This document shows, in pieces, positions 1-64,000 of a stretch of 64,000 nt of DNA (position 1 is the stretch's first letter; every line of letters begins with the position of its first letter). The translations under genes were made by a program, and so were the position numbers. Below the pieces are notes generated by a model. That model saw nothing but the letters and a program-made list of their open reading frames with translations, ran no database searches and was not told where the DNA came from. The stretch is from assembly GCF_002729955.1 (NCBI RefSeq), contig NZ_PBYA01000028.1:1-64000 (forward strand). The letters are read 5' to 3'. This stretch comes from Salinisphaera sp. (lineage in GTDB: Bacteria > Pseudomonadota > Gammaproteobacteria > Nevskiales > Salinisphaeraceae).

Positions 1-113
1 GGCGAGGGCACGGTCGGCGACGCCGGGCCTTCCGGCGGCGGAAAGCTGGTGCGCTGGGTGGTGGCACAGCCGGCCAGCGCTATGGCCAGCGCCAGTACTG
101 CGATTCGTTGCAT
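1..113 (-). CDS. Lipoprotein of unknown function, N-terminal fragment cut by window edge
   Basis: Only the first 37 codons are inside the window. The protein starts with a short basic n-region (Met-Gln-Arg), a hydrophobic Ala/Leu stretch and a lipobox L13-A14-G15-C16, so it should be cleaved by signal peptidase II and lipidated at Cys16. The residue after Cys is Ala, which by the E. coli Asp+2 rule favours export to the outer membrane. A GAGAGG sequence lies about 10 bases before the ATG. The gene follows mrcB on the same strand, 92 bases downstream, so it may be cotranscribed. The family cannot be named from this fragment. Confidence 0.6.
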   Translation of the reverse strand, partial: MQRIAVLALAIALAGCATTQRTSFPPPEGPASPTVPS

Positions 114-205
114 GCTCCCAAACCTCTCGTTGCAAGACCGCGCGGCTTGCGCGAGTACGTGGTCAAGACCGGCGTCGATAAACCTCGGGCGATCACTCAC
201 TGCGA

Positions 206-2635
206 TCAACCGAACAATCTTTGCAGCCAGTTGCCTTCGTCCTGCTCCTGCTGTTGTTCCTGCTGACGCGGCCGCTCTCGGCGATAGCGGTTTTCGCGCA
301 TGATATCGCTATCGCAGTCGGAAAGCCCATCCGGCACCTCGCCGCGCACGAAGGGTACCGGGGTGGTGCCGCTACAGCCGCCGTAGTCATTGCCGGCCGT
401 GCCACTGGGGTCGAAGCGCATGCGCAGCGGTATTTCCACCACGTCTTCCGGCGGCACGTTCATCAGCCCGCGCGGGTCGATATCGGCCATGATACCTGCC
501 CACAGCTGCAGCGCGCCGGTGGCACCCGTGAGCTGCGCGGGCTTGTTGTCATCGCGACCGACCCAGACCACGGCCAGGCGATTGGCAGCGAAACCCGCGA
601 ACCAGCTATCGCGCAGATCGTCAGTGGTACCGGTCTTGCCGGCCACGTTGATGGAACGGTCGAGCGTTTTGTACATCGATGCCCCCGTGCCGTAGCGCGC
701 AACACGCTGCAGAATCCAATTGGTGATATACACCGGCGATTCATCCACGGCGCGCCGGATCTTGAGCGGATAACGCGACAGCGGCTCCCCGTCACGCGTG
801 GTGACATCGCGAATGGCGAGCAACGGCGTGTAATAGCCACCCGCGGCGAGCGTGTTGTAGATCTGGGCGACCTGCATGGGCGCCATATCCACGGCGCCAA
901 GGGCCAACGACGGTACAGACAGCGGATCGCCGTTGTAGCCGAGCTTCTTGAGCGTCTCGATGACGTTGGGAATACCCACGTCGAGGGCCAGGCGCGCCGT
1001 CGACAGGTTATAGCTGTGGGTAAGCGCGTAGTGCAGCGGCACCTCGCTGCCGTGCGAGCGCATGGAATAATTGTTCGGCCGCCACGTGTCACCGTTGGCG
1101 AGTTTGACCGCGAACGGGCCATCGTCCAGTGGTGTGAGCACGTTGTATTTCGAGGGCTCGGCGAGCGCGGTCAGATAGACCACTGGCTTCATGAGCGAGC
1201 CGATCGGGCGCCGGGCGTCCAGCGCCCGGTTGAAGCCGGCAAAGCCGGCGTCGCGGCCGCCAACCAGTGCCAGTACACGCCCGCCCTCGACGCTGGTCAC
1301 CACCGCCGAGGCCTGCAGGCTGTCGCGAGAAATCCCGCGTGCTGCCTCGACCTTGTCCAGCCCGTCCGAGACGCGCTGCTCGGCCGCGGCCTGTACCGCC
1401 GGATCAAGCGTGGTGAAGATACGCAGCCCTTCTTCGGTCAGGTCGGCGTCCTTGTACTGGCCCAACAGCTGGCGGCGCACCAGATCGATGAAGGCCGGAT
1501 ACTGGCTGGTACTGCGTACCGTGCGCGCGGTCACGCCCAGATCCGCCTTCTTGGCTTCGCGCCAGCTTTCGTCTTCGAGAAAGCCGGCGCTATGGAACAT
1601 GTCCAGCACCAGATTGCGCCGACGCAGGGCGCGCTCGGCGTTGCGGCGCGGGTCGTAATAGCTCGGGCCCTTGACCATGGCCACGAGCAGCGCGATTTCC
1701 TGCGGCTGCAGCTCTTCCAGCGGCTTCTGGAAATAAAAATAGCTGGCCAGGCCGAAACCGTGGATGGCGCGACCGCCGTCCTGACCGAGATAGACCTCGT
1801 TGAGATAGGCCTCGAGAATCTCCGGCTTGGAATAATGCGCATCGAGCAGGATCGCCATGAGCGCTTCCTTGGCCTTGCGCACCAGTGTCTGCTGATTGTT
1901 CAGGTAGAAGTTCTTGACCAGCTGCTGGGTGATCGTCGAGCCGCCCTGCACTACGCCGCCGGCGCGCAGGTTGGCGACCGCGGCCCGCAGGATCGATTTC
2001 GGGGAGACCCCCCAATGGTTCATGAAATCGCGGTCTTCGACCGTGATCAGCCCGGCCGGCAACATCGGCGGCACCTCGCCGAGCTTGACCAGAATCCGGT
2101 CCTCGCCCTGCTTGGGATAGATACTGCCGATCATCAGCGGGTCGAGCCGGATCAATGCGGGATCGCCGGCGTTGTCGAGCGCGCTCAGCGAACTGACCCC
2201 GCTGCTATTGAAATTCAGCCGGATCTCGCGCGCGTCCTGCTTGCCGTCCCAGAAATGGAAGGCGCGGGTATGGATATCCAGCTGCCCGGCGCTGCTGCGA
2301 TACGTACCGGAGCGCGACAGGCTGGAGCTTGCGCGATAGCCCTGCCGATCAAGGCGCGAAACGATTTCGCTGCGTGTGAGATCAAGGCCGCTATAGAGTT
2401 CCAGCGGGCTGGCATACACCTTGGCCGGCAGGGTCCAGCGCGTACCCTCGAACTGGGCCCGAACGGCGCCGTCCAGATACACCATATAGCCGGCCAGCAC
2501 CGCTGCCGCGATACAGCCAAACAGGAAAACGTACGGCAGCAGCCGTCGGAAGAAACCGCGCTTTTCTTTCGCGCGCGAAGGGGTGCGCGCCTTGCGCTTG
2601 GATGCCGTTCGAGTGGGTCGTTTTTTCTGGGCCAA
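206..2635 (-). CDS. mrcB: Penicillin-binding protein 1B, bifunctional transglycosylase/transpeptidase
   Basis: Class A PBP of 809 residues that polymerises lipid II into glycan strands and cross-links them in the periplasm. A basic cytoplasmic tail (1-32) is followed by one membrane anchor (about 33-53) and a UB2H-like region. The GT51 transglycosylase domain has the catalytic E200-D201 motif and GGSTITQQ at 231-238. The transpeptidase domain shows S480-L-M-K483 with the nucleophilic serine, S541-Y-N543 and K667-T-G669. The start is TTG: an in-frame stop lies seven codons upstream and no ATG or GTG lies between it and the membrane anchor. The C-terminus ends in a Gln/Glu-rich tail. It lies downstream of phoU, 102 bases away. 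Confidence 0.95.
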   Translation of the reverse strand: MAQKKRPTRTASKRKARTPSRAKEKRGFFRRLLPYVFLFGCIAAAVLAGYMVYLDGAVRAQFEGTRWTLPAKVYASPLELYSGLDLTRSEIVSRLDRQGYRASSSLSRSGTYRSSAGQLDIHTRAFHFWDGKQDAREIRLNFNSSGVSSLSALDNAGDPALIRLDPLMIGSIYPKQGEDRILVKLGEVPPMLPAGLITVEDRDFMNHWGVSPKSILRAAVANLRAGGVVQGGSTITQQLVKNFYLNNQQTLVRKAKEALMAILLDAHYSKPEILEAYLNEVYLGQDGGRAIHGFGLASYFYFQKPLEELQPQEIALLVAMVKGPSYYDPRRNAERALRRRNLVLDMFHSAGFLEDESWREAKKADLGVTARTVRSTSQYPAFIDLVRRQLLGQYKDADLTEEGLRIFTTLDPAVQAAAEQRVSDGLDKVEAARGISRDSLQASAVVTSVEGGRVLALVGGRDAGFAGFNRALDARRPIGSLMKPVVYLTALAEPSKYNVLTPLDDGPFAVKLANGDTWRPNNYSMRSHGSEVPLHYALTHSYNLSTARLALDVGIPNVIETLKKLGYNGDPLSVPSLALGAVDMAPMQVAQIYNTLAAGGYYTPLLAIRDVTTRDGEPLSRYPLKIRRAVDESPVYITNWILQRVARYGTGASMYKTLDRSINVAGKTGTTDDLRDSWFAGFAANRLAVVWVGRDDNKPAQLTGATGALQLWAGIMADIDPRGLMNVPPEDVVEIPLRMRFDPSGTAGNDYGGCSGTTPVPFVRGEVPDGLSDCDSDIMRENRYRRERPRQQEQQQEQDEGNWLQRLFG

Positions 2636-2737
2636 TTCCGCTATCCGCGCCGGTCAGGGTCGCTGATAGTACCAAAGCTCGATGGGACTTTTGTGCGCTG
2701 CACCCCGCTCAGGCCAACCCGCAGGACTGGCCCGAGC

Positions 2738-3475
2738 TCACCCACCGCGCCGCCGCGCGGCGCCCTCGGTGACTTCCTTCTCCATCGCTTCAAGGCCGAT
2801 ATGGCGTACGTCCTTGCCCTCGACGAAGTACACGACGTATTCGCCGATATTCGTGGAATGGTCACCGATACGTTCCAGCGCTTTCACTGCCCACAGTACG
2901 TCGAGCATATGCCGGATCGTGCGCGGGTCCTCCATCATGTAGGTGATGCACTGGCGCACGATGCCTTCGTATTCGCGGTCGACCTCGGCATCCTGCTGGG
3001 CCACGCGCAGGGCGGCTTCGGAGTCGAGACGAGCGAAGGCATCGAGCGAATCGCGAAGCATTTCTCGCACGTGCCGTCCGAGTGTCTCGATCTGGCGGAA
3101 CGCGCTTTTCGGCCGGTCGTAGCTGGCCAGATGGGTGGCCATGCGGCCGATCTTCTCGGCCTCGTCGCCGATGCGCTCCAGATCGGTAATGGTCTTGGCT
3201 ACCGCGATGATCAGGCGCAGGTCGCCTGCCTGGGGCGCGCGCCGAGCCAGGATGCGCGTGCACTCCTCGTCAATCTCGACTTCCATGCGGTTGACCTGGG
3301 AGTCGCCCTGCACGACGTCTTCGCCAAGCGAACCCTCGCCCGTGATCAGCGCGCGCACGGCGTCGGCGATCTGCTGCTCGACCAGGCCGCCCATCGAAAG
3401 CACGAGCTCGCGCACATCCTCCAGGTCCGCATCGAACTGCTTGGACGTATGTTTTTCCAGTCCGACTTTATCCAT
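2738..3475 (-). CDS. phoU: Phosphate signalling complex accessory protein PhoU
   Basis: 245 residues, two tandem three-helix PhoU repeats rich in acidic residues that bind metal. PhoU links the Pst importer to the PhoR kinase and keeps the Pho regulon off when phosphate is plentiful. Typical motifs are the metal-binding E-x-x-x-D patterns in the first repeat (LERIGDEAEKIG) and again in the second (LERIGDHSTNIGE). A strong ribosome site, GGGAGGAGAG, precedes the ATG. It is the last gene of pstSCAB-phoU, 23 bases after pstB, and is expected to be read from the Pho box in front of pstS. Confidence 0.96.
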   Translation of the reverse strand: MDKVGLEKHTSKQFDADLEDVRELVLSMGGLVEQQIADAVRALITGEGSLGEDVVQGDSQVNRMEVEIDEECTRILARRAPQAGDLRLIIAVAKTITDLERIGDEAEKIGRMATHLASYDRPKSAFRQIETLGRHVREMLRDSLDAFARLDSEAALRVAQQDAEVDREYEGIVRQCITYMMEDPRTIRHMLDVLWAVKALERIGDHSTNIGEYVVYFVEGKDVRHIGLEAMEKEVTEGAARRRGG

Positions 3476-3498
3476 GACGCTCTCCTCCCTGCTGCCGA

Positions 3499-4332
3499 TC
3501 AGCCGTATCGGCCGGTAATGTAGTCTTCGGTCTTCTTCTCGCGGGGGTGGGTGAACAGCGAGTCCGTGTCCGAATATTCGACAATATTGCCCAAATGGAA
3601 AAACGCCGTATACCCGGCCACACGAGCGGCCTGCTGCAGGTTATGGGTGACGATCACGATCGTGTAGTTTTCCTTGAGCTCGTCGATGAGCTGCTCGACC
3701 GTGGCGGTCGCCACCGGATCGAGGGCCGAACACGGCTCGTCCATGAGCAGGACCGACGGGCTCACCGCGATCGCGCGGGCGATACACAAACGCTGTTGCT
3801 GGCCGCCCGACAACGATAGACCCGGCATCTGCAGACGATCCTTGACCTCTTCCCACAGGCCCGCGCGTTTGAGCGAATGCTCCACCAGATCCTCCATGTC
3901 GGTGCGCTTGCGCACCTGACCCAGGATCTTGGGGGCGTAGGCGATGTTGTCGTAGATGCTCTTCGGAAACGGGTTCGGCTTCTGGAAGACCATGCCGATA
4001 TGCGAACGCAGCTCGACAACGTCGACCTCCGGTGCATAGATGTTCTGGTTTTCGAACTCGACCTCGCCCTTGATGCGCACGTCAGGAATCAGGTCGTTCA
4101 TGCGATTCAGGCAGCGCAGAAAGGTGGATTTACCGCAGCCCGAAGGACCAATCAGCGCCGTGACCTCGTTCTCGACCACGTCCATCGAAACACCGTGCAG
4201 CGCCTGTTTCTCGCCGTACCAGACCTCGAGGTCGCTTATCTTCATCTTCATGTTCTGGTTCACGCGCGGGCGCTCCGTCGTCGGCACTTTCACCACCTGG
4301 GTGTTATCGCCGGTCAAGTCTCGTGTACGCAT
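3499..4332 (-). CDS. pstB: Phosphate ABC transporter, ATP-binding subunit
   Basis: 277-residue ATPase that powers phosphate import through PstC-PstA. Walker A is GPSGCGKST (62-70), the ABC signature is LSGGQQQ (174-180) and Walker B is LLMDEP (195-200), followed by the PstB-typical CSALDP. About 27 residues precede the first beta strand; the ATG at 4332 has a GGAG site upstream. Met28 is a possible later start but lacks this support. The gene sits 57 bases after pstA and 23 before phoU. Confidence 0.97.
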
Positions 4333-4389
4333 CCTAAATCTCCGCCCCGGGAAAGGGAAAATATTTCAATTCGTTAGTACCGCTCACGC

Positions 4390-5559
4390 CTACCAGCGAC
4401 GCTCGAAACGGTTGCGCAGAATCACCGCCGTGGCATTGAGCGTGATCAAAAGCGACAGCAGCACGAGAATGCCGGCCGCCGTCAGACTCACGTAGGCGCC
4501 CTCCGGCATACCCGACCAGGTATAAATCTGGGCGGGCAGCACCGTGGCCGCTTCGGTCATGCTGGTCGGCGCATCGGGAATATAGGCAATCATGCCAATT
4601 AACAGCAGCGGCGCGGTCTCGCCTATGGCCTGGGCAATACCGATGATCGTGCCGGTGAGAATGCCGGGCAGTGATAGCGGCAGCACGTGGTCGCGAATCG
4701 CCTGCCAGCGGGACGCACCGACAGCCTGTGCGCCCTGGCGGATGTTCTGGGGCACCGCCTTGAGCGCCGCACGGGTGCTGATGATGATCACGGGCAGCGT
4801 CATCAGCGACAGGGTCAGGCCGCCCGCCAATGCCGAAGAACGCGGCACGCCGAAAAAGTTGATGAAGATGGCAAGACCGAGCAGACCGAACAGAATCGAG
4901 GGCACCGCCGCGAGGTTGTTGATATTGATCTCGATCGCCTGGGTGAAGCGATTGTCCGGCGCGAACTCTTCCAGATAGATCGCCGTTGCCACGCCGATGG
5001 GGAAACTCACCACCAGCACGACGATCATCACATAGAACGAACCGACGAACGCCGACCATAGACCCGCGTTGGACGGGATCTTGGAATCGCCCGAAAAGAA
5101 CAGGCCGCTGTTGAAGCCATAGCTCACGCGGCCTTCCGAGTCTAGTCGGTCGAGCGTGGCCTTGAGCTCGGGATCAAGCCGGTCGCTATACCCCTTTCGG
5201 TACTGATCCACGTGCGCGGTCGCCGTCAGCCAGCGCGTCTGGGTGGTATTCATAAGGTCGGGATTGGCCTCGACCTGGCGCGGAATGGTGCGATAAAAGG
5301 CGCGCGAGATCAGCGGCGAGACTTCTTCCGTCACCGATTCGTTGGTGAACTTGATCGTGTCTTCGTCGTACGTGACATCGACCTTGATCTCGGTCTGCAC
5401 GAACGCCGAATAGCCCTGTCGGATCATGTCCGAGAAGAACACCACGAGAAACGCCAGGGCCAGCAGCAGCGCGGCTATGCAATAGGCCTTGAAGCGTTGT
5501 TCCGCACGGTAGCGTTTCTTGAGCCGGCGTGAAGGGGCCAGCGTAATGCCTTGACTCAT
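4390..5559 (-). CDS. pstA: Phosphate ABC transporter permease PstA
   Basis: 389-residue inner-membrane subunit. A basic N-terminal tail (to about residue 25) leads into a first membrane segment, then a soluble loop of about 110 residues, then the usual five-segment BPD_transp_1 core. The cytoplasmic coupling loop that contacts PstB is visible around QAVGASRWQAIRDHVLP. It is longer than the E. coli protein (about 296 residues) because of the large loop after the first segment, a form also known in Pseudomonas. It follows pstC after 19 bases. Confidence 0.95.
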   Translation of the reverse strand: MSQGITLAPSRRLKKRYRAEQRFKAYCIAALLLALAFLVVFFSDMIRQGYSAFVQTEIKVDVTYDEDTIKFTNESVTEEVSPLISRAFYRTIPRQVEANPDLMNTTQTRWLTATAHVDQYRKGYSDRLDPELKATLDRLDSEGRVSYGFNSGLFFSGDSKIPSNAGLWSAFVGSFYVMIVVLVVSFPIGVATAIYLEEFAPDNRFTQAIEININNLAAVPSILFGLLGLAIFINFFGVPRSSALAGGLTLSLMTLPVIIISTRAALKAVPQNIRQGAQAVGASRWQAIRDHVLPLSLPGILTGTIIGIAQAIGETAPLLLIGMIAYIPDAPTSMTEAATVLPAQIYTWSGMPEGAYVSLTAAGILVLLSLLITLNATAVILRNRFERRW

Positions 5560-5578
5560 AATCGAATGCCCTTTAGCG

Positions 5579-6808
5579 CTATTCGTAGGACTGGCGGAAC
5601 TTGCGAATGATGATGATCGAGATCAGGTTCAGCGTGAGCGTGACCACGAACAGCACCAGGCCCAGCGCGAACGCGGCCAGCGTCTCAGGGCTGTCGAAGG
5701 CCTGATCGCCGGTAAGCGCATCGACGATGCGCACCGTGACCGTGGTCATATCCTCGAGCGGATTCCATGTCAGGTTCGGGCGCAGGCCGGCGGCCATGAC
5801 CACGATCATGGTTTCACCAAGCGCGCGGGATATACCCAGCAACGAGGCCGCCATGATGCCCGGGAAAGCCGCCGGCAGAATGATCTGCTTTATGGTCTCG
5901 GACTTGGTTGCGCCCAGCGCATAGGCGCCTTCGCGCAGGCTGTTAGGGATGGAGTTGATCACGTCATCCGACAGCGAGGAAATGAAAGGAATGATCATGA
6001 TCCCCATGACCATCCCCGGCGCGAGCGCGTTGGTATACGACGCGTGCAGACCAAAGAAGTCGGCCACCTCGACGACCAGCGGACTGACCGTGATCGCAGC
6101 AAAGAAGCCATAGACCACGGTAGGAATGCCGGCCAGGATCTCCAGCACCGGCTTGGCCAGCGTGCGGATGCGATAGCTGGCGTATTCAGACATGTAGATG
6201 GCCGAAAGCAGCCCCACCGGGATCGCCACCAGCATGGCGACCAGCGTGATCATGAAAGTACCGGCGAACAACGGCACCGAGCCGAACTGGGAGTCCGCTG
6301 CCTCCTGGCCGGGGCGGAATGTCGCCACGGGCGACCAGTTGGTGCCGGTTACAAAGTCCCAGACGCTGACCTGGCTGAAAAACTTCAGCGCCTCGAACAG
6401 AATCGAAATGATGATGCCGAACGTGGTGAGAATCGACACCAGCGATGCGGAAAAAAGCGTCCAGTAGACGAACTTCTCGATCGCGTTACGGGCGCGCAGC
6501 GTCGGCTCGACCTTTCGCAGCGCCAGCATCAGGCCCACGGCCGCGCCGAACAAGGCGAACGAGAGTACGAACGGCGCCGGCGGAACCTGCAGGCCGAGCA
6601 AAGCGACCGCGGCCGCGACGATACCGATCGCGAGTGCCGGCAGTGCCATCCAGGTGGCGACATACACGCCGTACTGGGCTGGCAGGGAATGCATGCGGCT
6701 GCCGGAGGCATCCGACATCAGCGCCTTGCGGCGCCCCAGGGCAAACGCTACGGCGGCCATGGGCACTAGACCACCGAAGAAGACGAGCAGTACTTGGCTG
6801 GTTTCCAA
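5579..6808 (-). CDS. pstC: Phosphate ABC transporter permease PstC
   Basis: 409-residue partner of PstA in the phosphate channel. It has two N-terminal membrane segments ahead of the conserved permease core, and the coupling loop EGAYALGATKSETIKQIILP. The likely start is TTG at 6808: an AGGA site lies seven bases upstream and the next codons (Glu-Thr-Ser-Gln) lead directly into the first membrane helix. It is separated from pstS by 107 bases containing a strong dyad (6863-6899), which probably sets lower permease expression relative to the binding protein. Confidence 0.94.
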   Translation of the reverse strand: METSQVLLVFFGGLVPMAAVAFALGRRKALMSDASGSRMHSLPAQYGVYVATWMALPALAIGIVAAAVALLGLQVPPAPFVLSFALFGAAVGLMLALRKVEPTLRARNAIEKFVYWTLFSASLVSILTTFGIIISILFEALKFFSQVSVWDFVTGTNWSPVATFRPGQEAADSQFGSVPLFAGTFMITLVAMLVAIPVGLLSAIYMSEYASYRIRTLAKPVLEILAGIPTVVYGFFAAITVSPLVVEVADFFGLHASYTNALAPGMVMGIMIIPFISSLSDDVINSIPNSLREGAYALGATKSETIKQIILPAAFPGIMAASLLGISRALGETMIVVMAAGLRPNLTWNPLEDMTTVTVRIVDALTGDQAFDSPETLAAFALGLVLFVVTLTLNLISIIIIRKFRQSYE

Positions 6809-6862
6809 AACGCGTTCCTAGGCTTGAAAGCGAGTGCGGCGGGCCGCCATGTTAATCGAGAT

Positions 6863-6899
6863 GGCGCCGGCACGCCGCAGAGCGACATGAACCGGCGCC
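6863..6899 (-). repeat. Intercistronic inverted repeat between pstS and pstC
   Basis: GGCGCCGG at 6863-6870 and CCGGCGCC at 6892-6899 are perfect complements separated by 21 bases. On the pst transcript this makes a GC-only stem just after the pstS stop codon. No U-run follows, so it is more likely a 3'-end stabiliser of pstS mRNA or a weak Rho-dependent site than an intrinsic terminator. Confidence 0.55.
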
Positions 6900-6915
6900 G
6901 CTTAGAGTCGAACGT

Positions 6916-7941
6916 TTAGCCTTCGAGATCCGATGCCTTGAGCTTGGCGCGGGATTCCCATTCACTACGCTCGGATTCCAGGCGATCTTCCGGCAGCGGA
7001 ATCAGGCCCAGGTTCTTCAGATAACCGCGATCGCTGGCCATCTGGTCCGAAAGGAACATGTCGACGTACTGTTCCATGCCCTTGACCTGGTCGACGTGCG
7101 CGTTCTTGGTATAGAAGAACAGCGAACGCGAGACCGGGTACTCGCCCGAGGAGATCAGATCGCGCTCGGGTTCGACGCCGTCGATCTTGGCGCCCTGGAT
7201 CTTGTCGCGGTTTTCTTCCAGGTAGGAGAAACCGAAGATGCCGAAGGCAGCCTTGTTCTGGGCCAGCTTCTGCACGATCAGGTTGTCGTTCTCGCCGGAG
7301 GGCACGTATTTACCGTCCTGACGGATGGTGGTGTAGGCCTCGTCGTAGCCGTCGATGTTCTCGGAGCCATGCTCCATGACCAGCTCTTCGAAGGCATCAC
7401 GCGTACCCGAGGAGGTCGGCGGGCCATAGATGAGGATTTCGCGATCCGGCAGCGACGAATCGATGTCGCTCCACTTGTTGTACGGGTTGTCGACCAGCTC
7501 ACCGTCCTTGGGCACCTTGGCCGCGACCGCCAGCGTGATCTGCTCGCGGGTTAGGTCGATGGCGTCATCGGACTTGCTCTGTGCGAACACGATACCGTCG
7601 AAGCCCACCACGTTCTCGGTGATGTCCTTGACGCCGTTCTTCTGGCACATCTCGAATTCCGACGGCTTCATGCGACGCGAAGCGTTGGTGATGTCCGGCG
7701 TATCGGCGCCCACGCCGCCGCAGAACAGCTTCATGCCACCGCCCGAACCGGTGGACTCGACGACCGGCGTGCGGATGTCGGTGGTTGCGCCGAGCTCTTC
7801 GGCCACGTAGGACGAAAACGGATAGACCGTGGACGAACCCACGATACGAATCTGATCGGCGGCCTGGGCGGTGCCGGCCGCGGCGAGCAGGCCCGCAGCG
7901 ATACCCGCTGCGCCCAGCGTGTTTTGAAAACGAAGTTTCAT
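6916..7941 (-). CDS. pstS: Periplasmic phosphate-binding protein PstS
   Basis: 341-residue type-2 solute-binding protein that captures phosphate in the periplasm for PstCAB. The first 27 residues are a classic Sec signal peptide ending in A-Q-A, and the mature protein begins ADQIRIVGSSTVYPFSS, where the GSST loop is a phosphate-binding element. A second anion-binding loop is seen in PTSSGTRDAFEELV. The ATG at 7941 has GGGAGA eight bases upstream; a TTG 63 bases earlier is in frame but would put 21 residues before the signal peptide and is rejected. First gene of the pst operon, behind a Pho box. Confidence 0.96.
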   Translation of the reverse strand: MKLRFQNTLGAAGIAAGLLAAAGTAQAADQIRIVGSSTVYPFSSYVAEELGATTDIRTPVVESTGSGGGMKLFCGGVGADTPDITNASRRMKPSEFEMCQKNGVKDITENVVGFDGIVFAQSKSDDAIDLTREQITLAVAAKVPKDGELVDNPYNKWSDIDSSLPDREILIYGPPTSSGTRDAFEELVMEHGSENIDGYDEAYTTIRQDGKYVPSGENDNLIVQKLAQNKAAFGIFGFSYLEENRDKIQGAKIDGVEPERDLISSGEYPVSRSLFFYTKNAHVDQVKGMEQYVDMFLSDQMASDRGYLKNLGLIPLPEDRLESERSEWESRAKLKASDLEG

Positions 7942-8029
7942 CAATGTCTCCCGGATGAAATATTTCAGGCCAGCGGTTCTGACCTGCGGTGAGTGTGGGA
8001 GCAAACTTTGAACAGGGTATTGCCGATCC

Positions 8030-8047
8030 GTGACAGATTTATGACAA
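8030..8047 (-). promoter_or_regulatory. Pho box (PhoB-binding site) for pstSCAB-phoU
   Basis: On the minus strand the 18 bases read TTGTCATAAATCTGTCAC, differing from the E. coli consensus CTGTCATAAATCTGTCAT only at the two ends. Two direct TGTCA repeats are 11 bases apart. The site lies 89 bases before the pstS ATG, a position where PhoB replaces the -35 element. Confidence 0.93.
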
Positions 8048-8072
8048 CACCCCGACGTCCCCTTCGTAACGC

Positions 8073-9731
8073 TTATTCGAGGACCAGACGATAGAGCGTG
8101 GTCGAGCCGCTGACCTCGTTGCCCACCGCCAGCAAAGCGACACCCGTTACCGGACTCTTGTCGGCGGGGATGAACACGATGCTTTCAGGCCCCAGATCAC
8201 CGGCCACCAGAGCACCGTTCTCTGTCTCCATGTCGGCGCTGACGTCGCGCGAATTGGTATAGCTGACATAGACTGGCGCGTTGACGTCGGTGATGTCGTA
8301 GACGAGGAAGCCGCCCATGCGTTCCAGACCGATGAACGCATAGCGCCGGCCGTCGATCACGCCATAGGCGATGGCTTCGGGCTCTGGCCCCTTGTTGTCC
8401 GAACGCGAATCGCCGTCGTTTTCGCTGTTGTCGTTGTTGAACGCGTCGCCGTAGCGTTCACCGGTAATACGCTCAAAGTCGTCCCCGGAGTCATAGACGA
8501 GTTCGGCCGTGTCGGCACGACGAATCGAGAAGGACCGGGCGCCGTAGGCATAGAGCGTGTCGTAGGTGGGTTCGCCCTCGGCATTGGTCTGGCCTGTCCG
8601 GCCCAAGGTGTTGGTGACCTTGAGGTCGCCCAGTTGAGCGTCTTCCTGCAACATCGCCGCGTTCGGGAACGCGCTTGGATCGAGCGAAAGATCCTTCACG
8701 TCGACTTCTTCACTGAAGCCGTCGTAATCGCGCGCATCGCCTTCGTTGGCAGTCAGCAGATAGGTGGTACCGTCTTCGCTGAAGGCGGCGATGGTATCCG
8801 GTTGATACATACCCAGAACCGGCACGGTACGGATGTTCAGCCCATCCTCGTTGCTCGGGTCGATGCCCTGCCCTGCAACGCTGTGGTCCTTGTAACCCAG
8901 CGGCAGGACGTCGGTAATCTCCATGGCCTGCAGGTCGATTACCGCGATCGCGTTGTTCTCCTGAAGGCTCGCGTAGGCGCGCTGGCCATCCGGCGCGACC
9001 GCGATGTATTCCGGCTCGAAATCCTGGGCCGCAGTCGCATTGGGCCCGAATATGCGTACGCCGGCCGCACGAAGTTCGTCGGCCCGGTCATTGAAGTCGC
9101 TAAAGCCCAGCGTATTCACCATCGGCGCATTGAAGCCGGCGCTGACGTCGATCACGCTGATCGAGCCTTCCGGGTCGTTGTCATAATCGTCGTTGGGCTC
9201 GCCTTCGTTGGCCACGAGTACGCGTGTGCCGTCGGGCGTGAAGGTCACCATATCGGGCAACGCGCCCACTGTGGCCTCGCCGAGCTTTTCCAGACCGGTG
9301 CCGGAGTAGAACACGACCTTGCCGGGCGCCTGGGCGTCGTCGGCTTCGATGGCTACGGCAACCGTGCCCTCGTGGACCGCAACGCTGTTGGCGGAATCCC
9401 CTTCGGCGGTGGCGTCAATCTGGCCCATGCGCATGAGGCTGCCGCTGCTGTCGATCGCCAGCACGTCGACCGTTTTAGCATTCGAGTTGACCACATACAG
9501 ACGCTGCGTGGTCGCGTCGTAGGTCACGATCTCGGCCGCCCCCTCGTCGAACACATCGTCCAGAAACGACTCGCCGGCCGCAGGCTGGACCTGATAGCGC
9601 CCCACCTGGTTCACCGTCAGCGTGCGTGTTGGTTCGCTGTTGCGGTCCTCAACCGACCGCGTGTCGTCACTGCAACCGCTCAGCCCCGCCGCAGCGATAG
9701 CGACTGCGAGCCCTGCCCATTGGTATTTCAT
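8073..9731 (-). CDS. Choice-of-anchor I family lipoprotein, beta-propeller, in the Pho island
   Basis: 552 residues from the ATG at 9731, which has a GGGGATCGGGA site. The signal peptide ends in a lipobox L17-S18-G19-C20, so the protein is lipidated; Ser follows the Cys. The body carries repeated propeller-like blades (AEIVTYDATTQRLYVVNS, FEPEYIAVAPDGQRAYASLQ) and the family-typical LTANEGDARDY and GPEPEAIAYG segments. Members of this family are extracellular or periplasmic and several have been annotated as phosphatases or phytase-like esterases; no activity can be assigned from sequence. Its place between a phosphate porin and pstS suggests a role in phosphate scavenging. It begins only 31 bases after a strong terminator. 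Confidence 0.8.
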   Translation of the reverse strand: MKYQWAGLAVAIAAAGLSGCSDDTRSVEDRNSEPTRTLTVNQVGRYQVQPAAGESFLDDVFDEGAAEIVTYDATTQRLYVVNSNAKTVDVLAIDSSGSLMRMGQIDATAEGDSANSVAVHEGTVAVAIEADDAQAPGKVVFYSGTGLEKLGEATVGALPDMVTFTPDGTRVLVANEGEPNDDYDNDPEGSISVIDVSAGFNAPMVNTLGFSDFNDRADELRAAGVRIFGPNATAAQDFEPEYIAVAPDGQRAYASLQENNAIAVIDLQAMEITDVLPLGYKDHSVAGQGIDPSNEDGLNIRTVPVLGMYQPDTIAAFSEDGTTYLLTANEGDARDYDGFSEEVDVKDLSLDPSAFPNAAMLQEDAQLGDLKVTNTLGRTGQTNAEGEPTYDTLYAYGARSFSIRRADTAELVYDSGDDFERITGERYGDAFNNDNSENDGDSRSDNKGPEPEAIAYGVIDGRRYAFIGLERMGGFLVYDITDVNAPVYVSYTNSRDVSADMETENGALVAGDLGPESIVFIPADKSPVTGVALLAVGNEVSGSTTLYRLVLE

Positions 9732-9762
9732 TTCCCGATCCCCGTAAAAGTTAAATGAACCT

Positions 9763-9794
9763 AAAAAAAAAAAGACCCCGGCCAAGCCGGGGTC
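9763..9794 (-). terminator. Intrinsic terminator after the phosphate porin gene
   Basis: Stem GACCCCGG (9774-9781) pairs with CCGGGGTC (9787-9794) around a five-base loop, followed on the minus-strand transcript by eleven consecutive U residues (9763-9773). This is the best intrinsic terminator in the window. It lies 45 bases after the porin stop and 31 bases before the start of the next gene. Confidence 0.93.
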
Positions 9795-9839
9795 ATCGTC
9801 GATGGGAACAATCCGCTTTTTATTCTCTGGGAGCTTTGT

Positions 9840-11105
9840 TTACAGGACCTGCTGGAACTGCAGGAACAGCGTGTTCTGGTCCTCGCCGATACCGGCCGGG
9901 TTGATCACCTGGCCGTTGGCGTCGTTGGCGTACAGCACATCGCGGCCGATTTCATAGGTCAGCTGAATCTTGGCGTCGTGCTTGTTGAAGAAGTAGTTCA
10001 AGCCCGCCGTGTAGCGCTTGTCCATGTCGTCGGAGATGATGTTGCCGGCGCTATCGCGATAGCCATCGTCGAGGTCCAGCGCCGAGAAGCCGGCGGTGAA
10101 TTCGAGCTTGCTGGGCACGATCATGTAACCGGCCTTGACCATGTAGGTCATGAACTTCGCGTCGCCGTCGTTGTTCACGAAGCCGATACCGTTGAAGTCC
10201 GTGCCGCCATTCGCGGTCGCGACGAAATCACGGGTGTCGTTGGTGACTTCAGCACTGGTGTACTGAACCGCCGCGTCTGCGGAGAAGTAACCGCTGCGGA
10301 AGGCCGCGTCCAAGCCCAGGCCGGTGACGTTGTCGTATTCGCCTTCCGGGCTGCTATCCGCTTCGAAATCGTCGAAGCCGGCGTCGCTGTCGTTGTCCCA
10401 GTAGAAGGCGTTCAAGCCCATGCCGAACTTCGTTTCTTCGCCGAAGGCACCCTGCGCAAGCTTGAAGCCGCCCAGCGGGGTGAAATCGATACGGCCGGCG
10501 AACAGCTTGCCGAAGTAGTCGGGGTCGCCGCTCACGCGCGATTCGAAGTCCACTTTGTCCAGGTCGCTTTCGAGGCCGGCGTTGAACACGCCCGCAGCCA
10601 CCTGGAACACATCGCTCGGCGCGGCGGTGTAGAGGATACCGATCTGACGATCCGGCACACCGAAGTTGTGGTCGCCCACCACTGTGCGTTCGACGAACTG
10701 CTGGCGCTTGGAGGAGGTCAGCAGCTCACGCGAGTACGGCACCTTCATGTTACCGACCTGGATCTCGCCGGCCGACAGCCCCGAATAGTTGATGAAGGCG
10801 TCCTTGACTTCCGGATCGTCGGACACGCCGCCGAAGTCGACCTGCCAGATGCCGTAAATGTCCTTGGTCAGCGTGCCTTCGATATAGAAACGCATGCGGC
10901 GCAGAAAAAAGTCGTCGCCCGAATCGCTGCCCTGACCTTCGCTGTCGGCATCGACCAGACGATACTGCGGTTGCAGACGGCCGCCGATTTCCAGCGACTT
11001 GTCGCCTTCCTCATACAAGGTGATGCCGGCCGAAGCGAGCATGGGCATGGCGGTCACGGCCGCGCCGGCGAGCACGCCCATGGCGCGCAGTTGAAAACGG
11101 TTCAT
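9840..11105 (-). CDS. Phosphate-selective porin, OprP/OprO family
   Basis: 421-residue outer-membrane porin. A signal peptide (1-26, ending L-A-S-A) precedes a mature region that opens with GDKSLEIGGRLQPQYRL and then alternates short amphipathic strands with acidic turns. It ends in a hydrophobic C-terminal strand (FLQFQQVL), though not with the usual terminal Phe. The FFLRRMRFYIEG and IWQVDFGG segments are characteristic of the Porin_O_P family, which in Pseudomonas forms phosphate or polyphosphate channels. The ATG has a GGGAGA site. Two tandem Pho boxes lie upstream and a strong terminator downstream, so it is probably a single-gene PhoB-controlled unit with some readthrough. Confidence 0.9.
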   Translation of the reverse strand: MNRFQLRAMGVLAGAAVTAMPMLASAGITLYEEGDKSLEIGGRLQPQYRLVDADSEGQGSDSGDDFFLRRMRFYIEGTLTKDIYGIWQVDFGGVSDDPEVKDAFINYSGLSAGEIQVGNMKVPYSRELLTSSKRQQFVERTVVGDHNFGVPDRQIGILYTAAPSDVFQVAAGVFNAGLESDLDKVDFESRVSGDPDYFGKLFAGRIDFTPLGGFKLAQGAFGEETKFGMGLNAFYWDNDSDAGFDDFEADSSPEGEYDNVTGLGLDAAFRSGYFSADAAVQYTSAEVTNDTRDFVATANGGTDFNGIGFVNNDGDAKFMTYMVKAGYMIVPSKLEFTAGFSALDLDDGYRDSAGNIISDDMDKRYTAGLNYFFNKHDAKIQLTYEIGRDVLYANDANGQVINPAGIGEDQNTLFLQFQQVL

Positions 11106-11167
11106 CAGTAGGTCTCCCTGGATTGTGTCTCGGCTTGTGCAGCCGCGGGAGAAGCTACCTAAGGCTT

Positions 11168-11207
11168 GTGACAGCTACATAACGGCGGTATGACATAAAT
11201 GTGACAG
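11168..11207 (-). promoter_or_regulatory. Two tandem Pho boxes upstream of the phosphate porin
   Basis: On the minus strand CTGTCACATTTATGTCAT (11190-11207) is a clear Pho box. A further CTGTCAC lies at 11168-11174, exactly 22 bases (two helical repeats) from the half-site at 11190, with a weaker half-site at 11179-11185 between them. The four half-sites are thus phased every 11 bases, as expected for two PhoB dimers bound side by side. Confidence 0.85.
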
Positions 11208-11377
11208 CGTCGATCGTCGCCCGATGCGCGCCCCAGAGCGATGCGTGGGGCGACGGTTGAAGCACGGAGCCGATAGACGAGCGCTGCGCCGACTAGGTAC
11301 GGCTGAATCCGCCGGCCATCGCGCCGAGCCACGGCCCGCCAGGCCCGACTGCGCTTACCCGGTCGCGTTCGAAATCG

Positions 11378-11393
11378 CGCGTGAAAACACGCG
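11378..11393 (-). terminator. Short hairpin just after phoR
   Basis: CGCGTG-AAAA-CACGCG is a perfect six-pair hairpin starting three bases after the phoR stop. The transcript shows a UUUU loop but no U-run after the stem, so it may be a weak or Rho-assisted end. Confidence 0.4.
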
Positions 11394-11395
11394 GC

Positions 11396-12724
11396 TCAGG
11401 CGGCCTGCCGCTCGAGAGCGCGCTGGACGGGGAACCGGCAGGTGAAGGTCGAGCCAACGCCGGGCTCGCTGTCGATATGGAGCTCGGCCTCGTGATGCTC
11501 GAGACAGTGCTTGACGATCGCAAGCCCCAGCCCGGTGCCGCCACTGCTGGCCTGACGGCCCGGATCGACACGATAGAAACGTTCGGTCAGGCGCGGCAGA
11601 TGGCTGGCTTCGATGCCGGGGCCGTTATCGGTGACCGAGAAACAGGCGGCCTCATCCTCGCGCCACCAGCGCACGTGAATGGTACCGGCGTCGCCGGTGG
11701 TATAGCGCACCGCGTTCGATAGCAGATTGGAGAACACGCTCTCCAGTTCTCCCGGCCGACCATACAGATCCAGTCCAGGCTCGATGTCCATCACGATCTC
11801 ATGGCTGGTACTGTTCGCGCGTCGGATATCGTCGACCAGCGATTGAATCATCTTCGGAATATCGATGCGCTCCTGGCGCTGTTGAAGCCCCTCGCTTTCC
11901 AGCCTTGCGAGTTTGAGCAGGCTTTCGATGATCCGGTTCATGCGTCGCGATTGCTCGCCCATCTCACGAATCGGCGCCTGCCAGCCGGCAAGCGCGCCGT
12001 CGCTGCCGGCTTCTTCCTCCATCATTTCCAGATAGCCGCGCAATACCGTCAACGGCGTGCGCAGTTCGTGGGATGCATTGGCCACGAAGTCGCGACGGGT
12101 ATGTTCGAGGCGCTTCTGCTCGCTGATATCCCGTGCAATCAGCAGGCGCTGATTATTGCCATAGGGGATAAGACGCAATAACAGGGTGTCTTCTTCGTTA
12201 ACCGGAGACGGCACTTCCAGCTCACCGATATGCTCGGCTTTAATCAGGTGGCTCGATACCCGCGGATGACGCAGCAGATTGGCCAGCCGCTGACCCAGAT
12301 CCTGTGGGCTGCGCAAAGCCATGAGCGCGCCGGCCGCCTCGTTGAACCATACGATGCGCCCCTGCGAATCCAGCACCACCGCGCCGTCCGGCAGGGCCGC
12401 GGTCGATGCCTGAAACTCATGAACGATGCTCTTGAGACGCTTCTTGCGTTTGCGATTGCGCTGTTTGAGCCGGTAGAGCTCGGTATAGATTTCCTGCCAG
12501 ACGCCCATGCCTTCGGAGGGCTCGATGCGATCCGAAGCCAGCCAGCGATGCAGCTGGTAGGCATAGGTCAGATGAACCGCAAGATAGGCACTTACACCGA
12601 ACAACAGGGCCAGCAGCGCATAACCAACCATCAGCCCGGTCAGCGTACACAGAGCGAGCCAGAGCGCGACAACGACCAGCTCGCGACGCCATGTCCGCGC
12701 GGTCCCTGCCGAAGGCATGCTCAT
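11396..12724 (-). CDS. phoR: Phosphate regulon sensor histidine kinase PhoR
   Basis: 442-residue membrane kinase that phosphorylates PhoB when phosphate is scarce. Two close membrane segments (about 14-52) are followed by a basic linker, a PAS domain (about 100-200), the dimerisation/phosphoacceptor helix with H219 in SHELRTPL, and an ATPase domain with N-box LLSNAVRYT, G1 DNGPGI and G2 GGTGLGLAIVKH. The short periplasmic exposure is typical of PhoR, which senses phosphate through PstB and PhoU rather than directly. It starts 27 bases after phoB and is presumably transcribed with it. Confidence 0.95.
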   Translation of the reverse strand: MSMPSAGTARTWRRELVVVALWLALCTLTGLMVGYALLALLFGVSAYLAVHLTYAYQLHRWLASDRIEPSEGMGVWQEIYTELYRLKQRNRKRKKRLKSIVHEFQASTAALPDGAVVLDSQGRIVWFNEAAGALMALRSPQDLGQRLANLLRHPRVSSHLIKAEHIGELEVPSPVNEEDTLLLRLIPYGNNQRLLIARDISEQKRLEHTRRDFVANASHELRTPLTVLRGYLEMMEEEAGSDGALAGWQAPIREMGEQSRRMNRIIESLLKLARLESEGLQQRQERIDIPKMIQSLVDDIRRANSTSHEIVMDIEPGLDLYGRPGELESVFSNLLSNAVRYTTGDAGTIHVRWWREDEAACFSVTDNGPGIEASHLPRLTERFYRVDPGRQASSGGTGLGLAIVKHCLEHHEAELHIDSEPGVGSTFTCRFPVQRALERQAA

Positions 12725-12751
12725 ACACGGGCTCGCGGGATCGGCGCGAGG

Positions 12752-13447
12752 CTAGATAGCCTTGCTTGAGAATCGATAACCACTGCCTCGCACGGTCTGG
12801 ATGAAATGGTCGAAACCGAACGGGGCCAACGCCTTGCGCAGCCGGCGGATATGTACATCCACCGTACGCTCTTCGACGAAAACATTCTGACCCCAGACAC
12901 GGTCGAGCATCTGTTCGCGCGAATATACGCGCTCGGGATTGCTCATGAAAAACCGTAGCAGCCGGTATTCCGTGGGGCCGAGCTTGACCGGCGAATCGCC
13001 GGCCGCCACGCGCTGGCTGGCCGCGTCCAGTACGAGGCCGTCCAGTTCCAGCGTTTCGTCCTCGCCGCCGGGCAGGCTGCGCCGGAGCACGGCGCGTACG
13101 CGCGCGACCAGTTCGGAGGAGGAGAAGGGCTTGGTGATGTAATCGTCGGCGCCGAGGTTGAGACCGCGCACCCGGTCGTCGGCATCCACACGCGCGGTCA
13201 CCATGATTACCGGCAGCTGGGCCGTGAGCTCGTCGCGCCGTAGTTCGCGGGCGAACTCGGCGCCCGACACACCGGGCAGCATCCAGTCGAGCAACACGAG
13301 GTCCGGCCGCCGTTCAGCCATGGCAAGCCGCGCCGCCTGGGCATCCTCTGCTTCGCTGACGGCAAAATCGGCCCGCTCCAGGGCAAACCGAATCATGTCG
13401 CGGATCGGCGCTTCGTCCTCGACGATCAGAACATGCTTGTGCTGCAT
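12752..13447 (-). CDS. phoB: Phosphate regulon response regulator PhoB
   Basis: 231-residue OmpR-type activator. The receiver has the acidic pair E10-D11, phosphoacceptor D54 in LVLLDWMLPG, and the conserved TAR and K-P-F of the switch region. The C-terminal winged helix contains the expected recognition segment (EERTVDVHIRRLRKAL). The ATG at 13447 gives the same N-terminal length as Pseudomonas PhoB; another ATG 15 bases upstream is in frame and cannot be excluded. A Pho-box-like site lies upstream, implying autoregulation. Confidence 0.95.
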   Translation of the reverse strand: MQHKHVLIVEDEAPIRDMIRFALERADFAVSEAEDAQAARLAMAERRPDLVLLDWMLPGVSGAEFARELRRDELTAQLPVIMVTARVDADDRVRGLNLGADDYITKPFSSSELVARVRAVLRRSLPGGEDETLELDGLVLDAASQRVAAGDSPVKLGPTEYRLLRFFMSNPERVYSREQMLDRVWGQNVFVEERTVDVHIRRLRKALAPFGFDHFIQTVRGSGYRFSSKAI

Positions 13448-13496
13448 TACGTTGGGTCTCATGGAGATTACGACGCCGTAACGCTAGGCACTCAAT

Positions 13497-13514
13497 ATTA
13501 CAACAATATGACGG
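13497..13514 (-). promoter_or_regulatory. Probable Pho box upstream of phoB
   Basis: The minus strand reads CCGTCATATTGTTGTAAT. The first half-site matches six of seven consensus positions and the second, 11 bases on, matches five of seven. It is weaker than the pstS box, as is common for autoregulated phoB promoters, and lies about 50 bases before the phoB ATG. Confidence 0.65.
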
Positions 13515-13543
13515 TGCAGGCCGCAGGCCACACGCCGCACGGC

Positions 13544-16159
13544 TCAGCTCGCGTCGGCGCCCTCGAGCCCTGTCGCGACGATCTCGCGCGTGTTCTGCGA
13601 CAAGTCGGCTTCTGCAATACGCGTAAGTGCGGCTCGCATCCCGTCGGCCTGGGCCGTCACATGGCGCGCCCAGTTGGTGAGCATGCCGGCAAGCGCGGCC
13701 GCGAGCTGGGGGTTGAGCCCATCCAGGCGCAGTATTTCGTCAGCGATCAAGGCATAGCCGGCGCCGTCGGCACGATGAAAGCCCACCCGGTTGCCGCGCA
13801 CAAACCCGCCCAACAGCGCACGAATACGATTCGGGTTGGTGAAATCGAAGCGGCCATCACCCAGCAACTCACGCACATGCTCAACGCTATCGTCGCGACG
13901 AGTCATGGCCTGCAGACGCAGCCATTTATCCATGACCAACGGGTAATCGGCCCACTGCTCGGCGAAATCCGCCAGCACGCGCTCGCGTTCGGGCGTTTGC
14001 AGATCGCGCAGTGTTTCGAGTGCGGCCATGCGATCGGTCATGTTGTCGGCGCTGTCATAGAGCCGGGCCGCACGGGCCGCGATGCCCGGTGCTTCGATGG
14101 CGGCCAGATAATCCAGCGCCAATGCCAGTACACGCCGACGCCCGGCTTCGGCCACGTCGAACACATAGGCGCGCGTGGCGGCATGGGTGTCGGCCAGCGT
14201 TTCGAAACGCGCCGCGAAGCGCGTGGCGATCGCCTGCTTGAGATCGCGACGGGCGGCATCGATTGCGAATATGTCGATCGCATCGAACTGCTCGCCCAGC
14301 ATCGCTTCGCTGGGCAGAGTCAGCATTTCGGCGAGCAGTTCGAGATCGGCCGGGGGATTGTCGAGCAGTGTCTCGATCGCTTCGAACAGATGTTCCGGCG
14401 CCGCCAACGCGGGCCTGCCCCCACGCCGCGACTCGACATCGGCGACCAGCGTTTTCAGATACAGCGCCTGGGCCGCGTCCCAACGACAGACCGGATCGCT
14501 GTCGTGCGCCATCAGCCGGGCGAGCGCCTGCTCGTTCTGGTCGTATTCCAGGCGCACCGGCGCGGTAAAGCCGCGCAGTGCCGAAACCGTCGGCTCGGCA
14601 GCAAAGCCGTCGAATGTCCAGGTCTTTTCGGCTTCGTTCAGACGCAGCACCTCCGGTTCGCGCACCGGTGCGCCGGCGCTATCAAACAGGGCGATTTCGA
14701 CCGGAATATCGAACACCGGCTTATCCGCCTGGCCGTGCGTGGCCGGCGTATGCTGCGCCAGCTTAAGCTGCAGCCGGCCATTGTCGAATGCGGTGGAAAC
14801 GCGCACTCGCGGCGTACCGGCCTGGGCATACCAGTGGCGGAACTGGGCCAGGTCGAGACCGGTCGACTCTTCCATGGCGAGCACGAAGTCCTCGATCGTC
14901 ACCGCCTGGCCGTCGTGTTTGTCCAGGTAATGGCGTACCGCGGTAATGAACGCCTCGCGCCCTGCCATCTGCGCGATCATGCGAATCACCTCGCCGCCCT
15001 TTTCATAGACGGTGATGGTGTAGAAGTTGTTCATCTCCACGTAGGAGTCCGGGCGTACCGGATGCGCACGCGGGCCGCCGTCCTCCGGGAACTGGATCTC
15101 GCGCATGGCACGTACCTGGCGGATTCGGGTCACGCCCGGCGAACCCTGATCGATGGCGAACTGGTGCTCGCGATAGACCGTCAGCCCCTCCTTCAACGAC
15201 AGCTGGAACCAATCGCGGCAGGTCACCCGGTTGCCGGTGTAGTTATGAAAGTACTCGTGGGCGACGACATCGCGCACCAGGGCAAAATCGCTGTCGGTCG
15301 CGGTATCTGCACGGGCGAATATGCAGGCCGTGTTGAACACGTTCAGGCCCTTGTTCTCCATCGCGCCCATGTTGAAGCTGCCCACGGCAACGGTGACATA
15401 GCTGTCCAGGTCGTATTCCAGTCCGTAGGTGTCTTCATCCCATGCCATGGCCTGCTTGAGCGAGGCCATGGCGTGATGGCACTGATCCTCGTTGCCGTGC
15501 TCGGTATACAGCCGTAGATCGACCGCGCGCCCCGAGGTGGTGGTGTAGCGGTCGCGGATCATGCCCAGATCGCCGGCCACCATGGCAAACAGATAACAGG
15601 GCTTGGCGTAGGGATCTTCGAATACGGCGTAGTGGCGGTCGTCATCCAGCGCGCCCTGCTCCACGCAGTTGCCGTTGGCCAGCAGCACCGGGAATTCGCC
15701 CGCGTCGGCGCTGATACGCGTGGTATAGCGCGCCATCACGTCGGGGCGATCCGGAAAATACGTGATCCGGGAAAAACCGTTTGCCTCGCACTGGGTGCAC
15801 AGGATGTCGCCGGACCGGTAAAAGCCTTCGAGCGAGAGATTTTGTTCCGGGTCGATCGTGTTCTCGACGGTGAAAGTAAACGCCGACGGCGGATCGGCAA
15901 TGATCAACGCATCGTCGCGCAGACTGTACTCGCCGGCCGCCAACACCTGGCCGTCGATCGCTGCCGAAACGAAGGTCATATCGCGACCGTCCAGCCGCCA
16001 TTGCGAGGCGTCTGGCGCATCGGGGTTGCGGCGTACCGCATACGTCGCACGCACCCGGGTGTGATCGCTGGCGATATCGAAATCCAGATCCACCGTATCC
16101 ACGAGATAGGCCGGCGGCTGGTAGTCCGCACGGTACTTGCGCTGCGTTTCGCCCGTCAT
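13544..16159 (-). CDS. pepN: Aminopeptidase N (M1 family zinc metallopeptidase)
   Basis: 871 residues, the usual size of gammaproteobacterial PepN. The exopeptidase motif GAMEN is at 265-269, the zinc site HEYFH at 301-305, and the third zinc ligand is E324 in SLKEGLT. It removes N-terminal residues from peptides in the cytoplasm during protein turnover. The C-terminal half is the alpha-helical solenoid of the family. The start is ATG with only a weak upstream AGG. It is 98 bases upstream of phoB on the same strand and is unrelated in function. Confidence 0.97.
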   Translation of the reverse strand: MTGETQRKYRADYQPPAYLVDTVDLDFDIASDHTRVRATYAVRRNPDAPDASQWRLDGRDMTFVSAAIDGQVLAAGEYSLRDDALIIADPPSAFTFTVENTIDPEQNLSLEGFYRSGDILCTQCEANGFSRITYFPDRPDVMARYTTRISADAGEFPVLLANGNCVEQGALDDDRHYAVFEDPYAKPCYLFAMVAGDLGMIRDRYTTTSGRAVDLRLYTEHGNEDQCHHAMASLKQAMAWDEDTYGLEYDLDSYVTVAVGSFNMGAMENKGLNVFNTACIFARADTATDSDFALVRDVVAHEYFHNYTGNRVTCRDWFQLSLKEGLTVYREHQFAIDQGSPGVTRIRQVRAMREIQFPEDGGPRAHPVRPDSYVEMNNFYTITVYEKGGEVIRMIAQMAGREAFITAVRHYLDKHDGQAVTIEDFVLAMEESTGLDLAQFRHWYAQAGTPRVRVSTAFDNGRLQLKLAQHTPATHGQADKPVFDIPVEIALFDSAGAPVREPEVLRLNEAEKTWTFDGFAAEPTVSALRGFTAPVRLEYDQNEQALARLMAHDSDPVCRWDAAQALYLKTLVADVESRRGGRPALAAPEHLFEAIETLLDNPPADLELLAEMLTLPSEAMLGEQFDAIDIFAIDAARRDLKQAIATRFAARFETLADTHAATRAYVFDVAEAGRRRVLALALDYLAAIEAPGIAARAARLYDSADNMTDRMAALETLRDLQTPERERVLADFAEQWADYPLVMDKWLRLQAMTRRDDSVEHVRELLGDGRFDFTNPNRIRALLGGFVRGNRVGFHRADGAGYALIADEILRLDGLNPQLAAALAGMLTNWARHVTAQADGMRAALTRIAEADLSQNTREIVATGLEGADAS

Positions 16160-16196
16160 AACAAGCTGCCTGCTGAGATCGTCAAAATGGTCGGCG

Positions 16197-16223
16197 GCGC
16201 GGCTGGCACCGCGCGTGCCGCGC
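16197..16223 (-). terminator. GC-rich nested hairpin at the 3' end of the ketoacyl synthase gene
   Basis: GCGCGGC and GCCGCGC flank an inner GGCAC/GTGCC pair; on the minus-strand transcript the stem begins at the stop codon. There is no U-run, so termination would have to be Rho-assisted, or the stem may simply protect the 3' end. Confidence 0.35.
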
Positions 16224-17344
16224 TATCGCTTGCGGGTGACGACGCTGCCCGCGGAATAGCCGGCCCCGAAGCCGCAGAGCACGCCCACCTCCCCGGCGGC
16301 CATATCGTCCGAGAACTTGTGAAAGACGATCACCGGAGAGGCCGAACTGGTGTTGCCGTATTCGGCCAGCACCGACGGCATTTCGGCTTCGCTGGCCTCG
16401 CGGCCGAGGACACGCTTGCAGATGAGCGTGTTCATGTTGATGTTCGCCTGGTGCAGCCACAGCCGCTTGATGTCGGCCGCCCCCAGCTCGAGCTCGTCGG
16501 CGTGCTCGACGATCATCTGCGCCACCATCGGCGCGACATCCTTGAACACGCGGCGCCCGTTCTGGATGAACAGCCGGTCGCCGTCAGAGCGGGGTTCGGT
16601 TTCGGTACGATTGAGAAAGCCGAAGTTGTTGCGAATATTGTTCGAGAACTCGGTCTTGAGCTTGGTGCCGAGCACATCGAAGCCCTGCCCCGCCTCGACA
16701 TCGTCGCCGTGCTCGATGAGTGCTGCGGTGCAGACATCGCCGAAGATGAAATGGCTGTCGCGATCACGAAAGTTCAGGTGCGCCGAGCAGATTTCCGGAT
16801 TGACCATGAGCACGGTCCGGGCGCTGCCGGACTTGATCATGTCGGCCGCGGTCTGAATACCGAAGGCGGCCGAGGCACAGGCCACGTTCAGATCGAAGCC
16901 GAACTGCCCGGCACCCAGATACTTCTGAATTTCCACCGCGAGCGCCGGATAGGGGCGCGGCAGGTTCGAACAGGCCACCAGGACCGCGTCAATATCCTCC
17001 GGTCGCTTGCCCGCCTTTTCCAGGCAGGGCTCGATCGCCGCCATGGCCATCTCGCACTGCAGCGACGGCTCGTCGTTGCCACGGGTACGAATCCAGGGGT
17101 GCATCACCTCGGGATCGAGAATGCCGCTCTTTTCCACCACGTAGCGGCTCTTGATACCCGACGCCTTATAGATGAAGTCGGCGTTCGAAGGCGACAGCGC
17201 CTCCAGTTCGCCGCGTTCGATGGCGGCGGCGTTGTCGCGGTTGTAATTCTCTACGTAGGCATTGAAGGCGGTGACCAGTTCTTCGTTGGAAACCGACTCC
17301 GGCGGTGTATAGAGCCCGGAGGCCGAGATAACGACGTTGTTCAC
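16223..17344 (-). CDS. FabH-family beta-ketoacyl-ACP synthase III
   Basis: 373-residue thiolase-fold condensing enzyme. The catalytic triad of the family is complete: C156 in NVACASAAFG, H298 in WLHQAN and N331 in YGNTSSA. Length, the N-terminal insertion between residues 25 and 65 and the NEELVTAFNAYVENYN segment resemble P. aeruginosa PA3286 and Ralstonia FabW rather than canonical FabH, so it may start fatty-acid synthesis from medium-chain acyl-CoA. The start is GTG at 17344 with a strong GGAAGGGG site seven bases before it; an upstream start 45 bases earlier would precede this site. It stands alone between pepN and a hydrolase gene. Confidence 0.87.
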   Translation of the reverse strand: MNNVVISASGLYTPPESVSNEELVTAFNAYVENYNRDNAAAIERGELEALSPSNADFIYKASGIKSRYVVEKSGILDPEVMHPWIRTRGNDEPSLQCEMAMAAIEPCLEKAGKRPEDIDAVLVACSNLPRPYPALAVEIQKYLGAGQFGFDLNVACASAAFGIQTAADMIKSGSARTVLMVNPEICSAHLNFRDRDSHFIFGDVCTAALIEHGDDVEAGQGFDVLGTKLKTEFSNNIRNNFGFLNRTETEPRSDGDRLFIQNGRRVFKDVAPMVAQMIVEHADELELGAADIKRLWLHQANINMNTLICKRVLGREASEAEMPSVLAEYGNTSSASPVIVFHKFSDDMAAGEVGVLCGFGAGYSAGSVVTRKR

Positions 17345-17423
17345 CTGTATTCCCCTTCCATGACCGACAAAGACAGCAGTGCGCGGCATTCTCGCGCGCG
17401 AGCGGCTGTGTCACAACCGTGTC

Positions 17424-18869
17424 TTATTCGGCCGGGCGGTTGCCGGGGGTGATCAGGCCATGGCGCGCAAGCGCGTTTTCGACGAACGGCAGCAGTTCGG
17501 CCTCGCGGCGTACCGAAAGATGCGAACCGTGATACCAGTGCATCGCCGGCTCGTCCCAATGTCGCCACAGCCGCAGCGGCTGATCCGGCTCGACCAGCTG
17601 ATCGGCGGTTGCAGCGAAGATATAGCGCCGCTCGTGTGGCACCGCCGGCGTCAGATGCAGCGGCGATACGGGCGCCATGAGTTCACTCAGCGCGCGCTGC
17701 GACAGACCCTGCGCTTCCAGAAACCGCAGGTGCAGCGTCGGCATATGCGCCCACAGCGCGGCCGGGATATCGGTCAGGGGAATGCCCGCGATCACACAGG
17801 CCAGATCGGCTTCGAAAGCCGCCAGCAGCGCGGCATGATAGCCGCCCAGACTATAGCCGAGCGCGCCGATCGGCTGATCGGGCTGATCGGCTTCGATCCA
17901 GGCTTTCAGACGACGCAGATCCCACAGCCCCTGGGCCTGGGCATGGATCAGATCGGCCATGGGCCCGTCCAGAAATTCACCGCCGGTCACCCGGGCGATA
18001 CTCCGGCTGCCATGCAGCGGCAGAATCGGCATGGCCACGTTCATGCCGAACTTCAGATGCAGCCGCTTGGCACGAAACAGCGACAGATCGAGTCCGTCGA
18101 TGCCCATGCGATAGCCGTGGATACAGATCAGCCACGGCCGCGGCGCGCCCTCGTGGCGAAAGATGCGCGCCGCCATATGCTGGTTCGGCCGGTGGGACTC
18201 CCAGCGCGCCGCGCCCGGCAGGGCCGGGTCGGCTTCGAACTCGCTATCGAAATGCAGCCATTCGAACTCGCAGCCGCGCGATTTTGTCGGTAACAGGCGA
18301 AAGTCGGCGGGCGCGCTCGGCGTTCGGTGCCAGGCCTTGGCGCCATCGGCCCAGTAGCCGTTTTCGGCTGCCGACTGCAGCGCCAGCAGCTCGTTGTAAT
18401 CGCGCTTGACCACCGCGCCCCGCGGAATACGCGCGCCGGCAACGAACAGCCCCAGCAGGGCCTCGTCGGTGGCCACCTTGCGGCACACGCCCAGCGACAA
18501 CGGCGGCTGCGGCACCGCCGAAGGCCGTACCGATTCCAGCGTGGCGACCCAGCCGGCCACGAGAAAACAGGCGAGCGCGCCCACGAGTAGCAAGAGCGCC
18601 GCCCAACTTACCCAGGGGGCAAGCACCAGCGCGACCGGCAGGCTGACCAGTGCACTCAACGCCAGATACTGGGTGATCTGCCGGTCACCCGGCCACAGCA
18701 AGATCGCGGTGCCGCAGCCGAGAATCGGCACGCCCGCCAATGCGGCCGGGATCGCCACCCCCCAGGCATGGCTCCAACCGCTGGCCAGCCAGAACAGCCC
18801 CACCGCCAGCGGTATCAACGCCGCGAGCTGCCAACGGGGCTGGTTGCGCATGGCTTGTGGTTCGCTCAT
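17424..18869 (-). CDS. Membrane-anchored alpha/beta hydrolase
   Basis: 481 residues from the ATG at 18869. About four hydrophobic segments occupy the N-terminal quarter, followed by an alpha/beta hydrolase domain. The oxyanion region is CIHGYRMG, the nucleophile elbow is GYSLGGYHA, the acid is probably in ATADQLVEP, and the histidine is in YHGSHLSV, so the triad looks complete. The substrate is unknown; the fold includes esterases, lipases and thioesterases. It is 79 bases upstream of the ketoacyl synthase on the same strand, so a shared role in lipid turnover is possible but only by context. Confidence 0.72.
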   Translation of the reverse strand: MSEPQAMRNQPRWQLAALIPLAVGLFWLASGWSHAWGVAIPAALAGVPILGCGTAILLWPGDRQITQYLALSALVSLPVALVLAPWVSWAALLLLVGALACFLVAGWVATLESVRPSAVPQPPLSLGVCRKVATDEALLGLFVAGARIPRGAVVKRDYNELLALQSAAENGYWADGAKAWHRTPSAPADFRLLPTKSRGCEFEWLHFDSEFEADPALPGAARWESHRPNQHMAARIFRHEGAPRPWLICIHGYRMGIDGLDLSLFRAKRLHLKFGMNVAMPILPLHGSRSIARVTGGEFLDGPMADLIHAQAQGLWDLRRLKAWIEADQPDQPIGALGYSLGGYHAALLAAFEADLACVIAGIPLTDIPAALWAHMPTLHLRFLEAQGLSQRALSELMAPVSPLHLTPAVPHERRYIFAATADQLVEPDQPLRLWRHWDEPAMHWYHGSHLSVRREAELLPFVENALARHGLITPGNRPAE

Positions 18870-19022
18870 ATGATCAACCTGGCATCGAGCAGTCGGAACG
18901 CCGGCATGCGACAAGCCGCATGCAGCATGAAATCGCTGTTTATCGGGCGCCGTTGTACGCCCGATTCGCTGCGAGCCGATGAAGGCATCGGAGAGCCGGC
19001 GCGCCGATCGGCCGGTATACCG

Positions 19023-19316
19023 TCAATACCGCTGGGCCACGGCAAAGATCACGACGCCGATCAGCGCGGCCAGCAAGACGCCTTGCCCCAGCCACAGCGC
19101 GGGGTGGCGCTTCTGGACCAGCCAGGTCGAAAGACCCGCCGCGGCGGTGAAACCGGCGGTCACGAGCGCGATCCGGACCACGTTATCGAAATCGCCGCCG
19201 GCGTCGGCCACCAGCTGCGGGTACGGCCACATCATCAGACAGACCACGGCATAGAGCAGCGTCGTCACCGCGCCGATACCCAGGGCCACCCAATTGAGAA
19301 AAGACAGAAGTTTCAG
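19023..19316 (-). CDS. Small three-helix membrane protein, probable CTG start
   Basis: 97 residues with three hydrophobic segments (about 6-25, 42-60 and 70-92) separated by short polar loops and ending in Arg-Tyr. No ATG, GTG or TTG lies near the start of the membrane-protein-like sequence. A CTG at 19316 is preceded by GGGGA with a six-base spacer, the best ribosome site in reach. The next possible starts are a GTG inside the first helix with no ribosome site, or codons far upstream that would overlap the divergent hydrolase gene. No family recognised. Confidence 0.55.
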   Translation of the reverse strand: MKLLSFLNWVALGIGAVTTLLYAVVCLMMWPYPQLVADAGGDFDNVVRIALVTAGFTAAAGLSTWLVQKRHPALWLGQGVLLAALIGVVIFAVAQRY

Positions 19317-19405
19317 CGTCGGTCCCCGTGCTACGGATCGAACAGCGCACGATGAGACCGTGCGCCGTGGCATAGTACGACGCCCCGCCAACCAACGTCC
19401 ATTCC

Positions 19406-19921
19406 ATGCCCGAGATGTCCGAACCCCGTGTTGTCTTCGCCCACGGCAAGGAAAGCGGCCCCTGGGGGAGCAAGATCCAGCATCTGGCTGCCATCGCCCG
19501 CAGTCAGGGATTTGCGGTCGAAAGCCTGGATTACAGCGACCTGATGGATGCGAGCGCCCGCGTCGAACGCCTGCTGGCGCACGCGCCCACCGGCACACCC
19601 CTGATGCTGGTCGGCTCCAGTATGGGCGGCTATGTTGCAGCGATGGCCTGCGAGGCGCTTGCCCCCGATGCCCTGCTGCTGATGGCGCCCGCGCTCTACC
19701 TTGAGGGGTATCCGGGCGATCCGTCCCACTGCCCCGACGATACGGTGGTCATCCACGGCTGGGACGACGATATCGTGCCGCTGGAGGGCAGCTATGCCTT
19801 CGCCAGCGCAAGGCGCGCTGCCCTGCATGTGGTCGCCGATGGCCATCGGCTCGCCGAATCGATCGAACTCATCGGCGAACTGTTCAGCGCACAGCTGCAA
19901 CGCGCTCGCGATCGCGGGTAA
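19406..19921 (+). CDS. Small alpha/beta hydrolase
   Basis: 171-residue single-domain hydrolase. It opens with VVFAHGKESGPWGSK, has the nucleophile elbow GSSMGGY, an acidic residue in HGWDDDIVP and a histidine in DGHRLAE, giving a plausible Ser-Asp-His triad. The size and the short lid match YqiA/RBBP9-like serine hydrolases. Its last 38 bases overlap the end of pyrD on the opposite strand. A second ATG nine bases downstream could also be used; neither has a strong ribosome site. Substrate unknown. Confidence 0.8.
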   Translation: MPEMSEPRVVFAHGKESGPWGSKIQHLAAIARSQGFAVESLDYSDLMDASARVERLLAHAPTGTPLMLVGSSMGGYVAAMACEALAPDALLLMAPALYLEGYPGDPSHCPDDTVVIHGWDDDIVPLEGSYAFASARRAALHVVADGHRLAESIELIGELFSAQLQRARDRG

Positions 19922-20966
19922 CCACCCGCTTAAGCTCCCGCGCGCGCTGGCCCGCGTAGACGTGCTGTGCGGCCTTCGCACAGTCCGCGATCAGACGTGG
20001 GCCCTGATAGATCAGCCCGGTATACATCTGCAGCGCCGTGGCCCCGGCTTCGAGCTTGTCGGTGGCATCGCGCGCGCTCTGAATACCGCCCACCCCGATG
20101 ATCGGCAGCCGCGAACCCAGGCGCGCGTAGAGCGCCGCAATGACCTGGGTAGAGCGTCTGCGTACCGGCACCCCGCTCAAGCCGCCCGCCTCGCGGGTCC
20201 AGCGTAAGTCCACGCCTTCGCGCGCGATGGTGGTGTTGGTGGCAATCACGCCATCGATCCCGTGCTGAAGCAGACGATCGGCGATGGCGTCCAGCTGGCC
20301 CTCGGTCAGGTCCGGCGCGATCTTGACCGCCAGCGGCACATAACGCGACTCGGCCTCGGCCAGGCGGTCGCGCTCTTCGCGCAGCGCGCCGAGCAGTTCG
20401 TCGAGGCTTTCCCGGCCCTGCATGTCGCGCAGGCCCTTGGTATTCGGCGACGAAATATTGATGGTCACATAGTCGGCGATGGCATAGACCGCCTTCAGCC
20501 CGGCCAGGTAATCGGCCACGGCCTGTTCCGGCGGCGTGATTGCATTCTTGCCGATATTGATCCCCAGCGCTGTCGTACTCCGTCGGTGCTTTGCGCGTTC
20601 GACCAGGGCGGCCACACCGTCGTTGTTGAACCCCATGCGGTTGATCAACGCACGCTGTTCGGGCAGCCGGAACAGGCGTGGACGGGCATTACCCGGCTGC
20701 GGCTCCGGCGTGACCGTACCCACCTCGACAAAGCCGAAGCCGAGTGCGGCCAGGCCATCGATACAACGGCCGTCCTTGTCCAGGCCGGCGGCCAGACCGA
20801 TCGGGTTGGGTAATTGCAGGCCCATGAGATCGACCGGCACATGGGCGACCTTGTCGCCATACAGTCGGCGCGCGAGCACCGTGCTACGCGCAAGCGCGCC
20901 CAGGGTGACGTCGTGTGCCCTCTCCGGGTCCAACGTAAACAACGCACGCCGAGCGAACGCGTACAT
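19884..20966 (-). CDS. pyrD: Dihydroorotate dehydrogenase (quinone), class 2
   Basis: 360-residue FMN enzyme of de novo pyrimidine synthesis that oxidises dihydroorotate to orotate and passes electrons to quinone. The N-terminal amphipathic helices (1-40) attach it to the inner membrane and mark class 2. FMN-contact segments are AAGLDKDGR, FNNDGV, NISSPNTKGLR, TNTT and the glycine-rich GVGGI. The class 2 catalytic serine is in the NISSPNT loop. An AGGAG site precedes the ATG. It is divergent from dusA and converges with the small hydrolase. Confidence 0.97.
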   Translation of the reverse strand: MYAFARRALFTLDPERAHDVTLGALARSTVLARRLYGDKVAHVPVDLMGLQLPNPIGLAAGLDKDGRCIDGLAALGFGFVEVGTVTPEPQPGNARPRLFRLPEQRALINRMGFNNDGVAALVERAKHRRSTTALGINIGKNAITPPEQAVADYLAGLKAVYAIADYVTINISSPNTKGLRDMQGRESLDELLGALREERDRLAEAESRYVPLAVKIAPDLTEGQLDAIADRLLQHGIDGVIATNTTIAREGVDLRWTREAGGLSGVPVRRRSTQVIAALYARLGSRLPIIGVGGIQSARDATDKLEAGATALQMYTGLIYQGPRLIADCAKAAQHVYAGQRARELKRVVTRDRERVAAVR

Positions 20967-21095
20967 AACCGCTCCTGCAGATCGAACCGATGAAATCTAT
21001 CCGGGCCCATATTGTGACGCCGATCACCGGCCCGTGCGAGCGGGTAGCCCGCGGCCCGGCCACCCGGCGATCAAAAGCGCGTAAAATATGTGCCG

Positions 21096-22124
21096 ATGAC
21101 GGCAACAGCTACGCAAACGTCGATTCGAACCGCCACCGGCCCCACGCCGGGCGCGCGTATCAGCGTGGCCCCCATGATGGCCTGGACCACGCGCGAGCAG
21201 CGCTATTTCATGCGCCAGATCACGCGCTCTGCCCTGCTCTATACCGAGATGGTGACCACCGGCGCGTTGATCCACGGCGATCGCGAGCGCTTTCTCGCTT
21301 ATAACGCCGACGAGCATCCGATTGCCCTGCAGCTCGGCGGCAGCGATCCCGCGGCCATGGCCGACTGCGCTGTCATGGCCCAGGACCACGGCTACGACGA
21401 GGTCAATATCAACGTCGGCTGTCCGTCGGACCGTGTCCAGAATGGCACCTTTGGCGCCTGTCTGATGGGCGAGCCACAGCGCGTGGCCGACTGCGTGGCG
21501 GCGATGAAGGCACGCGTTGATATGCCGGTGACGGTCAAGACCCGCATCGGTATCGATCACCAGGACAGCTACGAGTTCCTGCAGGCGTTCACCCGCGCCG
21601 TGGCCGACGCCGGCGCCGACGCGCTGATCGTGCATGCCCGCAAGGCCTGGCTATCCGGGCTCAGCCCGAAGGAAAACCGCGAGGTTCCGCCACTCGACTA
21701 TGCCCGGGTGCATGCGCTCAAGGCCGATTTCCCCGACCTTGCGATGAGCATCAATGGCGGCATCGTCGATCTGGATACGGCCGCGGCCCAGCTCGAACAC
21801 CTCGACGGCGTGATGATCGGCCGCGAAGCCTATAAGAACCCCTATGTGATGGCCGCGGTGGACCGGCGCTTTTTCGACGCCGATGCCGACATACCCCGGC
21901 GCGGTGAGATCGTGGCCGCCATGCGCGGCTACATCAGCAATCACCTGGCGGCGGGCGGCGCGCTCAAGGACGTTACCCGTCACATGCTGGGTCTGTATCA
22001 TGGCCAGCCAGGCGGTCGGGCCTGGCGACGCGTGCTCTCCGAGCAGGGTCATCGAAAGGACGCCGACCTGAACGTTCTCGATGCGGCACTCGCACGCGTC
22101 GAACCAACCGAGGCCGTTGCCTGA
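21096..22124 (+). CDS. dusA: tRNA-dihydrouridine(20/20a) synthase DusA
   Basis: 342-residue FMN enzyme reducing uridines in the tRNA D-loop. The VAPMMAWTTREQRYF start segment and NVGCPSDRVQNGTFGACLM with the catalytic cysteine are diagnostic of DusA. GGI and MIGREAYKNP form the phosphate-binding end of the barrel. ATG at 21096 is preferred over an in-frame GTG six bases earlier. A TAAAAT hexamer at 21082-21087 would give a very short leader. The stop overlaps the next ATG in the form TGATG. Confidence 0.95.
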   Translation: MTATATQTSIRTATGPTPGARISVAPMMAWTTREQRYFMRQITRSALLYTEMVTTGALIHGDRERFLAYNADEHPIALQLGGSDPAAMADCAVMAQDHGYDEVNINVGCPSDRVQNGTFGACLMGEPQRVADCVAAMKARVDMPVTVKTRIGIDHQDSYEFLQAFTRAVADAGADALIVHARKAWLSGLSPKENREVPPLDYARVHALKADFPDLAMSINGGIVDLDTAAAQLEHLDGVMIGREAYKNPYVMAAVDRRFFDADADIPRRGEIVAAMRGYISNHLAAGGALKDVTRHMLGLYHGQPGGRAWRRVLSEQGHRKDADLNVLDAALARVEPTEAVA

Positions 22125-22702
22125 TGAAGTTGCTCGCTACTGTTTTTGTTTCTCTCGCGCTATGCGCGCCCCTCGCGTTCGCCGCCGGCGACGCCAGCAA
22201 GGATGATTCCATGGTTGTTATGCATACCAATCTCGGCGATATCACGATCGAGGTTTTCGAGGACGATGCGCCGAAATCGGCGGCGAATTTCCTGCAGTAC
22301 GTACGCGACGGTTTCTACGACGGCACCATCTTCCACCGCGTGATTCCGGGCTTCGTGATCCAGGGCGGCGGTTTCACCGAAGACTATCAGCAGAAGAAAA
22401 CGCGTGACCCGATCGTCAACGAAGCCGACAACGGCCTGAAAAACGACCGCGGCACCCTGTCGATGGCCCGCACCAGCGATCCCAACTCGGCCACCTCGCA
22501 GTTCTTCGTGAACCTCACCGACAACGCGCCGCTCAACCCGAGCCGTGGCAACGCCGGCTATGCCGTATTCGGCAAGGTCACCGACGGCATGGACGTGGTC
22601 GACAAGATCGCCGCCACGCCGACCGGTTCGGCCGGCCCGTTCCGCCAGGATGCGCCGCAGGACCAGGTCGTAATCGAGACGGCCGAGGTCGTCGAAGACT
22701 AA
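22124..22702 (+). CDS. Periplasmic cyclophilin-type peptidylprolyl isomerase
   Basis: 192 residues; a 20-residue signal peptide (ending A-F-A) is followed by a compact bacterial cyclophilin domain. The active-site segments FHRVIPGFVIQGG and SATSQFFVNL are intact. It catalyses cis-trans proline isomerisation on exported proteins, like E. coli PpiA. Its ATG overlaps the dusA stop, so it is translationally coupled to dusA, and lpxH begins seven bases after its end. Confidence 0.92.
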   Translation: MKLLATVFVSLALCAPLAFAAGDASKDDSMVVMHTNLGDITIEVFEDDAPKSAANFLQYVRDGFYDGTIFHRVIPGFVIQGGGFTEDYQQKKTRDPIVNEADNGLKNDRGTLSMARTSDPNSATSQFFVNLTDNAPLNPSRGNAGYAVFGKVTDGMDVVDKIAATPTGSAGPFRQDAPQDQVVIETAEVVED

Positions 22703-22708
22703 TCGAGG

Positions 22709-23437
22709 GTGGCGGTTCATCTACTTGCCGATGTCCATCTCACCGGCGACGACGACCCGAACGCCCAACGCCTGATTCGCTATCTGGACGGCCCGGCCCG
22801 CGCGGCCGAGGCCGTCTACGTGCTCGGCGATCTGTTCGATGTATGGGTCGGCGACGACGGCTCCCTGCCGACCCACGCCGGAGTAATCGACCGCTTTGCG
22901 GCCCTGGCCCGAACCGGCGTGCCGCTGTATTTCATGCGCGGTAACCGCGACTTCGCGGTGGGCGAGGCGTTCGTGGCGGCCAGCCATATGCAGATCCTCG
23001 ACGACCCGGTGGTGGTCGATCTGCAGGGCACGCCCACCCTGCTGTCTCACGGCGATATCTTCTGCACCGACGACACGGCCCACCAGGCCTTTCGTGCGCG
23101 CTACACCAACCCGCGCTGGCGCGCTCGCATGATGAAGATTCCGCTCTGGCTGCGAAGACGCATCGCCCGTCGTGCCCGCCGGCGCAGCCTGCGCGGCAAG
23201 GCCCGCAAGCCGGCCCACATCATGGACGTCAACGCCGAGGCGGTACGCGAGAGCCTGCAGGCGCATGACGTAACCCGGCTCATCCACGGCCATACCCACC
23301 GCCCGGATACCCATTATTTCGATATTGAGGGCCAGGCCTGCGAACGTATCGTCCTCGCGGACTGGCGCCCGGAGCGCGTCGAGGTGCTCATCGCCGATAG
23401 CCACGGTATCGACCGCGTGGACGTCAGCTCAGGCTGA
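22709..23437 (+). CDS. lpxH: UDP-2,3-diacylglucosamine diphosphatase
   Basis: 242-residue calcineurin-like phosphoesterase of lipid A synthesis that converts UDP-2,3-diacylglucosamine to lipid X at the inner membrane. Metal-binding motifs are in order: ADVHL, GDLFDVWVG, RGNRDF, LLSHGD and HGHTHRP. The start is GTG, seven bases past the cyclophilin stop; the following residues AVHLLADVHL align with family N-termini. Cyclophilin followed by lpxH is a common gammaproteobacterial order. Confidence 0.94.
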   Translation: MAVHLLADVHLTGDDDPNAQRLIRYLDGPARAAEAVYVLGDLFDVWVGDDGSLPTHAGVIDRFAALARTGVPLYFMRGNRDFAVGEAFVAASHMQILDDPVVVDLQGTPTLLSHGDIFCTDDTAHQAFRARYTNPRWRARMMKIPLWLRRRIARRARRRSLRGKARKPAHIMDVNAEAVRESLQAHDVTRLIHGHTHRPDTHYFDIEGQACERIVLADWRPERVEVLIADSHGIDRVDVSSG

Positions 23438-23472
23438 AAGCCGCACTGCCCGAGCGCGATCGGCCGTGATAA

Positions 23473-23494
23473 TGTGAAATCATCTCATTTCACA
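23473..23494. promoter_or_regulatory. Perfect dyad, probable operator of the SDR gene
   Basis: TGTGAAAT and ATTTCACA are perfect 8-base complements around a six-base spacer, and the AT-rich site ends 13 bases before the SDR ATG. Size and symmetry suit a dimeric repressor, for example of the TetR or GntR type. The half-site spacing is not that of CRP. Confidence 0.5.
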
Positions 23495-23507
23495 AGCCAA
23501 ACGCAGC

Positions 23508-24269
23508 ATGAGCCAATACACCCTGATCACCGGCGCCAGCTCCGGTATCGGCGAAAGCCTCGCCCGTGAATATGCCGAGAGCGGCCACGATCTGATTCTG
23601 ACTGCCCGTCGTACCGACCTCCTGGAGAAGCTGGCCGCAGAACTGCGCGAGCAACACGGTCGCACCGTTGAAGTCGTCAGCGCGGATCTGGGCGACCCCG
23701 GCGGCGTCGCCGAGCTGGCCGATACGGTCATTTCTCGCGAATGGGGCCTGCAGGGGCTGGTCAACAACGCCGGCTTTGGCGACAGCGGCCCCTTTGCCAA
23801 GCGCCCGCGCGAAAAACAGCTGGCGATGATCCAGGTCAACGTCACCGCGCTGGTGGATCTCACCCACCGTCTGCTGCCGCTGCTGCAAAAGGCCAAGGCG
23901 CCCTTCATCCTCAACGTGGCCTCGGTCGCCGCCTTCCAGGCCGGGCCGAACATGGGCGTCTACTACGCCAGCAAGGCATTCGTACTGTCATTTTCGGAAA
24001 GCCTGGCCGAGGAACTGCGCGGGCGCGTGTCGGTAAGCGCGCTCTGCCCGGGGCCGACCGAGTCCGAGTTCGCCGAGCGGGCCGAGGCGAGCAAGGCGAA
24101 GCTGTTCAAGATGGGCACGATGAGCAGCCAGCAGGTCGCCGAGATCGGCGTCAAGAATCAGAACCGCACGATCGTGATTCCGGGTATGCGCAACAAGATG
24201 ATGGTCTGGAGCGGCAAGATCACGCCGCGCGCTCTGCTGCGCCGAGTCGCCTATCGCATCAATCGCTGA
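23508..24269 (+). CDS. Short-chain dehydrogenase/reductase
   Basis: 253 residues of the classical SDR fold. The cofactor loop TGASSGIG is at 8-15, NNAG begins near residue 86, a serine lies in LNVASVAA and the catalytic Y-x-x-x-K is in YYASKAF. An Arg after the second strand (TARR) suggests preference for NADP(H). The last third is basic and slightly hydrophobic. In P. aeruginosa an SDR gene (PA3106) also neighbours metZ. It converges with the ferritin-like gene with a six-base gap. Substrate unknown. Confidence 0.88.
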   Translation: MSQYTLITGASSGIGESLAREYAESGHDLILTARRTDLLEKLAAELREQHGRTVEVVSADLGDPGGVAELADTVISREWGLQGLVNNAGFGDSGPFAKRPREKQLAMIQVNVTALVDLTHRLLPLLQKAKAPFILNVASVAAFQAGPNMGVYYASKAFVLSFSESLAEELRGRVSVSALCPGPTESEFAERAEASKAKLFKMGTMSSQQVAEIGVKNQNRTIVIPGMRNKMMVWSGKITPRALLRRVAYRINR

Positions 24270-24275
24270 GCGCGG

Positions 24276-25064
24276 CTATGAATGACGTTTGGCGAGCCAG
24301 TCGAGTTCGTTTTCCGAGAACCGGGCTTCGCGCCGGGCCGGAAAGTTGTACGGGCCCGGCGGGCCGCCGTTCATGTATTCGTCGAGCAGCTTTGTGAAGG
24401 TGCTGTCCGGGTCGAGCCCGCGCGGTTCGGCGCAGTAGCGAAACCAGCGGGTGCCGATTTCCACATGCGGCACCTCTTCTTCGAGAATGACTTCCAGGAT
24501 GGCGACGGTTTCATCGTCGCCGGCCTGGCGCAGTTTCTCGATCATGCCCGGCGTGACGTCCAGCCCGCGGGCTTCGAGTACGCGCGGCACGAGCGCCATG
24601 CGAATCATCACGTCGTGGGCGGTCTTCACCGCCATTTCCCACAGGCCGTTGTGGGCATCGAAATCCCCGTAGGTGAAGCCGTAGTCGGCCAACCGGTTGT
24701 TGAGCATCTCGAAGTGGCGTGACTCATCGGCCGCCATGCTCAGCCAGTCGGCATAGAAGGCGGCCGGCATGCCACGAAACCGATAGGCCGCGTCCAACCC
24801 GAGATTGATCGCATTGAATTCGATATGGGCAATCGCGTGGATCAACGCGGCCCGCCCGGCCGGTTTGCCCAGGCCCCGCTTGGCCAGCCGGGCCGGATGC
24901 ACAAGGGCCGGCGCATCCGGGCGCCCCGGCACGACCACCGTCTCTGGCGTACCCCCGGCCTCGGCCAGCGCCGAACTGTCTGCGGCGTGCAGAGCCCGCG
25001 TCGCCGCGCACTTCTGCGCCGGGTCGCACATCATCAGCGCTGCATGGACGTCGTCGATATGCAC
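24276..25064 (-). CDS. DUF455 ferritin-like protein
   Basis: 262 residues. The central helices carry the di-metal ligand pattern of ferritin-like proteins: HIEFNAINL, ADESRHFEML and EEEVPHVEIG. The substrate is unknown; characterised relatives of this fold include tRNA hydroxylases such as MiaE. The start is GTG, only two bases after the metZ stop, with GGGCTGA upstream inside metZ, so translation is probably coupled to metZ and its expression should follow the SAM-responsive leader. Confidence 0.8.
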   Translation of the reverse strand: MHIDDVHAALMMCDPAQKCAATRALHAADSSALAEAGGTPETVVVPGRPDAPALVHPARLAKRGLGKPAGRAALIHAIAHIEFNAINLGLDAAYRFRGMPAAFYADWLSMAADESRHFEMLNNRLADYGFTYGDFDAHNGLWEMAVKTAHDVMIRMALVPRVLEARGLDVTPGMIEKLRQAGDDETVAILEVILEEEVPHVEIGTRWFRYCAEPRGLDPDSTFTKLLDEYMNGGPPGPYNFPARREARFSENELDWLAKRHS

Positions 25065-25066
25065 GC

Positions 25067-26254
25067 TCAGCCCAGACCGCGAGCCAGATCGGCGATGATG
25101 TCTTCGACGTTTTCCAGCCCCACCGAGATACGAATCACCCCTTCCGTGATGCCGGCCCGAGCACGGTCCTCGGCCGAGATGCGGGCATGGGTCGTACTGG
25201 CCGGGTGCACGATGGTGGTACGCGTGTCGCCCAGATTCGCGGTGATCGGGAGCATCCGCGTGGCATTGATCAGCTTGAACGCCGCCTCACGGCCACCGGC
25301 CACCCGCAGCGACAGCACGCTGCCAAAGCCGCCCGGCTGCTGGCGCGCGGCGAGTTCGTGCTGGGCATGCGAGGCCAAGCCCGGGTAATAGACGTGTTCG
25401 ACGCCCGGCTGGGCCACCAGCCATTCGGCGACCTGCTGGGCCGAGCGGCAATGCGCCTGCATGCGCACTTCCAGCGTTTCCAGGGCCTTGTAGAACAGCC
25501 AGGCGTTGAACGGGCTCATGGTGGGCCCGCAGGTGCGCAGAAAGCGAAACACCTTGTCGCCGACGATATCGGCATCGCCGACCACGGCACCGCCCAGGGC
25601 GCGCCCCTGGCCGTCGAGGAATTTCGTAGCCGAATGGGTCACCACATGGGCGCCGAAATCCAGCGGTCGCTGCAGGGCCGGCGTACAGAAACAGTTGTCG
25701 ACCACCAGCAACGCATCGTTATCGTTGGCGATCTCGGCCAGCGCGGCCATATCCACGATTTCGGTCAGCGGATTGGAGGGCGTTTCCACGAACAGCATGC
25801 GCGTGGCGGGCGTGATCGCGGCTTTCCAGGCATCGACGTCTTCCGGCGATACAAAGGTCGTGGTGATACCGAGCTTGCCCAGATAGTTGTTGAACATTCC
25901 GATCGTGGAGCCGAACAGCGTATGCGCGGCCACGATATGGTCGCCGGCTTCGAGGGTGGCCAGACAGATCGCCAGGATCGCCGACATGCCCGAGGCCGTG
26001 GCCACGCAGCATTCGCCGCCTTCCATCGCCGCCAGACGCTTGCAGAACGCATCCACCGTGGGGTTGGTGAACCGCGAATAGATATTGCCCGGCGCGTTGC
26101 CGGCAAAGCGGTCGGCACATTCCTCGGCCGAGTCGAACACGAAGCTCGACGTCATGTAGATCGCGTTGCTGTGCTCGCTTTCGGGCGTGCGATGGGTGCC
26201 TGCACGCACACCGCGTGTGGCCGTACCCCAGCTTTCGTCGAATTCTTCGGTCAT
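25067..26254 (-). CDS. metZ: O-succinylhomoserine sulfhydrylase
   Basis: 395-residue PLP enzyme that makes homocysteine directly from O-succinylhomoserine and sulfide. It belongs to the Cys/Met metabolism PLP family: the cofactor lysine is K211 in HSATKFLDGQGR, and ASGMSAI and DNCFCTPALQ surround the cofactor. The ATG at 26254 has GGAG eight bases upstream; an in-frame start 33 bases earlier lies in the terminator and is rejected. The leader contains a SAM-II-like aptamer and an intrinsic terminator, so high SAM should shut the gene off. A ferritin-like gene follows after two bases. Confidence 0.94.
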   Translation of the reverse strand: MTEEFDESWGTATRGVRAGTHRTPESEHSNAIYMTSSFVFDSAEECADRFAGNAPGNIYSRFTNPTVDAFCKRLAAMEGGECCVATASGMSAILAICLATLEAGDHIVAAHTLFGSTIGMFNNYLGKLGITTTFVSPEDVDAWKAAITPATRMLFVETPSNPLTEIVDMAALAEIANDNDALLVVDNCFCTPALQRPLDFGAHVVTHSATKFLDGQGRALGGAVVGDADIVGDKVFRFLRTCGPTMSPFNAWLFYKALETLEVRMQAHCRSAQQVAEWLVAQPGVEHVYYPGLASHAQHELAARQQPGGFGSVLSLRVAGGREAAFKLINATRMLPITANLGDTRTTIVHPASTTHARISAEDRARAGITEGVIRISVGLENVEDIIADLARGLG

Positions 26255-26285
26255 GGACAATCTCCAGGCAGACGGTTTCGGGCAC

Positions 26286-26316
26286 AAAAAAACCCGCAGT
26301 CGCGATGCGATGCAGG
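26286..26316 (-). terminator. Intrinsic terminator in the metZ leader (riboswitch expression platform)
   Basis: On the minus-strand transcript CCUGCA-UCGC pairs with GCGA-(C)-UGCGGG around an AUC loop, with one bulged C and one G-U pair, followed by seven U residues (26286-26292). It begins 15 bases after the aptamer core and ends 31 bases before the metZ ATG, leaving no room for a promoter in between. Confidence 0.88.
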
Positions 26317-26331
26317 CTTGCAGTCCCCGGA

Positions 26332-26380
26332 CCGTTTAGCGGAATTTATAGGGCGCCCGCAAGCTGTTACAAATCGGCGC
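26332..26380 (-). ncRNA. SAM-II (SAM_alpha) riboswitch upstream of metZ
   Basis: Read on the minus strand, P1 is GCGCC (26380-26376) with GGCGC (26357-26353). The first loop starts GAUUUG (26375-26370) and contains GCUUGC (26364-26359); after P1 comes AUAAA (26349-26345) and then GCUAAA (26340-26335). These are the conserved blocks of the SAM-II motif in the right order and spacing. GCGG (26360-26357) can pair with CCGC (26342-26339) to form the pseudoknot. The gene controlled, metZ, is a methionine-synthesis gene, the usual target. Recognised by motif comparison from memory, not by covariance search. Confidence 0.8.
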
Positions 26381-26386
26381 ATATGC

Positions 26387-26415
26387 AGTATGAAGCCATC
26401 TGTCTACATCGGCAA
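26387..26415 (-). promoter_or_regulatory. Candidate sigma-70 promoter for metZ
   Basis: TTGCCG (26415-26410) and CATACT (26392-26387) are separated by 17 bases; each matches four of six consensus positions. The predicted start of transcription falls at about 26380, exactly where the riboswitch begins. Confidence 0.5.
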
Positions 26416-26427
26416 CCATACCGGCGC

Positions 26428-27162
26428 TTATCCGGCCCCGATTTGCGGATCCTGAATACGCACGTAATAAACCGCCGTTGCTGAAGCGGGATCGTCGTGA
26501 CGGTCTTCTACTTCAACGTAATTCAAGGCATGGACCAATTGTCCAAGCTTCTGGTAGCCATAATTACGCGCGTCGAATGAAGGGTCGTTCTTGTTGATCT
26601 GACTACCGACCGCAGCTAGCGATGCCCAGCCATCATCTTTTGACACCGCGCTTACAGCCGACTCCATCAAGCGACGCAACACCGCATTCTTCGACTCGTC
26701 GGTGATCGCGACCCGGTCTCCGAGGTCTAGAACTTCCGTGTACAGAAATCGATCACAAGCTGAAACAAAAGCTTTCGGTGTCTTCTTTTCACCGAACCCA
26801 TAAACCAACAAGCCGGACTCACGAATTCGGGTCGCTAACCGGGTGAAGTCGCTATCCGATGAAACGAGCACGAATCCATCGAGATGCCCTTGATGCAGCA
26901 AATCCATGGCGTCGATAATCAACGCTGAATCAGTCGCGTTCTTTCCCGTCGTATAGCCAAATTGCTGAATGGGTTGAATTGCGTGTTCGTTGAGTTGTTC
27001 TTTCCAGCCTTTTAAATGTGCGGTAGTCCAGTCGCCGTAGGCACGCTTGACGCTGGCTAATCCGAAAGACGCGACTTCGGCGAGCAACTGGCTACAGCGC
27101 TTAGCCTGCGCGTTATCGGCGTCAATTAGAACAGCCAGTTTGTCGTGTTGGGCTACAGCCAT
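26428..27162 (-). CDS. NYN domain RNase-like protein with C-terminal OST-HTH/LOTUS domain
   Basis: 244 residues. The PIN-like NYN domain (1-140) has the acidic metal-binding set D14 and D16 in LIDADN, D78 in NATDSALIIDA, and D103 and D105 in SSDSDF, so it should be an active nuclease. Residues about 155-240 form an OST-HTH/LOTUS fold (DGWASLAAVGSQI, YGYQKLGQLV), an RNA-binding module. The gene is near 50% GC (two hand-counted lines give 47% and 53%) against about 63% in purF and uses many A/T-ending codons. It is placed between purF and metZ, which are adjacent in P. aeruginosa. The ATG has AGGTG upstream. Substrate unknown. Confidence 0.85.
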   Translation of the reverse strand: MAVAQHDKLAVLIDADNAQAKRCSQLLAEVASFGLASVKRAYGDWTTAHLKGWKEQLNEHAIQPIQQFGYTTGKNATDSALIIDAMDLLHQGHLDGFVLVSSDSDFTRLATRIRESGLLVYGFGEKKTPKAFVSACDRFLYTEVLDLGDRVAITDESKNAVLRRLMESAVSAVSKDDGWASLAAVGSQINKNDPSFDARNYGYQKLGQLVHALNYVEVEDRHDDPASATAVYYVRIQDPQIGAG

Positions 27163-27189
27163 TAAAGCACCTTGAACGGCTCCTGGATC

Positions 27190-28701
27190 TCAGCCGTCGT
27201 TGTGCAGTTCCAGCACGGCATTGTCCTTGGCACGCCGATCTTCGCGGGCGGCGTCGGCACGGAACAGCTCAAGCTGCTCGAGATACGAGGCACTGATATC
27301 GGCGGTGACGTATTCGCCGGTGAACACGGAATCGTCGAAGCGCTCCAGGTCCGAGTTGCCGACGTTGACCGAGCGCACCAGGTCTTCCATATCCTGATAG
27401 ATGAGCTTGTCGGCGCCAATGATTTCCGCGATCTCGTCTTCGCTATGGCCATGGGCGACCAGTTCGGTCGCGCTCGGCATGTCGATGCCGTAGACGTTGG
27501 GGTAACGCACCGGCGGCGCGGCCGAGGCGAAATAGACCTTGCGTGCACCCGCCTCGCGCGCCATTTCGATGATCTGGCGCGAGGTCGTACCGCGCACGAT
27601 CGAGTCGTCGACCAGCAGTACGTTCTTGTCGGCGAACTCCAGATCGATGGGGTTGAGCTTCTGGCGCACCGATTTCGCTCGCTGCTGCTGGCCCGGCATG
27701 ATGAAGGTCCGCCCGATATAGCGGTTCTTGATGAAGCCTTCGCGGTACTTCACGTCCAGCTGGCTGGCCAATTCCACCGCCGCGGTGCGGCTGGTCGACG
27801 GAATGGGAATGACCACGTCGATATCGTGATCCGGCCATTCGCGCTGGATCTTTTCGGCGAGGTACGTACCCATGCGCAGACGCGCCTTGTAGACATAGAC
27901 GTCGTCGATCACCGAATCCGGACGTGACAGATAGACATACTCGAAGATGCACGGCGCATAGCTGGGCGCGTCGGCGCACTGCTGCACGTGAATCTCGCCG
28001 TCGAGGGTGATGACCACGCATTCGCCCGGGTTGATATCGTCGATCAGCTCGTAGCCCAGCGCATCGAGCGCCACCGACTCGGAGGCGATCATGTAATCGG
28101 TGCCGGCTTCGGTTTCGCGCTTGCCGTAAACCACCGGCCGAATGCCGTGCGGATCGCGAAAGCCCACCAGGCCATAGCCGGTGATCAGCGCGGTGGCGGC
28201 ATAGCCGCCGCGGCAGCGCCTATGAACGGCGGTGACGGCTTCGAAGATATCCGAGGGCGCCAGCTGCAGGCGTTCGCTGCGCATCAGTTCGTGGGCGAAC
28301 ACGTTGAGCAGGATCTCGGAGTCGGAATCGGTGTTCAGATGACGCCGGTCGGAGCGATACAGCTCTTCCTTGAGCTGATCGGCGTTCGTCAGGTTGCCAT
28401 TGTGCGAAAGGCAGATGCCGTACGGCGTGTTCACGTAGAACGGCTGGGCTTCGGCGCTGGTATCCACCCCGGCCGTGGGATAGCGCACATGCCCCACCCC
28501 GGCGTTGCCCTGAAGGCGCAGCATATGGTCGGTACGAAACACGTCGCGTACCAGGCCGTTGTCCTTGCGCAGAAACAGCCGCCCGCCACTGGTGGTGACG
28601 ATGCCGGCCGCATCCTGGCCGCGGTGCTGCAGCACCGTCAGGGCGTCATACAGCTCCTGATTGACGGGGGTATGAGAAACGATTCCTACAATGCCGCACA
28701 T
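27190..28701 (-). CDS. purF: Amidophosphoribosyltransferase
   Basis: 503-residue first enzyme of purine synthesis, converting PRPP and glutamine to phosphoribosylamine. Cys2 after the initiator Met is the N-terminal nucleophile of the glutaminase domain (CGIVGIV), and [11 protein letters not shown] follows. The phosphoribosyltransferase domain has the PRPP motif [14 protein letters not shown]. No iron-sulfur cysteine set is evident, as in E. coli PurF. It follows cvpA by 12 bases on the same strand, the arrangement found in E. coli. Confidence 0.97.
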
Positions 28702-28713
28702 AGCGAGACCAGT

Positions 28714-29244
28714 TCAGATAGAGGATAGAGAATCTTCAGCCGGCGCTGCCGGATCGGGATAGGTGATCGCGCCGGCCAGATCCGGCGGCAGGAGATCGCG
28801 CACCCGAAGCGCGCCTTCCTGTAGATGGGCGATGAATATCGACTCTTGCCACCACGCGTCGCGAGGTATCGGCGTCACTCCGGCGAGCAGCACGAGCACG
28901 ATCAACACGGCGACGCCGCGCAGCACACCGAACACGCCGCCGATCGCCCGGTCGGTACCGGCGAAACCGGTCTGGTTCACCAATCGGCCGATAACGTAGT
29001 TCAAGATCGCGCCGACCAGCAGCACCAGAATGAAAATCAGACCGAACGAAACCGCCAACCGGGCCGAGGCTACCGATATCCAGCCCTGCAACAGAGCAGC
29101 GCCGGATTCGGCGAAGGAAAACGCCGCATAAAAGGCCAATAACCAGGTTGCAAGCCCGACCGCTTCGCGCAGAAAACCACGGGAGAAACCAATGACCGCA
29201 GACAGCGCGACCACCGCCAGAATGACGATATCGACCCAGATCAT
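28714..29244 (-). CDS. cvpA: CvpA family inner-membrane protein
   Basis: 176 residues with four membrane segments and the family start WVDIVILAVVALSAVIGFSRGFLREA. The G-x-x-R-G motif recurs at FGVLRGVAVL. CvpA was found through colicin V production in E. coli and is linked to envelope function and bile or deoxycholate resistance; its molecular role is not settled. It lies directly upstream of purF. The C-terminal tail after the last helix is hydrophilic. Confidence 0.93.
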   Translation of the reverse strand: MIWVDIVILAVVALSAVIGFSRGFLREAVGLATWLLAFYAAFSFAESGAALLQGWISVASARLAVSFGLIFILVLLVGAILNYVIGRLVNQTGFAGTDRAIGGVFGVLRGVAVLIVLVLLAGVTPIPRDAWWQESIFIAHLQEGALRVRDLLPPDLAGAITYPDPAAPAEDSLSSI

Positions 29245-29259
29245 GGCACTCGTTCAAAC

Positions 29260-29313
29260 CGGCCGGACGCGGGTAGTCCAGGGAAGCTGGCAAACACACA
29301 CCCCGCCCGGCCG
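29260..29313 (-). repeat. Inverted repeat between the SPOR gene and cvpA
   Basis: CGGCCGG (29260-29266) pairs with CCGGCCG (29307-29313), and the stem extends inward through CGCGGG/CCCCGC with a small bulge. No U-run follows on the minus strand. It may separate expression of folC-SPOR from cvpA-purF. Confidence 0.35.
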
Positions 29314-29320
29314 TACATGA

Positions 29321-30010
29321 TCACTCGGCCCGGCGAACCAGCGTGGCTCGCCCGGCTCGCTTGAGCTGGGCGGCCGCCGCGTTGGCCGCGGCCTCGTTCT
29401 CGAACGGCCCGACACGCACCCGGTAATAGGTGGTGCCGTTGACCTCGCCTGCACGATAGAAGGCCTTGAATTCACTATTGAGTTCGCGTGCCACTTTCTC
29501 GGCGCTGGCCTCGTCGCGGAAACTCGCTACCTGGACCACGTAGCCCCCCGAAAACGAAGCATTCTGGCGTAGCGAACCGCTATTCGACGCGGACGACGCG
29601 GCACTCGCCGCGGTCGGTTCCGAGGGTTCCTGGCCCGCCGGTTCGGGTTCGGGTTCGGGCGCAGCAGATTGCTCGGGCTCGCTCTGCACCGGCGTACGCT
29701 CCGGCACGGCCGCCGGGGACACGGCGTCCGGCAGGTCCGGGGTTTCCACTTCTTCCGGCTCGGGCTCGGCCGCGCGGCGTTCGTTGTCGGCCACACCGCT
29801 GGCGCCATCGACATCGTCGCGCACCGGCGTGTCACCGTCATCGGCGCTTGCCGGGCGCGCTTCGCCATCCGGGGCAACTTCGTAGACACGCATGGCCTCG
29901 GTTTCGCCGTCGCCACCCTGCATGCAGCGTGCCAGCAGCAACGGCAATGCGATGCCGAGAACGACCAGAACCGTGGCTCCGACAACTCGTTTTTTCATTA
30001 CATCCTTCAT
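29321..30010 (-). CDS. SPOR domain cell-division protein
   Basis: 229 residues. A short cytoplasmic tail and one membrane segment (about 8-24) are followed by a long Ala/Pro/Glu-rich linker (30-145) and a C-terminal SPOR domain (about 150-229; GGYVVQVASFRDEASAEKVARELN). SPOR domains bind denuded glycan strands at the division septum. The ATG overlaps the folC stop as ATGA; an internal ATG at 29998 with AAGGA just upstream is an alternative. A SPOR gene between folC and cvpA is conserved in Pseudomonas (PA3110). Confidence 0.88.
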   Translation of the reverse strand: MKDVMKKRVVGATVLVVLGIALPLLLARCMQGGDGETEAMRVYEVAPDGEARPASADDGDTPVRDDVDGASGVADNERRAAEPEPEEVETPDLPDAVSPAAVPERTPVQSEPEQSAAPEPEPEPAGQEPSEPTAASAASSASNSGSLRQNASFSGGYVVQVASFRDEASAEKVARELNSEFKAFYRAGEVNGTTYYRVRVGPFENEAAANAAAAQLKRAGRATLVRRAE

Positions 30011-31263
30011 GACGGCATTGGCCTCCGGGCGTGCGCCACGGTAAGAAACGAACCACACACGACCACGCGATCTCCGGCCTCGCTGGCTGCCAGCGCCGCG
30101 CTCAACGCAGCAGCCGGCGACTCGAAACACCCACCTTCGATACCGGCACGCCGGGCCAGCTCCCGTGCTGAAAGACCGCGACTGCCCAGCGTATCCAGCC
30201 CTGCGAAATAGAACCGGTCGGCGATCTTTTCAAGGTGTGCGATCACCGTTTCGACCGGTTTGTCCGCGAGCATGCCCAATACGACGTGCGTCTGGCCGGG
30301 CACGCGTTCGCTGGCCAGTTCCGTGGCGAGCACCGCGACCGCCTCGGCATTGTGGGCGACATCGTAGATGATCGGGACGGCGGCGTCGACGCGCTCGCGA
30401 CGCCCGACCAGCCGAGCCTGTGCACGACAGGCGTTGTCGATCGCCGCCGCACCCGGCAGCGTACCGGTCAGCGCATCAACGACGGCCAGAGCGCCGGCGA
30501 GATTGTCAGCCAGCACGCCGCGCACCCGCGACAGTTCACGCCTGCGGCCGCCGCGATGAAAAGACCAGCCGCCGGCAACGTATTCGATATCGAATGCTTC
30601 GCCGATGCCTTCCAGCCGTGCGCCGATCTCCCGGGCATGACGCGCCAGCGAGGCCGGCGGCTGACGATCGCAACAAATGGCCGGGCGATCCGGGCGCATC
30701 ACCCCCGCCTTCTCGTAGCCGATGCTTTCCCGATCGTTGCCGAGCCAGTCGAGATGATCGAGGCCAATGTTGGTGATCAGCGCGACATCGGCGTCGACGA
30801 TATTCACCGCATCCAGACGCCCGCCCAGGCCAACCTCGAGCACGGCATAATCCACGCGCTCGGCATCGAACAACCAGAGCGCGGCCAGCGTGCCGTACTC
30901 GAAAAACGTCAGCGAGGTCTCTCCGCGTGCGGCTTCCACGGCCTTGAAGGCACGCAGCAGCGCGGCATCCGAGACCGGCGCGCCGTCGATACGAAAGCGC
31001 TCGTTGTAGCGCCACAGATGCGGCGAGGTATAGGTGCCCACCCGGGCCCCGTCAGACAGCAGCTGCTCGATAAGCGCCGCACAGCTGCCCTTGCCATTGG
31101 TGCCGGCAACGATTACGCGTCGGGCACGGCCCGTGGGTACGCCCAGGCGGTGGGCCACCTCGGCCACCCGAGACAGGCCCAGCTCCATCTCGCTGGCATG
31201 CAGCGTGAGCTGCCAGGCCAGCCAGTCGTCGACGCTGCCTTCGAGCGGCGCAGGTTCGTTCAC
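30007..31263 (-). CDS. folC: Bifunctional dihydrofolate synthase/folylpolyglutamate synthase
   Basis: 418-residue Mur-ligase-like enzyme that joins dihydropteroate to glutamate and then extends the polyglutamate tail. The ATP loop is [11 protein letters not shown] near residue 52, the acidic magnesium site lies in [11 protein letters not shown], and [11 protein letters not shown] is the conserved central motif. The start is GTG overlapping the accD stop as GTGA. accD-folC is a widely conserved pair. Confidence 0.95.
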
Positions 31264-32147
31264 GTTACATCGGCGGCCTGTTCGGACGCGGCATCGTGAT
31301 GCATGAATACGGAGACGACTTTGTGAATGCGGTCACGCAGGTGGCGGCGTTCGACGATCATGTCGATCGCGCCGTGCTCGAGCAGAAATTCGCTGCGCTG
31401 AAAACCTTCCGGCAGGGTCTGCTTGACCGTCTGCTCGATCACGCGCGGGCCGGCGAAGCCGATGAGCGCTTCCGGTTCGGCCACGTTGATATCGCCCAGC
31501 ATGGCGTAACTTGCGGCCACGCCGCCCATGGTCGGATGGGTCAGCACCGACACGAACGGCAGGCCGCGATCGGCCAGACGGGTGAGCGCCGTACTGGTCT
31601 TGCCCATCTGCAGCAAAGAGAACAGACCTTCCTGCATGCGGGCGCCACCGCTGGCGGAAAAGAATATGAACGGGCAATTGCGCTCGATGGCGCCGTGCAC
31701 GCCGCGTACGAAGGCTTCGCCGACGACGCTGCCCATGGACCCGCCCATGAAGCCAAAGTCCAGTGCGCCTGCCACCACCGGCATCTGCTTGAGCGTACCG
31801 GCCATCACCAGCGCGGCTTCGCGTTCGCCGGAATCCTTCTGCGCCTGGCTCAGGCGCTCGCGATACTTGCGGCTGTCGCGAAACTTGAGCGGGTCACGCG
31901 GCTCTATGCCCAACGCCAGCTCTTCGCGATTGTCGGGGTCGAGAAACAGGTCGAGCCGCTTGCGCGCGCGCAGGCGCTGGTGTGCATTGCACTTCGGGCA
32001 GACTTCCAGCGCGCGCTCCATTTCCGCGCTGTAAAGCACCGCGCCGCAATTGCTGCATTTGGTCCACAGTCCTTCGGGGACCGTGCTTTTCTTTGCCGCC
32101 GAGTCGTTGCGCATCTGCGACGGCATGAGTTTTTCGAGCCAGCTCAT
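31260..32147 (-). CDS. accD: Acetyl-CoA carboxylase carboxyltransferase subunit beta
   Basis: 295 residues. The N-terminal zinc ribbon has C31, C34, C50 and C53 (CSNCG and CPKCN). The crotonase-like carboxyltransferase core follows, with [13 protein letters not shown] and the [12 protein letters not shown] oxyanion region. With AccA it transfers CO2 from biotin to acetyl-CoA to make malonyl-CoA. The ATG overlaps the trpA stop as ATGA and its own stop overlaps the folC GTG. Confidence 0.97.
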
Positions 32148-32980
32148 GCGCGGCGTGCCTCCCCTTGCGTATTGTCCTGTTCGTCGATCGCGCGACGCAT
32201 GGCCGACAGCGTATCGCGTAACGCGGCCTGGGTGGCGTCGCGGTCGGCCCCGTGTTCGGCGATCTGGCGCACGAGCGCGCTGCCCACCACCACGGCATCA
32301 GCCACCCGCGATACATCGGCGGCGTTTTCCGGCGTGCTCACACCGAAACCCACGGCGACCGGCAGCTGGGTTTTAGCGCGAATACGCTCAACGCTTGCCG
32401 CCAGCGACGATACGTCCAGGCTCGCCGAGCCGGTCACGCCCTTGAACGATACGTAGTAGATGAAACCGCTTGCCTTGGCGCAGATCTTTTCGATGCGGGC
32501 ATCGCCCGTGGTGGGCGCGATAAGACAGACCGCGTCGAGCCCGGCGTCTTCCAGCGTCGGTACGACGTCGGGCGCCTCTTCGGCGGTCATGTCGACGATG
32601 AGCACGCCGTCCACGCCCGCCTTTTGTGCGCGCTCGGCGAATGTATCCAGCCCCATGCGATCGACGGGGTTGAGATAACCCATCAACACGATCGGCGTTT
32701 CATTATCGCGCTGACGGAACTCCGTGACGATATCCAGCACGCCCGACAGGCTCATGCCAGCCGCCAGGGCCCGTTCGCAGGCACCCTGAATGACCGGCCC
32801 ATCGGCCATGGGATCGGTGAACGGCACGCCCACTTCCAGCACGTCGGCGCCGGCCTCGACCAGGGCATGCATGAAGCCCGCGGTCGCGTCCGGCGCCGGA
32901 TCGCCGGCGGTGAGATACGGGATCAGCGCGCTACGGCCCTGCTCGCGAAGTGCGCCCAGACGGCTGGCCAGACGGCTCAC
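32144..32980 (-). CDS. trpA: Tryptophan synthase alpha subunit
   Basis: 278-residue TIM barrel that cleaves indole-3-glycerol phosphate and channels indole to TrpB. Catalytic E49 and D60 ([13 protein letters not shown]) fall at exactly the E. coli positions. The phosphate site is near GFGVSTPE and VVVGSALV. The start is GTG at 32980 with AGGAGA upstream, overlapping the trpB stop as GTGA; a longer frame reaching into trpB is rejected because its N-terminus is unlike the family. Confidence 0.96.
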
Positions 32981-34224
32981 AGCGATTCTCCTGCGGCTTC
33001 GGCGACGCTGTTCATATCCTTGTCGCCGCGCCCGGACATGTTCACCAGAACGATCTGATCCGGCTTCATCGTGGCCGCCAGCTTCTGGGCGTAGGCCACG
33101 GCATGGGCGGATTCCAGCGCCGGCATGATGCCCTCGATACGAGTGCATTCATGGAATGCGTTGAGCGCTTCGGTATCGGTGATGTCGACGTAGTGCGCAC
33201 GCCCGATATCCTTGAGCCAGGAGTGCTCGGGGCCTACACCCGGATAGTCGAGCCCGGCGGACACGGAGTGCGTACCGCTGATCTGGCCGTTGTCGTCCTG
33301 CATCAGGTAAGTGCGATTGCCGTGCAGCACGCCGGAACGCCCGGCCGACAGCGGCGCCGCATGGCGGCCGGTGGCCACCCCGTCGCCGCCGGCTTCCACG
33401 CCGTAGATCTGTACGTCTTCGTCGTCGAGGAACGGATAGAAGATGCCGATCGCATTCGAGCCGCCGCCCACACAGGCCACCACCGCATCCGGCAGCCGAT
33501 CCAGACGTTCGAGCATCTGACGCCGGGACTCGCGCCCGATCACGGCCTGGAAATCGCGCACCATGGCCGGATAGGGATGCGGGCCGGCGACCGTGCCGAT
33601 GATGTAGAAGGTATCGTCGACATGGGCCACCCAGTCGCGCAATGCCTCGTTCATGGCGTCCTTGAGCGTCTTCGATCCGGATTCCACCGGCCGCACCTCG
33701 GCGCCGAGCAGACGCATGCGATAGACGTTGGTGGCCTGGCGGCGCATGTCTTCGCTGCCCATGAACACCACGCACTCCAGCCCCAGCCGGGCGGCCACCG
33801 TGGCCGTGGCCACGCCGTGCTGGCCAGCACCGGTTTCGGCGATGATGCGTTTCTTGCCCATCCGGGCCGCCAGCAGCGCCTGGCCGATGGTGTTGTTGAT
33901 CTTGTGCGCGCCGGTATGGTTCAGATCTTCACGCTTGAACCAGATCTGGGCGCCACCCGCCTTCTTGGACAGACGCTCGGCGTGGTAGATCGGCGTCGGC
34001 CGCCCGACGTAGTCGGCCAGATCGTTGTCGAGTGCGGCCATGAAGGCCGGATCGTTACGCGCGGCTTCGTAGGCTTCGGACAGTTCATCGAGCGGCGCCA
34101 TCAGCGTTTCGGCAACGAAGCGCCCGCCGTAGGGGCCGAAATGGCCACGCACGTCCGGCATGTTGCGCCAGGCGTGAACCAGCGGTGTGCCGGGGTCGAG
34201 CTGCTGGGGTTCGGGTGTATTCAT
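32977..34224 (-). CDS. trpB: Tryptophan synthase beta subunit
   Basis: 415-residue PLP enzyme that condenses indole with serine. The cofactor lysine is K108 in NHTGAHKIN, the phosphate loop is GGGSNAIG, and [11 protein letters not shown] contains the catalytic Glu. GGAGG lies eight bases before the ATG. It is the third gene of the truA-trpF-trpB-trpA-accD-folC series. Confidence 0.97.
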
Positions 34225-34248
34225 ACTTCAAGCCTCCGTTCGATCGAA

Positions 34249-34264
34249 ACGCCCGATCGGGCGT
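34249..34264 (-). terminator. Perfect 16-base palindrome between trpF and trpB
   Basis: ACGCCCGATCGGGCGT is fully self-complementary; as RNA it gives a six-pair stem with a GAUC loop followed by UUUCGAU on the minus strand. It sits 25 bases before the trpB ATG. It could be a weak attenuating hairpin or a protein-binding operator. Confidence 0.4.
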
Positions 34265-34289
34265 CGCTCGTCAATCCTAGTTCTTCGCC

Positions 34290-34961
34290 TCAGCCCGGCT
34301 CGGCCTGCTCGCCTTGCCGGCGCTCGATACCGCCGGGCCGGGCGCGGCTCACGGCAGCGGTGAAAGCACGCACCTTGTCGGCATCCTTGATACCCGGTGC
34401 GCTCTCGACCCCGCTGCTCACATCCACCGCATACGGCTGAAAACGCTGAATGGCTTCACCGACGTTGTCGGCATGCAGGCCACCGGCGATGATGATGGGC
34501 ATATCGGGCATCGCGGCCTCACGCTGCCAGTCAAAGGTCTTGCCGCTGCCACCGGCTGCACCGGCACGGTTGGCGTCGAGCAACAGCCCCTGCGCATCGT
34601 GATAATAATCGGCCCAGGCCCTCGGCTCGACGTTTTCTTCGCCCATCGGCACGCTCTTGAGGAACGGCCAGGCGAAACGCCGACAGAACTCCGCCGTCTC
34701 GCGACCATGAAACTGGAGCGCGTCCGGACGCAGCTCGTCGAGCACGGTTTGCACCGCAGCGGGCGCCGGTTCGAGAAACAGCGCCACCCTCGCCACGAAC
34801 GGCGGCAGCCGGCGGCTTATTTCACAGGCGTGCTGAACGTCGATGGCCCGGGCGCTGGCTTCGTGAAAGACGAAACCGATCGCATCCGCGCCCGCATCCA
34901 CGCAGGCCAGCGCGTCTTCAAGGCGCGTGATGCCACAAATCTTGATGCGTACTCGTTTCAT
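34290..34961 (-). CDS. trpF: Phosphoribosylanthranilate isomerase
   Basis: 223-residue TIM barrel of tryptophan synthesis. The catalytic Cys is in IKICGITRLEDA and the general acid Asp in YAVDVSSGVESAPGIKD, which also binds phosphate; the conserved GGL lies between them. The C-terminal tail after the barrel is about 15 residues longer than usual. It sits between truA (44 bases upstream) and trpB (65 bases downstream). Confidence 0.95.
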   Translation of the reverse strand: MKRVRIKICGITRLEDALACVDAGADAIGFVFHEASARAIDVQHACEISRRLPPFVARVALFLEPAPAAVQTVLDELRPDALQFHGRETAEFCRRFAWPFLKSVPMGEENVEPRAWADYYHDAQGLLLDANRAGAAGGSGKTFDWQREAAMPDMPIIIAGGLHADNVGEAIQRFQPYAVDVSSGVESAPGIKDADKVRAFTAAVSRARPGGIERRQGEQAEPG

Positions 34962-35005
34962 AGCCGTCGCGATGGCGAATGACCCGTGTTTGCCAATACG
35001 ACAGT

Positions 35006-35821
35006 TTACCAGCCGTCGTCATCCAGCGCCGGGGCGGGCAGCTCGAATTCCGGCGGATAGTACACACGACGCAGCGAAAGACCCTGGGCGGGTGCGGTCA
35101 TGCCGGCACGGCGTCGGTCGCCTTCGGCCAGCAACTGGGCTATCCATTCGCTGTCGTACTGGCCGCGCCCGATCGGCAACAGGCTGCCCACGATATTGCG
35201 CACCATATGATGCAGAAAGGCGTTGGCGTGGACTTCCAGGCGCACCCAGTCCCCGCGGCGTACGACATCGCAACGGGTGAGTTCGCGCCACGGCGTCTTC
35301 GCCTGACAGGCCGCGGCTCGAAACGCGCTGAAGTCTTGATAACCGAGCAGATGCTGGGCCGCCTCGTGCATGGCGCCTTCATCGAGCCGGTGGTGGGAAT
35401 GATAGGCACGGTTGCGCCACAGCGCGCTCGGCGCGGTGCGATCCAGAATCCAGTAACGATACTCCCGTGCGATCGCGCCGAAACGCGCATGAAAATCGGT
35501 CGAGATCGGCATCACCCACTGCAGGGCGACATCGTCGGGCAAATAGCGATTGGTACCGAGCAGCCACGCCCGTTCGCTGCGCTGCACGTCGGTATCGAAA
35601 TGCACGATCTGGCCCTGGGCATGCACGCCTGTATCGGTACGCCCGCTGCAGACGGTACGAATCGGCGTCGCGGCCAGGCGCGACAGCGCGGCTTCGAGGG
35701 TGTCCTGAACGCTCGCCGTGTGCGGCTGACTCTGCCAACCGTGATAGGCCGAGCCATCGTATTCAACACAGGCTGCCCAGCGCACTAACGCGCCCTCCCG
35801 CAGACGCACATTGCGCGGCAT
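35006..35821 (-). CDS. truA: tRNA pseudouridine(38-40) synthase TruA
   Basis: 271 residues. Catalytic D63 is in the conserved SGRTDTGVHA loop; YDGSAYHGWQ and FLHHMVRNIVGSL are the other signature segments. It isomerises uridines 38-40 in the tRNA anticodon stem. truA next to fimV and trpF matches the Pseudomonas order. A fimV terminator lies upstream, so truA probably has its own promoter in 35822-35923, though none is obvious. Confidence 0.96.
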   Translation of the reverse strand: MPRNVRLREGALVRWAACVEYDGSAYHGWQSQPHTASVQDTLEAALSRLAATPIRTVCSGRTDTGVHAQGQIVHFDTDVQRSERAWLLGTNRYLPDDVALQWVMPISTDFHARFGAIAREYRYWILDRTAPSALWRNRAYHSHHRLDEGAMHEAAQHLLGYQDFSAFRAAACQAKTPWRELTRCDVVRRGDWVRLEVHANAFLHHMVRNIVGSLLPIGRGQYDSEWIAQLLAEGDRRRAGMTAPAQGLSLRRVYYPPEFELPAPALDDDGW

Positions 35822-35923
35822 GAAAACACGGCGACGCCCGACGGCGCGGCCGCGGTGTGCGGTTCGATGAAGGACATCCGCATAGGATTCGGACGGCTAG
35901 GGTCTGCCGTGGGTACGTCGAGT

Positions 35924-35995
35924 AAAGAAAAACGCCGGCGGCCAGGCCTGTTCAGGCTCGGCCGGCATGCCGGCCGCCGGCAGTATGAACAGGCC
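35924..35995 (-). terminator. Terminator complex after fimV
   Basis: On the minus strand, directly after the fimV stop, GCCGGCGGCC (35981-35972) can pair with GGCCGCCGGC (35943-35934), followed by GUUUUUCUUU. A competing stem uses GGCCTGTTCA at 35945-35954 with TGAACAGGCC at 35986-35995, enclosing a 16-base palindrome (35960-35975). Overall a strong intrinsic end with mutually exclusive folds. Confidence 0.72.
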
Positions 35996-38608
35996 CTAGA
36001 GCTTGTTCAACAACTCGGTCGCGGTCGCGCGCTGCGTTTCATCGCCCTCTTTCTGCACGTCTTCGAGCAGTTCGCGCGCCGCGGTGTTGTCTTCCATCTC
36101 GATATACATGCGCGCAAGATCGAGACGGATTTCGACCGGATCGGTATCACCGTCCTCGCCGTTCTCGTTATCGCTGCCGTCGTCGAGGTCGAAGCCGTCG
36201 GTATCGATGGTCTGGATCGATTTGGGCTCGGGCTTGGGCGCCGACTCGCGCGGACTGTCCAGATCGAACGTCAGGCCCGGCTCGTCGCCCTGATCGTGCT
36301 CGCGCTCGTCACCGCCTTCGATCTTCTGGTCTTCCCACTCGAAGCCATCCATATCGGCCGCCGTGTCGCGGCGACCCTGGCCTTGCGCCGCGGCATCCTC
36401 GCCACGAGCAGAGGGCGTCGGGGCGGGGTCGACGTCGTCGCTCGACTCGTCGATGCTGAAAAAACGCTCGGCCGCGGCGTCGTCTTCTTCCGGCACCGGC
36501 GGCAGTTCGTCGTCGAGGCCGCTGTCGTTGCTCGACATGAAGCTGTCGTACAGCGCATCGGCCGACTCGGCGTCCGGCTGGGCCGACCCGTCTTCCTCGG
36601 CGGGTGTCGCAGCGGGGCTATCGCCTTCCAGGCCGAGCGCGAAACGCGGATCCTGCGGGCGTAGAACCCGACCCATGGAGGCAACGCCGGCCCAGCGCAC
36701 ACCGTTGTCGCTGAGCGCCGTGCCGAAACGCTCGATGTTGGCCATGAAAGCCTGATCGTCGCCGGTGAGATAGTCCAGCTCGAGCCGCTTGTCCTGCAAC
36801 GCACTGTCGTTGGGATGCTCTTTCAGCCCGGCTTCAAGGGTTTCGCGTGCTTGGTCGAACTCGCCGGCCTTGATCTGGGTCTCGGCGCGTTCAATGCGCT
36901 GCGACGGCCGGCCCGTATCCGGCGCCGGGGCGATATGCGCCTGGCGCGGCTCGCCCGCCGCCGGCAGCGGCTCGTCAACGGTCGGTTCGGCCGCATGCCC
37001 ACCTTCGGCCTCGAAATGCAGCGGCACCGGCTTGTACTGCCGGCGTCGACGCCAGGCCAGAAGCAGCCCCACGAGGCCCAGCCCCCCGGCAAACAACAAC
37101 AGGTTGCGCGGACGCAGCAGGCCGTCGGTGCCGGATGCCCCGACGACATCCGTATCCGACGACGGCAGCGGCCGGTAGTCGCCCCCTTCGCTCGCGTTGA
37201 CATCGTCACCATCGACCGCAACGGCCGAAGACGAGTCGACGCCGTCGTTTTCGCTATCGGTCGTCAGCGCGGGTTCGGCGGTGTTGCCGGTCAGCGTATC
37301 CGGTGATTCAGCAGGCGACGTCGTGCCTGGGGCAGTCGGCTCGGCGGTGTCCGCAACCGCCGTATCATTGTCGACCGCTGCCGTATTGCCTGCGTCATCG
37401 ACCGGCGAGCCTGTGCTCGTGGTCGCATCGACCTCGCCGACCGAGCCTGTCGAGGGCGCAACGGAATCGGGTGTGGCCCCACCTTCGGCAACCATCGGAT
37501 CGGCCTCACCCGGATCGGCCTCGCCCTGGCCGGCTTCGCCGACCTCGGTGGTGGCGGGTGTGGCCGGGCCGGTTTCGTTGCCGGCGCTGTCGAAATCGGG
37601 CATGGCCAGCCGGCCGAAACCGGCCGTACCGACCTCGCCCCGACCATCGATACGCGACGGTTCCAGACGCAAACGCGCATCGGTGGTCGCCGAGGAGACA
37701 TCGGCCGTGGGACCGGCGCGATCGACCGCGGTCGCGGCATCGGCCTGGGCCAGGCGCTCCATTGCCTCGGCCTGCTGCTGGCGCACGACCGCGCGTGCCT
37801 CGCCGTTTTCTATGGCACGAATACGTTCGACCGGCGGTACAGAGAGCATCGCGCCGCGTAGCAGGATGTTCATGTTGTCGCTGAACGCCTGTGGGTTGTT
37901 GCGATAGATCGCGACCTGCATCTGGTCCAGCGTGGTACCGGGCCGACGCAGATCAGCCGCGATACGCGACAGCGTTTCGCCGGCCTGTACCGGACCATAG
38001 CGATCGGGCACGGGCTCGGCTGCGCTGGTGCTCGACGCAGTGCCGGCCGCCGGGCCTGCGTTTGCCGGCGAGCGTGCCGGTGTCGGCTGTTGCGACGCCC
38101 GCGGCCGCGGGTTTGCAGCGCCGGGCTGCGGCGCGCTCGCCTCGGTCTGTGGTTGGACCTGGGTCCCGGCCTGAGTCCCGGCCGGGGCCTGGCCGGGCGG
38201 ATCGAGCAGGACCGTGTATTCGCGCAGGGCGCGGCCGCTGCCGGTATCGGCCTCGATGAGAAAACGCAGGAACGGTTCCTGAACCGGCGCATCGGTGGTC
38301 AGGCGCAACAGCACCTGACTGTCCTCATTACCCGGCGCGGCCACGATACGGATACGATCCGCCAGGCTTGTACGCTGGATTCCGAAACGCCGGAACATGT
38401 CGGCGCTGGCCATATCGACCTGCAGCGCCGTCTTTTCTTCGGGCGTGAGCGCCACGAGATTGATCGTGGCGTTCAGCGGTTCGTTAAGCGCCGAATGCAC
38501 GCGAATGGTCCCGAACCCAAGCGCGGATGCCACGCCCGCGTTCCCCAACAAGGCGGCCACGGCTGCAGTCTGCAGCCCGCGCCTCAAACACGATTTTGAA
38601 TCGACCAC
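35996..38608 (-). CDS. fimV: FimV/HubP-type polar motility scaffold
   Basis: 870 residues. Signal peptide (about 1-29), FimV N-terminal domain (about 30-140), a LysM peptidoglycan-binding domain (about 204-259), a very acidic Thr/Ala/Asp-rich linker, one membrane segment (about 502-519) followed by a basic stop-transfer, then a cytoplasmic region with TPR helices and the C-terminal FimV helix pair (VEIRLDLARMYIEMEDNTAARELL). FimV organises the cell pole and activates type IV pilus assembly. GTG at 38608 gives a normal signal peptide and has AGG nearby; the ATG at 38650 lies in the centre of a 14-base palindrome without a ribosome site. Confidence 0.93.
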   Translation of the reverse strand: MVDSKSCLRRGLQTAAVAALLGNAGVASALGFGTIRVHSALNEPLNATINLVALTPEEKTALQVDMASADMFRRFGIQRTSLADRIRIVAAPGNEDSQVLLRLTTDAPVQEPFLRFLIEADTGSGRALREYTVLLDPPGQAPAGTQAGTQVQPQTEASAPQPGAANPRPRASQQPTPARSPANAGPAAGTASSTSAAEPVPDRYGPVQAGETLSRIAADLRRPGTTLDQMQVAIYRNNPQAFSDNMNILLRGAMLSVPPVERIRAIENGEARAVVRQQQAEAMERLAQADAATAVDRAGPTADVSSATTDARLRLEPSRIDGRGEVGTAGFGRLAMPDFDSAGNETGPATPATTEVGEAGQGEADPGEADPMVAEGGATPDSVAPSTGSVGEVDATTSTGSPVDDAGNTAAVDNDTAVADTAEPTAPGTTSPAESPDTLTGNTAEPALTTDSENDGVDSSSAVAVDGDDVNASEGGDYRPLPSSDTDVVGASGTDGLLRPRNLLLFAGGLGLVGLLLAWRRRRQYKPVPLHFEAEGGHAAEPTVDEPLPAAGEPRQAHIAPAPDTGRPSQRIERAETQIKAGEFDQARETLEAGLKEHPNDSALQDKRLELDYLTGDDQAFMANIERFGTALSDNGVRWAGVASMGRVLRPQDPRFALGLEGDSPAATPAEEDGSAQPDAESADALYDSFMSSNDSGLDDELPPVPEEDDAAAERFFSIDESSDDVDPAPTPSARGEDAAAQGQGRRDTAADMDGFEWEDQKIEGGDEREHDQGDEPGLTFDLDSPRESAPKPEPKSIQTIDTDGFDLDDGSDNENGEDGDTDPVEIRLDLARMYIEMEDNTAARELLEDVQKEGDETQRATATELLNKL

Positions 38609-38665
38609 GGCGCCTGCGTATCCCCCTGAATCCGACCCTCGTCTTCGCATGCGAAGCTCAAGGGC

Positions 38666-38700
38666 CGACGCGCCTGGCAGCCTGCCGGCCCGGCGCGTCG
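38666..38700 (-). terminator. Hairpin between the ASD-like gene and fimV
   Basis: CGACGCGCC (38666-38674) and GGCGCGTCG (38692-38700) pair perfectly, starting seven bases after the ASD-like stop codon. No U-run follows. Probably a Rho-assisted end or mRNA-stabilising stem. Confidence 0.45.
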
Positions 38701-38707
38701 TAGATGT

Positions 38708-39733
38708 CTATATGTATTCTTCGATCAGTCTCTCGGCGATCTGCACACTATTGAGCGCAGCGCCCCTGCGTACGTTATCGGCCACGACCCAGAAATTTAG
38801 ACCATTTTCACATGAAATGTCTTCTCGGATACGCGAAACGAACACCTCGTCCTGGTTCGCGGCATCGGTCACGGCGCTTGCATAGCCGCCGGCTTCCGGC
38901 GTATCGACAACCGTTAGGCCCGGCGCATCCGCCAGCAGCCGGCATGCCTGCACGGCCGATAGCTTGTCGCGCGTTTCCAGGTGTATGGCTTCGGAATGGC
39001 CGAAAAACACCGGCACCTGTACCGCGGTCGGATTGATCTGCATGCCGGGCGCATCGAGAATTCGCCGCGTTTCGCCGACCAGTGCCATCTCCTCGCGGGT
39101 ATAGCCGTTGTCTTCAAGCGTATCGATCTGGGCCAGAACGTTGAACGCGATCTGCTTGGTGTACACCGCGGGCGTCTTGATCGCCTGAGCGTTGAGAAGC
39201 CGCGCGCTCTGATCGGCCAGTTCGCGCAGACCCGTCGCCCCGGAGCCGGATACGGCCTGATACGTAGTCACGTTGACGCGCCGAACCTCGGCTACCTCGT
39301 GAATCGGTTTGAGTGCCATCGCCATCTGAATGCTCGGCCCGCCCGGACTGGCCACGATCCCGCGCCTGCAATAGCCGGCAAGCGCCTGCGGGTTCACCTC
39401 GGGCACGATCAGCGGCACGTCTTCGGCGTCACGAAAATGCGCACTGCTGTCGACGACCACGCAGCCCGCAGCCGCCGCCGCGGGCGCAAACTGCCGCGAG
39501 ACGGCATCCCCCGCTGCGAACAGCGCTAACTGCACCCGCGAGAAGTCGAAATCGGCCACGTTCGCCACCGATACGCTCTTGTCGCGAAAGCGCGCCCGCT
39601 TGCCGGCCGAACGTTTGCTGGCCAGCGCAAAGATACGCCCGACCGGAAACTCGCGCTCCTCGAGGATTTCGAGCATGACCTCGCCAACCGTGCCGGTCGC
39701 ACCGACCACGGCCACATCATATGTCTTGGTCAT
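38708..39733 (-). CDS. Aspartate-semialdehyde dehydrogenase-like protein lacking the catalytic cysteine
   Basis: 341 residues with the complete ASD architecture: NADP loop VVGATGTVGE, the ASKRSAGK segment, SSAHFR and VPEVNP of the first domain, then the dimerisation domain. In active enzymes the catalytic Cys lies in an ASPNCSTIQM-like motif; here it reads ASPGGPSIQM, so the Cys position is G132. The substrate-binding Arg that precedes PVxxGHSEA is Q239. The catalytic Gln (Q159, TYQAVSG) and His (H246) remain. It is therefore unlikely to make aspartate semialdehyde and resembles the Usg-1 class in this respect. The ATG at 39733 has AGGGGC upstream; a TTG 15 bases earlier is in frame. It lies where P. 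aeruginosa has asd plus PA3116. Confidence 0.9.
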   Translation of the reverse strand: MTKTYDVAVVGATGTVGEVMLEILEEREFPVGRIFALASKRSAGKRARFRDKSVSVANVADFDFSRVQLALFAAGDAVSRQFAPAAAAAGCVVVDSSAHFRDAEDVPLIVPEVNPQALAGYCRRGIVASPGGPSIQMAMALKPIHEVAEVRRVNVTTYQAVSGSGATGLRELADQSARLLNAQAIKTPAVYTKQIAFNVLAQIDTLEDNGYTREEMALVGETRRILDAPGMQINPTAVQVPVFFGHSEAIHLETRDKLSAVQACRLLADAPGLTVVDTPEAGGYASAVTDAANQDEVFVSRIREDISCENGLNFWVVADNVRRGAALNSVQIAERLIEEYI

Positions 39734-39777
39734 TGCGCCCCTGATCAATGGCCGGTTTATTCCGCTGCACGCGCTGT

Positions 39778-40854
39778 TCAGCGCAGCATATCGACGATGG
39801 CGCCCCCGATCTCCTGGGTACTCGCCATCTGCGTTTCATCGTCCATGATGTCGCGCGTACGCAGGCCGCGATCCAGCGCATAGCCCACCGCGTTTTCCAC
39901 CTTGTCGGCGAGATCGCCCCGGTCCAGCGAGTAGCGCAGCATCATCGCCACCGACAGGATCGTGGCCAACGGATTGGCCACGCCCTGGCCGGCGATATCG
40001 GGCGCGCTGCCGTGGACCGGTTCGTACAGACCCTTGCCGTTGATATCCATCGACGCCGACGGCAGCATGCCGATCGAGCCGGTAAGCATCGCCGCCGCGT
40101 CCGAGAGCACGTCGCCGAACAGATTGCCGGTCACAAGCGTGTCGAACTGCTTGGGCGCCCGCACCAGCTGCATGGCGGCGTTGTCGACGTACATATGTGT
40201 GAGTTCCACGTCCTGATACTCGGCATGCAGCTCGTTCATCACGTCCCGCCACAGCTGGGAGACGTCGAGCACATTGGCCTTGTCGACGCTGCACAGCCGG
40301 CCGCCGCGCGCGCGGGCGATATCGAAGGCGGTGCGACCGATACGACGGATTTCGTCCTCGTCGTAGCGCATGGTATTGAACGCTTCGCGCTTGCCGTTGG
40401 CGTTCATGTGCCGACCCGCAGGCTTGCCGAAGTAGATGCCGCCGGTCAGCTCGCGCACGATCATGATGTCCAGGCCCGAGACGATATCCCGCTTGAGCGC
40501 CGATACGTGTGCAAGCTGCGGGTACAGAATCGCCGGGCGCAGATTCGCGAACAGCCCCAGCTCGCTGCGCAGTCGCAGCAGGCCGGATTCGGGCCGGTTC
40601 TCGCGCGGCTCGTCGTCCCATTTCGGGCCGCCGATCGCGCCGAACAGAATGGCGTCGGCCTCGCGCGCCGCGGCCAGCGAAGACGCCGGCAACGGTTCAC
40701 CCTCGGCGTCGATCGCCGCGCCGCCTACAAGAGCTTCATCCAGCTCGATATCCAGGCCGTGGTCGCTGGCCAGCGTATCGAGCAGGCGCACGGCCTCCCG
40801 ACAGATTTCGGGGCCCACGCCATCGCCGGGCATCACGAGAATTCTTGCTGTCAT
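39778..40854 (-). CDS. leuB: 3-isopropylmalate dehydrogenase
   Basis: 358-residue NAD enzyme of leucine synthesis. It opens with the family motif [10 protein letters not shown], has the substrate arginines in the [18 protein letters not shown] segment, the catalytic Tyr in the ERTPQ-equivalent region ELTGGIYFG, Lys in VDKANVL, and metal-binding Asp in [10 protein letters not shown]. It follows leuD by 51 bases; the upstream AGGA is 12 bases from the ATG, a long spacing. Confidence 0.96.
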
Positions 40855-40905
40855 GGAATGATCTGTCCTTTTACCGAATACGCGGGCAAGCGAAACGCAA
40901 TGGGC

Positions 40906-41550
40906 CTACAGGTCGCGGAACAGCCAAGGCTTTTCCTGTGCACGCCGGGCCTCGAACGCACGGATCTCATCGGCATGCTGCAATGTCAGGCCGATGTCGT
41001 CCAGACCGGCGAGCATGTTCTTGCGCCGATAAGCGTCGATATCGAAATCGTAGATGTCGCCGGCCGCCGTCACGATCTGCTGCTGGTGCAGGTCCACCTT
41101 GGCCGTCATGCCCGAGTTCGACTCGGCCTCCGCGAACAAAGCGTCAACCATTTCTTCTTTCAAGGCAATGGGTAACACGCCATTCTTGAAGCAATTGTTA
41201 TAGAAGATATCGGCAAAGCTCGGCGCGATCACGCAGCGAATACCGAAATCCGCCAGCGCCCAGACCGCGTGCTCACGTGAAGAACCACAGCCAAAGTTCT
41301 CTCGTGCAAGCAGAATACTCGCCTGCCGATACGGCTCTTTGTTGAGGATGAAGTCCGGGTTCTCGCGCCGGCTGGTGATATCGGTTTCCAGCCCGCCCTG
41401 GTCGAGATAACGCCAGTCGTCGAACAGATGCGGACCGAAGCCGGTACGACGAATCGACTTGAGAAACTGCTTCGGGATGATGGCGTCGGTATCGACATTG
41501 GCGCGGTCCAGGGGCGCCACCAATCCTTCGTGAATCGTGAATTCTTGCAT
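40906..41550 (-). CDS. leuD: 3-isopropylmalate dehydratase small subunit
   Basis: 214 residues forming the swivel domain of isopropylmalate isomerase. Typical motifs are [14 protein letters not shown], the [10 protein letters not shown] loop and the [11 protein letters not shown] segment. It works with LeuC. The ATG at 41550 gives the standard N-terminus MQEFTIHEG; a longer open frame upstream has no family similarity. It is separated from leuC by a methyltransferase gene, as in P. aeruginosa. Confidence 0.96.
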
Positions 41551-41596
41551 GATGATATCTTCGTTACTTAGAAATCGGTTGAAGTATCGAAACGGT

Positions 41597-42397
41597 TCAG
41601 GCGGCCGCCCGGCGGGCATCGAAACGTAGCCGCACATACGGCACCGTCCAGCGTCCCTGGGCATCCCTCAGGCTGTCGATCAAACGTTCGCGCACCGAGG
41701 CGATATAGTCCGTTCGGGCCGAACCGGGCGCGAAGGCAGCCACGAACGGCCCGGCGAGCGTGGCAATCCAGCCGCTCACATCGCCCGGCAGCAGCGTCGG
41801 TCGTTCGAAACTGAACAGTGTCTCGACCGTGAACCCGGCCTGTTCCAGGCGCTCGCGATATTGCGCGTCGGTCGGGAAGTACCAGGGATCGATCGCGTCC
41901 GCATCCAGCCCCTGAGCCTGGGCTTGCTGACGAAGCGCATCGTGAACCGGCGCCACATTACCCGCCGCGCCGAACTCGCCCACGAATCGACCACCCGGCA
42001 GCAGCCGCTGGTAGACGCCATCGATCACCGCCTGCGGATCCTGTTTCATCCAATGCAGGGCCGCATTGGAGAAAACCGCGTTGAAGCGGCCCGGGATTTG
42101 GCTACACTCGGCGAGTTCGTGACCGTCCGCCACGATCGCATCGATACCGCGCTCTCGCGCTGCCGCGACCAGCTCGGCGCTGGCATCGACGCCGAGTACG
42201 TCGGCGCCGCGCGCTGCAATGGCCTGGCTCAGCACGCCGTCGCCACAGCCCAGGTCCAGAACGCGCTCGCCCGGTCGCGCCGCGAGCTGCTCGACCACCG
42301 GCATGGCCAGATCCGCTACGAAGCGTGCATTGCTGGCGTAGTCCTGCGCGTTCCAGCCATGATCGGCTTCGCCGTCTCGACACACGGCCGTACTCAT
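41597..42397 (-). CDS. Class I SAM-dependent methyltransferase within the leu operon
   Basis: 266 residues. The SAM site is [16 protein letters not shown] with acidic VLGVDAS after it, and [14 protein letters not shown] is the post-I motif. The overall layout (HWM motif, C-terminal FDARR) resembles the Tam trans-aconitate methyltransferase family. Its ATG overlaps the leuC stop as ATGA and it is followed by leuD after 46 bases. P. aeruginosa has an unassigned gene in the same region of its leu operon (PA3119). Yeast Tmt1, of this family, methylates 3-isopropylmalate, so an accidental or protective methylation of a leucine intermediate is a reasonable inference, not a demonstrated role. Confidence 0.85.
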
Positions 42398-43803
42398 TGC
42401 TCGATGGCCAGTTCGCGGATATCGACGAAATGCCCGTGCACCGCGGCGGCCGCGGCCATTGCGGGACTCACCAGGTGGGTACGCCCGCCCTTGCCCTGGC
42501 GACCTTCGAAGTTGCGATTGGATGTAGATGCACAGCGTTCGCCGGGCAGCAGGTTGTCGTCGTTCATGCCCAGGCACATCGAACAGCCGGCATCCCGCCA
42601 TTCAAATCCGGCGGATTTGAAGATCACGTCCAGGCCTTCCTTTTCGGCCTGCTGTTTCACCAACCCGGAACCCGGCACCACCATCGCCAGCTCGATGTTC
42701 GGGGCAATCCGGCGGCCCTTGAGGTATTCGGCGGCCACGCGCAGGTCTTCGATACGCGCGTTCGTGCATGAACCCAGGAATATCTTGTCGAGCATGATTT
42801 CGGTGATCGGCACGCCCGGGGTGAGATCCATGTACTGCAGCGCCGCGCGCCAGCTTTCGGCCTGCGTTTCGTTGACGGCGTTGGCCGGGGACGGCACCCG
42901 ATCGGTGACCGGGCCCACCATTTCCGGCGAGGTGCCCCAGGTGACCTGCGGCGCGATCTCGGCCGCATCCAGGACCACGACCTGGTCATACTCGGCATCC
43001 TCGTCGGATACCAGCGTGCGCCAGTACTGTTCGGCCTGCTCCCACTCTTCACCGCGCGGTGCGTAGGTGCGACCGCGCATATATTCGATGGTGGTGTCGT
43101 CCACCGCCACCATGCCGGCACGGGCGCCGGCCTCGATCGACATGTTGCAGATGGTCATCCGACCTTCCATCGACAGGGCACGCACGGCTTCACCGCCATA
43201 CTCGATCACATAGCCGGTACCGCCGGCGGTGCCGATCTTGCCGATGATCGCGAGCATGATGTCCTTGGCGGAAATACCGGGGGCAACCTGCCCATCCACG
43301 CGAACCAGCATCGTTTTCGAGCGGGCTTGGGGCAGTGTCTGGGTGGCCAGCACGTGCTCGACCTCCGAGGTGCCGATACCAAAGGCCAGCGCGCCGAAGG
43401 CGCCGTGCGTGGCGGTATGCGAGTCACCGCAGACGATGGTCATCCCCGGCTGCGTCGCGCCCTGCTCCGGGCCGATGATATGCACGATGCCCTGGCGCGG
43501 ATCGCCCAGGCCGAACAGGCGAATGCCGTGCTCATTGCAGTTCCTGAGCAGTGCATCCACCTGGGCACGCGAAATGGTATCGGCAATACCGCCATCGCGG
43601 TTGACGGTCGGTACGTTGTGATCGGGCACGGCAAGATTGGCATTCACGCGCCAGACCGGGCGATCGGCCAGGGCCAGCCCTTCGAAAGCCTGGGGCGAGG
43701 TGACTTCGTGCACCATGTGACGGTCGATATACAGCAAGCCATTGCCGTCTTCTTCGCGAACCAGGTGTTCGTTGAACAGTTTTTCGTAAAGCGTCTGTGC
43801 CAT
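42394..43803 (-). CDS. leuC: 3-isopropylmalate dehydratase large subunit
   Basis: 469-residue aconitase-fold subunit carrying the [4Fe-4S] cluster. Cluster cysteines are in [12 protein letters not shown] and [10 protein letters not shown]; the substrate-binding [27 protein letters not shown] and [16 protein letters not shown] segments are intact. It isomerises 2- to 3-isopropylmalate with LeuD. GGAG precedes the ATG. First gene of the minus-strand leu operon, divergent from a LysR regulator. Confidence 0.97.
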
Positions 43804-43909
43804 GACCGGCTCCGTATCAGTGGATGGCGTACAGCCTAAGCGCCGCCCATGAATTACTCAAATGAATCTTTCGGATATAATCGATTACCTTTAGGCAAGG
43901 GCGACCTTC
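43804..43909. promoter_or_regulatory. Divergent leuC / lysR promoter region
   Basis: The 106-base gap holds a perfect -10 element TATAAT at 43876-43881 reading toward the LysR gene, with no good -35 at the usual spacing, as expected for an activator-dependent promoter. The segment 43855-43895 is unusually AT-rich for this genome and is the likely LysR-binding and leuC promoter region. No leucine leader peptide or attenuator stem is visible. Confidence 0.55.
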
Positions 43910-44782
43910 ATGCAAACCGAAGCGATCCGTGCGTTCGTCACGGTCTGTGATCAGGGCTCGTTTCAGGCAGCGGCGAACGCGCTGCACCTGAGCCAGCCCA
44001 CCATCAGCAAACGCCTGGCGTCACTGGAAACGCGCCTGGGCCACGAACTGTTCGACCGTGTGGGCCGTGGCGTCGCGCTGACCGAGGCCGGGCGGGCTTA
44101 TCTGCCCCATGCACGGGAGCTGCTTGCGGTGGTACAGGACGGGCGCCGCGCGCTCGACAACTTACACGTCGAAACCACCGGGCCGCTGCGCCTGGCCCTG
44201 TCACATCATGTGGGTCTGCACCGCATGCCGGAGGTACTGCGCGCCTATGTGGCCCGCCATCCGAACGTGACGCCGGAGATCGTATTTCTGGATTCCGAAG
44301 CCGCCTGTCGCAGCGTCGTCAACGGCGACTGCGAGCTGGCCGTGATTACTCTGCCGACGCCGCCCCACCCGGGGCTGGTCGAAGACTGTATCTGGAATGA
44401 TCCGATGAGCGTGTTCGTGGGCCAGGATCATGCCCTGGCCAACGCCGGGCAGGTCAACGTGGCGGATCTGGCACGCTATCCCGCCGTCTTGCCGCCGGTG
44501 GAAAGCTACACCTATGACATCGTCGCGGCGGCGCTGGCGCCGTACGGACTCACCCTTGACCCGCGCATGACCAGCCATTATCTGGAAACGCTGCGCATGC
44601 TCGCCGGCGTGGGCATCGGCTGGACCGTGCTGCCCACCTCGATGCAGCACCCGGAGCTCACCCGTCTCGAACTGCCGGGCGTGCATATCGAACGCCGGCT
44701 GGGCGCCATTCGCCACCCGCGCCGGAGCCTGTCCAACGCAGCGCGCGCCCTGCTAACGATGCTGGACGCGCGCCGCGACTAG
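43910..44782 (+). CDS. LysR-family transcriptional regulator, divergent from leuC
   Basis: 290 residues. The winged helix-turn-helix is at about 1-60 (AAANALHLSQPTISKRLASL), followed by the linker helix and a type-2 periplasmic-binding-protein-like effector domain. AAGGGCG lies seven bases before the ATG. Its divergent position and the conserved neighbour PA3122 in Pseudomonas suggest it activates leuCDB in response to a leucine-pathway intermediate. It ends two bases before the stop of a converging gene. Confidence 0.9.
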   Translation: MQTEAIRAFVTVCDQGSFQAAANALHLSQPTISKRLASLETRLGHELFDRVGRGVALTEAGRAYLPHARELLAVVQDGRRALDNLHVETTGPLRLALSHHVGLHRMPEVLRAYVARHPNVTPEIVFLDSEAACRSVVNGDCELAVITLPTPPHPGLVEDCIWNDPMSVFVGQDHALANAGQVNVADLARYPAVLPPVESYTYDIVAAALAPYGLTLDPRMTSHYLETLRMLAGVGIGWTVLPTSMQHPELTRLELPGVHIERRLGAIRHPRRSLSNAARALLTMLDARRD

Positions 44783-44784
44783 CA

Positions 44785-46251
44785 CTAGCTTTCGCGCACG
44801 ATGCGCCAGCCGCCGTCCTCGCGTACCAGGGTCACGCGCTTGCGCTCGCGATCTTCGTAAGTGTTGGACTTGTAATGCTGATTGAAGCTGGCCTGGGCGC
44901 GATCGTCGCCCAGCAGGCTGACCTGAATATCGCTGATCTCGACCCGAATCCAGGCCGGGCCCTTCACGGCGCGGTCGCGCGACTTCGCCCAGGCGGTCAG
45001 GCTGGTGCCGTCCTTGGGCTGATAATTGTCGCTGTAGGCATTCAGATAGCGGCGCACATCCTGAGCTGCCCAGGCATCCGCCCAGTCCTTGAGGGCCTGT
45101 TCGACGGCCTGGCGTGCCTGCGACTGGCTTTCGGCCTGCATCTGCGCCGGCGCGGAAGCCGGCTCGGCACCGGCGTTCTGACTGGGCGTATTCGACGCCG
45201 GTTCAGGGCTCGAATCGTCGGCCGAAGGCGCGCCATCACGCGGCGGCGCTTCGCTCACGCGCTGGCTGTCGACGCTTTCGGACTGAGCAGCGTCGGCGGA
45301 CACGGTGAACTGGATTGCGTCGGGATCGCCTTCGCGCAGAATCTGCCAGCCGTCGGCGGTTTCCTGCATCAGCAGCGCCTTGCGCTCGCTGTCCTGATAG
45401 GTGTCTGACTTGTAGCGCTGGTTGAACTTCACCAGCGCCTGCTCGCCGCGGTGGTCGATCTGGGTATTGCTCAGGGTAACGTCGATACGCGCCGGCCCGC
45501 TCACGCGCTCACGCCGCTGTGCGGCCCAGGCCGAACGGCTCATGCCGTCGTCGGGCACGAAGTCGGGGCTGTACATCGACAGATAACCGTCGACATCCTG
45601 CGCCGACCAGACTGCCGCCCAGCTTTGCAGCGTGGACTGCGGCGAACTGGTATCGATATCCACCGGGGCATTGCGACGGGCCGTGACGTTGGGTACGGCC
45701 GGCGGCGTCGGCTTGGAAGCCGAGGCCGAGCCTGCGCTCATGCCACCGCCGATGAACTCGGCCAGCTGCTGGCTTTTGGCCCGGGCGATGGCATTGTCGC
45801 TTTCCAGCTCGCCCGCGCGCGCATAGGCGCCCTGCGCCATGGCGACATAGATATCGCCGAGATTCTCTTGCGCCGGACCGTGCTGGGGATTGATTTCGAC
45901 CGCCTTTTCCAGCGCCGACTGCGCGCCTTCGAGGTCGTTGTTGCGGGCACGCAGTACGCCGAGATTGTTCCAGGCCTCGGCCATTTCCGGGTTATCCGAC
46001 ACCAGTGCGTTGAAGGTATCCAGCGCTGCCGCCGTATCGCCGCTGCGAGCGAGCGCGAGGCCCTTGAGAAACCGGGCTTCGGCGTTGTTCGGCGACTTCG
46101 CCAATACCGCGTCCAGCTGCTCTACCGCGCTCGAATAATCGTTGCGTGACAGGGCGTCGCGTGCGGCGTCCATGTCCGCATGGGCCACCCCGCCCGACAG
46201 CGCGGCAACGATAAGGGCCGTGGCGGCCGAGGTCTTGAATCTGATGGTCAT
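44785..46251 (-). CDS. Periplasmic TPR protein with two NTF2-like (Cds6-type) domains
   Basis: 488 residues. A signal peptide (about 1-25) precedes three or four TPR helices pairs (about 28-150; AEARFLKGLALARSGDTAAALDTF). Two homologous NTF2-like domains follow: one near 200-310 (WAAVWSAQDVDGYLSMYSPDF) and one near 365-488 (WADAWAAQDVRRYLNAYSDNY), separated by a Ser/Ala/Glu-rich linker. The duplicated domain resembles the C-terminal module of Cds6-type L,D-transpeptidase relatives, but no transpeptidase domain is present. ATG at 46251 is preferred to an in-frame TTG 18 bases earlier. Likely an envelope protein of unknown partner. Confidence 0.78.
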   Translation of the reverse strand: MTIRFKTSAATALIVAALSGGVAHADMDAARDALSRNDYSSAVEQLDAVLAKSPNNAEARFLKGLALARSGDTAAALDTFNALVSDNPEMAEAWNNLGVLRARNNDLEGAQSALEKAVEINPQHGPAQENLGDIYVAMAQGAYARAGELESDNAIARAKSQQLAEFIGGGMSAGSASASKPTPPAVPNVTARRNAPVDIDTSSPQSTLQSWAAVWSAQDVDGYLSMYSPDFVPDDGMSRSAWAAQRRERVSGPARIDVTLSNTQIDHRGEQALVKFNQRYKSDTYQDSERKALLMQETADGWQILREGDPDAIQFTVSADAAQSESVDSQRVSEAPPRDGAPSADDSSPEPASNTPSQNAGAEPASAPAQMQAESQSQARQAVEQALKDWADAWAAQDVRRYLNAYSDNYQPKDGTSLTAWAKSRDRAVKGPAWIRVEISDIQVSLLGDDRAQASFNQHYKSNTYEDRERKRVTLVREDGGWRIVRES

Positions 46252-46289
46252 GGAAACGAAATCCCCCAAGCGAGTTCTACTGCGTTCGT

Positions 46290-46318
46290 ATTATGCCGTT
46301 TAGTGATCGCGTTGCCAG
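46290..46318 (-). promoter_or_regulatory. Sigma-70-like promoter for the TPR/NTF2 gene
   Basis: CTGGCA (46318-46313) and CATAAT (46295-46290) are 17 bases apart and match four and five of six consensus positions. The predicted start of transcription is about 30 bases before the ATG. Confidence 0.6.
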
Positions 46319-46331
46319 ACCAACGCATCAA

Positions 46332-47432
46332 TCAAGCGCGCTCCGAGGCGATCGGTGCCAGCCCGCTGGCGACATCTGCGTTCTGGGCGCGATGACGAAG
46401 GGCGTGGTCGAGCAGCACAAGCGCGAGCATGGCCTCGGCGATGGGTGTCGCCCGCAGCCCCACGCAGGGATCGTGGCGACCGGTGGTGCGCATCTGTGTG
46501 GCCTGGCCCTGCGTGTCGATGGTATCGCCCGGAATGATGATGCTCGAGGTGGGCTTGAGCGCCATGCTCGCGCGAATGGTCTGGCCGCTTGAAATACCGC
46601 CCTGTATGCCACCCGAATGGTTGCTGGCAAAGCCCTCGGGCGACATTTCGTCGCGGTGCTGCGAACCGCGCTGATTGACCACGGCAAAGCCGTCGCCGAT
46701 CTCCACCCCCTTGACCGCGTTGATGCTCATCAAGGCCTTCGCAATCTCGGCGTCGAGACGATCGAAGACGGGCTCGCCCCACCCCGGCGGCACGCCGGTG
46801 GCCACCACGTTGATACGGGCGCCGATCGAGTCGCCGTCCTTGCGCAGGGCGTTGATGTAGTTCTCCAGCTCTTCGAGACGCGCCGGTTCGGCACAGAAGA
46901 ACGGATTGTGATTGGCGGCGTCCAGATCGTTGCAGGCCAGCTCCAGCGGGCCCATGGCCGCCAGATAGCCCTGAATACGCACGCCGAAGCGCTCGGCGAG
47001 CACCTTGCGCGCGATCGCACCGGCCGCCACGCGGGTGGCGGTTTCGCGCGCCGAGGAGCGGCCGCCGCCACGATAATCGCGAATGCCGTATTTCTGCAGG
47101 TAGGCGTAATCGGCGTGATTGGGCCGGAATACGTCTTTGATCTTGGAGTAATCGCGCGAACGCTGATCGGTGTTTTCGATGATCAGCCCGATCGGCGTGC
47201 CGGTGGTCTTGCCTTCGAACACGCCCGATACGATACGGGCGCAATCGTCTTCACGGCGCTGAGTCACATAGCGCGACGTGCCGGGCTTGCGCCGATCCAG
47301 ATCGGCCTGCAAGTCGTCTTCGCTGATCTCGATGCCGGGCGGGCAGCCATCGACGATACAGCCGATCGCCGGCCCGTGGCTTTCGCCGAAGGTGGTGACC
47401 GTGAATCGTTCGCCCCAGGTATTGCCTGCCAT
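46332..47432 (-). CDS. aroC: Chorismate synthase
   Basis: 366-residue FMN-dependent enzyme that completes the shikimate pathway. It starts with the family signature [22 protein letters not shown]; further signatures are [18 protein letters not shown] and the C-terminal [22 protein letters not shown] at 47432 gives the exact family N-terminus; an upstream in-frame start is rejected. It follows prmB by 22 bases. Confidence 0.97.
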
Positions 47433-47454
47433 ATGTCTAAAGCCTGTCGAAAAA

Positions 47455-48390
47455 CTAGTTGGCCGTCTCGTTCTGGGCGTCCACCCAGGCATCCAGATCC
47501 TGTGCTTCCAGCACGCCAACGCCCAACCCGCCGCGCTCGAGCTCTACCCACGTTATCGGCAGGTCCGGGTAAGTCTGTTCCAGAGCGAAGGCGCTGTAAC
47601 CCACTTCCAGCACCAGCAGCCCATCTTCGCTGAGATAGTTGCGGGCGTCGAATAGAAGCCGGCTGACCAGCAGCAGGTCGTCGCTGTCGCCGTGAAAGGC
47701 AAACCCCGGTTCGTGTCGGTATTCCGGCGCCAGGCCGGCCCATTCGTCGCGGGTGACATAGGGCGGGTTGGTCACGATCAGATCGAAACGCTGCTCGGGC
47801 AGACCATCGAACAGATCCGCCTTCACATACTCCACCTGCGGCCCGATATCGTGCTTGTCGCTGTTGATACGCGCGACGGCCAGCGCGTCGTCGCTGGCAT
47901 CCGTGGCGACCACGCGGGCTTCCGGAAAAGCCAGCGCGCAGGCGATGGCAATCGCGCCGCTGCCGGTACACAAATCGAGAACGGACAACGGTTCGCGGTG
48001 GCCCAGCCACGGCTGGAACTCGGTTTCGATGAGTTCGGCGATCGGCGAACGCGGCACGATCACTCGTTCATCCACAAAGAACTCCAGCCCCGCGAACCAG
48101 GCCTTGTTCGTGATGTAGGCGGCGGGTTGGCGGCTGTCGATACGGCGCTCGATGATCTCGATAACCGCGTCGCGCTCGGCAAAAGTCAGCGTGCTGTCGA
48201 GATAGACATCGGGCAGCGTCGCATCCAGACCCAGCGTATCCAGCACCAGATGGGCGGCCTCGTCGACCGCGTTGTCGCTGCCGTGACCGAACGCCAGCCC
48301 CGCCGCGGCAAACCGGGATGCGCCCCAGCGAATGTAATCCATCACGCGCGTGAGCGTTGCGGCGATGTCGGTGTTGTCGTGCTGCGTCAT
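47455..48390 (-). CDS. prmB: 50S ribosomal protein uL3 N(5)-glutamine methyltransferase
   Basis: 311 residues. The SAM motif [16 protein letters not shown] and the glutamine-methyltransferase signature TNPPYV are clear, with the N-terminal helical domain that distinguishes PrmB/HemK proteins. PrmB methylates a glutamine of ribosomal protein uL3; prmB directly upstream of aroC is the conserved order in E. coli and Pseudomonas and separates it from PrmC. Confidence 0.93.
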
Positions 48391-48803
48391 ACCGTCTCGT
48401 GTGTAGCCTCAAAGCAGCCGTCCCCGGGGCGTCCGGGCATCTGGCTGGTACGCAATCATAGCGACGCCGTGCGCCGCGTGGCGCAAGGATAAACCACATC
48501 CGCGCTTTGCGCGGCCCGGCAACCGCTGCATAATTCGTCGGGGCCGCCTCGTTTCGCAGGCGATCGACGAACAAACGCGCATGGCATGGCTTTGGCGCGC
48601 TGGCGCGCCGTCGAGTTCGACCCCGAGAGGTTGAAGGCTCACGCAAACGCTACGGGAGCGAATACGCGAGGATCGCGTTGCAGCGCTGGCTCGTATGGCC
48701 TGTCATGCCACATCCGCGCGGGCGAACTTGGGCCGCGGCCGACTATGCACAGGTTCGCAGGCGGCGCTACGCTGCGCGCATCCACCGATTCACGGTATAT
48801 CGA
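48391..48803. other. 413-base divergent intergenic region between prmB and psd
   Basis: No convincing gene was found. It contains a six-pair hairpin CCGCGC-TTT-GCGCGG near 48510, no U-run, and no tRNA-like fold. Open frames running into it from psd have no family-like sequence before the psd ATG at 48804. It presumably carries both promoters, but no clear -35/-10 pair was seen. Confidence 0.4.
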
Positions 48804-49700
48804 ATGGCTTCACCGAACGCGGCAAGCACCGGCGACCGGCTTTTTGCTGCCCTGCTCTGGCTCTTGCCAACGCGCGCGATATCGCGCGCCGCCCATGCCC
48901 TGGCACGGGCACGCCTGCCCTGGTTGAAACAGACGCTGATCAACACTTTCATGCGCCTGTATCCCAGTATCGACATGCAGGAGGCGGCCCAGCCCGACCC
49001 CACGGCCTATTCCAGCTTCAACGCCTTTTTCACCCGCGCGCTCGCCCCCGATGCACGGCCCATGCCCGAGGACCGCGAACGGATCGTGTCGCCGGTGGAC
49101 GGCACCCTCGGCGCCTTCGGCCAGGCCCGTACCGGCATGATCTGCCAGACCAAGGGCATGGCCTACGATCTGCGCACGCTGGTGGGCGGCAGCGAAGCCT
49201 GGTCGGCCGCGTTTCTGGGGGGCCACTATGCGACCTTTTATCTTGCGCCCTCGAACTACCATCGCGTCCATATGCCCCTGGACGGCTGCGTACGTGAAAT
49301 GCGTTATGTGCCCGGGCGGCTGTTCGGCGTGAACCCGCGCTGCGTGCGCGCCATTCCGCGCCTGTTCGCACGCAACGAACGCCTGGTGACCCTCTACGAC
49401 ACGGCGGTCGGGCCAATGGCGCTGGTCATGGTGGGCGCGTTCATCGTGGGCGGCATCCACACCCGCTGGGCCGGCCAGGTGTGCCCGCCGCACCGGCGTA
49501 CCCCGCGCAACGAAAGCTTCATCGATGCCACCCTGGAAAACGCCTACTACGCCCGCGGCGAAGAGATGGGCCGTTTTTCGATCGGTTCCAGCGTGATCCT
49601 GCTGTTCGGTCCGGGGGCGCTGGCCTGGGAGGACCCGCTTTACAACGGTCAGCCGGTCAAACTGGGCGATTCCATCGCCCGCCTCGGCAACGGCGCCTGA
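48804..49700 (+). CDS. psd: Phosphatidylserine decarboxylase proenzyme
   Basis: 298 residues. The protein self-cleaves at a Gly-Ser bond to create a pyruvoyl group; here the site is GSS in MGRFSIGSSVILLF near the C-terminus, where E. coli has LGST. The conserved histidine elements YHRVHMPLDG and SPVDGTLG are present. It makes phosphatidylethanolamine at the inner membrane. ATG at 48804 is the first plausible start; the ribosome site is weak. psd next to epmA is the E. coli order. Confidence 0.95.
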   Translation: MASPNAASTGDRLFAALLWLLPTRAISRAAHALARARLPWLKQTLINTFMRLYPSIDMQEAAQPDPTAYSSFNAFFTRALAPDARPMPEDRERIVSPVDGTLGAFGQARTGMICQTKGMAYDLRTLVGGSEAWSAAFLGGHYATFYLAPSNYHRVHMPLDGCVREMRYVPGRLFGVNPRCVRAIPRLFARNERLVTLYDTAVGPMALVMVGAFIVGGIHTRWAGQVCPPHRRTPRNESFIDATLENAYYARGEEMGRFSIGSSVILLFGPGALAWEDPLYNGQPVKLGDSIARLGNGA

Positions 49701-49715
49701 AACGCGCCGAATCGC

Positions 49716-50660
49716 TCAACGACGCGCCCAATCGAAGGCCAGCGCCTCGGCCAGGCAATCGAAGCCGCAGATAAGCGCCAGTAGCCGGTCCACCCCCAGG
49801 GCCACGCCGGCACTGGGCGGCAGCCCGGTCGCCATCGCGTCCAGCAGACGTTCATCCAGTTCCGTTGCGGGCGCCCCCGCCTCACGGCGCAGCCGCTGTT
49901 CCCGCTGCATGCGCTCGCGTGCGGTTGCGGCATCGGTCAGCTCCTGGGCGCCGTTGGCCAGTTCCACGCCCTGCCAGAACCATTCGAAGCGATGGGCCAC
50001 GCCGGGGCGCTCGCCATCCGTGGCCACCAGAACCGCGTCCTCGGCGGGGAAATCGACTACGCACTGCGGGCCGTTCTGGCCCAGCGTGGGCTGAACCGCC
50101 AGACTCATGATGAGGTCGAGCCAGAATGCGCGATCATTATCAGACGCGGCATCGGCGGGGGCGAGCTGTCGCTGACGCGCCCAGTCGGCAAGCGCCGCCG
50201 CTTCGCACTCGATCGGGTCGAGTCCGGTCACGGCTTCGAACACCGCCCGATATTCACGGCTCGGAGCACAGCGTACACCGGCGACAGCCTCGATCAGCGC
50301 GCCGGTCTCCGCGACCATATCGGCCATGCCTGCCTGCGGCCGATACCACTCGAGCATCCAGAACTCGGGGTTGTGCCAGCGCCCGGCCTCCCCGGCACGA
50401 AAAACCGGCCCAAGCTGATAGATGGCGCCCATGTCGGCGGCGAGCAGGCGTTTGAGTGCGTGCTCGGGCGACGGCACGAGATAGCCGGCCTGCTCGACGC
50501 GCATGCTCATCAAGCCGCGCTCTGCCGGGGCCGCGCTGGCTAGCAGCGGCGTGTTGACTTCGAGCACGCCGCGCTCGGCCATGAACGCGCGGATATCGCC
50601 CAGCAGCCGGGCACGACGTGCCAGTGTCGCCCGGCTTGCACAGGGGCGCCAGTCGTTCAT
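49716..50660 (-). CDS. epmA: EF-P--(R)-beta-lysine ligase EpmA
   Basis: 314-residue class II lysyl-tRNA-synthetase-like protein without an anticodon-binding domain. It has the class II motifs (GPVFRAGEAGRWHNPEFWMLEW and the C-terminal GVALGVDRLLALICG). It attaches (R)-beta-lysine to Lys34 of elongation factor P. It lies 30 bases downstream of efp on the same strand and converges with psd. Confidence 0.95.
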   Translation of the reverse strand: MNDWRPCASRATLARRARLLGDIRAFMAERGVLEVNTPLLASAAPAERGLMSMRVEQAGYLVPSPEHALKRLLAADMGAIYQLGPVFRAGEAGRWHNPEFWMLEWYRPQAGMADMVAETGALIEAVAGVRCAPSREYRAVFEAVTGLDPIECEAAALADWARQRQLAPADAASDNDRAFWLDLIMSLAVQPTLGQNGPQCVVDFPAEDAVLVATDGERPGVAHRFEWFWQGVELANGAQELTDAATARERMQREQRLRREAGAPATELDERLLDAMATGLPPSAGVALGVDRLLALICGFDCLAEALAFDWARR

Positions 50661-50690
50661 GCCGGGCCTGGCAACGCCTTGCGCGCCGGA

Positions 50691-51263
50691 CTAGCTTTCG
50701 TTGGCGCGGGAGACGTATTCGCCCTTGCGCGTGTCGACCTTGAGCGTTTCGCCTTCTTCGATGAACAGCGGCACGCGCACCACGGCGCCGGTTTCCAGCG
50801 TGGCCGGCTTGCCGCCGCCGCCGGAGGTGTCGCCGCGAACGCCCGGATCGGTTTCGGTCACGGTCAGGGTGACGAAGTTCGGCGGCTCGACCTGCAAAGG
50901 CGTACCGTTCCAGAGCGTCACGCTGCAGGTGTCCTGGGCCTTGAGCCATTTGGTGGCATCGCCCACCGCCGCTTCGCCGGCCTGATACTGCTCGAAGCTG
51001 TTCGGCTCCATGAAGTGCCAGAACTCGCCGTCGTGGTAGAGATACTGCAAATCCACGTCCATCACGTCGGCGGCTTCGACGCTGTCGCCCGACTTGAAGG
51101 TACGCTCGATAACGCGGTTGGTCTTGAGGTTGCGAATCTTGACGCGGTTGAACGCCTGGCCCTTGCCGGGTTTGACGAACTCGTTCTCGACGATGGCACA
51201 GGGGTCGCCATCGAGAATGATCTTGAGCCCGCCCTTGAACTGGTTGGTATTGAAGGTCGCCAT
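50691..51263 (-). CDS. efp: Elongation factor P
   Basis: 190 residues in three beta domains. The modification site is K34 in VKPGKGQAF, the same position as in E. coli, and the lysylation-type surrounding sequence agrees with epmA and epmB on either side. EF-P rescues ribosomes stalled at polyproline. ATG at 51263 gives the standard N-terminus; a longer open frame into the divergent promoter is rejected. A glycine run (GDTSGGGGK) sits in domain III. Confidence 0.97.
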
Positions 51264-51351
51264 AGAAGCTTGTTTCTGGTTGGTTGAAAACCGCGCGCCC
51301 GGGACGCGCGCCCGGTTGGCGCAGCGCGGACGGCGTTCTACACTGACCGCC

Positions 51352-52428
51352 ATGCATCACGCCAAAGTCGAGACTCTGCGCGCGCCTGCGCGAAAGCGCG
51401 CCAGTCTATCGCAAACCGGTCACGGCTGGCAGCAGGCCATGCGCGAGTCGGTTACCGATATCGAAACCCTGCTCGATCTGCTCGCGTTCGACGAGTCCGC
51501 GCGCGGCGTATTCGCCCATGTACATACCGGCTTTCCGTTACGGGTGCCGCGCAGCTATGTCGCGCGCATGCGCCCCGGCGATGTAAACGACCCGTTGCTG
51601 CGTCAGGTTCTGCCTGTGGAGGCAGAAAACGCTGACGTGCCCGGTTTCTCGATGGACGCGGTCGGCGATCACGCCAGCGCACTCGGCGATGGCGTACTGC
51701 ATAAATACCACGGACGTGCGCTGCTGGTGACCACGGGCGCCTGCGCGGTGCACTGTCGCTATTGTTTCCGGCGCCATTTCGACTATGCGAACCAGCATGC
51801 GGGCGCCCGTCAGGGCGACACCGCCCTGGCCCATATCGCGGCGGATACGAGCATCAACGAAGTGATTCTGTCCGGCGGTGATCCGCTGTCGTTGAGCAAC
51901 GCCCGGCTCGAAGCGCTGGGCGAAGCGCTGGATGCAATCGAACACGTCACCCGGATTCGGATTCATACCCGTACCGCGGTCGTATTGCCCGAGCGCATCG
52001 ACGCCGGCCTGGTCAACTGGGTGAGTCAGCGGCGCCAGCAGGTGGTGATCGTCATCCATGCCAACCATGCGCAGGAGCTCGACGACGAGGTGGCGATGCG
52101 GCTGGCCGCGCTGCGCGAGGCCGGTGCCACCCTGCTTAATCAGGCGGTTCTGCTCAAGAACGTCAACGATGATGTCGATACATTGATAGAACTCAGTGAA
52201 CGGCTCTTTGCCGTGGGCGTGATGCCGTACTATCTGCATATGCTCGACCGGGTGGCCGGCAGCGCCCATTTCGAAGTGGCCGAGACGCGGGCACGCGCGC
52301 TCGTCGACCGTGTGGCGGCCCGCCTGCCGGGCTATCTCGTGCCTCGGCTGGCGCGAGAAAACGCCGGCGACGCCGCAAAACAGGTACTCGGCCACGACGC
52401 CGGCCCGAGCGGCGCCCATACGCGATGA
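51352..52428 (+). CDS. epmB: EF-P beta-lysylation protein EpmB (lysine 2,3-aminomutase)
   Basis: 358-residue radical-SAM enzyme that converts (S)-alpha-lysine to (R)-beta-lysine for EpmA. The cluster cysteines are C131, C135 and C138 (CAVHCRYC). The SGGDPLSL and [12 protein letters not shown] segments are typical of the aminomutase family. It is divergent from efp with an 88-base gap that must hold both promoters. A longer frame starting inside efp is rejected. The epmC hydroxylase gene is not in the window. Confidence 0.95.
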
Positions 52429-52444
52429 TGTCAAGGGGAAAGGA

Positions 52445-54541
52445 TTGAACCAGCACACAACGGCCTCACAGCCCGGCACCGGGGTCGGCAAGACTCTGGC
52501 AGTCCTCGCGATCACGGCCAACGACACGGTCTTCGAACGCATTCATGGTGTGCTCGACGACAGCGACGATCCGGTCGACCTGGTTCGCGTCGAGGATCCC
52601 ACGCAGCTGGGCGAGGACGATGCCATATCCGGCGTCGCCTTGATTGTTCTGCACTGTCACGCTGACGAAACTCGCGCACGTCGTGAACTCGGGCTCGTAC
52701 ATGGCCTGGCCGGGCTTGCGCCGGTTGTCGTACTCGACAACTCGGATGCCGGCATCGACCGCGACGCCGCCCTCGAGGCCGGGGCCTGGGAGATGGTCGC
52801 GCTGTCCGAAGATGCACTGCTCGGCCTGCGTCTGCGCCAGGCTCTGGAAGTCGGGCGCGTGCGGGTTGAATTGCAGGACGCCGCACAACGCTTGAACCAG
52901 ACCCAGCGCCGGCTCGATGTGCTGCTCAGCCACGGCCAGGACGCCCGTGCAACCCTGTTGGGGCAGCGCGTGGCCGAGCCCAGCCCCGCCTTCGCCCGCC
53001 TGATTGGCGTCAAGGATATCGAGAGCGCGCGCGGCATCGACCTGCTCGATCGCGTGGCGCCGCACGATCGCAACCGCTTTTCCGAAGCGCTCGACCAGGT
53101 CGCCACCGAGCAGTCCGATGCGTCGCTGGTGTTCGATCTGACCACGCACCTCAATCACCGCCAGAGCGTACGCGCCCTGCTGACCCCGGGCGTGGCCGAG
53201 AAGAGCGACGAGCGCCGCACCAACGTGGTTCTGCAGTCGGTCGACAGCGAACAGCAGGCCGGCGACGCGGCCCGCGGCCCGGCGCTCGACGGGCGCATGG
53301 CGCTGCATTCGGTGCTGTCGCAAACGGTGAGTCGAGCCAAGGAATACGTGCTCGGCATGGTCTTCGTGGCCGTCGACGAGGTGGCCGGGCTGCAGGATCA
53401 GTACGGGCTGGCCGAAAGCGATCTGCTGCTGCAGGAAGTCGGCCTCTATCTGATACAGGCTTTGCGCGGCGAAGATCGTGTCTTTCGTTTTGCCGCCGGC
53501 GAATACGTGATGATCGTCGAACGGCATTCCGCCAACGAGATCGAGGAATTCGCACAGACCCTGCAGAGCGCGCTCGCCGAGGAAGCCTTTGGTGACGAAC
53601 ACCAGAGTGCGGCGCTTACGGGGAGCCTGGCCTACTGTGTTCTTTCCGGCGGCTCCAGCCAGAACGACGCGCACCTGCAGCGTTTGATGAACGCCGCCTA
53701 CGAACTACGCGAACAAGGCGGCAATGCCTGTCGTAAATGCACGGTCGACAGTCCGGCCGACGCCAGCGTCGGTGCCCACGACGCCTGGGTGCAACGCCTG
53801 CAGGACGCGCTCGAACAGGACCGTTTCAGCCTTGCCTATCAGGGTGTCACCAGTCTTGCCGGCGACAGCCAACCCTACTTCGACGTGCTGCTGCGCTATG
53901 TGGATGACCGCGGCGCGCTGGTACGCCCGGGCGAATTCCTGCCCGCTGCCGAGCACGCCAACATGATGCCGGATATCGATCGCTGGGTCGTACAGCGGGC
54001 GATCGACGTCATCTGGCAGCAAAAGGCCAAGAACACCGAAATCATACTGTTCGTGAAGCTTTCCCCCGCCACGATCGAGGCCGGTGAAACATTCACCCAG
54101 TGGCTGGCCGAGGCGATCGAACAGCGGCCTATCGATACCAGCGCGCTGATCTTCAGCTTTCGCGAAGACGATGTCCGCAGCAATGCCCGTGCCACCGGCC
54201 AGCTCGCCCAGGCTCTGGCCGATGCCGGCTTCCGCGTTGCCCTGACCCATTACGGCAGCACGCCGAAAGCCGTGCAGATACTCGATCGGATGCCGGCCCA
54301 CTTCATCAAGCTCGCCCCCGACTTTGCCCGTCAGATTCTCGGCCGCGAGCAGGACGAGCGCCTTGCCCACATTATCGCCAGCGCACGCGAGCGCGAGATT
54401 CCGCTGATCGCTGAACAGATCGAGGACGCCAACAGCATGGCGCGCCTGTGGCAGGCCGGCATCAACTACGTGCAGGGCCACTTCATCCAGGAGCCCGACA
54501 CCGAGGCCCTGACCGACGACACGGCCGCACCCGCGTTATAG
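52445..54541 (+). CDS. FimX-like protein with degenerate GGDEF and EAL domains
   Basis: 698 residues in four parts: an N-terminal receiver-like domain without a clear phosphoacceptor (about 18-135), a PAS-like region (about 150-270), a degenerate GGDEF domain whose signature is AAGEY (350-354), and an EAL-fold domain (about 448-685). The EAL motif is D480-V-L and the metal-binding D-D pair is T601-H602, so phosphodiesterase activity is improbable; E657 in IAEQIED is kept. This combination matches FimX, a c-di-GMP receptor for type IV pilus twitching. The start is TTG at 52445 with AAGGGGA upstream, 16 bases after epmB. Confidence 0.85.
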   Translation: MNQHTTASQPGTGVGKTLAVLAITANDTVFERIHGVLDDSDDPVDLVRVEDPTQLGEDDAISGVALIVLHCHADETRARRELGLVHGLAGLAPVVVLDNSDAGIDRDAALEAGAWEMVALSEDALLGLRLRQALEVGRVRVELQDAAQRLNQTQRRLDVLLSHGQDARATLLGQRVAEPSPAFARLIGVKDIESARGIDLLDRVAPHDRNRFSEALDQVATEQSDASLVFDLTTHLNHRQSVRALLTPGVAEKSDERRTNVVLQSVDSEQQAGDAARGPALDGRMALHSVLSQTVSRAKEYVLGMVFVAVDEVAGLQDQYGLAESDLLLQEVGLYLIQALRGEDRVFRFAAGEYVMIVERHSANEIEEFAQTLQSALAEEAFGDEHQSAALTGSLAYCVLSGGSSQNDAHLQRLMNAAYELREQGGNACRKCTVDSPADASVGAHDAWVQRLQDALEQDRFSLAYQGVTSLAGDSQPYFDVLLRYVDDRGALVRPGEFLPAAEHANMMPDIDRWVVQRAIDVIWQQKAKNTEIILFVKLSPATIEAGETFTQWLAEAIEQRPIDTSALIFSFREDDVRSNARATGQLAQALADAGFRVALTHYGSTPKAVQILDRMPAHFIKLAPDFARQILGREQDERLAHIIASAREREIPLIAEQIEDANSMARLWQAGINYVQGHFIQEPDTEALTDDTAAPAL

Positions 54542-54547
54542 CGGGAC

Positions 54548-54588
54548 TACGCCACGCCACACGACGCATTGCCCGGTGGCGTGGCGTA
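54548..54588. terminator. 13-base perfect inverted repeat between converging fimX-like and htpX genes
   Basis: TACGCCACGCCAC (54548-54560) and GTGGCGTGGCGTA (54576-54588) enclose a 15-base loop, starting seven bases after the fimX-like stop. It reads equally on both strands. No T-run follows, so it is probably a bidirectional Rho-assisted end or an mRNA 3' cap. Confidence 0.55.
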
Positions 54589-54640
54589 CCAGTTCCGGCA
54601 CCCGGCCTGCGACCTGTCTCAGGCCCGGGGTCGATTTGAC

Positions 54641-55537
54641 TCAGGCACGCTGCGCCTTGGCCCCTTCCAGCGCGGCAATGCGCTCTTCCAGCGGCGGGTG
54701 GGTCATGAAATAGCGCTTGATACCGAGCGCCTTCTTGCCGGAAATACCCAGGGCCTGCATCTGGTCGGGCAGCTCGGTGGCGATGCTGCCGGCCTGCAGC
54801 CGGCGCAGCGCGCCAATCATCTTGGCGCGCCCCGCCAGATGCGCGCCGCCCGCGTCGGCCGCGAACTCGCGCCGGCGCGAGAACCAGAACACGATCATGC
54901 TCGCCAGCACGCCGAGCACCATTTCCGCGAAGATCACGGTCACGAAATAACCGATTCCGTGCCCACGCTCGTTGCGCAGGACCATACGGTCGACGATATG
55001 CCCGATCACGTGGGCGAAGAAGAACACGAAAGTGTTGACCACGCCCTGGATGAGCGAAAGCGTGACCATGTCGCCATTGGCGATATGACTGACTTCGTGG
55101 CCGATCACGGCCTCGGCCTCGTCCTGGCTCATCTGGCGCAGCAGACCGGTGGATACGGCCACCAGCGCGCTATTACGGCTCATGCCGGTGGCAAAGGCGT
55201 TCATGTCGGGCGAATCGTAGATCGCCACTTCCGGCATGCCGATTCCGGCCTGACGGGCCTGACGCGTCACCGTGGATACAAGCCAGCTTTCCATGGCGTT
55301 CGAGGGCTGCTCGATCACCTGCGCGCCGGTCATGCGCTTGGCCATGAACTTGGACATGGCCAGCGAAATCAACGAACCGCCCATGCCGAACACCGCGGCA
55401 AAGATCAGCAGCGACGGAATATCCAGATTGACGCCGTTGGCGGCAAGCAGGCTGGTCACGCCAAACAGCTGAAGAATGACCGTCAGCACCAGCATGATGG
55501 CGATGTTGGTCAGTAAAAACAGCGCGATACGTTTCAT
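54641..55537 (-). CDS. htpX: Heat-shock membrane protease HtpX
   Basis: 298-residue M48 zinc protease of the inner membrane. The zinc site is H147-E148-x-x-H151 in [14 protein letters not shown]. Hydrophobic segments lie near 4-24 and 42-62 and again near 157-177 and 190-215; the third ligand is the Glu in [16 protein letters not shown]. It degrades misfolded membrane proteins together with FtsH. A sigma-32-type promoter lies upstream. Confidence 0.96.
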
Positions 55538-55567
55538 CGATCAACCTACGGTTGCGGGTATACCGAT

Positions 55568-55597
55568 TAGATAGCGTAGCCGCGCATTGGTTTCAAG
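55568..55597 (-). promoter_or_regulatory. Probable sigma-32 (RpoH) heat-shock promoter of htpX
   Basis: On the minus strand CTTGAAA (55597-55591) matches the RpoH -35 consensus exactly. After a 14-base spacer, CGCTATCTA (55576-55568) matches the -10 consensus CCCCATNTA at all but two defined positions. The ATG is about 30 bases further. htpX is a known heat-shock gene in E. coli. Confidence 0.75.
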
Positions 55598-55697
55598 ATA
55601 GGCGAGCGCGTTTATTTTTTTGGCCGTTTTCAGATCTGTGCGAGGTCAGCAAAGCCCGACCGGCCGCGAATGAATCGCGGTTCCCAAAGGCAGGGCG

Positions 55698-55879
55698 GTC
55701 CGCAAATGAACGCCAATAAACGCGAATGATAAAACGTCTAACGTCGGGATTTCAGTGCAACCAACACTTTACGCTGGCTGCGACAGGCAAGACGCCTCTA
55801 GCGATAGCTCAGCGGCTCGGCCAGCCCCGATCACACCCATCGCTCTTCCATTCGCGCGTATTTGCGTTCATTTGCGGAC
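55698..55879. repeat. Tandem repeat unit 1 with inverted ends
   Basis: A 182-base unit whose first 31 bases (starting GTCCGCAAATGAACGC) are the inverse complement of its last 31 at 28 positions. With its 75-base right-hand linker it repeats at a period of about 257 bases. The interior is closely similar to that of unit 2 (both contain GCCTCTAGCGATAGC). A small separate hairpin, CCGCGA-ATGAA-TCGCGG, lies just before it at 55664-55680. Confidence 0.9.
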
Positions 55880-55954
55880 CAACATGCTTTTCGGCGGTCG
55901 CGCACTGGTCGCAAGCCCACCTGCACACCGTGGCTATGCCCTGAAGAGAGAACT

Positions 55955-56137
55955 GTCCGCGAATGAACGCCAATTAACGCGAATGATAAAGCGTCTAAAG
56001 GCGGGGATTCAGCTTAACCAAACACTTGCGGCTGGCTGCGGCAGAGCAGAAGCCTCTAGCGATAGCGCAACGGCTCGGTCAGCCCCGATCGCACACACCA
56101 CTCTTCCATTCGCGCGTATTTGCGTTCATTTGCGGAC
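55955..56137. repeat. Tandem repeat unit 2 with inverted ends
   Basis: A 183-base copy starting GTCCGCGAATGAACGCC and ending TTCATTTGCGGAC. The linker after it (56138-56212) is also homologous to the linker after unit 1 (both contain GCAAGCCCACC and end near CCCTGAA), so the whole 257-base period has been duplicated, not only the palindromic part. Confidence 0.9.
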
Positions 56138-56212
56138 CAAAAATGCCTTCCCGGCGGTGGCGCATTGGTTGCAAGCCCACCACCGCACCGTGCCTACCCT
56201 GAACGCAGGACC

Positions 56213-56394
56213 GTCCGCGAATGAACGCCAATCAGCGCAAATAAAAAAAGACTAAGCCCGGGCATTGCTTTTGAACAAACACCTGAGGCACCCGGGAACC
56301 GACCGCTAGCGCCAGACCGGAGCGCGAGAGCACGGTCGCGCCCCCAATCGCCCCACCCTCTTTCATTCGCGTGTATTCGCGTTCATTTGCGGAC
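56213..56394. repeat. Tandem repeat unit 3 with inverted ends, diverged interior
   Basis: 182 bases starting GTCCGCGAATGAACGCC and ending GTTCATTTGCGGAC. The terminal arms are conserved but the interior has little left in common with units 1 and 2, as if selection or gene conversion acts on the arms. It ends 51 bases before the parC stop. No open frame in 55538-56445 looks like a gene. Confidence 0.85.
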
Positions 56395-56445
56395 CGACTC
56401 GTCTTCTACCGAATCGCGTACGATCGGAAAGAATTCGGCGTCGGA

Positions 56446-58665
56446 TCAGTCGTCGACCTGTACGGCCTGAACCTGCGTAAAGCCGCGTGGCAGGCGCTTG
56501 CCCCGTGAGGCGCGCGGGCCGCGATAGCTGTCGCGCTCGCCGGCCTTGAGCGTCATATGCCGCTTGCCGCTGTAGAGGGTGAGCGCCGCGCTTGCCGGCA
56601 ATGCCGCGACCGCGACCACCGTTTCGTCCTTGTTGAGCGAGATCAGCTTGTTGCCCTTGCCCTTGGAAAGCGCCGGCAGTTCGCCGACCGGCAGGCAAAG
56701 CAGCTGGCCCGAACTGGTGACAACGCAGACCTCGGGGTCGTCGCCGGCGATCGGCGCGGGTGCGAGCGCATCCGCGTTCTTGCCCACCGACAGCGCGGCC
56801 TTGCCGCTCTTGTTGCGGCTGCTGATCTCCCCCAGCGTGGTGGTAAATGCGTTGCCGGCGGAGCTGGCCAGCACACAGCGGGTATCTTCGTCGCCGAGTA
56901 CCACGCCGACGAACCGCGCGCCGTCGGCCGGGTTGAGACTGCCCGTGAGCGGCTCGCCCTGCCCGCGCGCAGACGGCAGCCGGTGGGCAGCCAGCGTATA
57001 GCTGCGCCCGGTGGAATCGAGCACGATCAAGGTCTGATTACTGCGCCCGGGCGCATGGGTGAGATAATCGTCACCGCTGCGAAAACTCAGGCCCGCGGCG
57101 TCGACGTCGTGGCCCTTGGCCGCACGGATCCAGCCCTGGCGCGACAGCACTACGGTGATCGGCTCGCTGGGCAGCAGGTCGGCTTCGGACAGCGCCTTGG
57201 CCTGGTCACGTTCGACCAGGCGACTACGCCGGGCATCGCCGTATTTTTCGGCGTCGGCCATGATCTCGTCGCCAATGAGCTTATCCAGCTTCTTGCGCGA
57301 GCCCAGGATTGCTTCCAGCGTCTGGCGCTCGGCTTCCAGCTCTTCCTGCTCGCCGCGAATCTTGAACTCTTCGAGCTTCATGAGATGACGCAGGCGCAGG
57401 TCCAGCACCGCATCGGTCTGGGTGCCGGTCAGTCCGAAGCGCTCCATCATCACCGGTTTGGGGTCGTCCTCGGTACGGATGATGTGAATGACTTCATCGA
57501 TATTCAGATAGGCCGTGAGCAGGCCTTCCAGGATATGCAGCCGATCGAGCACCGCGTCGAGGCGATGTTCGAGACGGCGCGTGACCGTCTGGCGCCGATA
57601 GGTCAGCCATTCGGTGAGAATTTCCTGGAGGTTCTTGACCCGGGGCGCGCCGTCGAGGCCGATCACGTTGAGATTGACGCGTATGCCCTTTTCCAGACCG
57701 GTGGTGGCGAACAGATGCGCCATCAGCGCTTCGGTATCCACCCGGTTGCTACGTGGCACGATGATCAGACGCGTGGGGTTTTCGTGGTCGGATTCGTCGC
57801 GTAGATCCGACACCATGGGCAGCTTCTTGGCTGCCATCTGGCCGGCGATCTGTTCGAGAACGCGTGCGCCGGAGGTCTGGTAGGGCAAGGCATCGATCAC
57901 GATCTCGCCGTTCTCGAGGGTATAGGTCGCACGCAGGCGCACGATACCGTTGCCCTTGGCATAGAGCTCGCGAATTTCCTCGGCGGGGGTGATGATCTCC
58001 GCCCCGGTCGGGAAATCGGGCGCCGGCAGGTATTCACACAGCGCGTCGAGGTCGGCCTCGGGGTTGTGCAGCAGGTGCACGGTGGCCTCGGCGACTTCGC
58101 GCAGGTTGTGCGGCGGAATATCGGTGGCCATGCCCACGGCGATGCCGGTGCCGCCGTTCAGGAGCACGTTGGGCAGACGCGCCGGCAGCGTCACCGGTTC
58201 GTTGAGGGTGCCGTCGAAGTTGGGCTGCCAGTCGACCGTGCCCTGCCCCAGTTCGGACAACAGCGTCGCCGCATAGCCGGTCAGCCGCGATTCGGTATAG
58301 CGCATGGCCGCAAACGACTTCGGATCGTCGGCGGTGCCCCAGTTGCCGTGCCCGTCGACCAGCGGGTACCGATAGGAAAACGGCTGGGCCATGATCACCA
58401 TGGCTTCGTAGCAGGCCGAGTCGCCGTGCGGATGGAACTTGCCGATCACGTCGCCGACCGTACGTGCGGCCTTCTTCGGCTTGGAGGCAGCGGACAGGCC
58501 CAGCTCGGACATGGCATAGACGATGCGACGCTGTACCGGCTTGAGGCCGTCGCCGACATGCGGCAGCGCCCGATCGAGGATGACGTACATCGCATAGTCG
58601 AGATACGCCTTCTCGGCGAAGGTGCGCAGCGGCTGGCGCTCGCTTTCGTGTTCTGTCGTGGCCAT
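56446..58665 (-). CDS. parC: DNA topoisomerase IV subunit A
   Basis: 739 residues. The DNA-breaking tyrosine is Y123 in [10 protein letters not shown]; the quinolone-determining segment [10 protein letters not shown] carries the susceptible-type Ser and Glu. The C-terminal pinwheel shows degenerate beta blades and lacks the GyrA box, supporting ParC over GyrA. With ParE it separates linked daughter chromosomes. It lies downstream of parE on the same strand, separated by a 131-base palindromic element. Confidence 0.96.
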
Positions 58666-58700
58666 CGGTTGTCTTGTTGTTCAGATCAAGAAGGAAGGCG

Positions 58701-58831
58701 GTCCGCCGATTACGCAGAATTCACCGATTGAAGATTAAGCCAGTCAGGCTTCGATCGCCTACGGACGTGACGCGAACAAAGGGTTCTTCAGTTCCTGTTT
58801 CAAATCCGTGCAATCTGCGTAATCTGTGGAT
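58701..58831. repeat. 131-base palindromic element between parE and parC
   Basis: The left arm (58701-58729, containing GATTACGCAGA) is complementary to the right arm (58803-58831, containing TCTGCGTAATC) at 23 of 29 positions. The plan, two ~30-base inverted arms around a short unique centre, is like that of the three units on the other side of parC, but the arm sequence differs. No open frame is carried. Confidence 0.8.
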
Positions 58832-58862
58832 CAAGTGCTGCTGTCTTGCGCCCGCAACGGAA

Positions 58863-60770
58863 TCAGACCTCGGCCTCGTGGCCCCTGGCTTCGAGCCAGC
58901 CACGGCGGTCGGCCGCGCGTTTCTTGGCCAGCAGCATATCCATGAGTTCGTCGACTTCGGTATCCGGCATGCCGTCTTCGTCGATCGACAGCTGCACCAG
59001 CCGGCGCGTGTCCGGGGCCATGGTGGTTTCGCGCAGCTGTAGCGCGCTCATCTCGCCCAGGCCCTTGAAGCGGGTGACGCTGATCTTGCGCTTCTTCTTT
59101 TCGTTTTCGAGCCGGCGCAGGATGACGTCCCGCTCGTCGCGATCGAGCGCATAGAAGACTTCCTTGCCGGCATCGATACGAAACAGCGGCGGCATGGCCA
59201 CGAACACATGGCCGTGCTCGACCAGCGGACGGAAATGCTTGACGAACAGCGCGCATAAAAGCGTCGCGATATGCAGCCCGTCGGAATCGGCGTCGGCAAG
59301 GATGCAGACCTTGTGATAGCGCAGCCGGTCGAAGTTGTCGCTGGACGGGTCCAGCCCCAGCGCCACCGAAATATCGTGGATTTCGTTCGAGGCCATGATA
59401 TCGGCCGGCTCGACCTCCCAGGAATTGAGAATCTTGCCGCGCAGCGGCATCACCGCCTGGAAATTGCGATCGCGTGCCTGCTTGGCACTGCCCCCGGCCG
59501 AATCGCCCTCGACCAGGAACAGCTCCGAGCGCGAGGGATCGTCGGTCACGCAGTCGGTGAGCTTGCCCGGCAGCGCCGGCCCGGCGGTCACCCGCTTGCG
59601 CTTGACCTTCTTCGCACTACGGGCACGGGCCTGGGCGTTGCCGATGATCTGGGCCGCCAGCAGCTCGCCGGTTTCTGCATGGCGATTGAGCCACAGCGAG
59701 AAAGCGTCCTTGACCGCATTGGACACGAAACCGCTGATATCGCGTGAAGACAGCCGTTCCTTGGTCTGACCCGAAAACTGCGGCTCGTTCATTTTCACCG
59801 ACAGCACATAGGTACAGCCGGACCAGACATCCTCGGGCGCGATCTTCACGCCGCGGGGCAGGAGGTTGCGAAACTCGCAGAACTCGCGCACCGCCTCGGT
59901 CAGGCCGGTGCGCAGGCCGTTGACGTGCGTGCCGCCCGAAGCGGTGGGAATGAGGTTCACGTAGCTTTCGGCCACGCCGTCCACGCCCGGCTGGTCGGGG
60001 GCGAGCCAGGTCAGCGCCCAGTTGACGGTCTGACTGCCGCCGTCCTCGCCGCCGGTAAACGCCGGCGTAATCACGCAGTCGATATCCTGCAGCGCATCGG
60101 CCATGTAATCGGCCAGACCGTCGGCATACTGCCAGGTGATGTCCTCCTCGGCCGCCTCGTCGACGAAGTGCACCTTCAGATTCGGGCACAGCACGGCCTT
60201 GGCGCGCAGCAAATGTTTAAGTCGCGCGGTGGCAAAGCGCGGGCTGTCGAAATACTGCGGATCGGGGTCGAAATGCAGCTTGGTGCCGGTCTTGTTCTTG
60301 GCACAGGAACCGATTTCGGTAAGCGGGCTTTCCAGCTCGCCGCCGGTAAAACGCATTTCGTAGTGGGTGCCCCCGCGCCAGACCTGGGCCACCAGGGTGG
60401 TCGACAGCGCATTGACCACCGACACGCCCACGCCATGCAGGCCGCCGGAGAACTGATACTGCTTGTTGGAGAACTTGCCACCCGCATGCAGACGGGTAAG
60501 GATCAGCTCGATACCCGGTACGCCCTGTTCCGGATGAACGTCGACCGGCATGCCGCGACCATTGTCGGTCACCGACAGCGAACCATCGGTATGCAGGGTT
60601 ACCTCGATTTCGGTGGCGTGACCGGCCAGCGCCTCGTCGACGCTGTTGTCGATGACTTCCTGGGCCAGATGATTCGGGCGTGCGGTATCGGTGAACATGC
60701 CCGGGCGCTTGCGCACCGGGTCCAGACCGGAAAGTACTTCGATGTCGGCAGCGTCGTAGCGGCTGGCCAT
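58863..60770 (-). CDS. parE: DNA topoisomerase IV subunit B
   Basis: 635-residue GHKL ATPase. ATP-binding motifs are EVIDNSVDEALAGHA, DNGRGMPV and SGGLHGVGVSVVNAL; the TOPRIM region has LVEGDSAGGSAKQARD, the QAVMPLRGKILN segment and DADSDGLHI. Length matches ParE, not GyrB. It is the first gene of the parE-parC pair and is divergent from xseB. Confidence 0.97.
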   Translation of the reverse strand: MASRYDAADIEVLSGLDPVRKRPGMFTDTARPNHLAQEVIDNSVDEALAGHATEIEVTLHTDGSLSVTDNGRGMPVDVHPEQGVPGIELILTRLHAGGKFSNKQYQFSGGLHGVGVSVVNALSTTLVAQVWRGGTHYEMRFTGGELESPLTEIGSCAKNKTGTKLHFDPDPQYFDSPRFATARLKHLLRAKAVLCPNLKVHFVDEAAEEDITWQYADGLADYMADALQDIDCVITPAFTGGEDGGSQTVNWALTWLAPDQPGVDGVAESYVNLIPTASGGTHVNGLRTGLTEAVREFCEFRNLLPRGVKIAPEDVWSGCTYVLSVKMNEPQFSGQTKERLSSRDISGFVSNAVKDAFSLWLNRHAETGELLAAQIIGNAQARARSAKKVKRKRVTAGPALPGKLTDCVTDDPSRSELFLVEGDSAGGSAKQARDRNFQAVMPLRGKILNSWEVEPADIMASNEIHDISVALGLDPSSDNFDRLRYHKVCILADADSDGLHIATLLCALFVKHFRPLVEHGHVFVAMPPLFRIDAGKEVFYALDRDERDVILRRLENEKKKRKISVTRFKGLGEMSALQLRETTMAPDTRRLVQLSIDEDGMPDTEVDELMDMLLAKKRAADRRGWLEARGHEAEV

Positions 60771-60943
60771 GGGCCCTCGTCCTGGCTTGAGATGAGGCGG
60801 TTCGCATCACCCCGGACGGGCGGCAACCGCTTTCAGCGAATGCGCGGCACGTTAAGCCAAGGCGCGCACGCTGGCAATAGACACTGACGCCGCGCCGTTG
60901 TGACGCTAGACTGTCCGATTGATCGCTCCTGCAGGCCGATACC

Positions 60944-61228
60944 ATGGCAAAAACCGATACGCCCGCCGCTGAAACCGAGAACCCGCCCCGGTTGGCCGCC
61001 TTCGAAGAGTCCGTGACCGAACTCGAAGGCCTGGTCGAGGCGCTGGAGAGCGGCGACGTATCCCTCGAACAGGCTTTGGCGAAGTTCGAACGCGGCGTGG
61101 TGCTGGCGCGCCAGTGTCAGCAAACGCTTAAGAACGCCGAACTGCGCGTCGATCAGCTGCTTGCCGAAGGCGACAATGAGCGTATCGCCGATTTCGACCC
61201 ACCTGCCGAGGGCGACACGGTCGGCTAG
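60944..61228 (+). CDS. xseB: Exodeoxyribonuclease VII small subunit
   Basis: 94 residues, the normal size. The family core FEESVTELEGLVEALESGD and LEQALAKFERGVVLARQCQ is complete. Several copies bind one XseA to form exonuclease VII, which trims single-stranded DNA. In most gammaproteobacteria xseB is followed by ispA and dxs; here nothing follows on its strand and the next gene converges, so it stands alone. The 98 bases up to the next stop hold no evident hairpin with a U-run. Confidence 0.93.
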   Translation: MAKTDTPAAETENPPRLAAFEESVTELEGLVEALESGDVSLEQALAKFERGVVLARQCQQTLKNAELRVDQLLAEGDNERIADFDPPAEGDTVG

Positions 61229-61326
61229 CCTTCGACGGATTTAACGCGGCGACGACGCTATGGTCGCGACAGGCCCGGTGGCTGTGGCAAACCGTGACCC
61301 CGTCCGCCGGTATAAGCGCTTTCAAC

Positions 61327-62403
61327 CTAGCGCATACGTGCACGAATCTGGGCGCCATGCACGTGGGTATCCTCATCGTCGGCCGCGCTGAAGACATGCA
61401 CTGACCCCTTGCCGCTGAGCTTGACCGAATACAGCGCGCGATCGGCGTTGTGCATCAGGCGATCGGCGTTTTCGCCATGCGCGGGGTAGAACGCCAGGCC
61501 AATACTCACACCCACGCTGATATCGCTGGAGCCGCCGGCACAAGGCAACGAGATCGGCTCGCTCAGCTGCGCCCGCAGCGCCTCGCAGAGGGCGATACAG
61601 GCCTGCTGATCATCGACATTTTCGAGAATGAGCGCGAATTCATCGCCGCCAAAGCGTGCCACCGTGTCGGTCTTGCGGGTGTTCTCGCGCAGCCGATCGG
61701 CGATCGTCTGCAGGGTGATATCGCCCACGCCGTGCCCGAACTCGTCGTTGACCGGCTTGAAGCCGTCGAGATCCATGTATCCGAGAGCGAAAATCCCGCC
61801 TTTGCGCCGGGCGCGCTGCATGCTCGTGGCCAGTCGATCGAGAAACAGCAACCGGTTGGGCAAACCGGTGAGCGCATCATGGGTGGCCAGCTGCTGCGCA
61901 CGATCTTCGGCGCGACGGCGTTCCTCGATTTCGCGTTCGAGCTGGCTGTTGCGCTCGTCGAGTTCGGCCAACGCTCTCTTGAGCGCGTGCCGGCTTTCAT
62001 AAAGTTCGATGAAGTTGCGGACCTTGGCCGACAACAGCGACGGATTGAGCGGCTTGGTGATGTAGTCGACCGCGCCCACGTCGTAGCCCTTGAGCCGATC
62101 CATATCATCGGTTGCGCCCGCGGTGACAAAGATCACCGGCGTGTGCTGGGTCGACTCCTCGCCGTGCAGAAACTCCGCGACTTCCATCCCGTCCATGCCC
62201 GGCATCTGTACGTCGAGCAGAATCAACGCGAACTCGGTTTCGATACAGGCGGCCAGCGCATCGTTGCCGTTATCGGCTTCGACCACTTCCACCTCGAGCG
62301 TTGCCAGCACCCGGCGCATGGCCAGCCGGTTGGCATACAGGTCATCGACGACCAGTATGCGCGGGCGCGAATGCTCGGATGAACTATCGATAGGCGGCAT
62401 CAT
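61327..62403 (-). CDS. Response regulator with diguanylate cyclase (REC-GGDEF)
   Basis: 358 residues. The receiver has the acidic pair at D20-D21, phosphoacceptor D64 (LILLDVQMPGMDG) and a C-terminal KPLNP. A coiled coil (about 136-172) links it to a GGDEF domain with an intact active site GGDEF (252-256) and an inhibitory site R243-x-x-D246 five residues before it. It should make c-di-GMP when phosphorylated and be product-inhibited, as in PleD/WspR-like enzymes. ATG at 62403 lies four bases after the cheB stop. Likely last gene of the signalling operon. Confidence 0.92.
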   Translation of the reverse strand: MMPPIDSSSEHSRPRILVVDDLYANRLAMRRVLATLEVEVVEADNGNDALAACIETEFALILLDVQMPGMDGMEVAEFLHGEESTQHTPVIFVTAGATDDMDRLKGYDVGAVDYITKPLNPSLLSAKVRNFIELYESRHALKRALAELDERNSQLEREIEERRRAEDRAQQLATHDALTGLPNRLLFLDRLATSMQRARRKGGIFALGYMDLDGFKPVNDEFGHGVGDITLQTIADRLRENTRKTDTVARFGGDEFALILENVDDQQACIALCEALRAQLSEPISLPCAGGSSDISVGVSIGLAFYPAHGENADRLMHNADRALYSVKLSGKGSVHVFSAADDEDTHVHGAQIRARMR

Positions 62404-62407
62404 TAAA

Positions 62408-62989
62408 TTACCGTGCAAGCCGTGAAATAACGCGCACGGCGTCCAAGAGTTGGCTGGGCGAGTTCTGCCGATCGGGCTCGAACAGCTTCAGCGCGGCGCG
62501 CGGCATGTCGGGCGCGCTTGCCGTTTCCGGAGTTTGAACGATGGTCAGCCCGCCCAGACGATGAATCGCCCGGAGCCCGGCCGCACCGTCGGCGTTGGCG
62601 CCGGACAGCAGTATGCCGACCAGATACCGACGGTAAGTATCGGCCATTGATTCAAATAATACATCGATACTCGGTCGCGCATACTGAATTCTCGGCCCGG
62701 CACACAGGGCGAATGTCGCGCTGCGCTCCACCAGCAGATGGTAGCCGCCCGCGGCGAGGTGCACCCGGTTCGCCTCGACCGCCGTGCCATCCTCGGCTTC
62801 CACCACCGGCAACTCGGTATGCCGGCCCAGCACCGCGCAGAGATCGTCGAGGTCCCGGCTGGCGGTGTGCAGACAAATCACGATCGCCAGACGCGTCGGC
62901 GCTTCCAGACCTTCGAGCAGCCGACAGACCACTTCCAGGCTGCCGGCCGAACCGCCGATGACCAGGGCCGCGTAGTCCGCGTCGCTCAT
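62408..62989 (-). CDS. CheB-type methylesterase domain protein without receiver
   Basis: 193 residues corresponding only to the CheB catalytic domain. The nucleophile is in VIGGSAGSLE, the His in CLHTASRD and the Asp in SGANADGAAGL, completing the Ser-His-Asp triad. There is no N-terminal receiver, so activity is not directly phosphorylation-gated. The ATG overlaps the CheR stop as ATGA. It probably removes methyl groups added by the neighbouring CheR from a receptor or sensor outside the window. Confidence 0.9.
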   Translation of the reverse strand: MSDADYAALVIGGSAGSLEVVCRLLEGLEAPTRLAIVICLHTASRDLDDLCAVLGRHTELPVVEAEDGTAVEANRVHLAAGGYHLLVERSATFALCAGPRIQYARPSIDVLFESMADTYRRYLVGILLSGANADGAAGLRAIHRLGGLTIVQTPETASAPDMPRAALKLFEPDRQNSPSQLLDAVRVISRLAR

Positions 62990-63849
62990 GCCCGGTCCCG
63001 CTTGAGTCGATAAATGCGTTCATGGGCGCTGACCAGTTCGAAACGGTCCGCCACCGGCGAGGTCGTGCTGAGCGCCTCCTTGTTGCCCAGCACCAGGAAA
63101 CCGCCCCGCACCAGACTGTCCGCGAACAGCGTCAGGACCCGATCCTTGAGCGGCTGGGTGAAGTAGATCAGCACGTTGCGACACATGATCAGCTGGGCTT
63201 CGGCGAAAACGCCGTCGGTGACCAGGTTGTGATGGGCGAATACGACCTTCTCCAGCAACTCCCGACGCATGCGGATGAGGTTGTAGCGGGCATGGTAGTA
63301 GTCGGACAACCGGCCCGGGCCGCCGGAGGCCAGATAGTTACTGCGATACTCGGGCAGGTTCTGGCGATTGAAAATACCTTCGGCGGCGCGTTCCAGCGCG
63401 TAGTCGTTGAAATCCGTGGCATAGATCTGGGAACGCGGGGTCAGGCCGGCCTCGGCGAGCATGATGGCCAGCGAATAGACTTCTTCACCGTAGGCACAGC
63501 CGGCCAGCCAGATATTGATGCGTGGCCAGGACGCCAGCATGGGCAGCACCTCGCTGCGCATGGCCTGGAAGACTTCCGGGTCGCGAAACAGCGACGACAC
63601 CGGCACCGACAGGTGGGACACGATCTCGCGTACCAGGGCCGGCTCGTAGAGCGTGCTCGGAATGAGGTCGCCCACGCGCTCGACGCCGAGTTTGCGGGCC
63701 AACTCCTGGGCGCGCCGCTTGAGCGATGCCCGCGAGTACTCCGAGAAGTCGTAGCCATGCCGAAGTTTCAGCGCGTGAATGAAGGCTTCAAGCGCGATGT
63801 CTTCCGCTTCGAGTGCCTGTTCGGCCTCGTTATCCCTGGGCTTGACCAT
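62986..63849 (-). CDS. CheR-type protein-glutamate methyltransferase
   Basis: 287 residues. The N-terminal helical domain (about 15-80, YSRASLKRRAQELARKLGV) is followed by the SAM domain with WLAGCAYGEEVYSLAIML, ATDFNDYALERA and CRNVLIYF. In standard CheR the SAM loop reads W-x-A-x-C-S-x-G-E-E-x-Y-S; here Ser is replaced by Ala, a minor change. No C-terminal TPR is present. It begins three bases after the stop of the upstream receiver protein and overlaps the cheB start. Confidence 0.92.
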   Translation of the reverse strand: MVKPRDNEAEQALEAEDIALEAFIHALKLRHGYDFSEYSRASLKRRAQELARKLGVERVGDLIPSTLYEPALVREIVSHLSVPVSSLFRDPEVFQAMRSEVLPMLASWPRINIWLAGCAYGEEVYSLAIMLAEAGLTPRSQIYATDFNDYALERAAEGIFNRQNLPEYRSNYLASGGPGRLSDYYHARYNLIRMRRELLEKVVFAHHNLVTDGVFAEAQLIMCRNVLIYFTQPLKDRVLTLFADSLVRGGFLVLGNKEALSTTSPVADRFELVSAHERIYRLKRDRA

Positions 63850-63852
63850 CAG

Positions 63853-64000
63853 TTACAGCAATCGCCCCATAAGCGTGAGCAAGGCCTGGATATCCAGCGG
63901 CTTGGCCTGATATTCGGTCGCCCCGGCCTCGATACAACGTTCACGATCACCGGGCATGGCCTTGGCGGTCAAAGCGATGATCGGCAGGCTCTCGTACTCC
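63853..64000 (-). CDS. C-terminal end of a receiver-domain protein, probably a hybrid histidine kinase
   Basis: The last 48 codons encode the second half of a receiver domain: [14 protein letters not shown] contains the switch Thr, and [10 protein letters not shown] contains the conserved Lys-Pro. The protein ends directly after the receiver. In hybrid kinases of this operon type the receiver is the last domain, and the ALTAKAM form is typical of them, but a free-standing regulator cannot be excluded. It is three bases upstream of CheR. Confidence 0.75.

Follow-up and report, generated by a model that had tools for sequence, protein, structure and literature searches.

Does the leader of metZ in a Salinisphaera species carry a genuine SAM-II riboswitch, and is such a switch out of place in a gammaproteobacterium? 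The DNA analysed here, called the window, is a stretch of 64,000 nucleotides from Salinisphaera sp. (assembly GCF_002729955.1, contig NZ_PBYA01000028.1, positions 1 to 64,000). The earlier note on this DNA, made from the letters alone, proposed a SAM-II riboswitch with an intrinsic terminator controlling metZ, and considered its presence in this class unusual and a possible mark of transfer. In previous studies, SAM-II is described as having few occurrences outside the alphaproteobacteria (PMC1273637), as occurring sporadically, perhaps through transfer, in gammaproteobacteria (PMC2258182), as restricted to Rhizobiales and Rhodobacterales in a scan with Rfam profiles (SAM_alpha; Leyn 2014, PMC4239095), and as commonest in alpha-, beta- and gammaproteobacteria (PMC2704228).

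SAM-II aptamer upstream of metZ

The Rfam model SAM_alpha (RF00521) matched the minus strand from 26390 to 26315 over its full length (model positions 1 to 79 of 79) with 34.7 bits and an E-value of 4.7e-6 in a search of 701 bases, or 8.1e-5 when 12 kb were scanned. This was the check that the earlier note had suggested, and it gave a full-length match, but one below the gathering cut-off of 36. Because the element lies 1.3 bits under this score, a default Rfam scan of the whole window was empty. In the complete 3.84-Mb genome the element was the sole credible match to RF00521, and the runner-up reached 13.7 bits (E 3). Model R1, built from eight hairpin-bearing leaders of sister species alone, also recognized the leader (Table 1). 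Two other matches were taken as chance: BjrC68, on the opposite strand, with 16.5 bits against a cut-off of 39, and mir-9461, with 22.7 bits against one of 84.

P1, GAUUUG, CUUGC, an A-rich linker and GCUAAA follow each other in this order on the minus strand, and the blocks and the P1 stem GCGCC/GGCGC agree with the reading in the earlier note. The pseudoknot GCGG/CCGC given there was in the right register but incomplete; the constant pairing is that of UUGC with GC(U)AA, kept in all 54 aligned leaders with letters at these positions. P2b is invariant and therefore offers no covariation evidence. In P1 every cell was paired in the 54 leaders and three of the five pairs changed on both sides, in an alignment that was fitted to the model and leans towards it. 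P2a is short, with two or three possible pairs by eye, and TATAAAT lies in L3. The extra U of GC(U)AA is presumably the ligand contact expected from the SAM-II crystal structure. A triplex of L1 with P2b has been described for SAM-II (PMC5352136).

Table 1. Features of the metZ leader and adjacent genes in the window.
Feature	Position	Strand	Basis or remark
SAM-II aptamer region	26315..26390	-	RF00521 full-model match; R1 60 bits
P1 5' strand GCGCC	26376..26380	-	pairs with 26357-26353
P1 3' strand GGCGC	26353..26357	-	pairs with GCGCC 26380-26376
GAUUUG, start of loop L1	26370..26375	-	third triplex strand in SAM-II
CTTGC block	26359..26363	-	sequence inspection
P2b 5' strand UUGC	26359..26362	-	partner GC(U)AA; no variation among 54 leaders
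P2b 3' strand GC(U)AA, inside GCUAAA (26340-26335)	26336..26340	-	paired in the 54 aligned leaders with letters there
L3 linker CCUAUAAAUUCC, 12 nt, short form	26341..26352	-	hairpin at this place in most sister species
Promoter-like site	26387..26415	-	-35 TTGCCG (26415-26410), 17 nt, -10 CATACT (26392-26387); 8/12 consensus bases
Candidate antiterminator, 5' strand GCUUGCGG	26357..26364	-	overlaps P2b and P1; predicted by folding
Candidate antiterminator, 3' side	26308..26323	-	core CUGCAAGC (26323-26316); outer pairs to UGCA, UCG (26314-26308)
Intrinsic terminator hairpin	26292..26317	-	-14.7 kcal/mol; also listed by pattern scan
U7 tract of terminator	26286..26292	-	sequence inspection
Shine-Dalgarno GGAG of metZ	26262..26265	-	outside aptamer, downstream of terminator
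metZ, O-succinylhomoserine sulfhydrylase	25067..26254	-	NF006003 645.4 bits, cut-off 522
DUF455 gene	24276..25064	-	PF04305 312 bits; 2 nt behind metZ

By its sequence the element is very probably a genuine member of SAM-II. It has P1, GAUUUG in L1, CUUGC, GCUAAA and the P2b pseudoknot in common with the metA element (RF00521, Corbino 2005), as well as a promoter at the aptamer, a terminator and a methionine gene. It differs in its score below the cut-off, its short P2a, its gammaproteobacterial host and its metZ of the NF006003 type. Identity with SAM-V or another SAM riboswitch is highly improbable. SAM-V has the core fold of SAM-II and holds SAM in the same way (PMC6061858), the P2a of the window is short, and the linker hairpin of sister leaders resembles P3, which in SAM-V follows P1. 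However, the window has no P3, its L3 being only 12 nt long, and SAM-V controls translation, whereas the window has a terminator instead of a sequestered ribosome site. The family RF01826, which we take to be SAM-V, gave no match around the element at E<=10, and at this threshold RF00521 was the only Rfam SAM family that matched there.

Promoter, terminator and genes of the locus

The promoter-like site is weak by consensus and stayed below the threshold of the promoter scanner, which did not report it. TTGNNN-17/18-CATA(A/C)T was found 6–8 nt 5' of P1 in 12 of 15 Salinisphaeraceae leaders, including that of the window. The promoter starting at the aptamer that the earlier note had described agrees with this shared layout. 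The terminator hairpin had a z-score of -2.43, with 4 of 200 shuffles equally good. The central claim, that metZ of a gammaproteobacterium is preceded by a SAM-II riboswitch and its intrinsic terminator, is supported by the matches to RF00521 and NF006003 and by this hairpin.

Translation of metZ starts at the ATG at 26254. The next-ranking O-succinylhomoserine sulfhydrylase models gave 543, 450 and 440 bits compared with 645 for NF006003. Among named genomes, MetZ shares 97% identity with its counterpart in UBA6602 and 94% with the one in S. shabanensis. The gap of two bases between metZ and the DUF455 gene noted before is real, and the two genes are probably in the same operon. DUF455 follows metZ in 13 of the 14 loci of the genus, and the remaining locus ends inside metZ. 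A gene with NYN and OST-HTH/LOTUS domains (26428-27162, minus strand) sits between purF and the riboswitch, and S. shabanensis seems to carry one too.

The position of the ribosome binding site bears on a rival explanation, in which the aptamer controls translation by hiding this site upon folding and the hairpin is incidental. Translational control is thought to operate in the best-studied SAM-II RNA, that of metX (PMC6061858, PMC9373788). When the whole leader was folded, the Shine-Dalgarno region came to pair with the 3' half of the aptamer, and 26 of the 113 leaders examined have no U-run. In the window, however, GGAG lies about 70 nt downstream of GCUAAA, past the terminator with its U7, and we consider translational control very unlikely here.

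Proposed control of metZ

We propose, with a probability of roughly 0.9, that the element acts as a SAM-II riboswitch and that premature termination is how it turns metZ off. It very probably senses SAM and stops transcription when SAM is sufficient. Transcription would start at P1 or just 5' of it. When SAM is scarce, the pseudoknot strands would be free for other pairing, and the polymerase would continue through metZ and on into the DUF455 gene. With abundant SAM, the ligand would be bound in the P2b/L1 triplex and clamp UUGC onto GC(U)AA; the hairpin at 26317-26292 would then form, transcription would stop at U7, and less methionine would be made. The aptamer, the layout of the promoter, the terminator, the gene order and the conservation in relatives are observed, and we infer SAM binding and the direction of control from the SAM-II class. 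Orthologous leaders precede metZ in relatives, and a U-run follows the aptamer in 87 of the 113 leaders. In the literature SAM-II is an OFF switch; the 2005 paper (PMC1273637) reports that it binds SAM and that many copies have a putative terminator. For the SAM-II leader of metZ in Sinorhizobium meliloti termination is predicted, and conditions of high SAM raise the level of an RNA about 100 nt long (PMC9373788). This system agrees with the window in gene, aptamer class and predicted terminator mechanism, a likeness judged at that level rather than base by base in the platform, although S. meliloti is an alphaproteobacterium, unlike the host of the window.

In truncated leaders of 75–92 nt, folding predicted pairing of GCUUGCGG with CUGCAAGC. 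From a length of at least 80 nt the outer pairs of this candidate antiterminator extended into the 5' arm of the terminator, and from at least 100 nt P1 and the terminator prevailed. The core of the candidate shares just 2 nt with the terminator, and in the predicted fold at 96 nt the core and most of the terminator were present together, and therefore the two are not strictly exclusive. The complementarity (-16.6 kcal/mol) was not better than in shuffles (p 0.17). In view of both results, the antiterminator of the window is a guess, and the choice of the antiterminator strand in its genus is weakly supported by predicted folding.

The leader could also be a degenerate leftover, with an aptamer-like sequence and a constitutive terminator but no switching. 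A score below the Rfam cut-off and the lack of a well-supported antiterminator in the genus would fit this explanation. However, the core blocks, the promoter spacing and the terminator are kept in relatives with MetZ up to about 20% different, and a metZ gene behind a strong, unregulated terminator would be hard to explain. We consider such a leftover very improbable.

Distribution and target genes

In the order, RF00521 matched 24 of 85 genomes at E<=0.01, 10 of them over the cut-off; two of the 24 (L027 and L031) look false, and L027 was excluded from all counts. The class Gammaproteobacteria in the GTDB usage includes the betaproteobacteria, and in this class 120 of 369 genomes matched at E<=0.001, 30 over the cut-off and the best with 48.5 bits. 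In the phylum, matches were found in 93 of 397 genomes, 76 over the cut-off and the best with 88 bits. Fourteen control genomes were silent in the three scans; at E<=10 all 14 matched, none over the cut-off. From the class scan 90 matches were fetched, and 46 others were not fetched as such. Among the matches listed, all 90 passed a loose count of core blocks, as did 112 of the 113 leaders, L180 having the blocks only in part. After removal of duplicates, 107 of the 113 leaders were unique. SAM-II is, by these sequence matches, common in gamma- and betaproteobacteria, and the standard model misses most copies. The opinion of the earlier note that SAM-II is unusual in a gammaproteobacterium is not supported by these numbers.

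Comparison by tblastn of 150 leaders, which are not independent of each other, placed 106 before a metZ-type gene, 9 before metK, 8 before metX, 6 before metN and 4 before a small unnamed ORF, and left 17 without an assignment. Five of these 17 are followed by ORFs with a start (SFEFFPP or similar) that we take to be metF-like. NCBIfam models confirmed metX, metZ and metK on single examples; for two metN-type proteins MetN was the best model, with scores under its cut-off. NF006003 also fitted the metZ genes tested in three other families, four in all. Ninety leaders had over 400 nt of sequence on their upstream side, and in 60 of these purF is located there.

The presence of the element had been taken as a possible sign of transfer. 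A recent transfer from alphaproteobacteria would concern the origin of the switch and not its mechanism, and earlier authors raised the possibility of transfer for the sporadic gammaproteobacterial copies (PMC2258182). The matches in about a third of the class genomes, the same metZ model in five of five genes tested from four families, and the difference in score between class copies and those elsewhere in the phylum are against it, and recent transfer is unsupported since purF is upstream of so many leaders. On distribution, gene type and gene order we rejected a recent transfer, which appears very improbable.

Some leaders differ from this general picture. In genus g3, which belongs to the same family, the metZ genes of L245 and L246 have no leader recognizable as SAM-II by pattern, perhaps owing to loss in this sister genus. 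A second SAM-II-like aptamer past the first terminator was seen in L122, L131/L264, L142, L146, L148, L251, L252 and L254; a strict pattern found such tandems in 5 of 112 leaders, and the others were found by eye. In family f159 (L338, L339, L345, L355 and L314) an ORF of about 100 aa follows a SAM-II-like leader that contains GAUUUA and has a hairpin in L3; two of these ORFs were tested, and neither matched Pfam or NCBIfam. L314 also matches the Pseudomonas sRNA P11, which suggests Pseudomonas.

A putative antiterminator in relatives

UUUAGC is the complement of GCUAAA. UUU(A/G)GC was found between GCUAAA and the U-run in 56 of 97 U-run leaders, whereas over 300 shuffles this number averaged 1.2 and never exceeded 5. 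The complementarity of GCUAAANNN (nine bases) to the platform was below dinucleotide shuffles, at the 0.05 level, in 49 of the 87 leaders that have a U-run and in 11 of the 26 that have none. The next base of this putative antiterminator covaries: it was paired in 56 of 62 leaders, with a permutation mean of 46.4 and 0 of 10,000 permutations as high, and after collapsing by family in 34 of 36 compared with 31.4 by permutation (p 0.018). C-G replaces G-C in nine leaders (by a looser count) and in two f185 leaders before metK. The covariation at this first antiterminator base rests largely on G-C, and as counter-evidence five to six f4 leaders have an unpaired A against G. Thirty high-scoring loci of the phylum were taken as alphaproteobacterial; 29 have the core and 27 a U-run, and UUU(A/G)GC was in none of these 27, which is a further argument against recent transfer. 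The GCUAAAG/CUUUAGC antiterminator is absent in the window (p 0.605) and in its genus.

A hairpin in L3 of sister leaders

Among 14 Salinisphaera genomes, three including that of the window have a short linker, nine have a hairpin in L3, placed between P1 and the AAAU preceding GCUAAA, and two have a long insert. The extra hairpin is thus found in most metZ leaders of this genus (L033-L035, L037-L039, L236, L237, L239-L244 and L247). In UBA6602 (L233), from the sister species of the window, L3 is interrupted from about position 1145 by roughly 265 nt of inserted sequence that ends in inverted repeats; no copy of it was found in the genome of the window. Rfam SAM families gave no match at E<=1 on the 10 long-form Salinisphaera loci scanned (of 11, L247 being left out), nor at E<=0.1 on 12 long-form leaders outside the genus. 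RF01726 (SAM-II long loops; Weinberg 2010, PMC2864571), in which the published SAM-II structure is extended by longer loops, is recorded from Bacteroidetes and marine sequences, and was among the families without a match on these 10 loci.

R1 matched 124 of 275 class genomes at E<=0.01, an unvetted count with some false matches and rough E-values, and 43 of 319 phylum genomes at E<=0.001, some of them false. Of 16 R1 regions fetched, chosen mainly for length, five (L315, L316, L319, L320 and L322) had no SAM-II core despite E-values down to 2e-5, and the same was true of L353. Each of the seven pairs of the hairpin changed on both sides among the 54 aligned leaders, and 87.8% of cells paired; the whole structure was 94.9% paired compared with 30–50% when slid, in this alignment fitted to the model. 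Folded alone, 29 of 31 long linkers formed a hairpin, L311 and L323 being unfolded. Energies were below shuffles at 0.05 in 22 of the 31, including 16 of 23 outside Salinisphaera, and the nine others included L311 and L323. The hairpin spans ten families, that of Salinisphaera and nine others. According to PMC6061858, P3 at the same place marks SAM-V and is absent from SAM-II.

The metXZ element and RF02424

Two elements of the literature look like the same riboswitch as that of the window. The metXZ element was reported as a new betaproteobacterial element of metX and metZ with unknown ligand, having two interleaved helices (Leyn 2014, PMC4239095). It lies in leaders of metXW and metZ and, like the leader in the window, has interleaved helices and a terminator, a match made by gene and architecture. 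P1 and P2 would correspond to its helices 1-4 and 2-6. R1 found SAM-II leaders before metX in family f106, which is the setting of the metXZ element.

RF02424 (Bp2_287 or Bp2_Cand287) is entered in Rfam as an sRNA, with the opposite strand as its sense; its own authors, who described it as an sRNA candidate, located it near purF, metZ and metX and proposed a cis-acting element of methionine metabolism (PMC3521395). Its reverse strand carries a SAM-II core with an L3 hairpin before metZ. RF02424 matched the metZ leader L334 (1467-1639) with 203.9 bits antisense to the gene, and L335 (1472-1674) with 107.5 bits on the strand opposite to the gene, the cut-off being 70. In the metX leader L333, RF00521 gave 28.5 bits and RF02424 28.7 bits on the other strand, both under their cut-offs. 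In the class, RF02424 matched 43 of 369 genomes, none over the cut-off, and in 29 of 30 loci fetched the opposite strand carried the SAM-II core; L274 was without it by pattern. Two matches among 160 phylum genomes were discarded, as only terminator-like hairpins were seen in both. RF02424 seems to model a SAM-II leader on its wrong strand. The open-access literature searched held no link of metXZ or RF02424 to SAM-II.

Implications

The switch of the window is of a known kind, and the surprise sits in its relatives: the antiterminator, the covarying L3 hairpin and the probable identity of metXZ and RF02424 are new. Considered alone, the window contributes a further SAM-II switch, from a lineage in which the Rfam cut-off hides it. 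We consider it likely that the window is the tip of a widespread gamma- and betaproteobacterial SAM-II branch, mostly missed by the model, with its own antiterminator GCUAAAG/CUUUAGC, unseen in the alphaproteobacterial copies examined, and with an optional P3-like L3 hairpin joining SAM-II to SAM-V. The targets of this branch would be metZ, metX, metK, metN and probably metF, and the metXZ element and RF02424, the latter on the wrong strand, would be this riboswitch, hence with SAM as ligand. The P3-like hairpin blurs the boundary between SAM-II and SAM-V. If metXZ and RF02424 are both SAM-II, the question of the ligand would be testable at once, RF02424 could be moved to the right strand, and the methionine regulons of many gamma- and betaproteobacteria would be redrawn.
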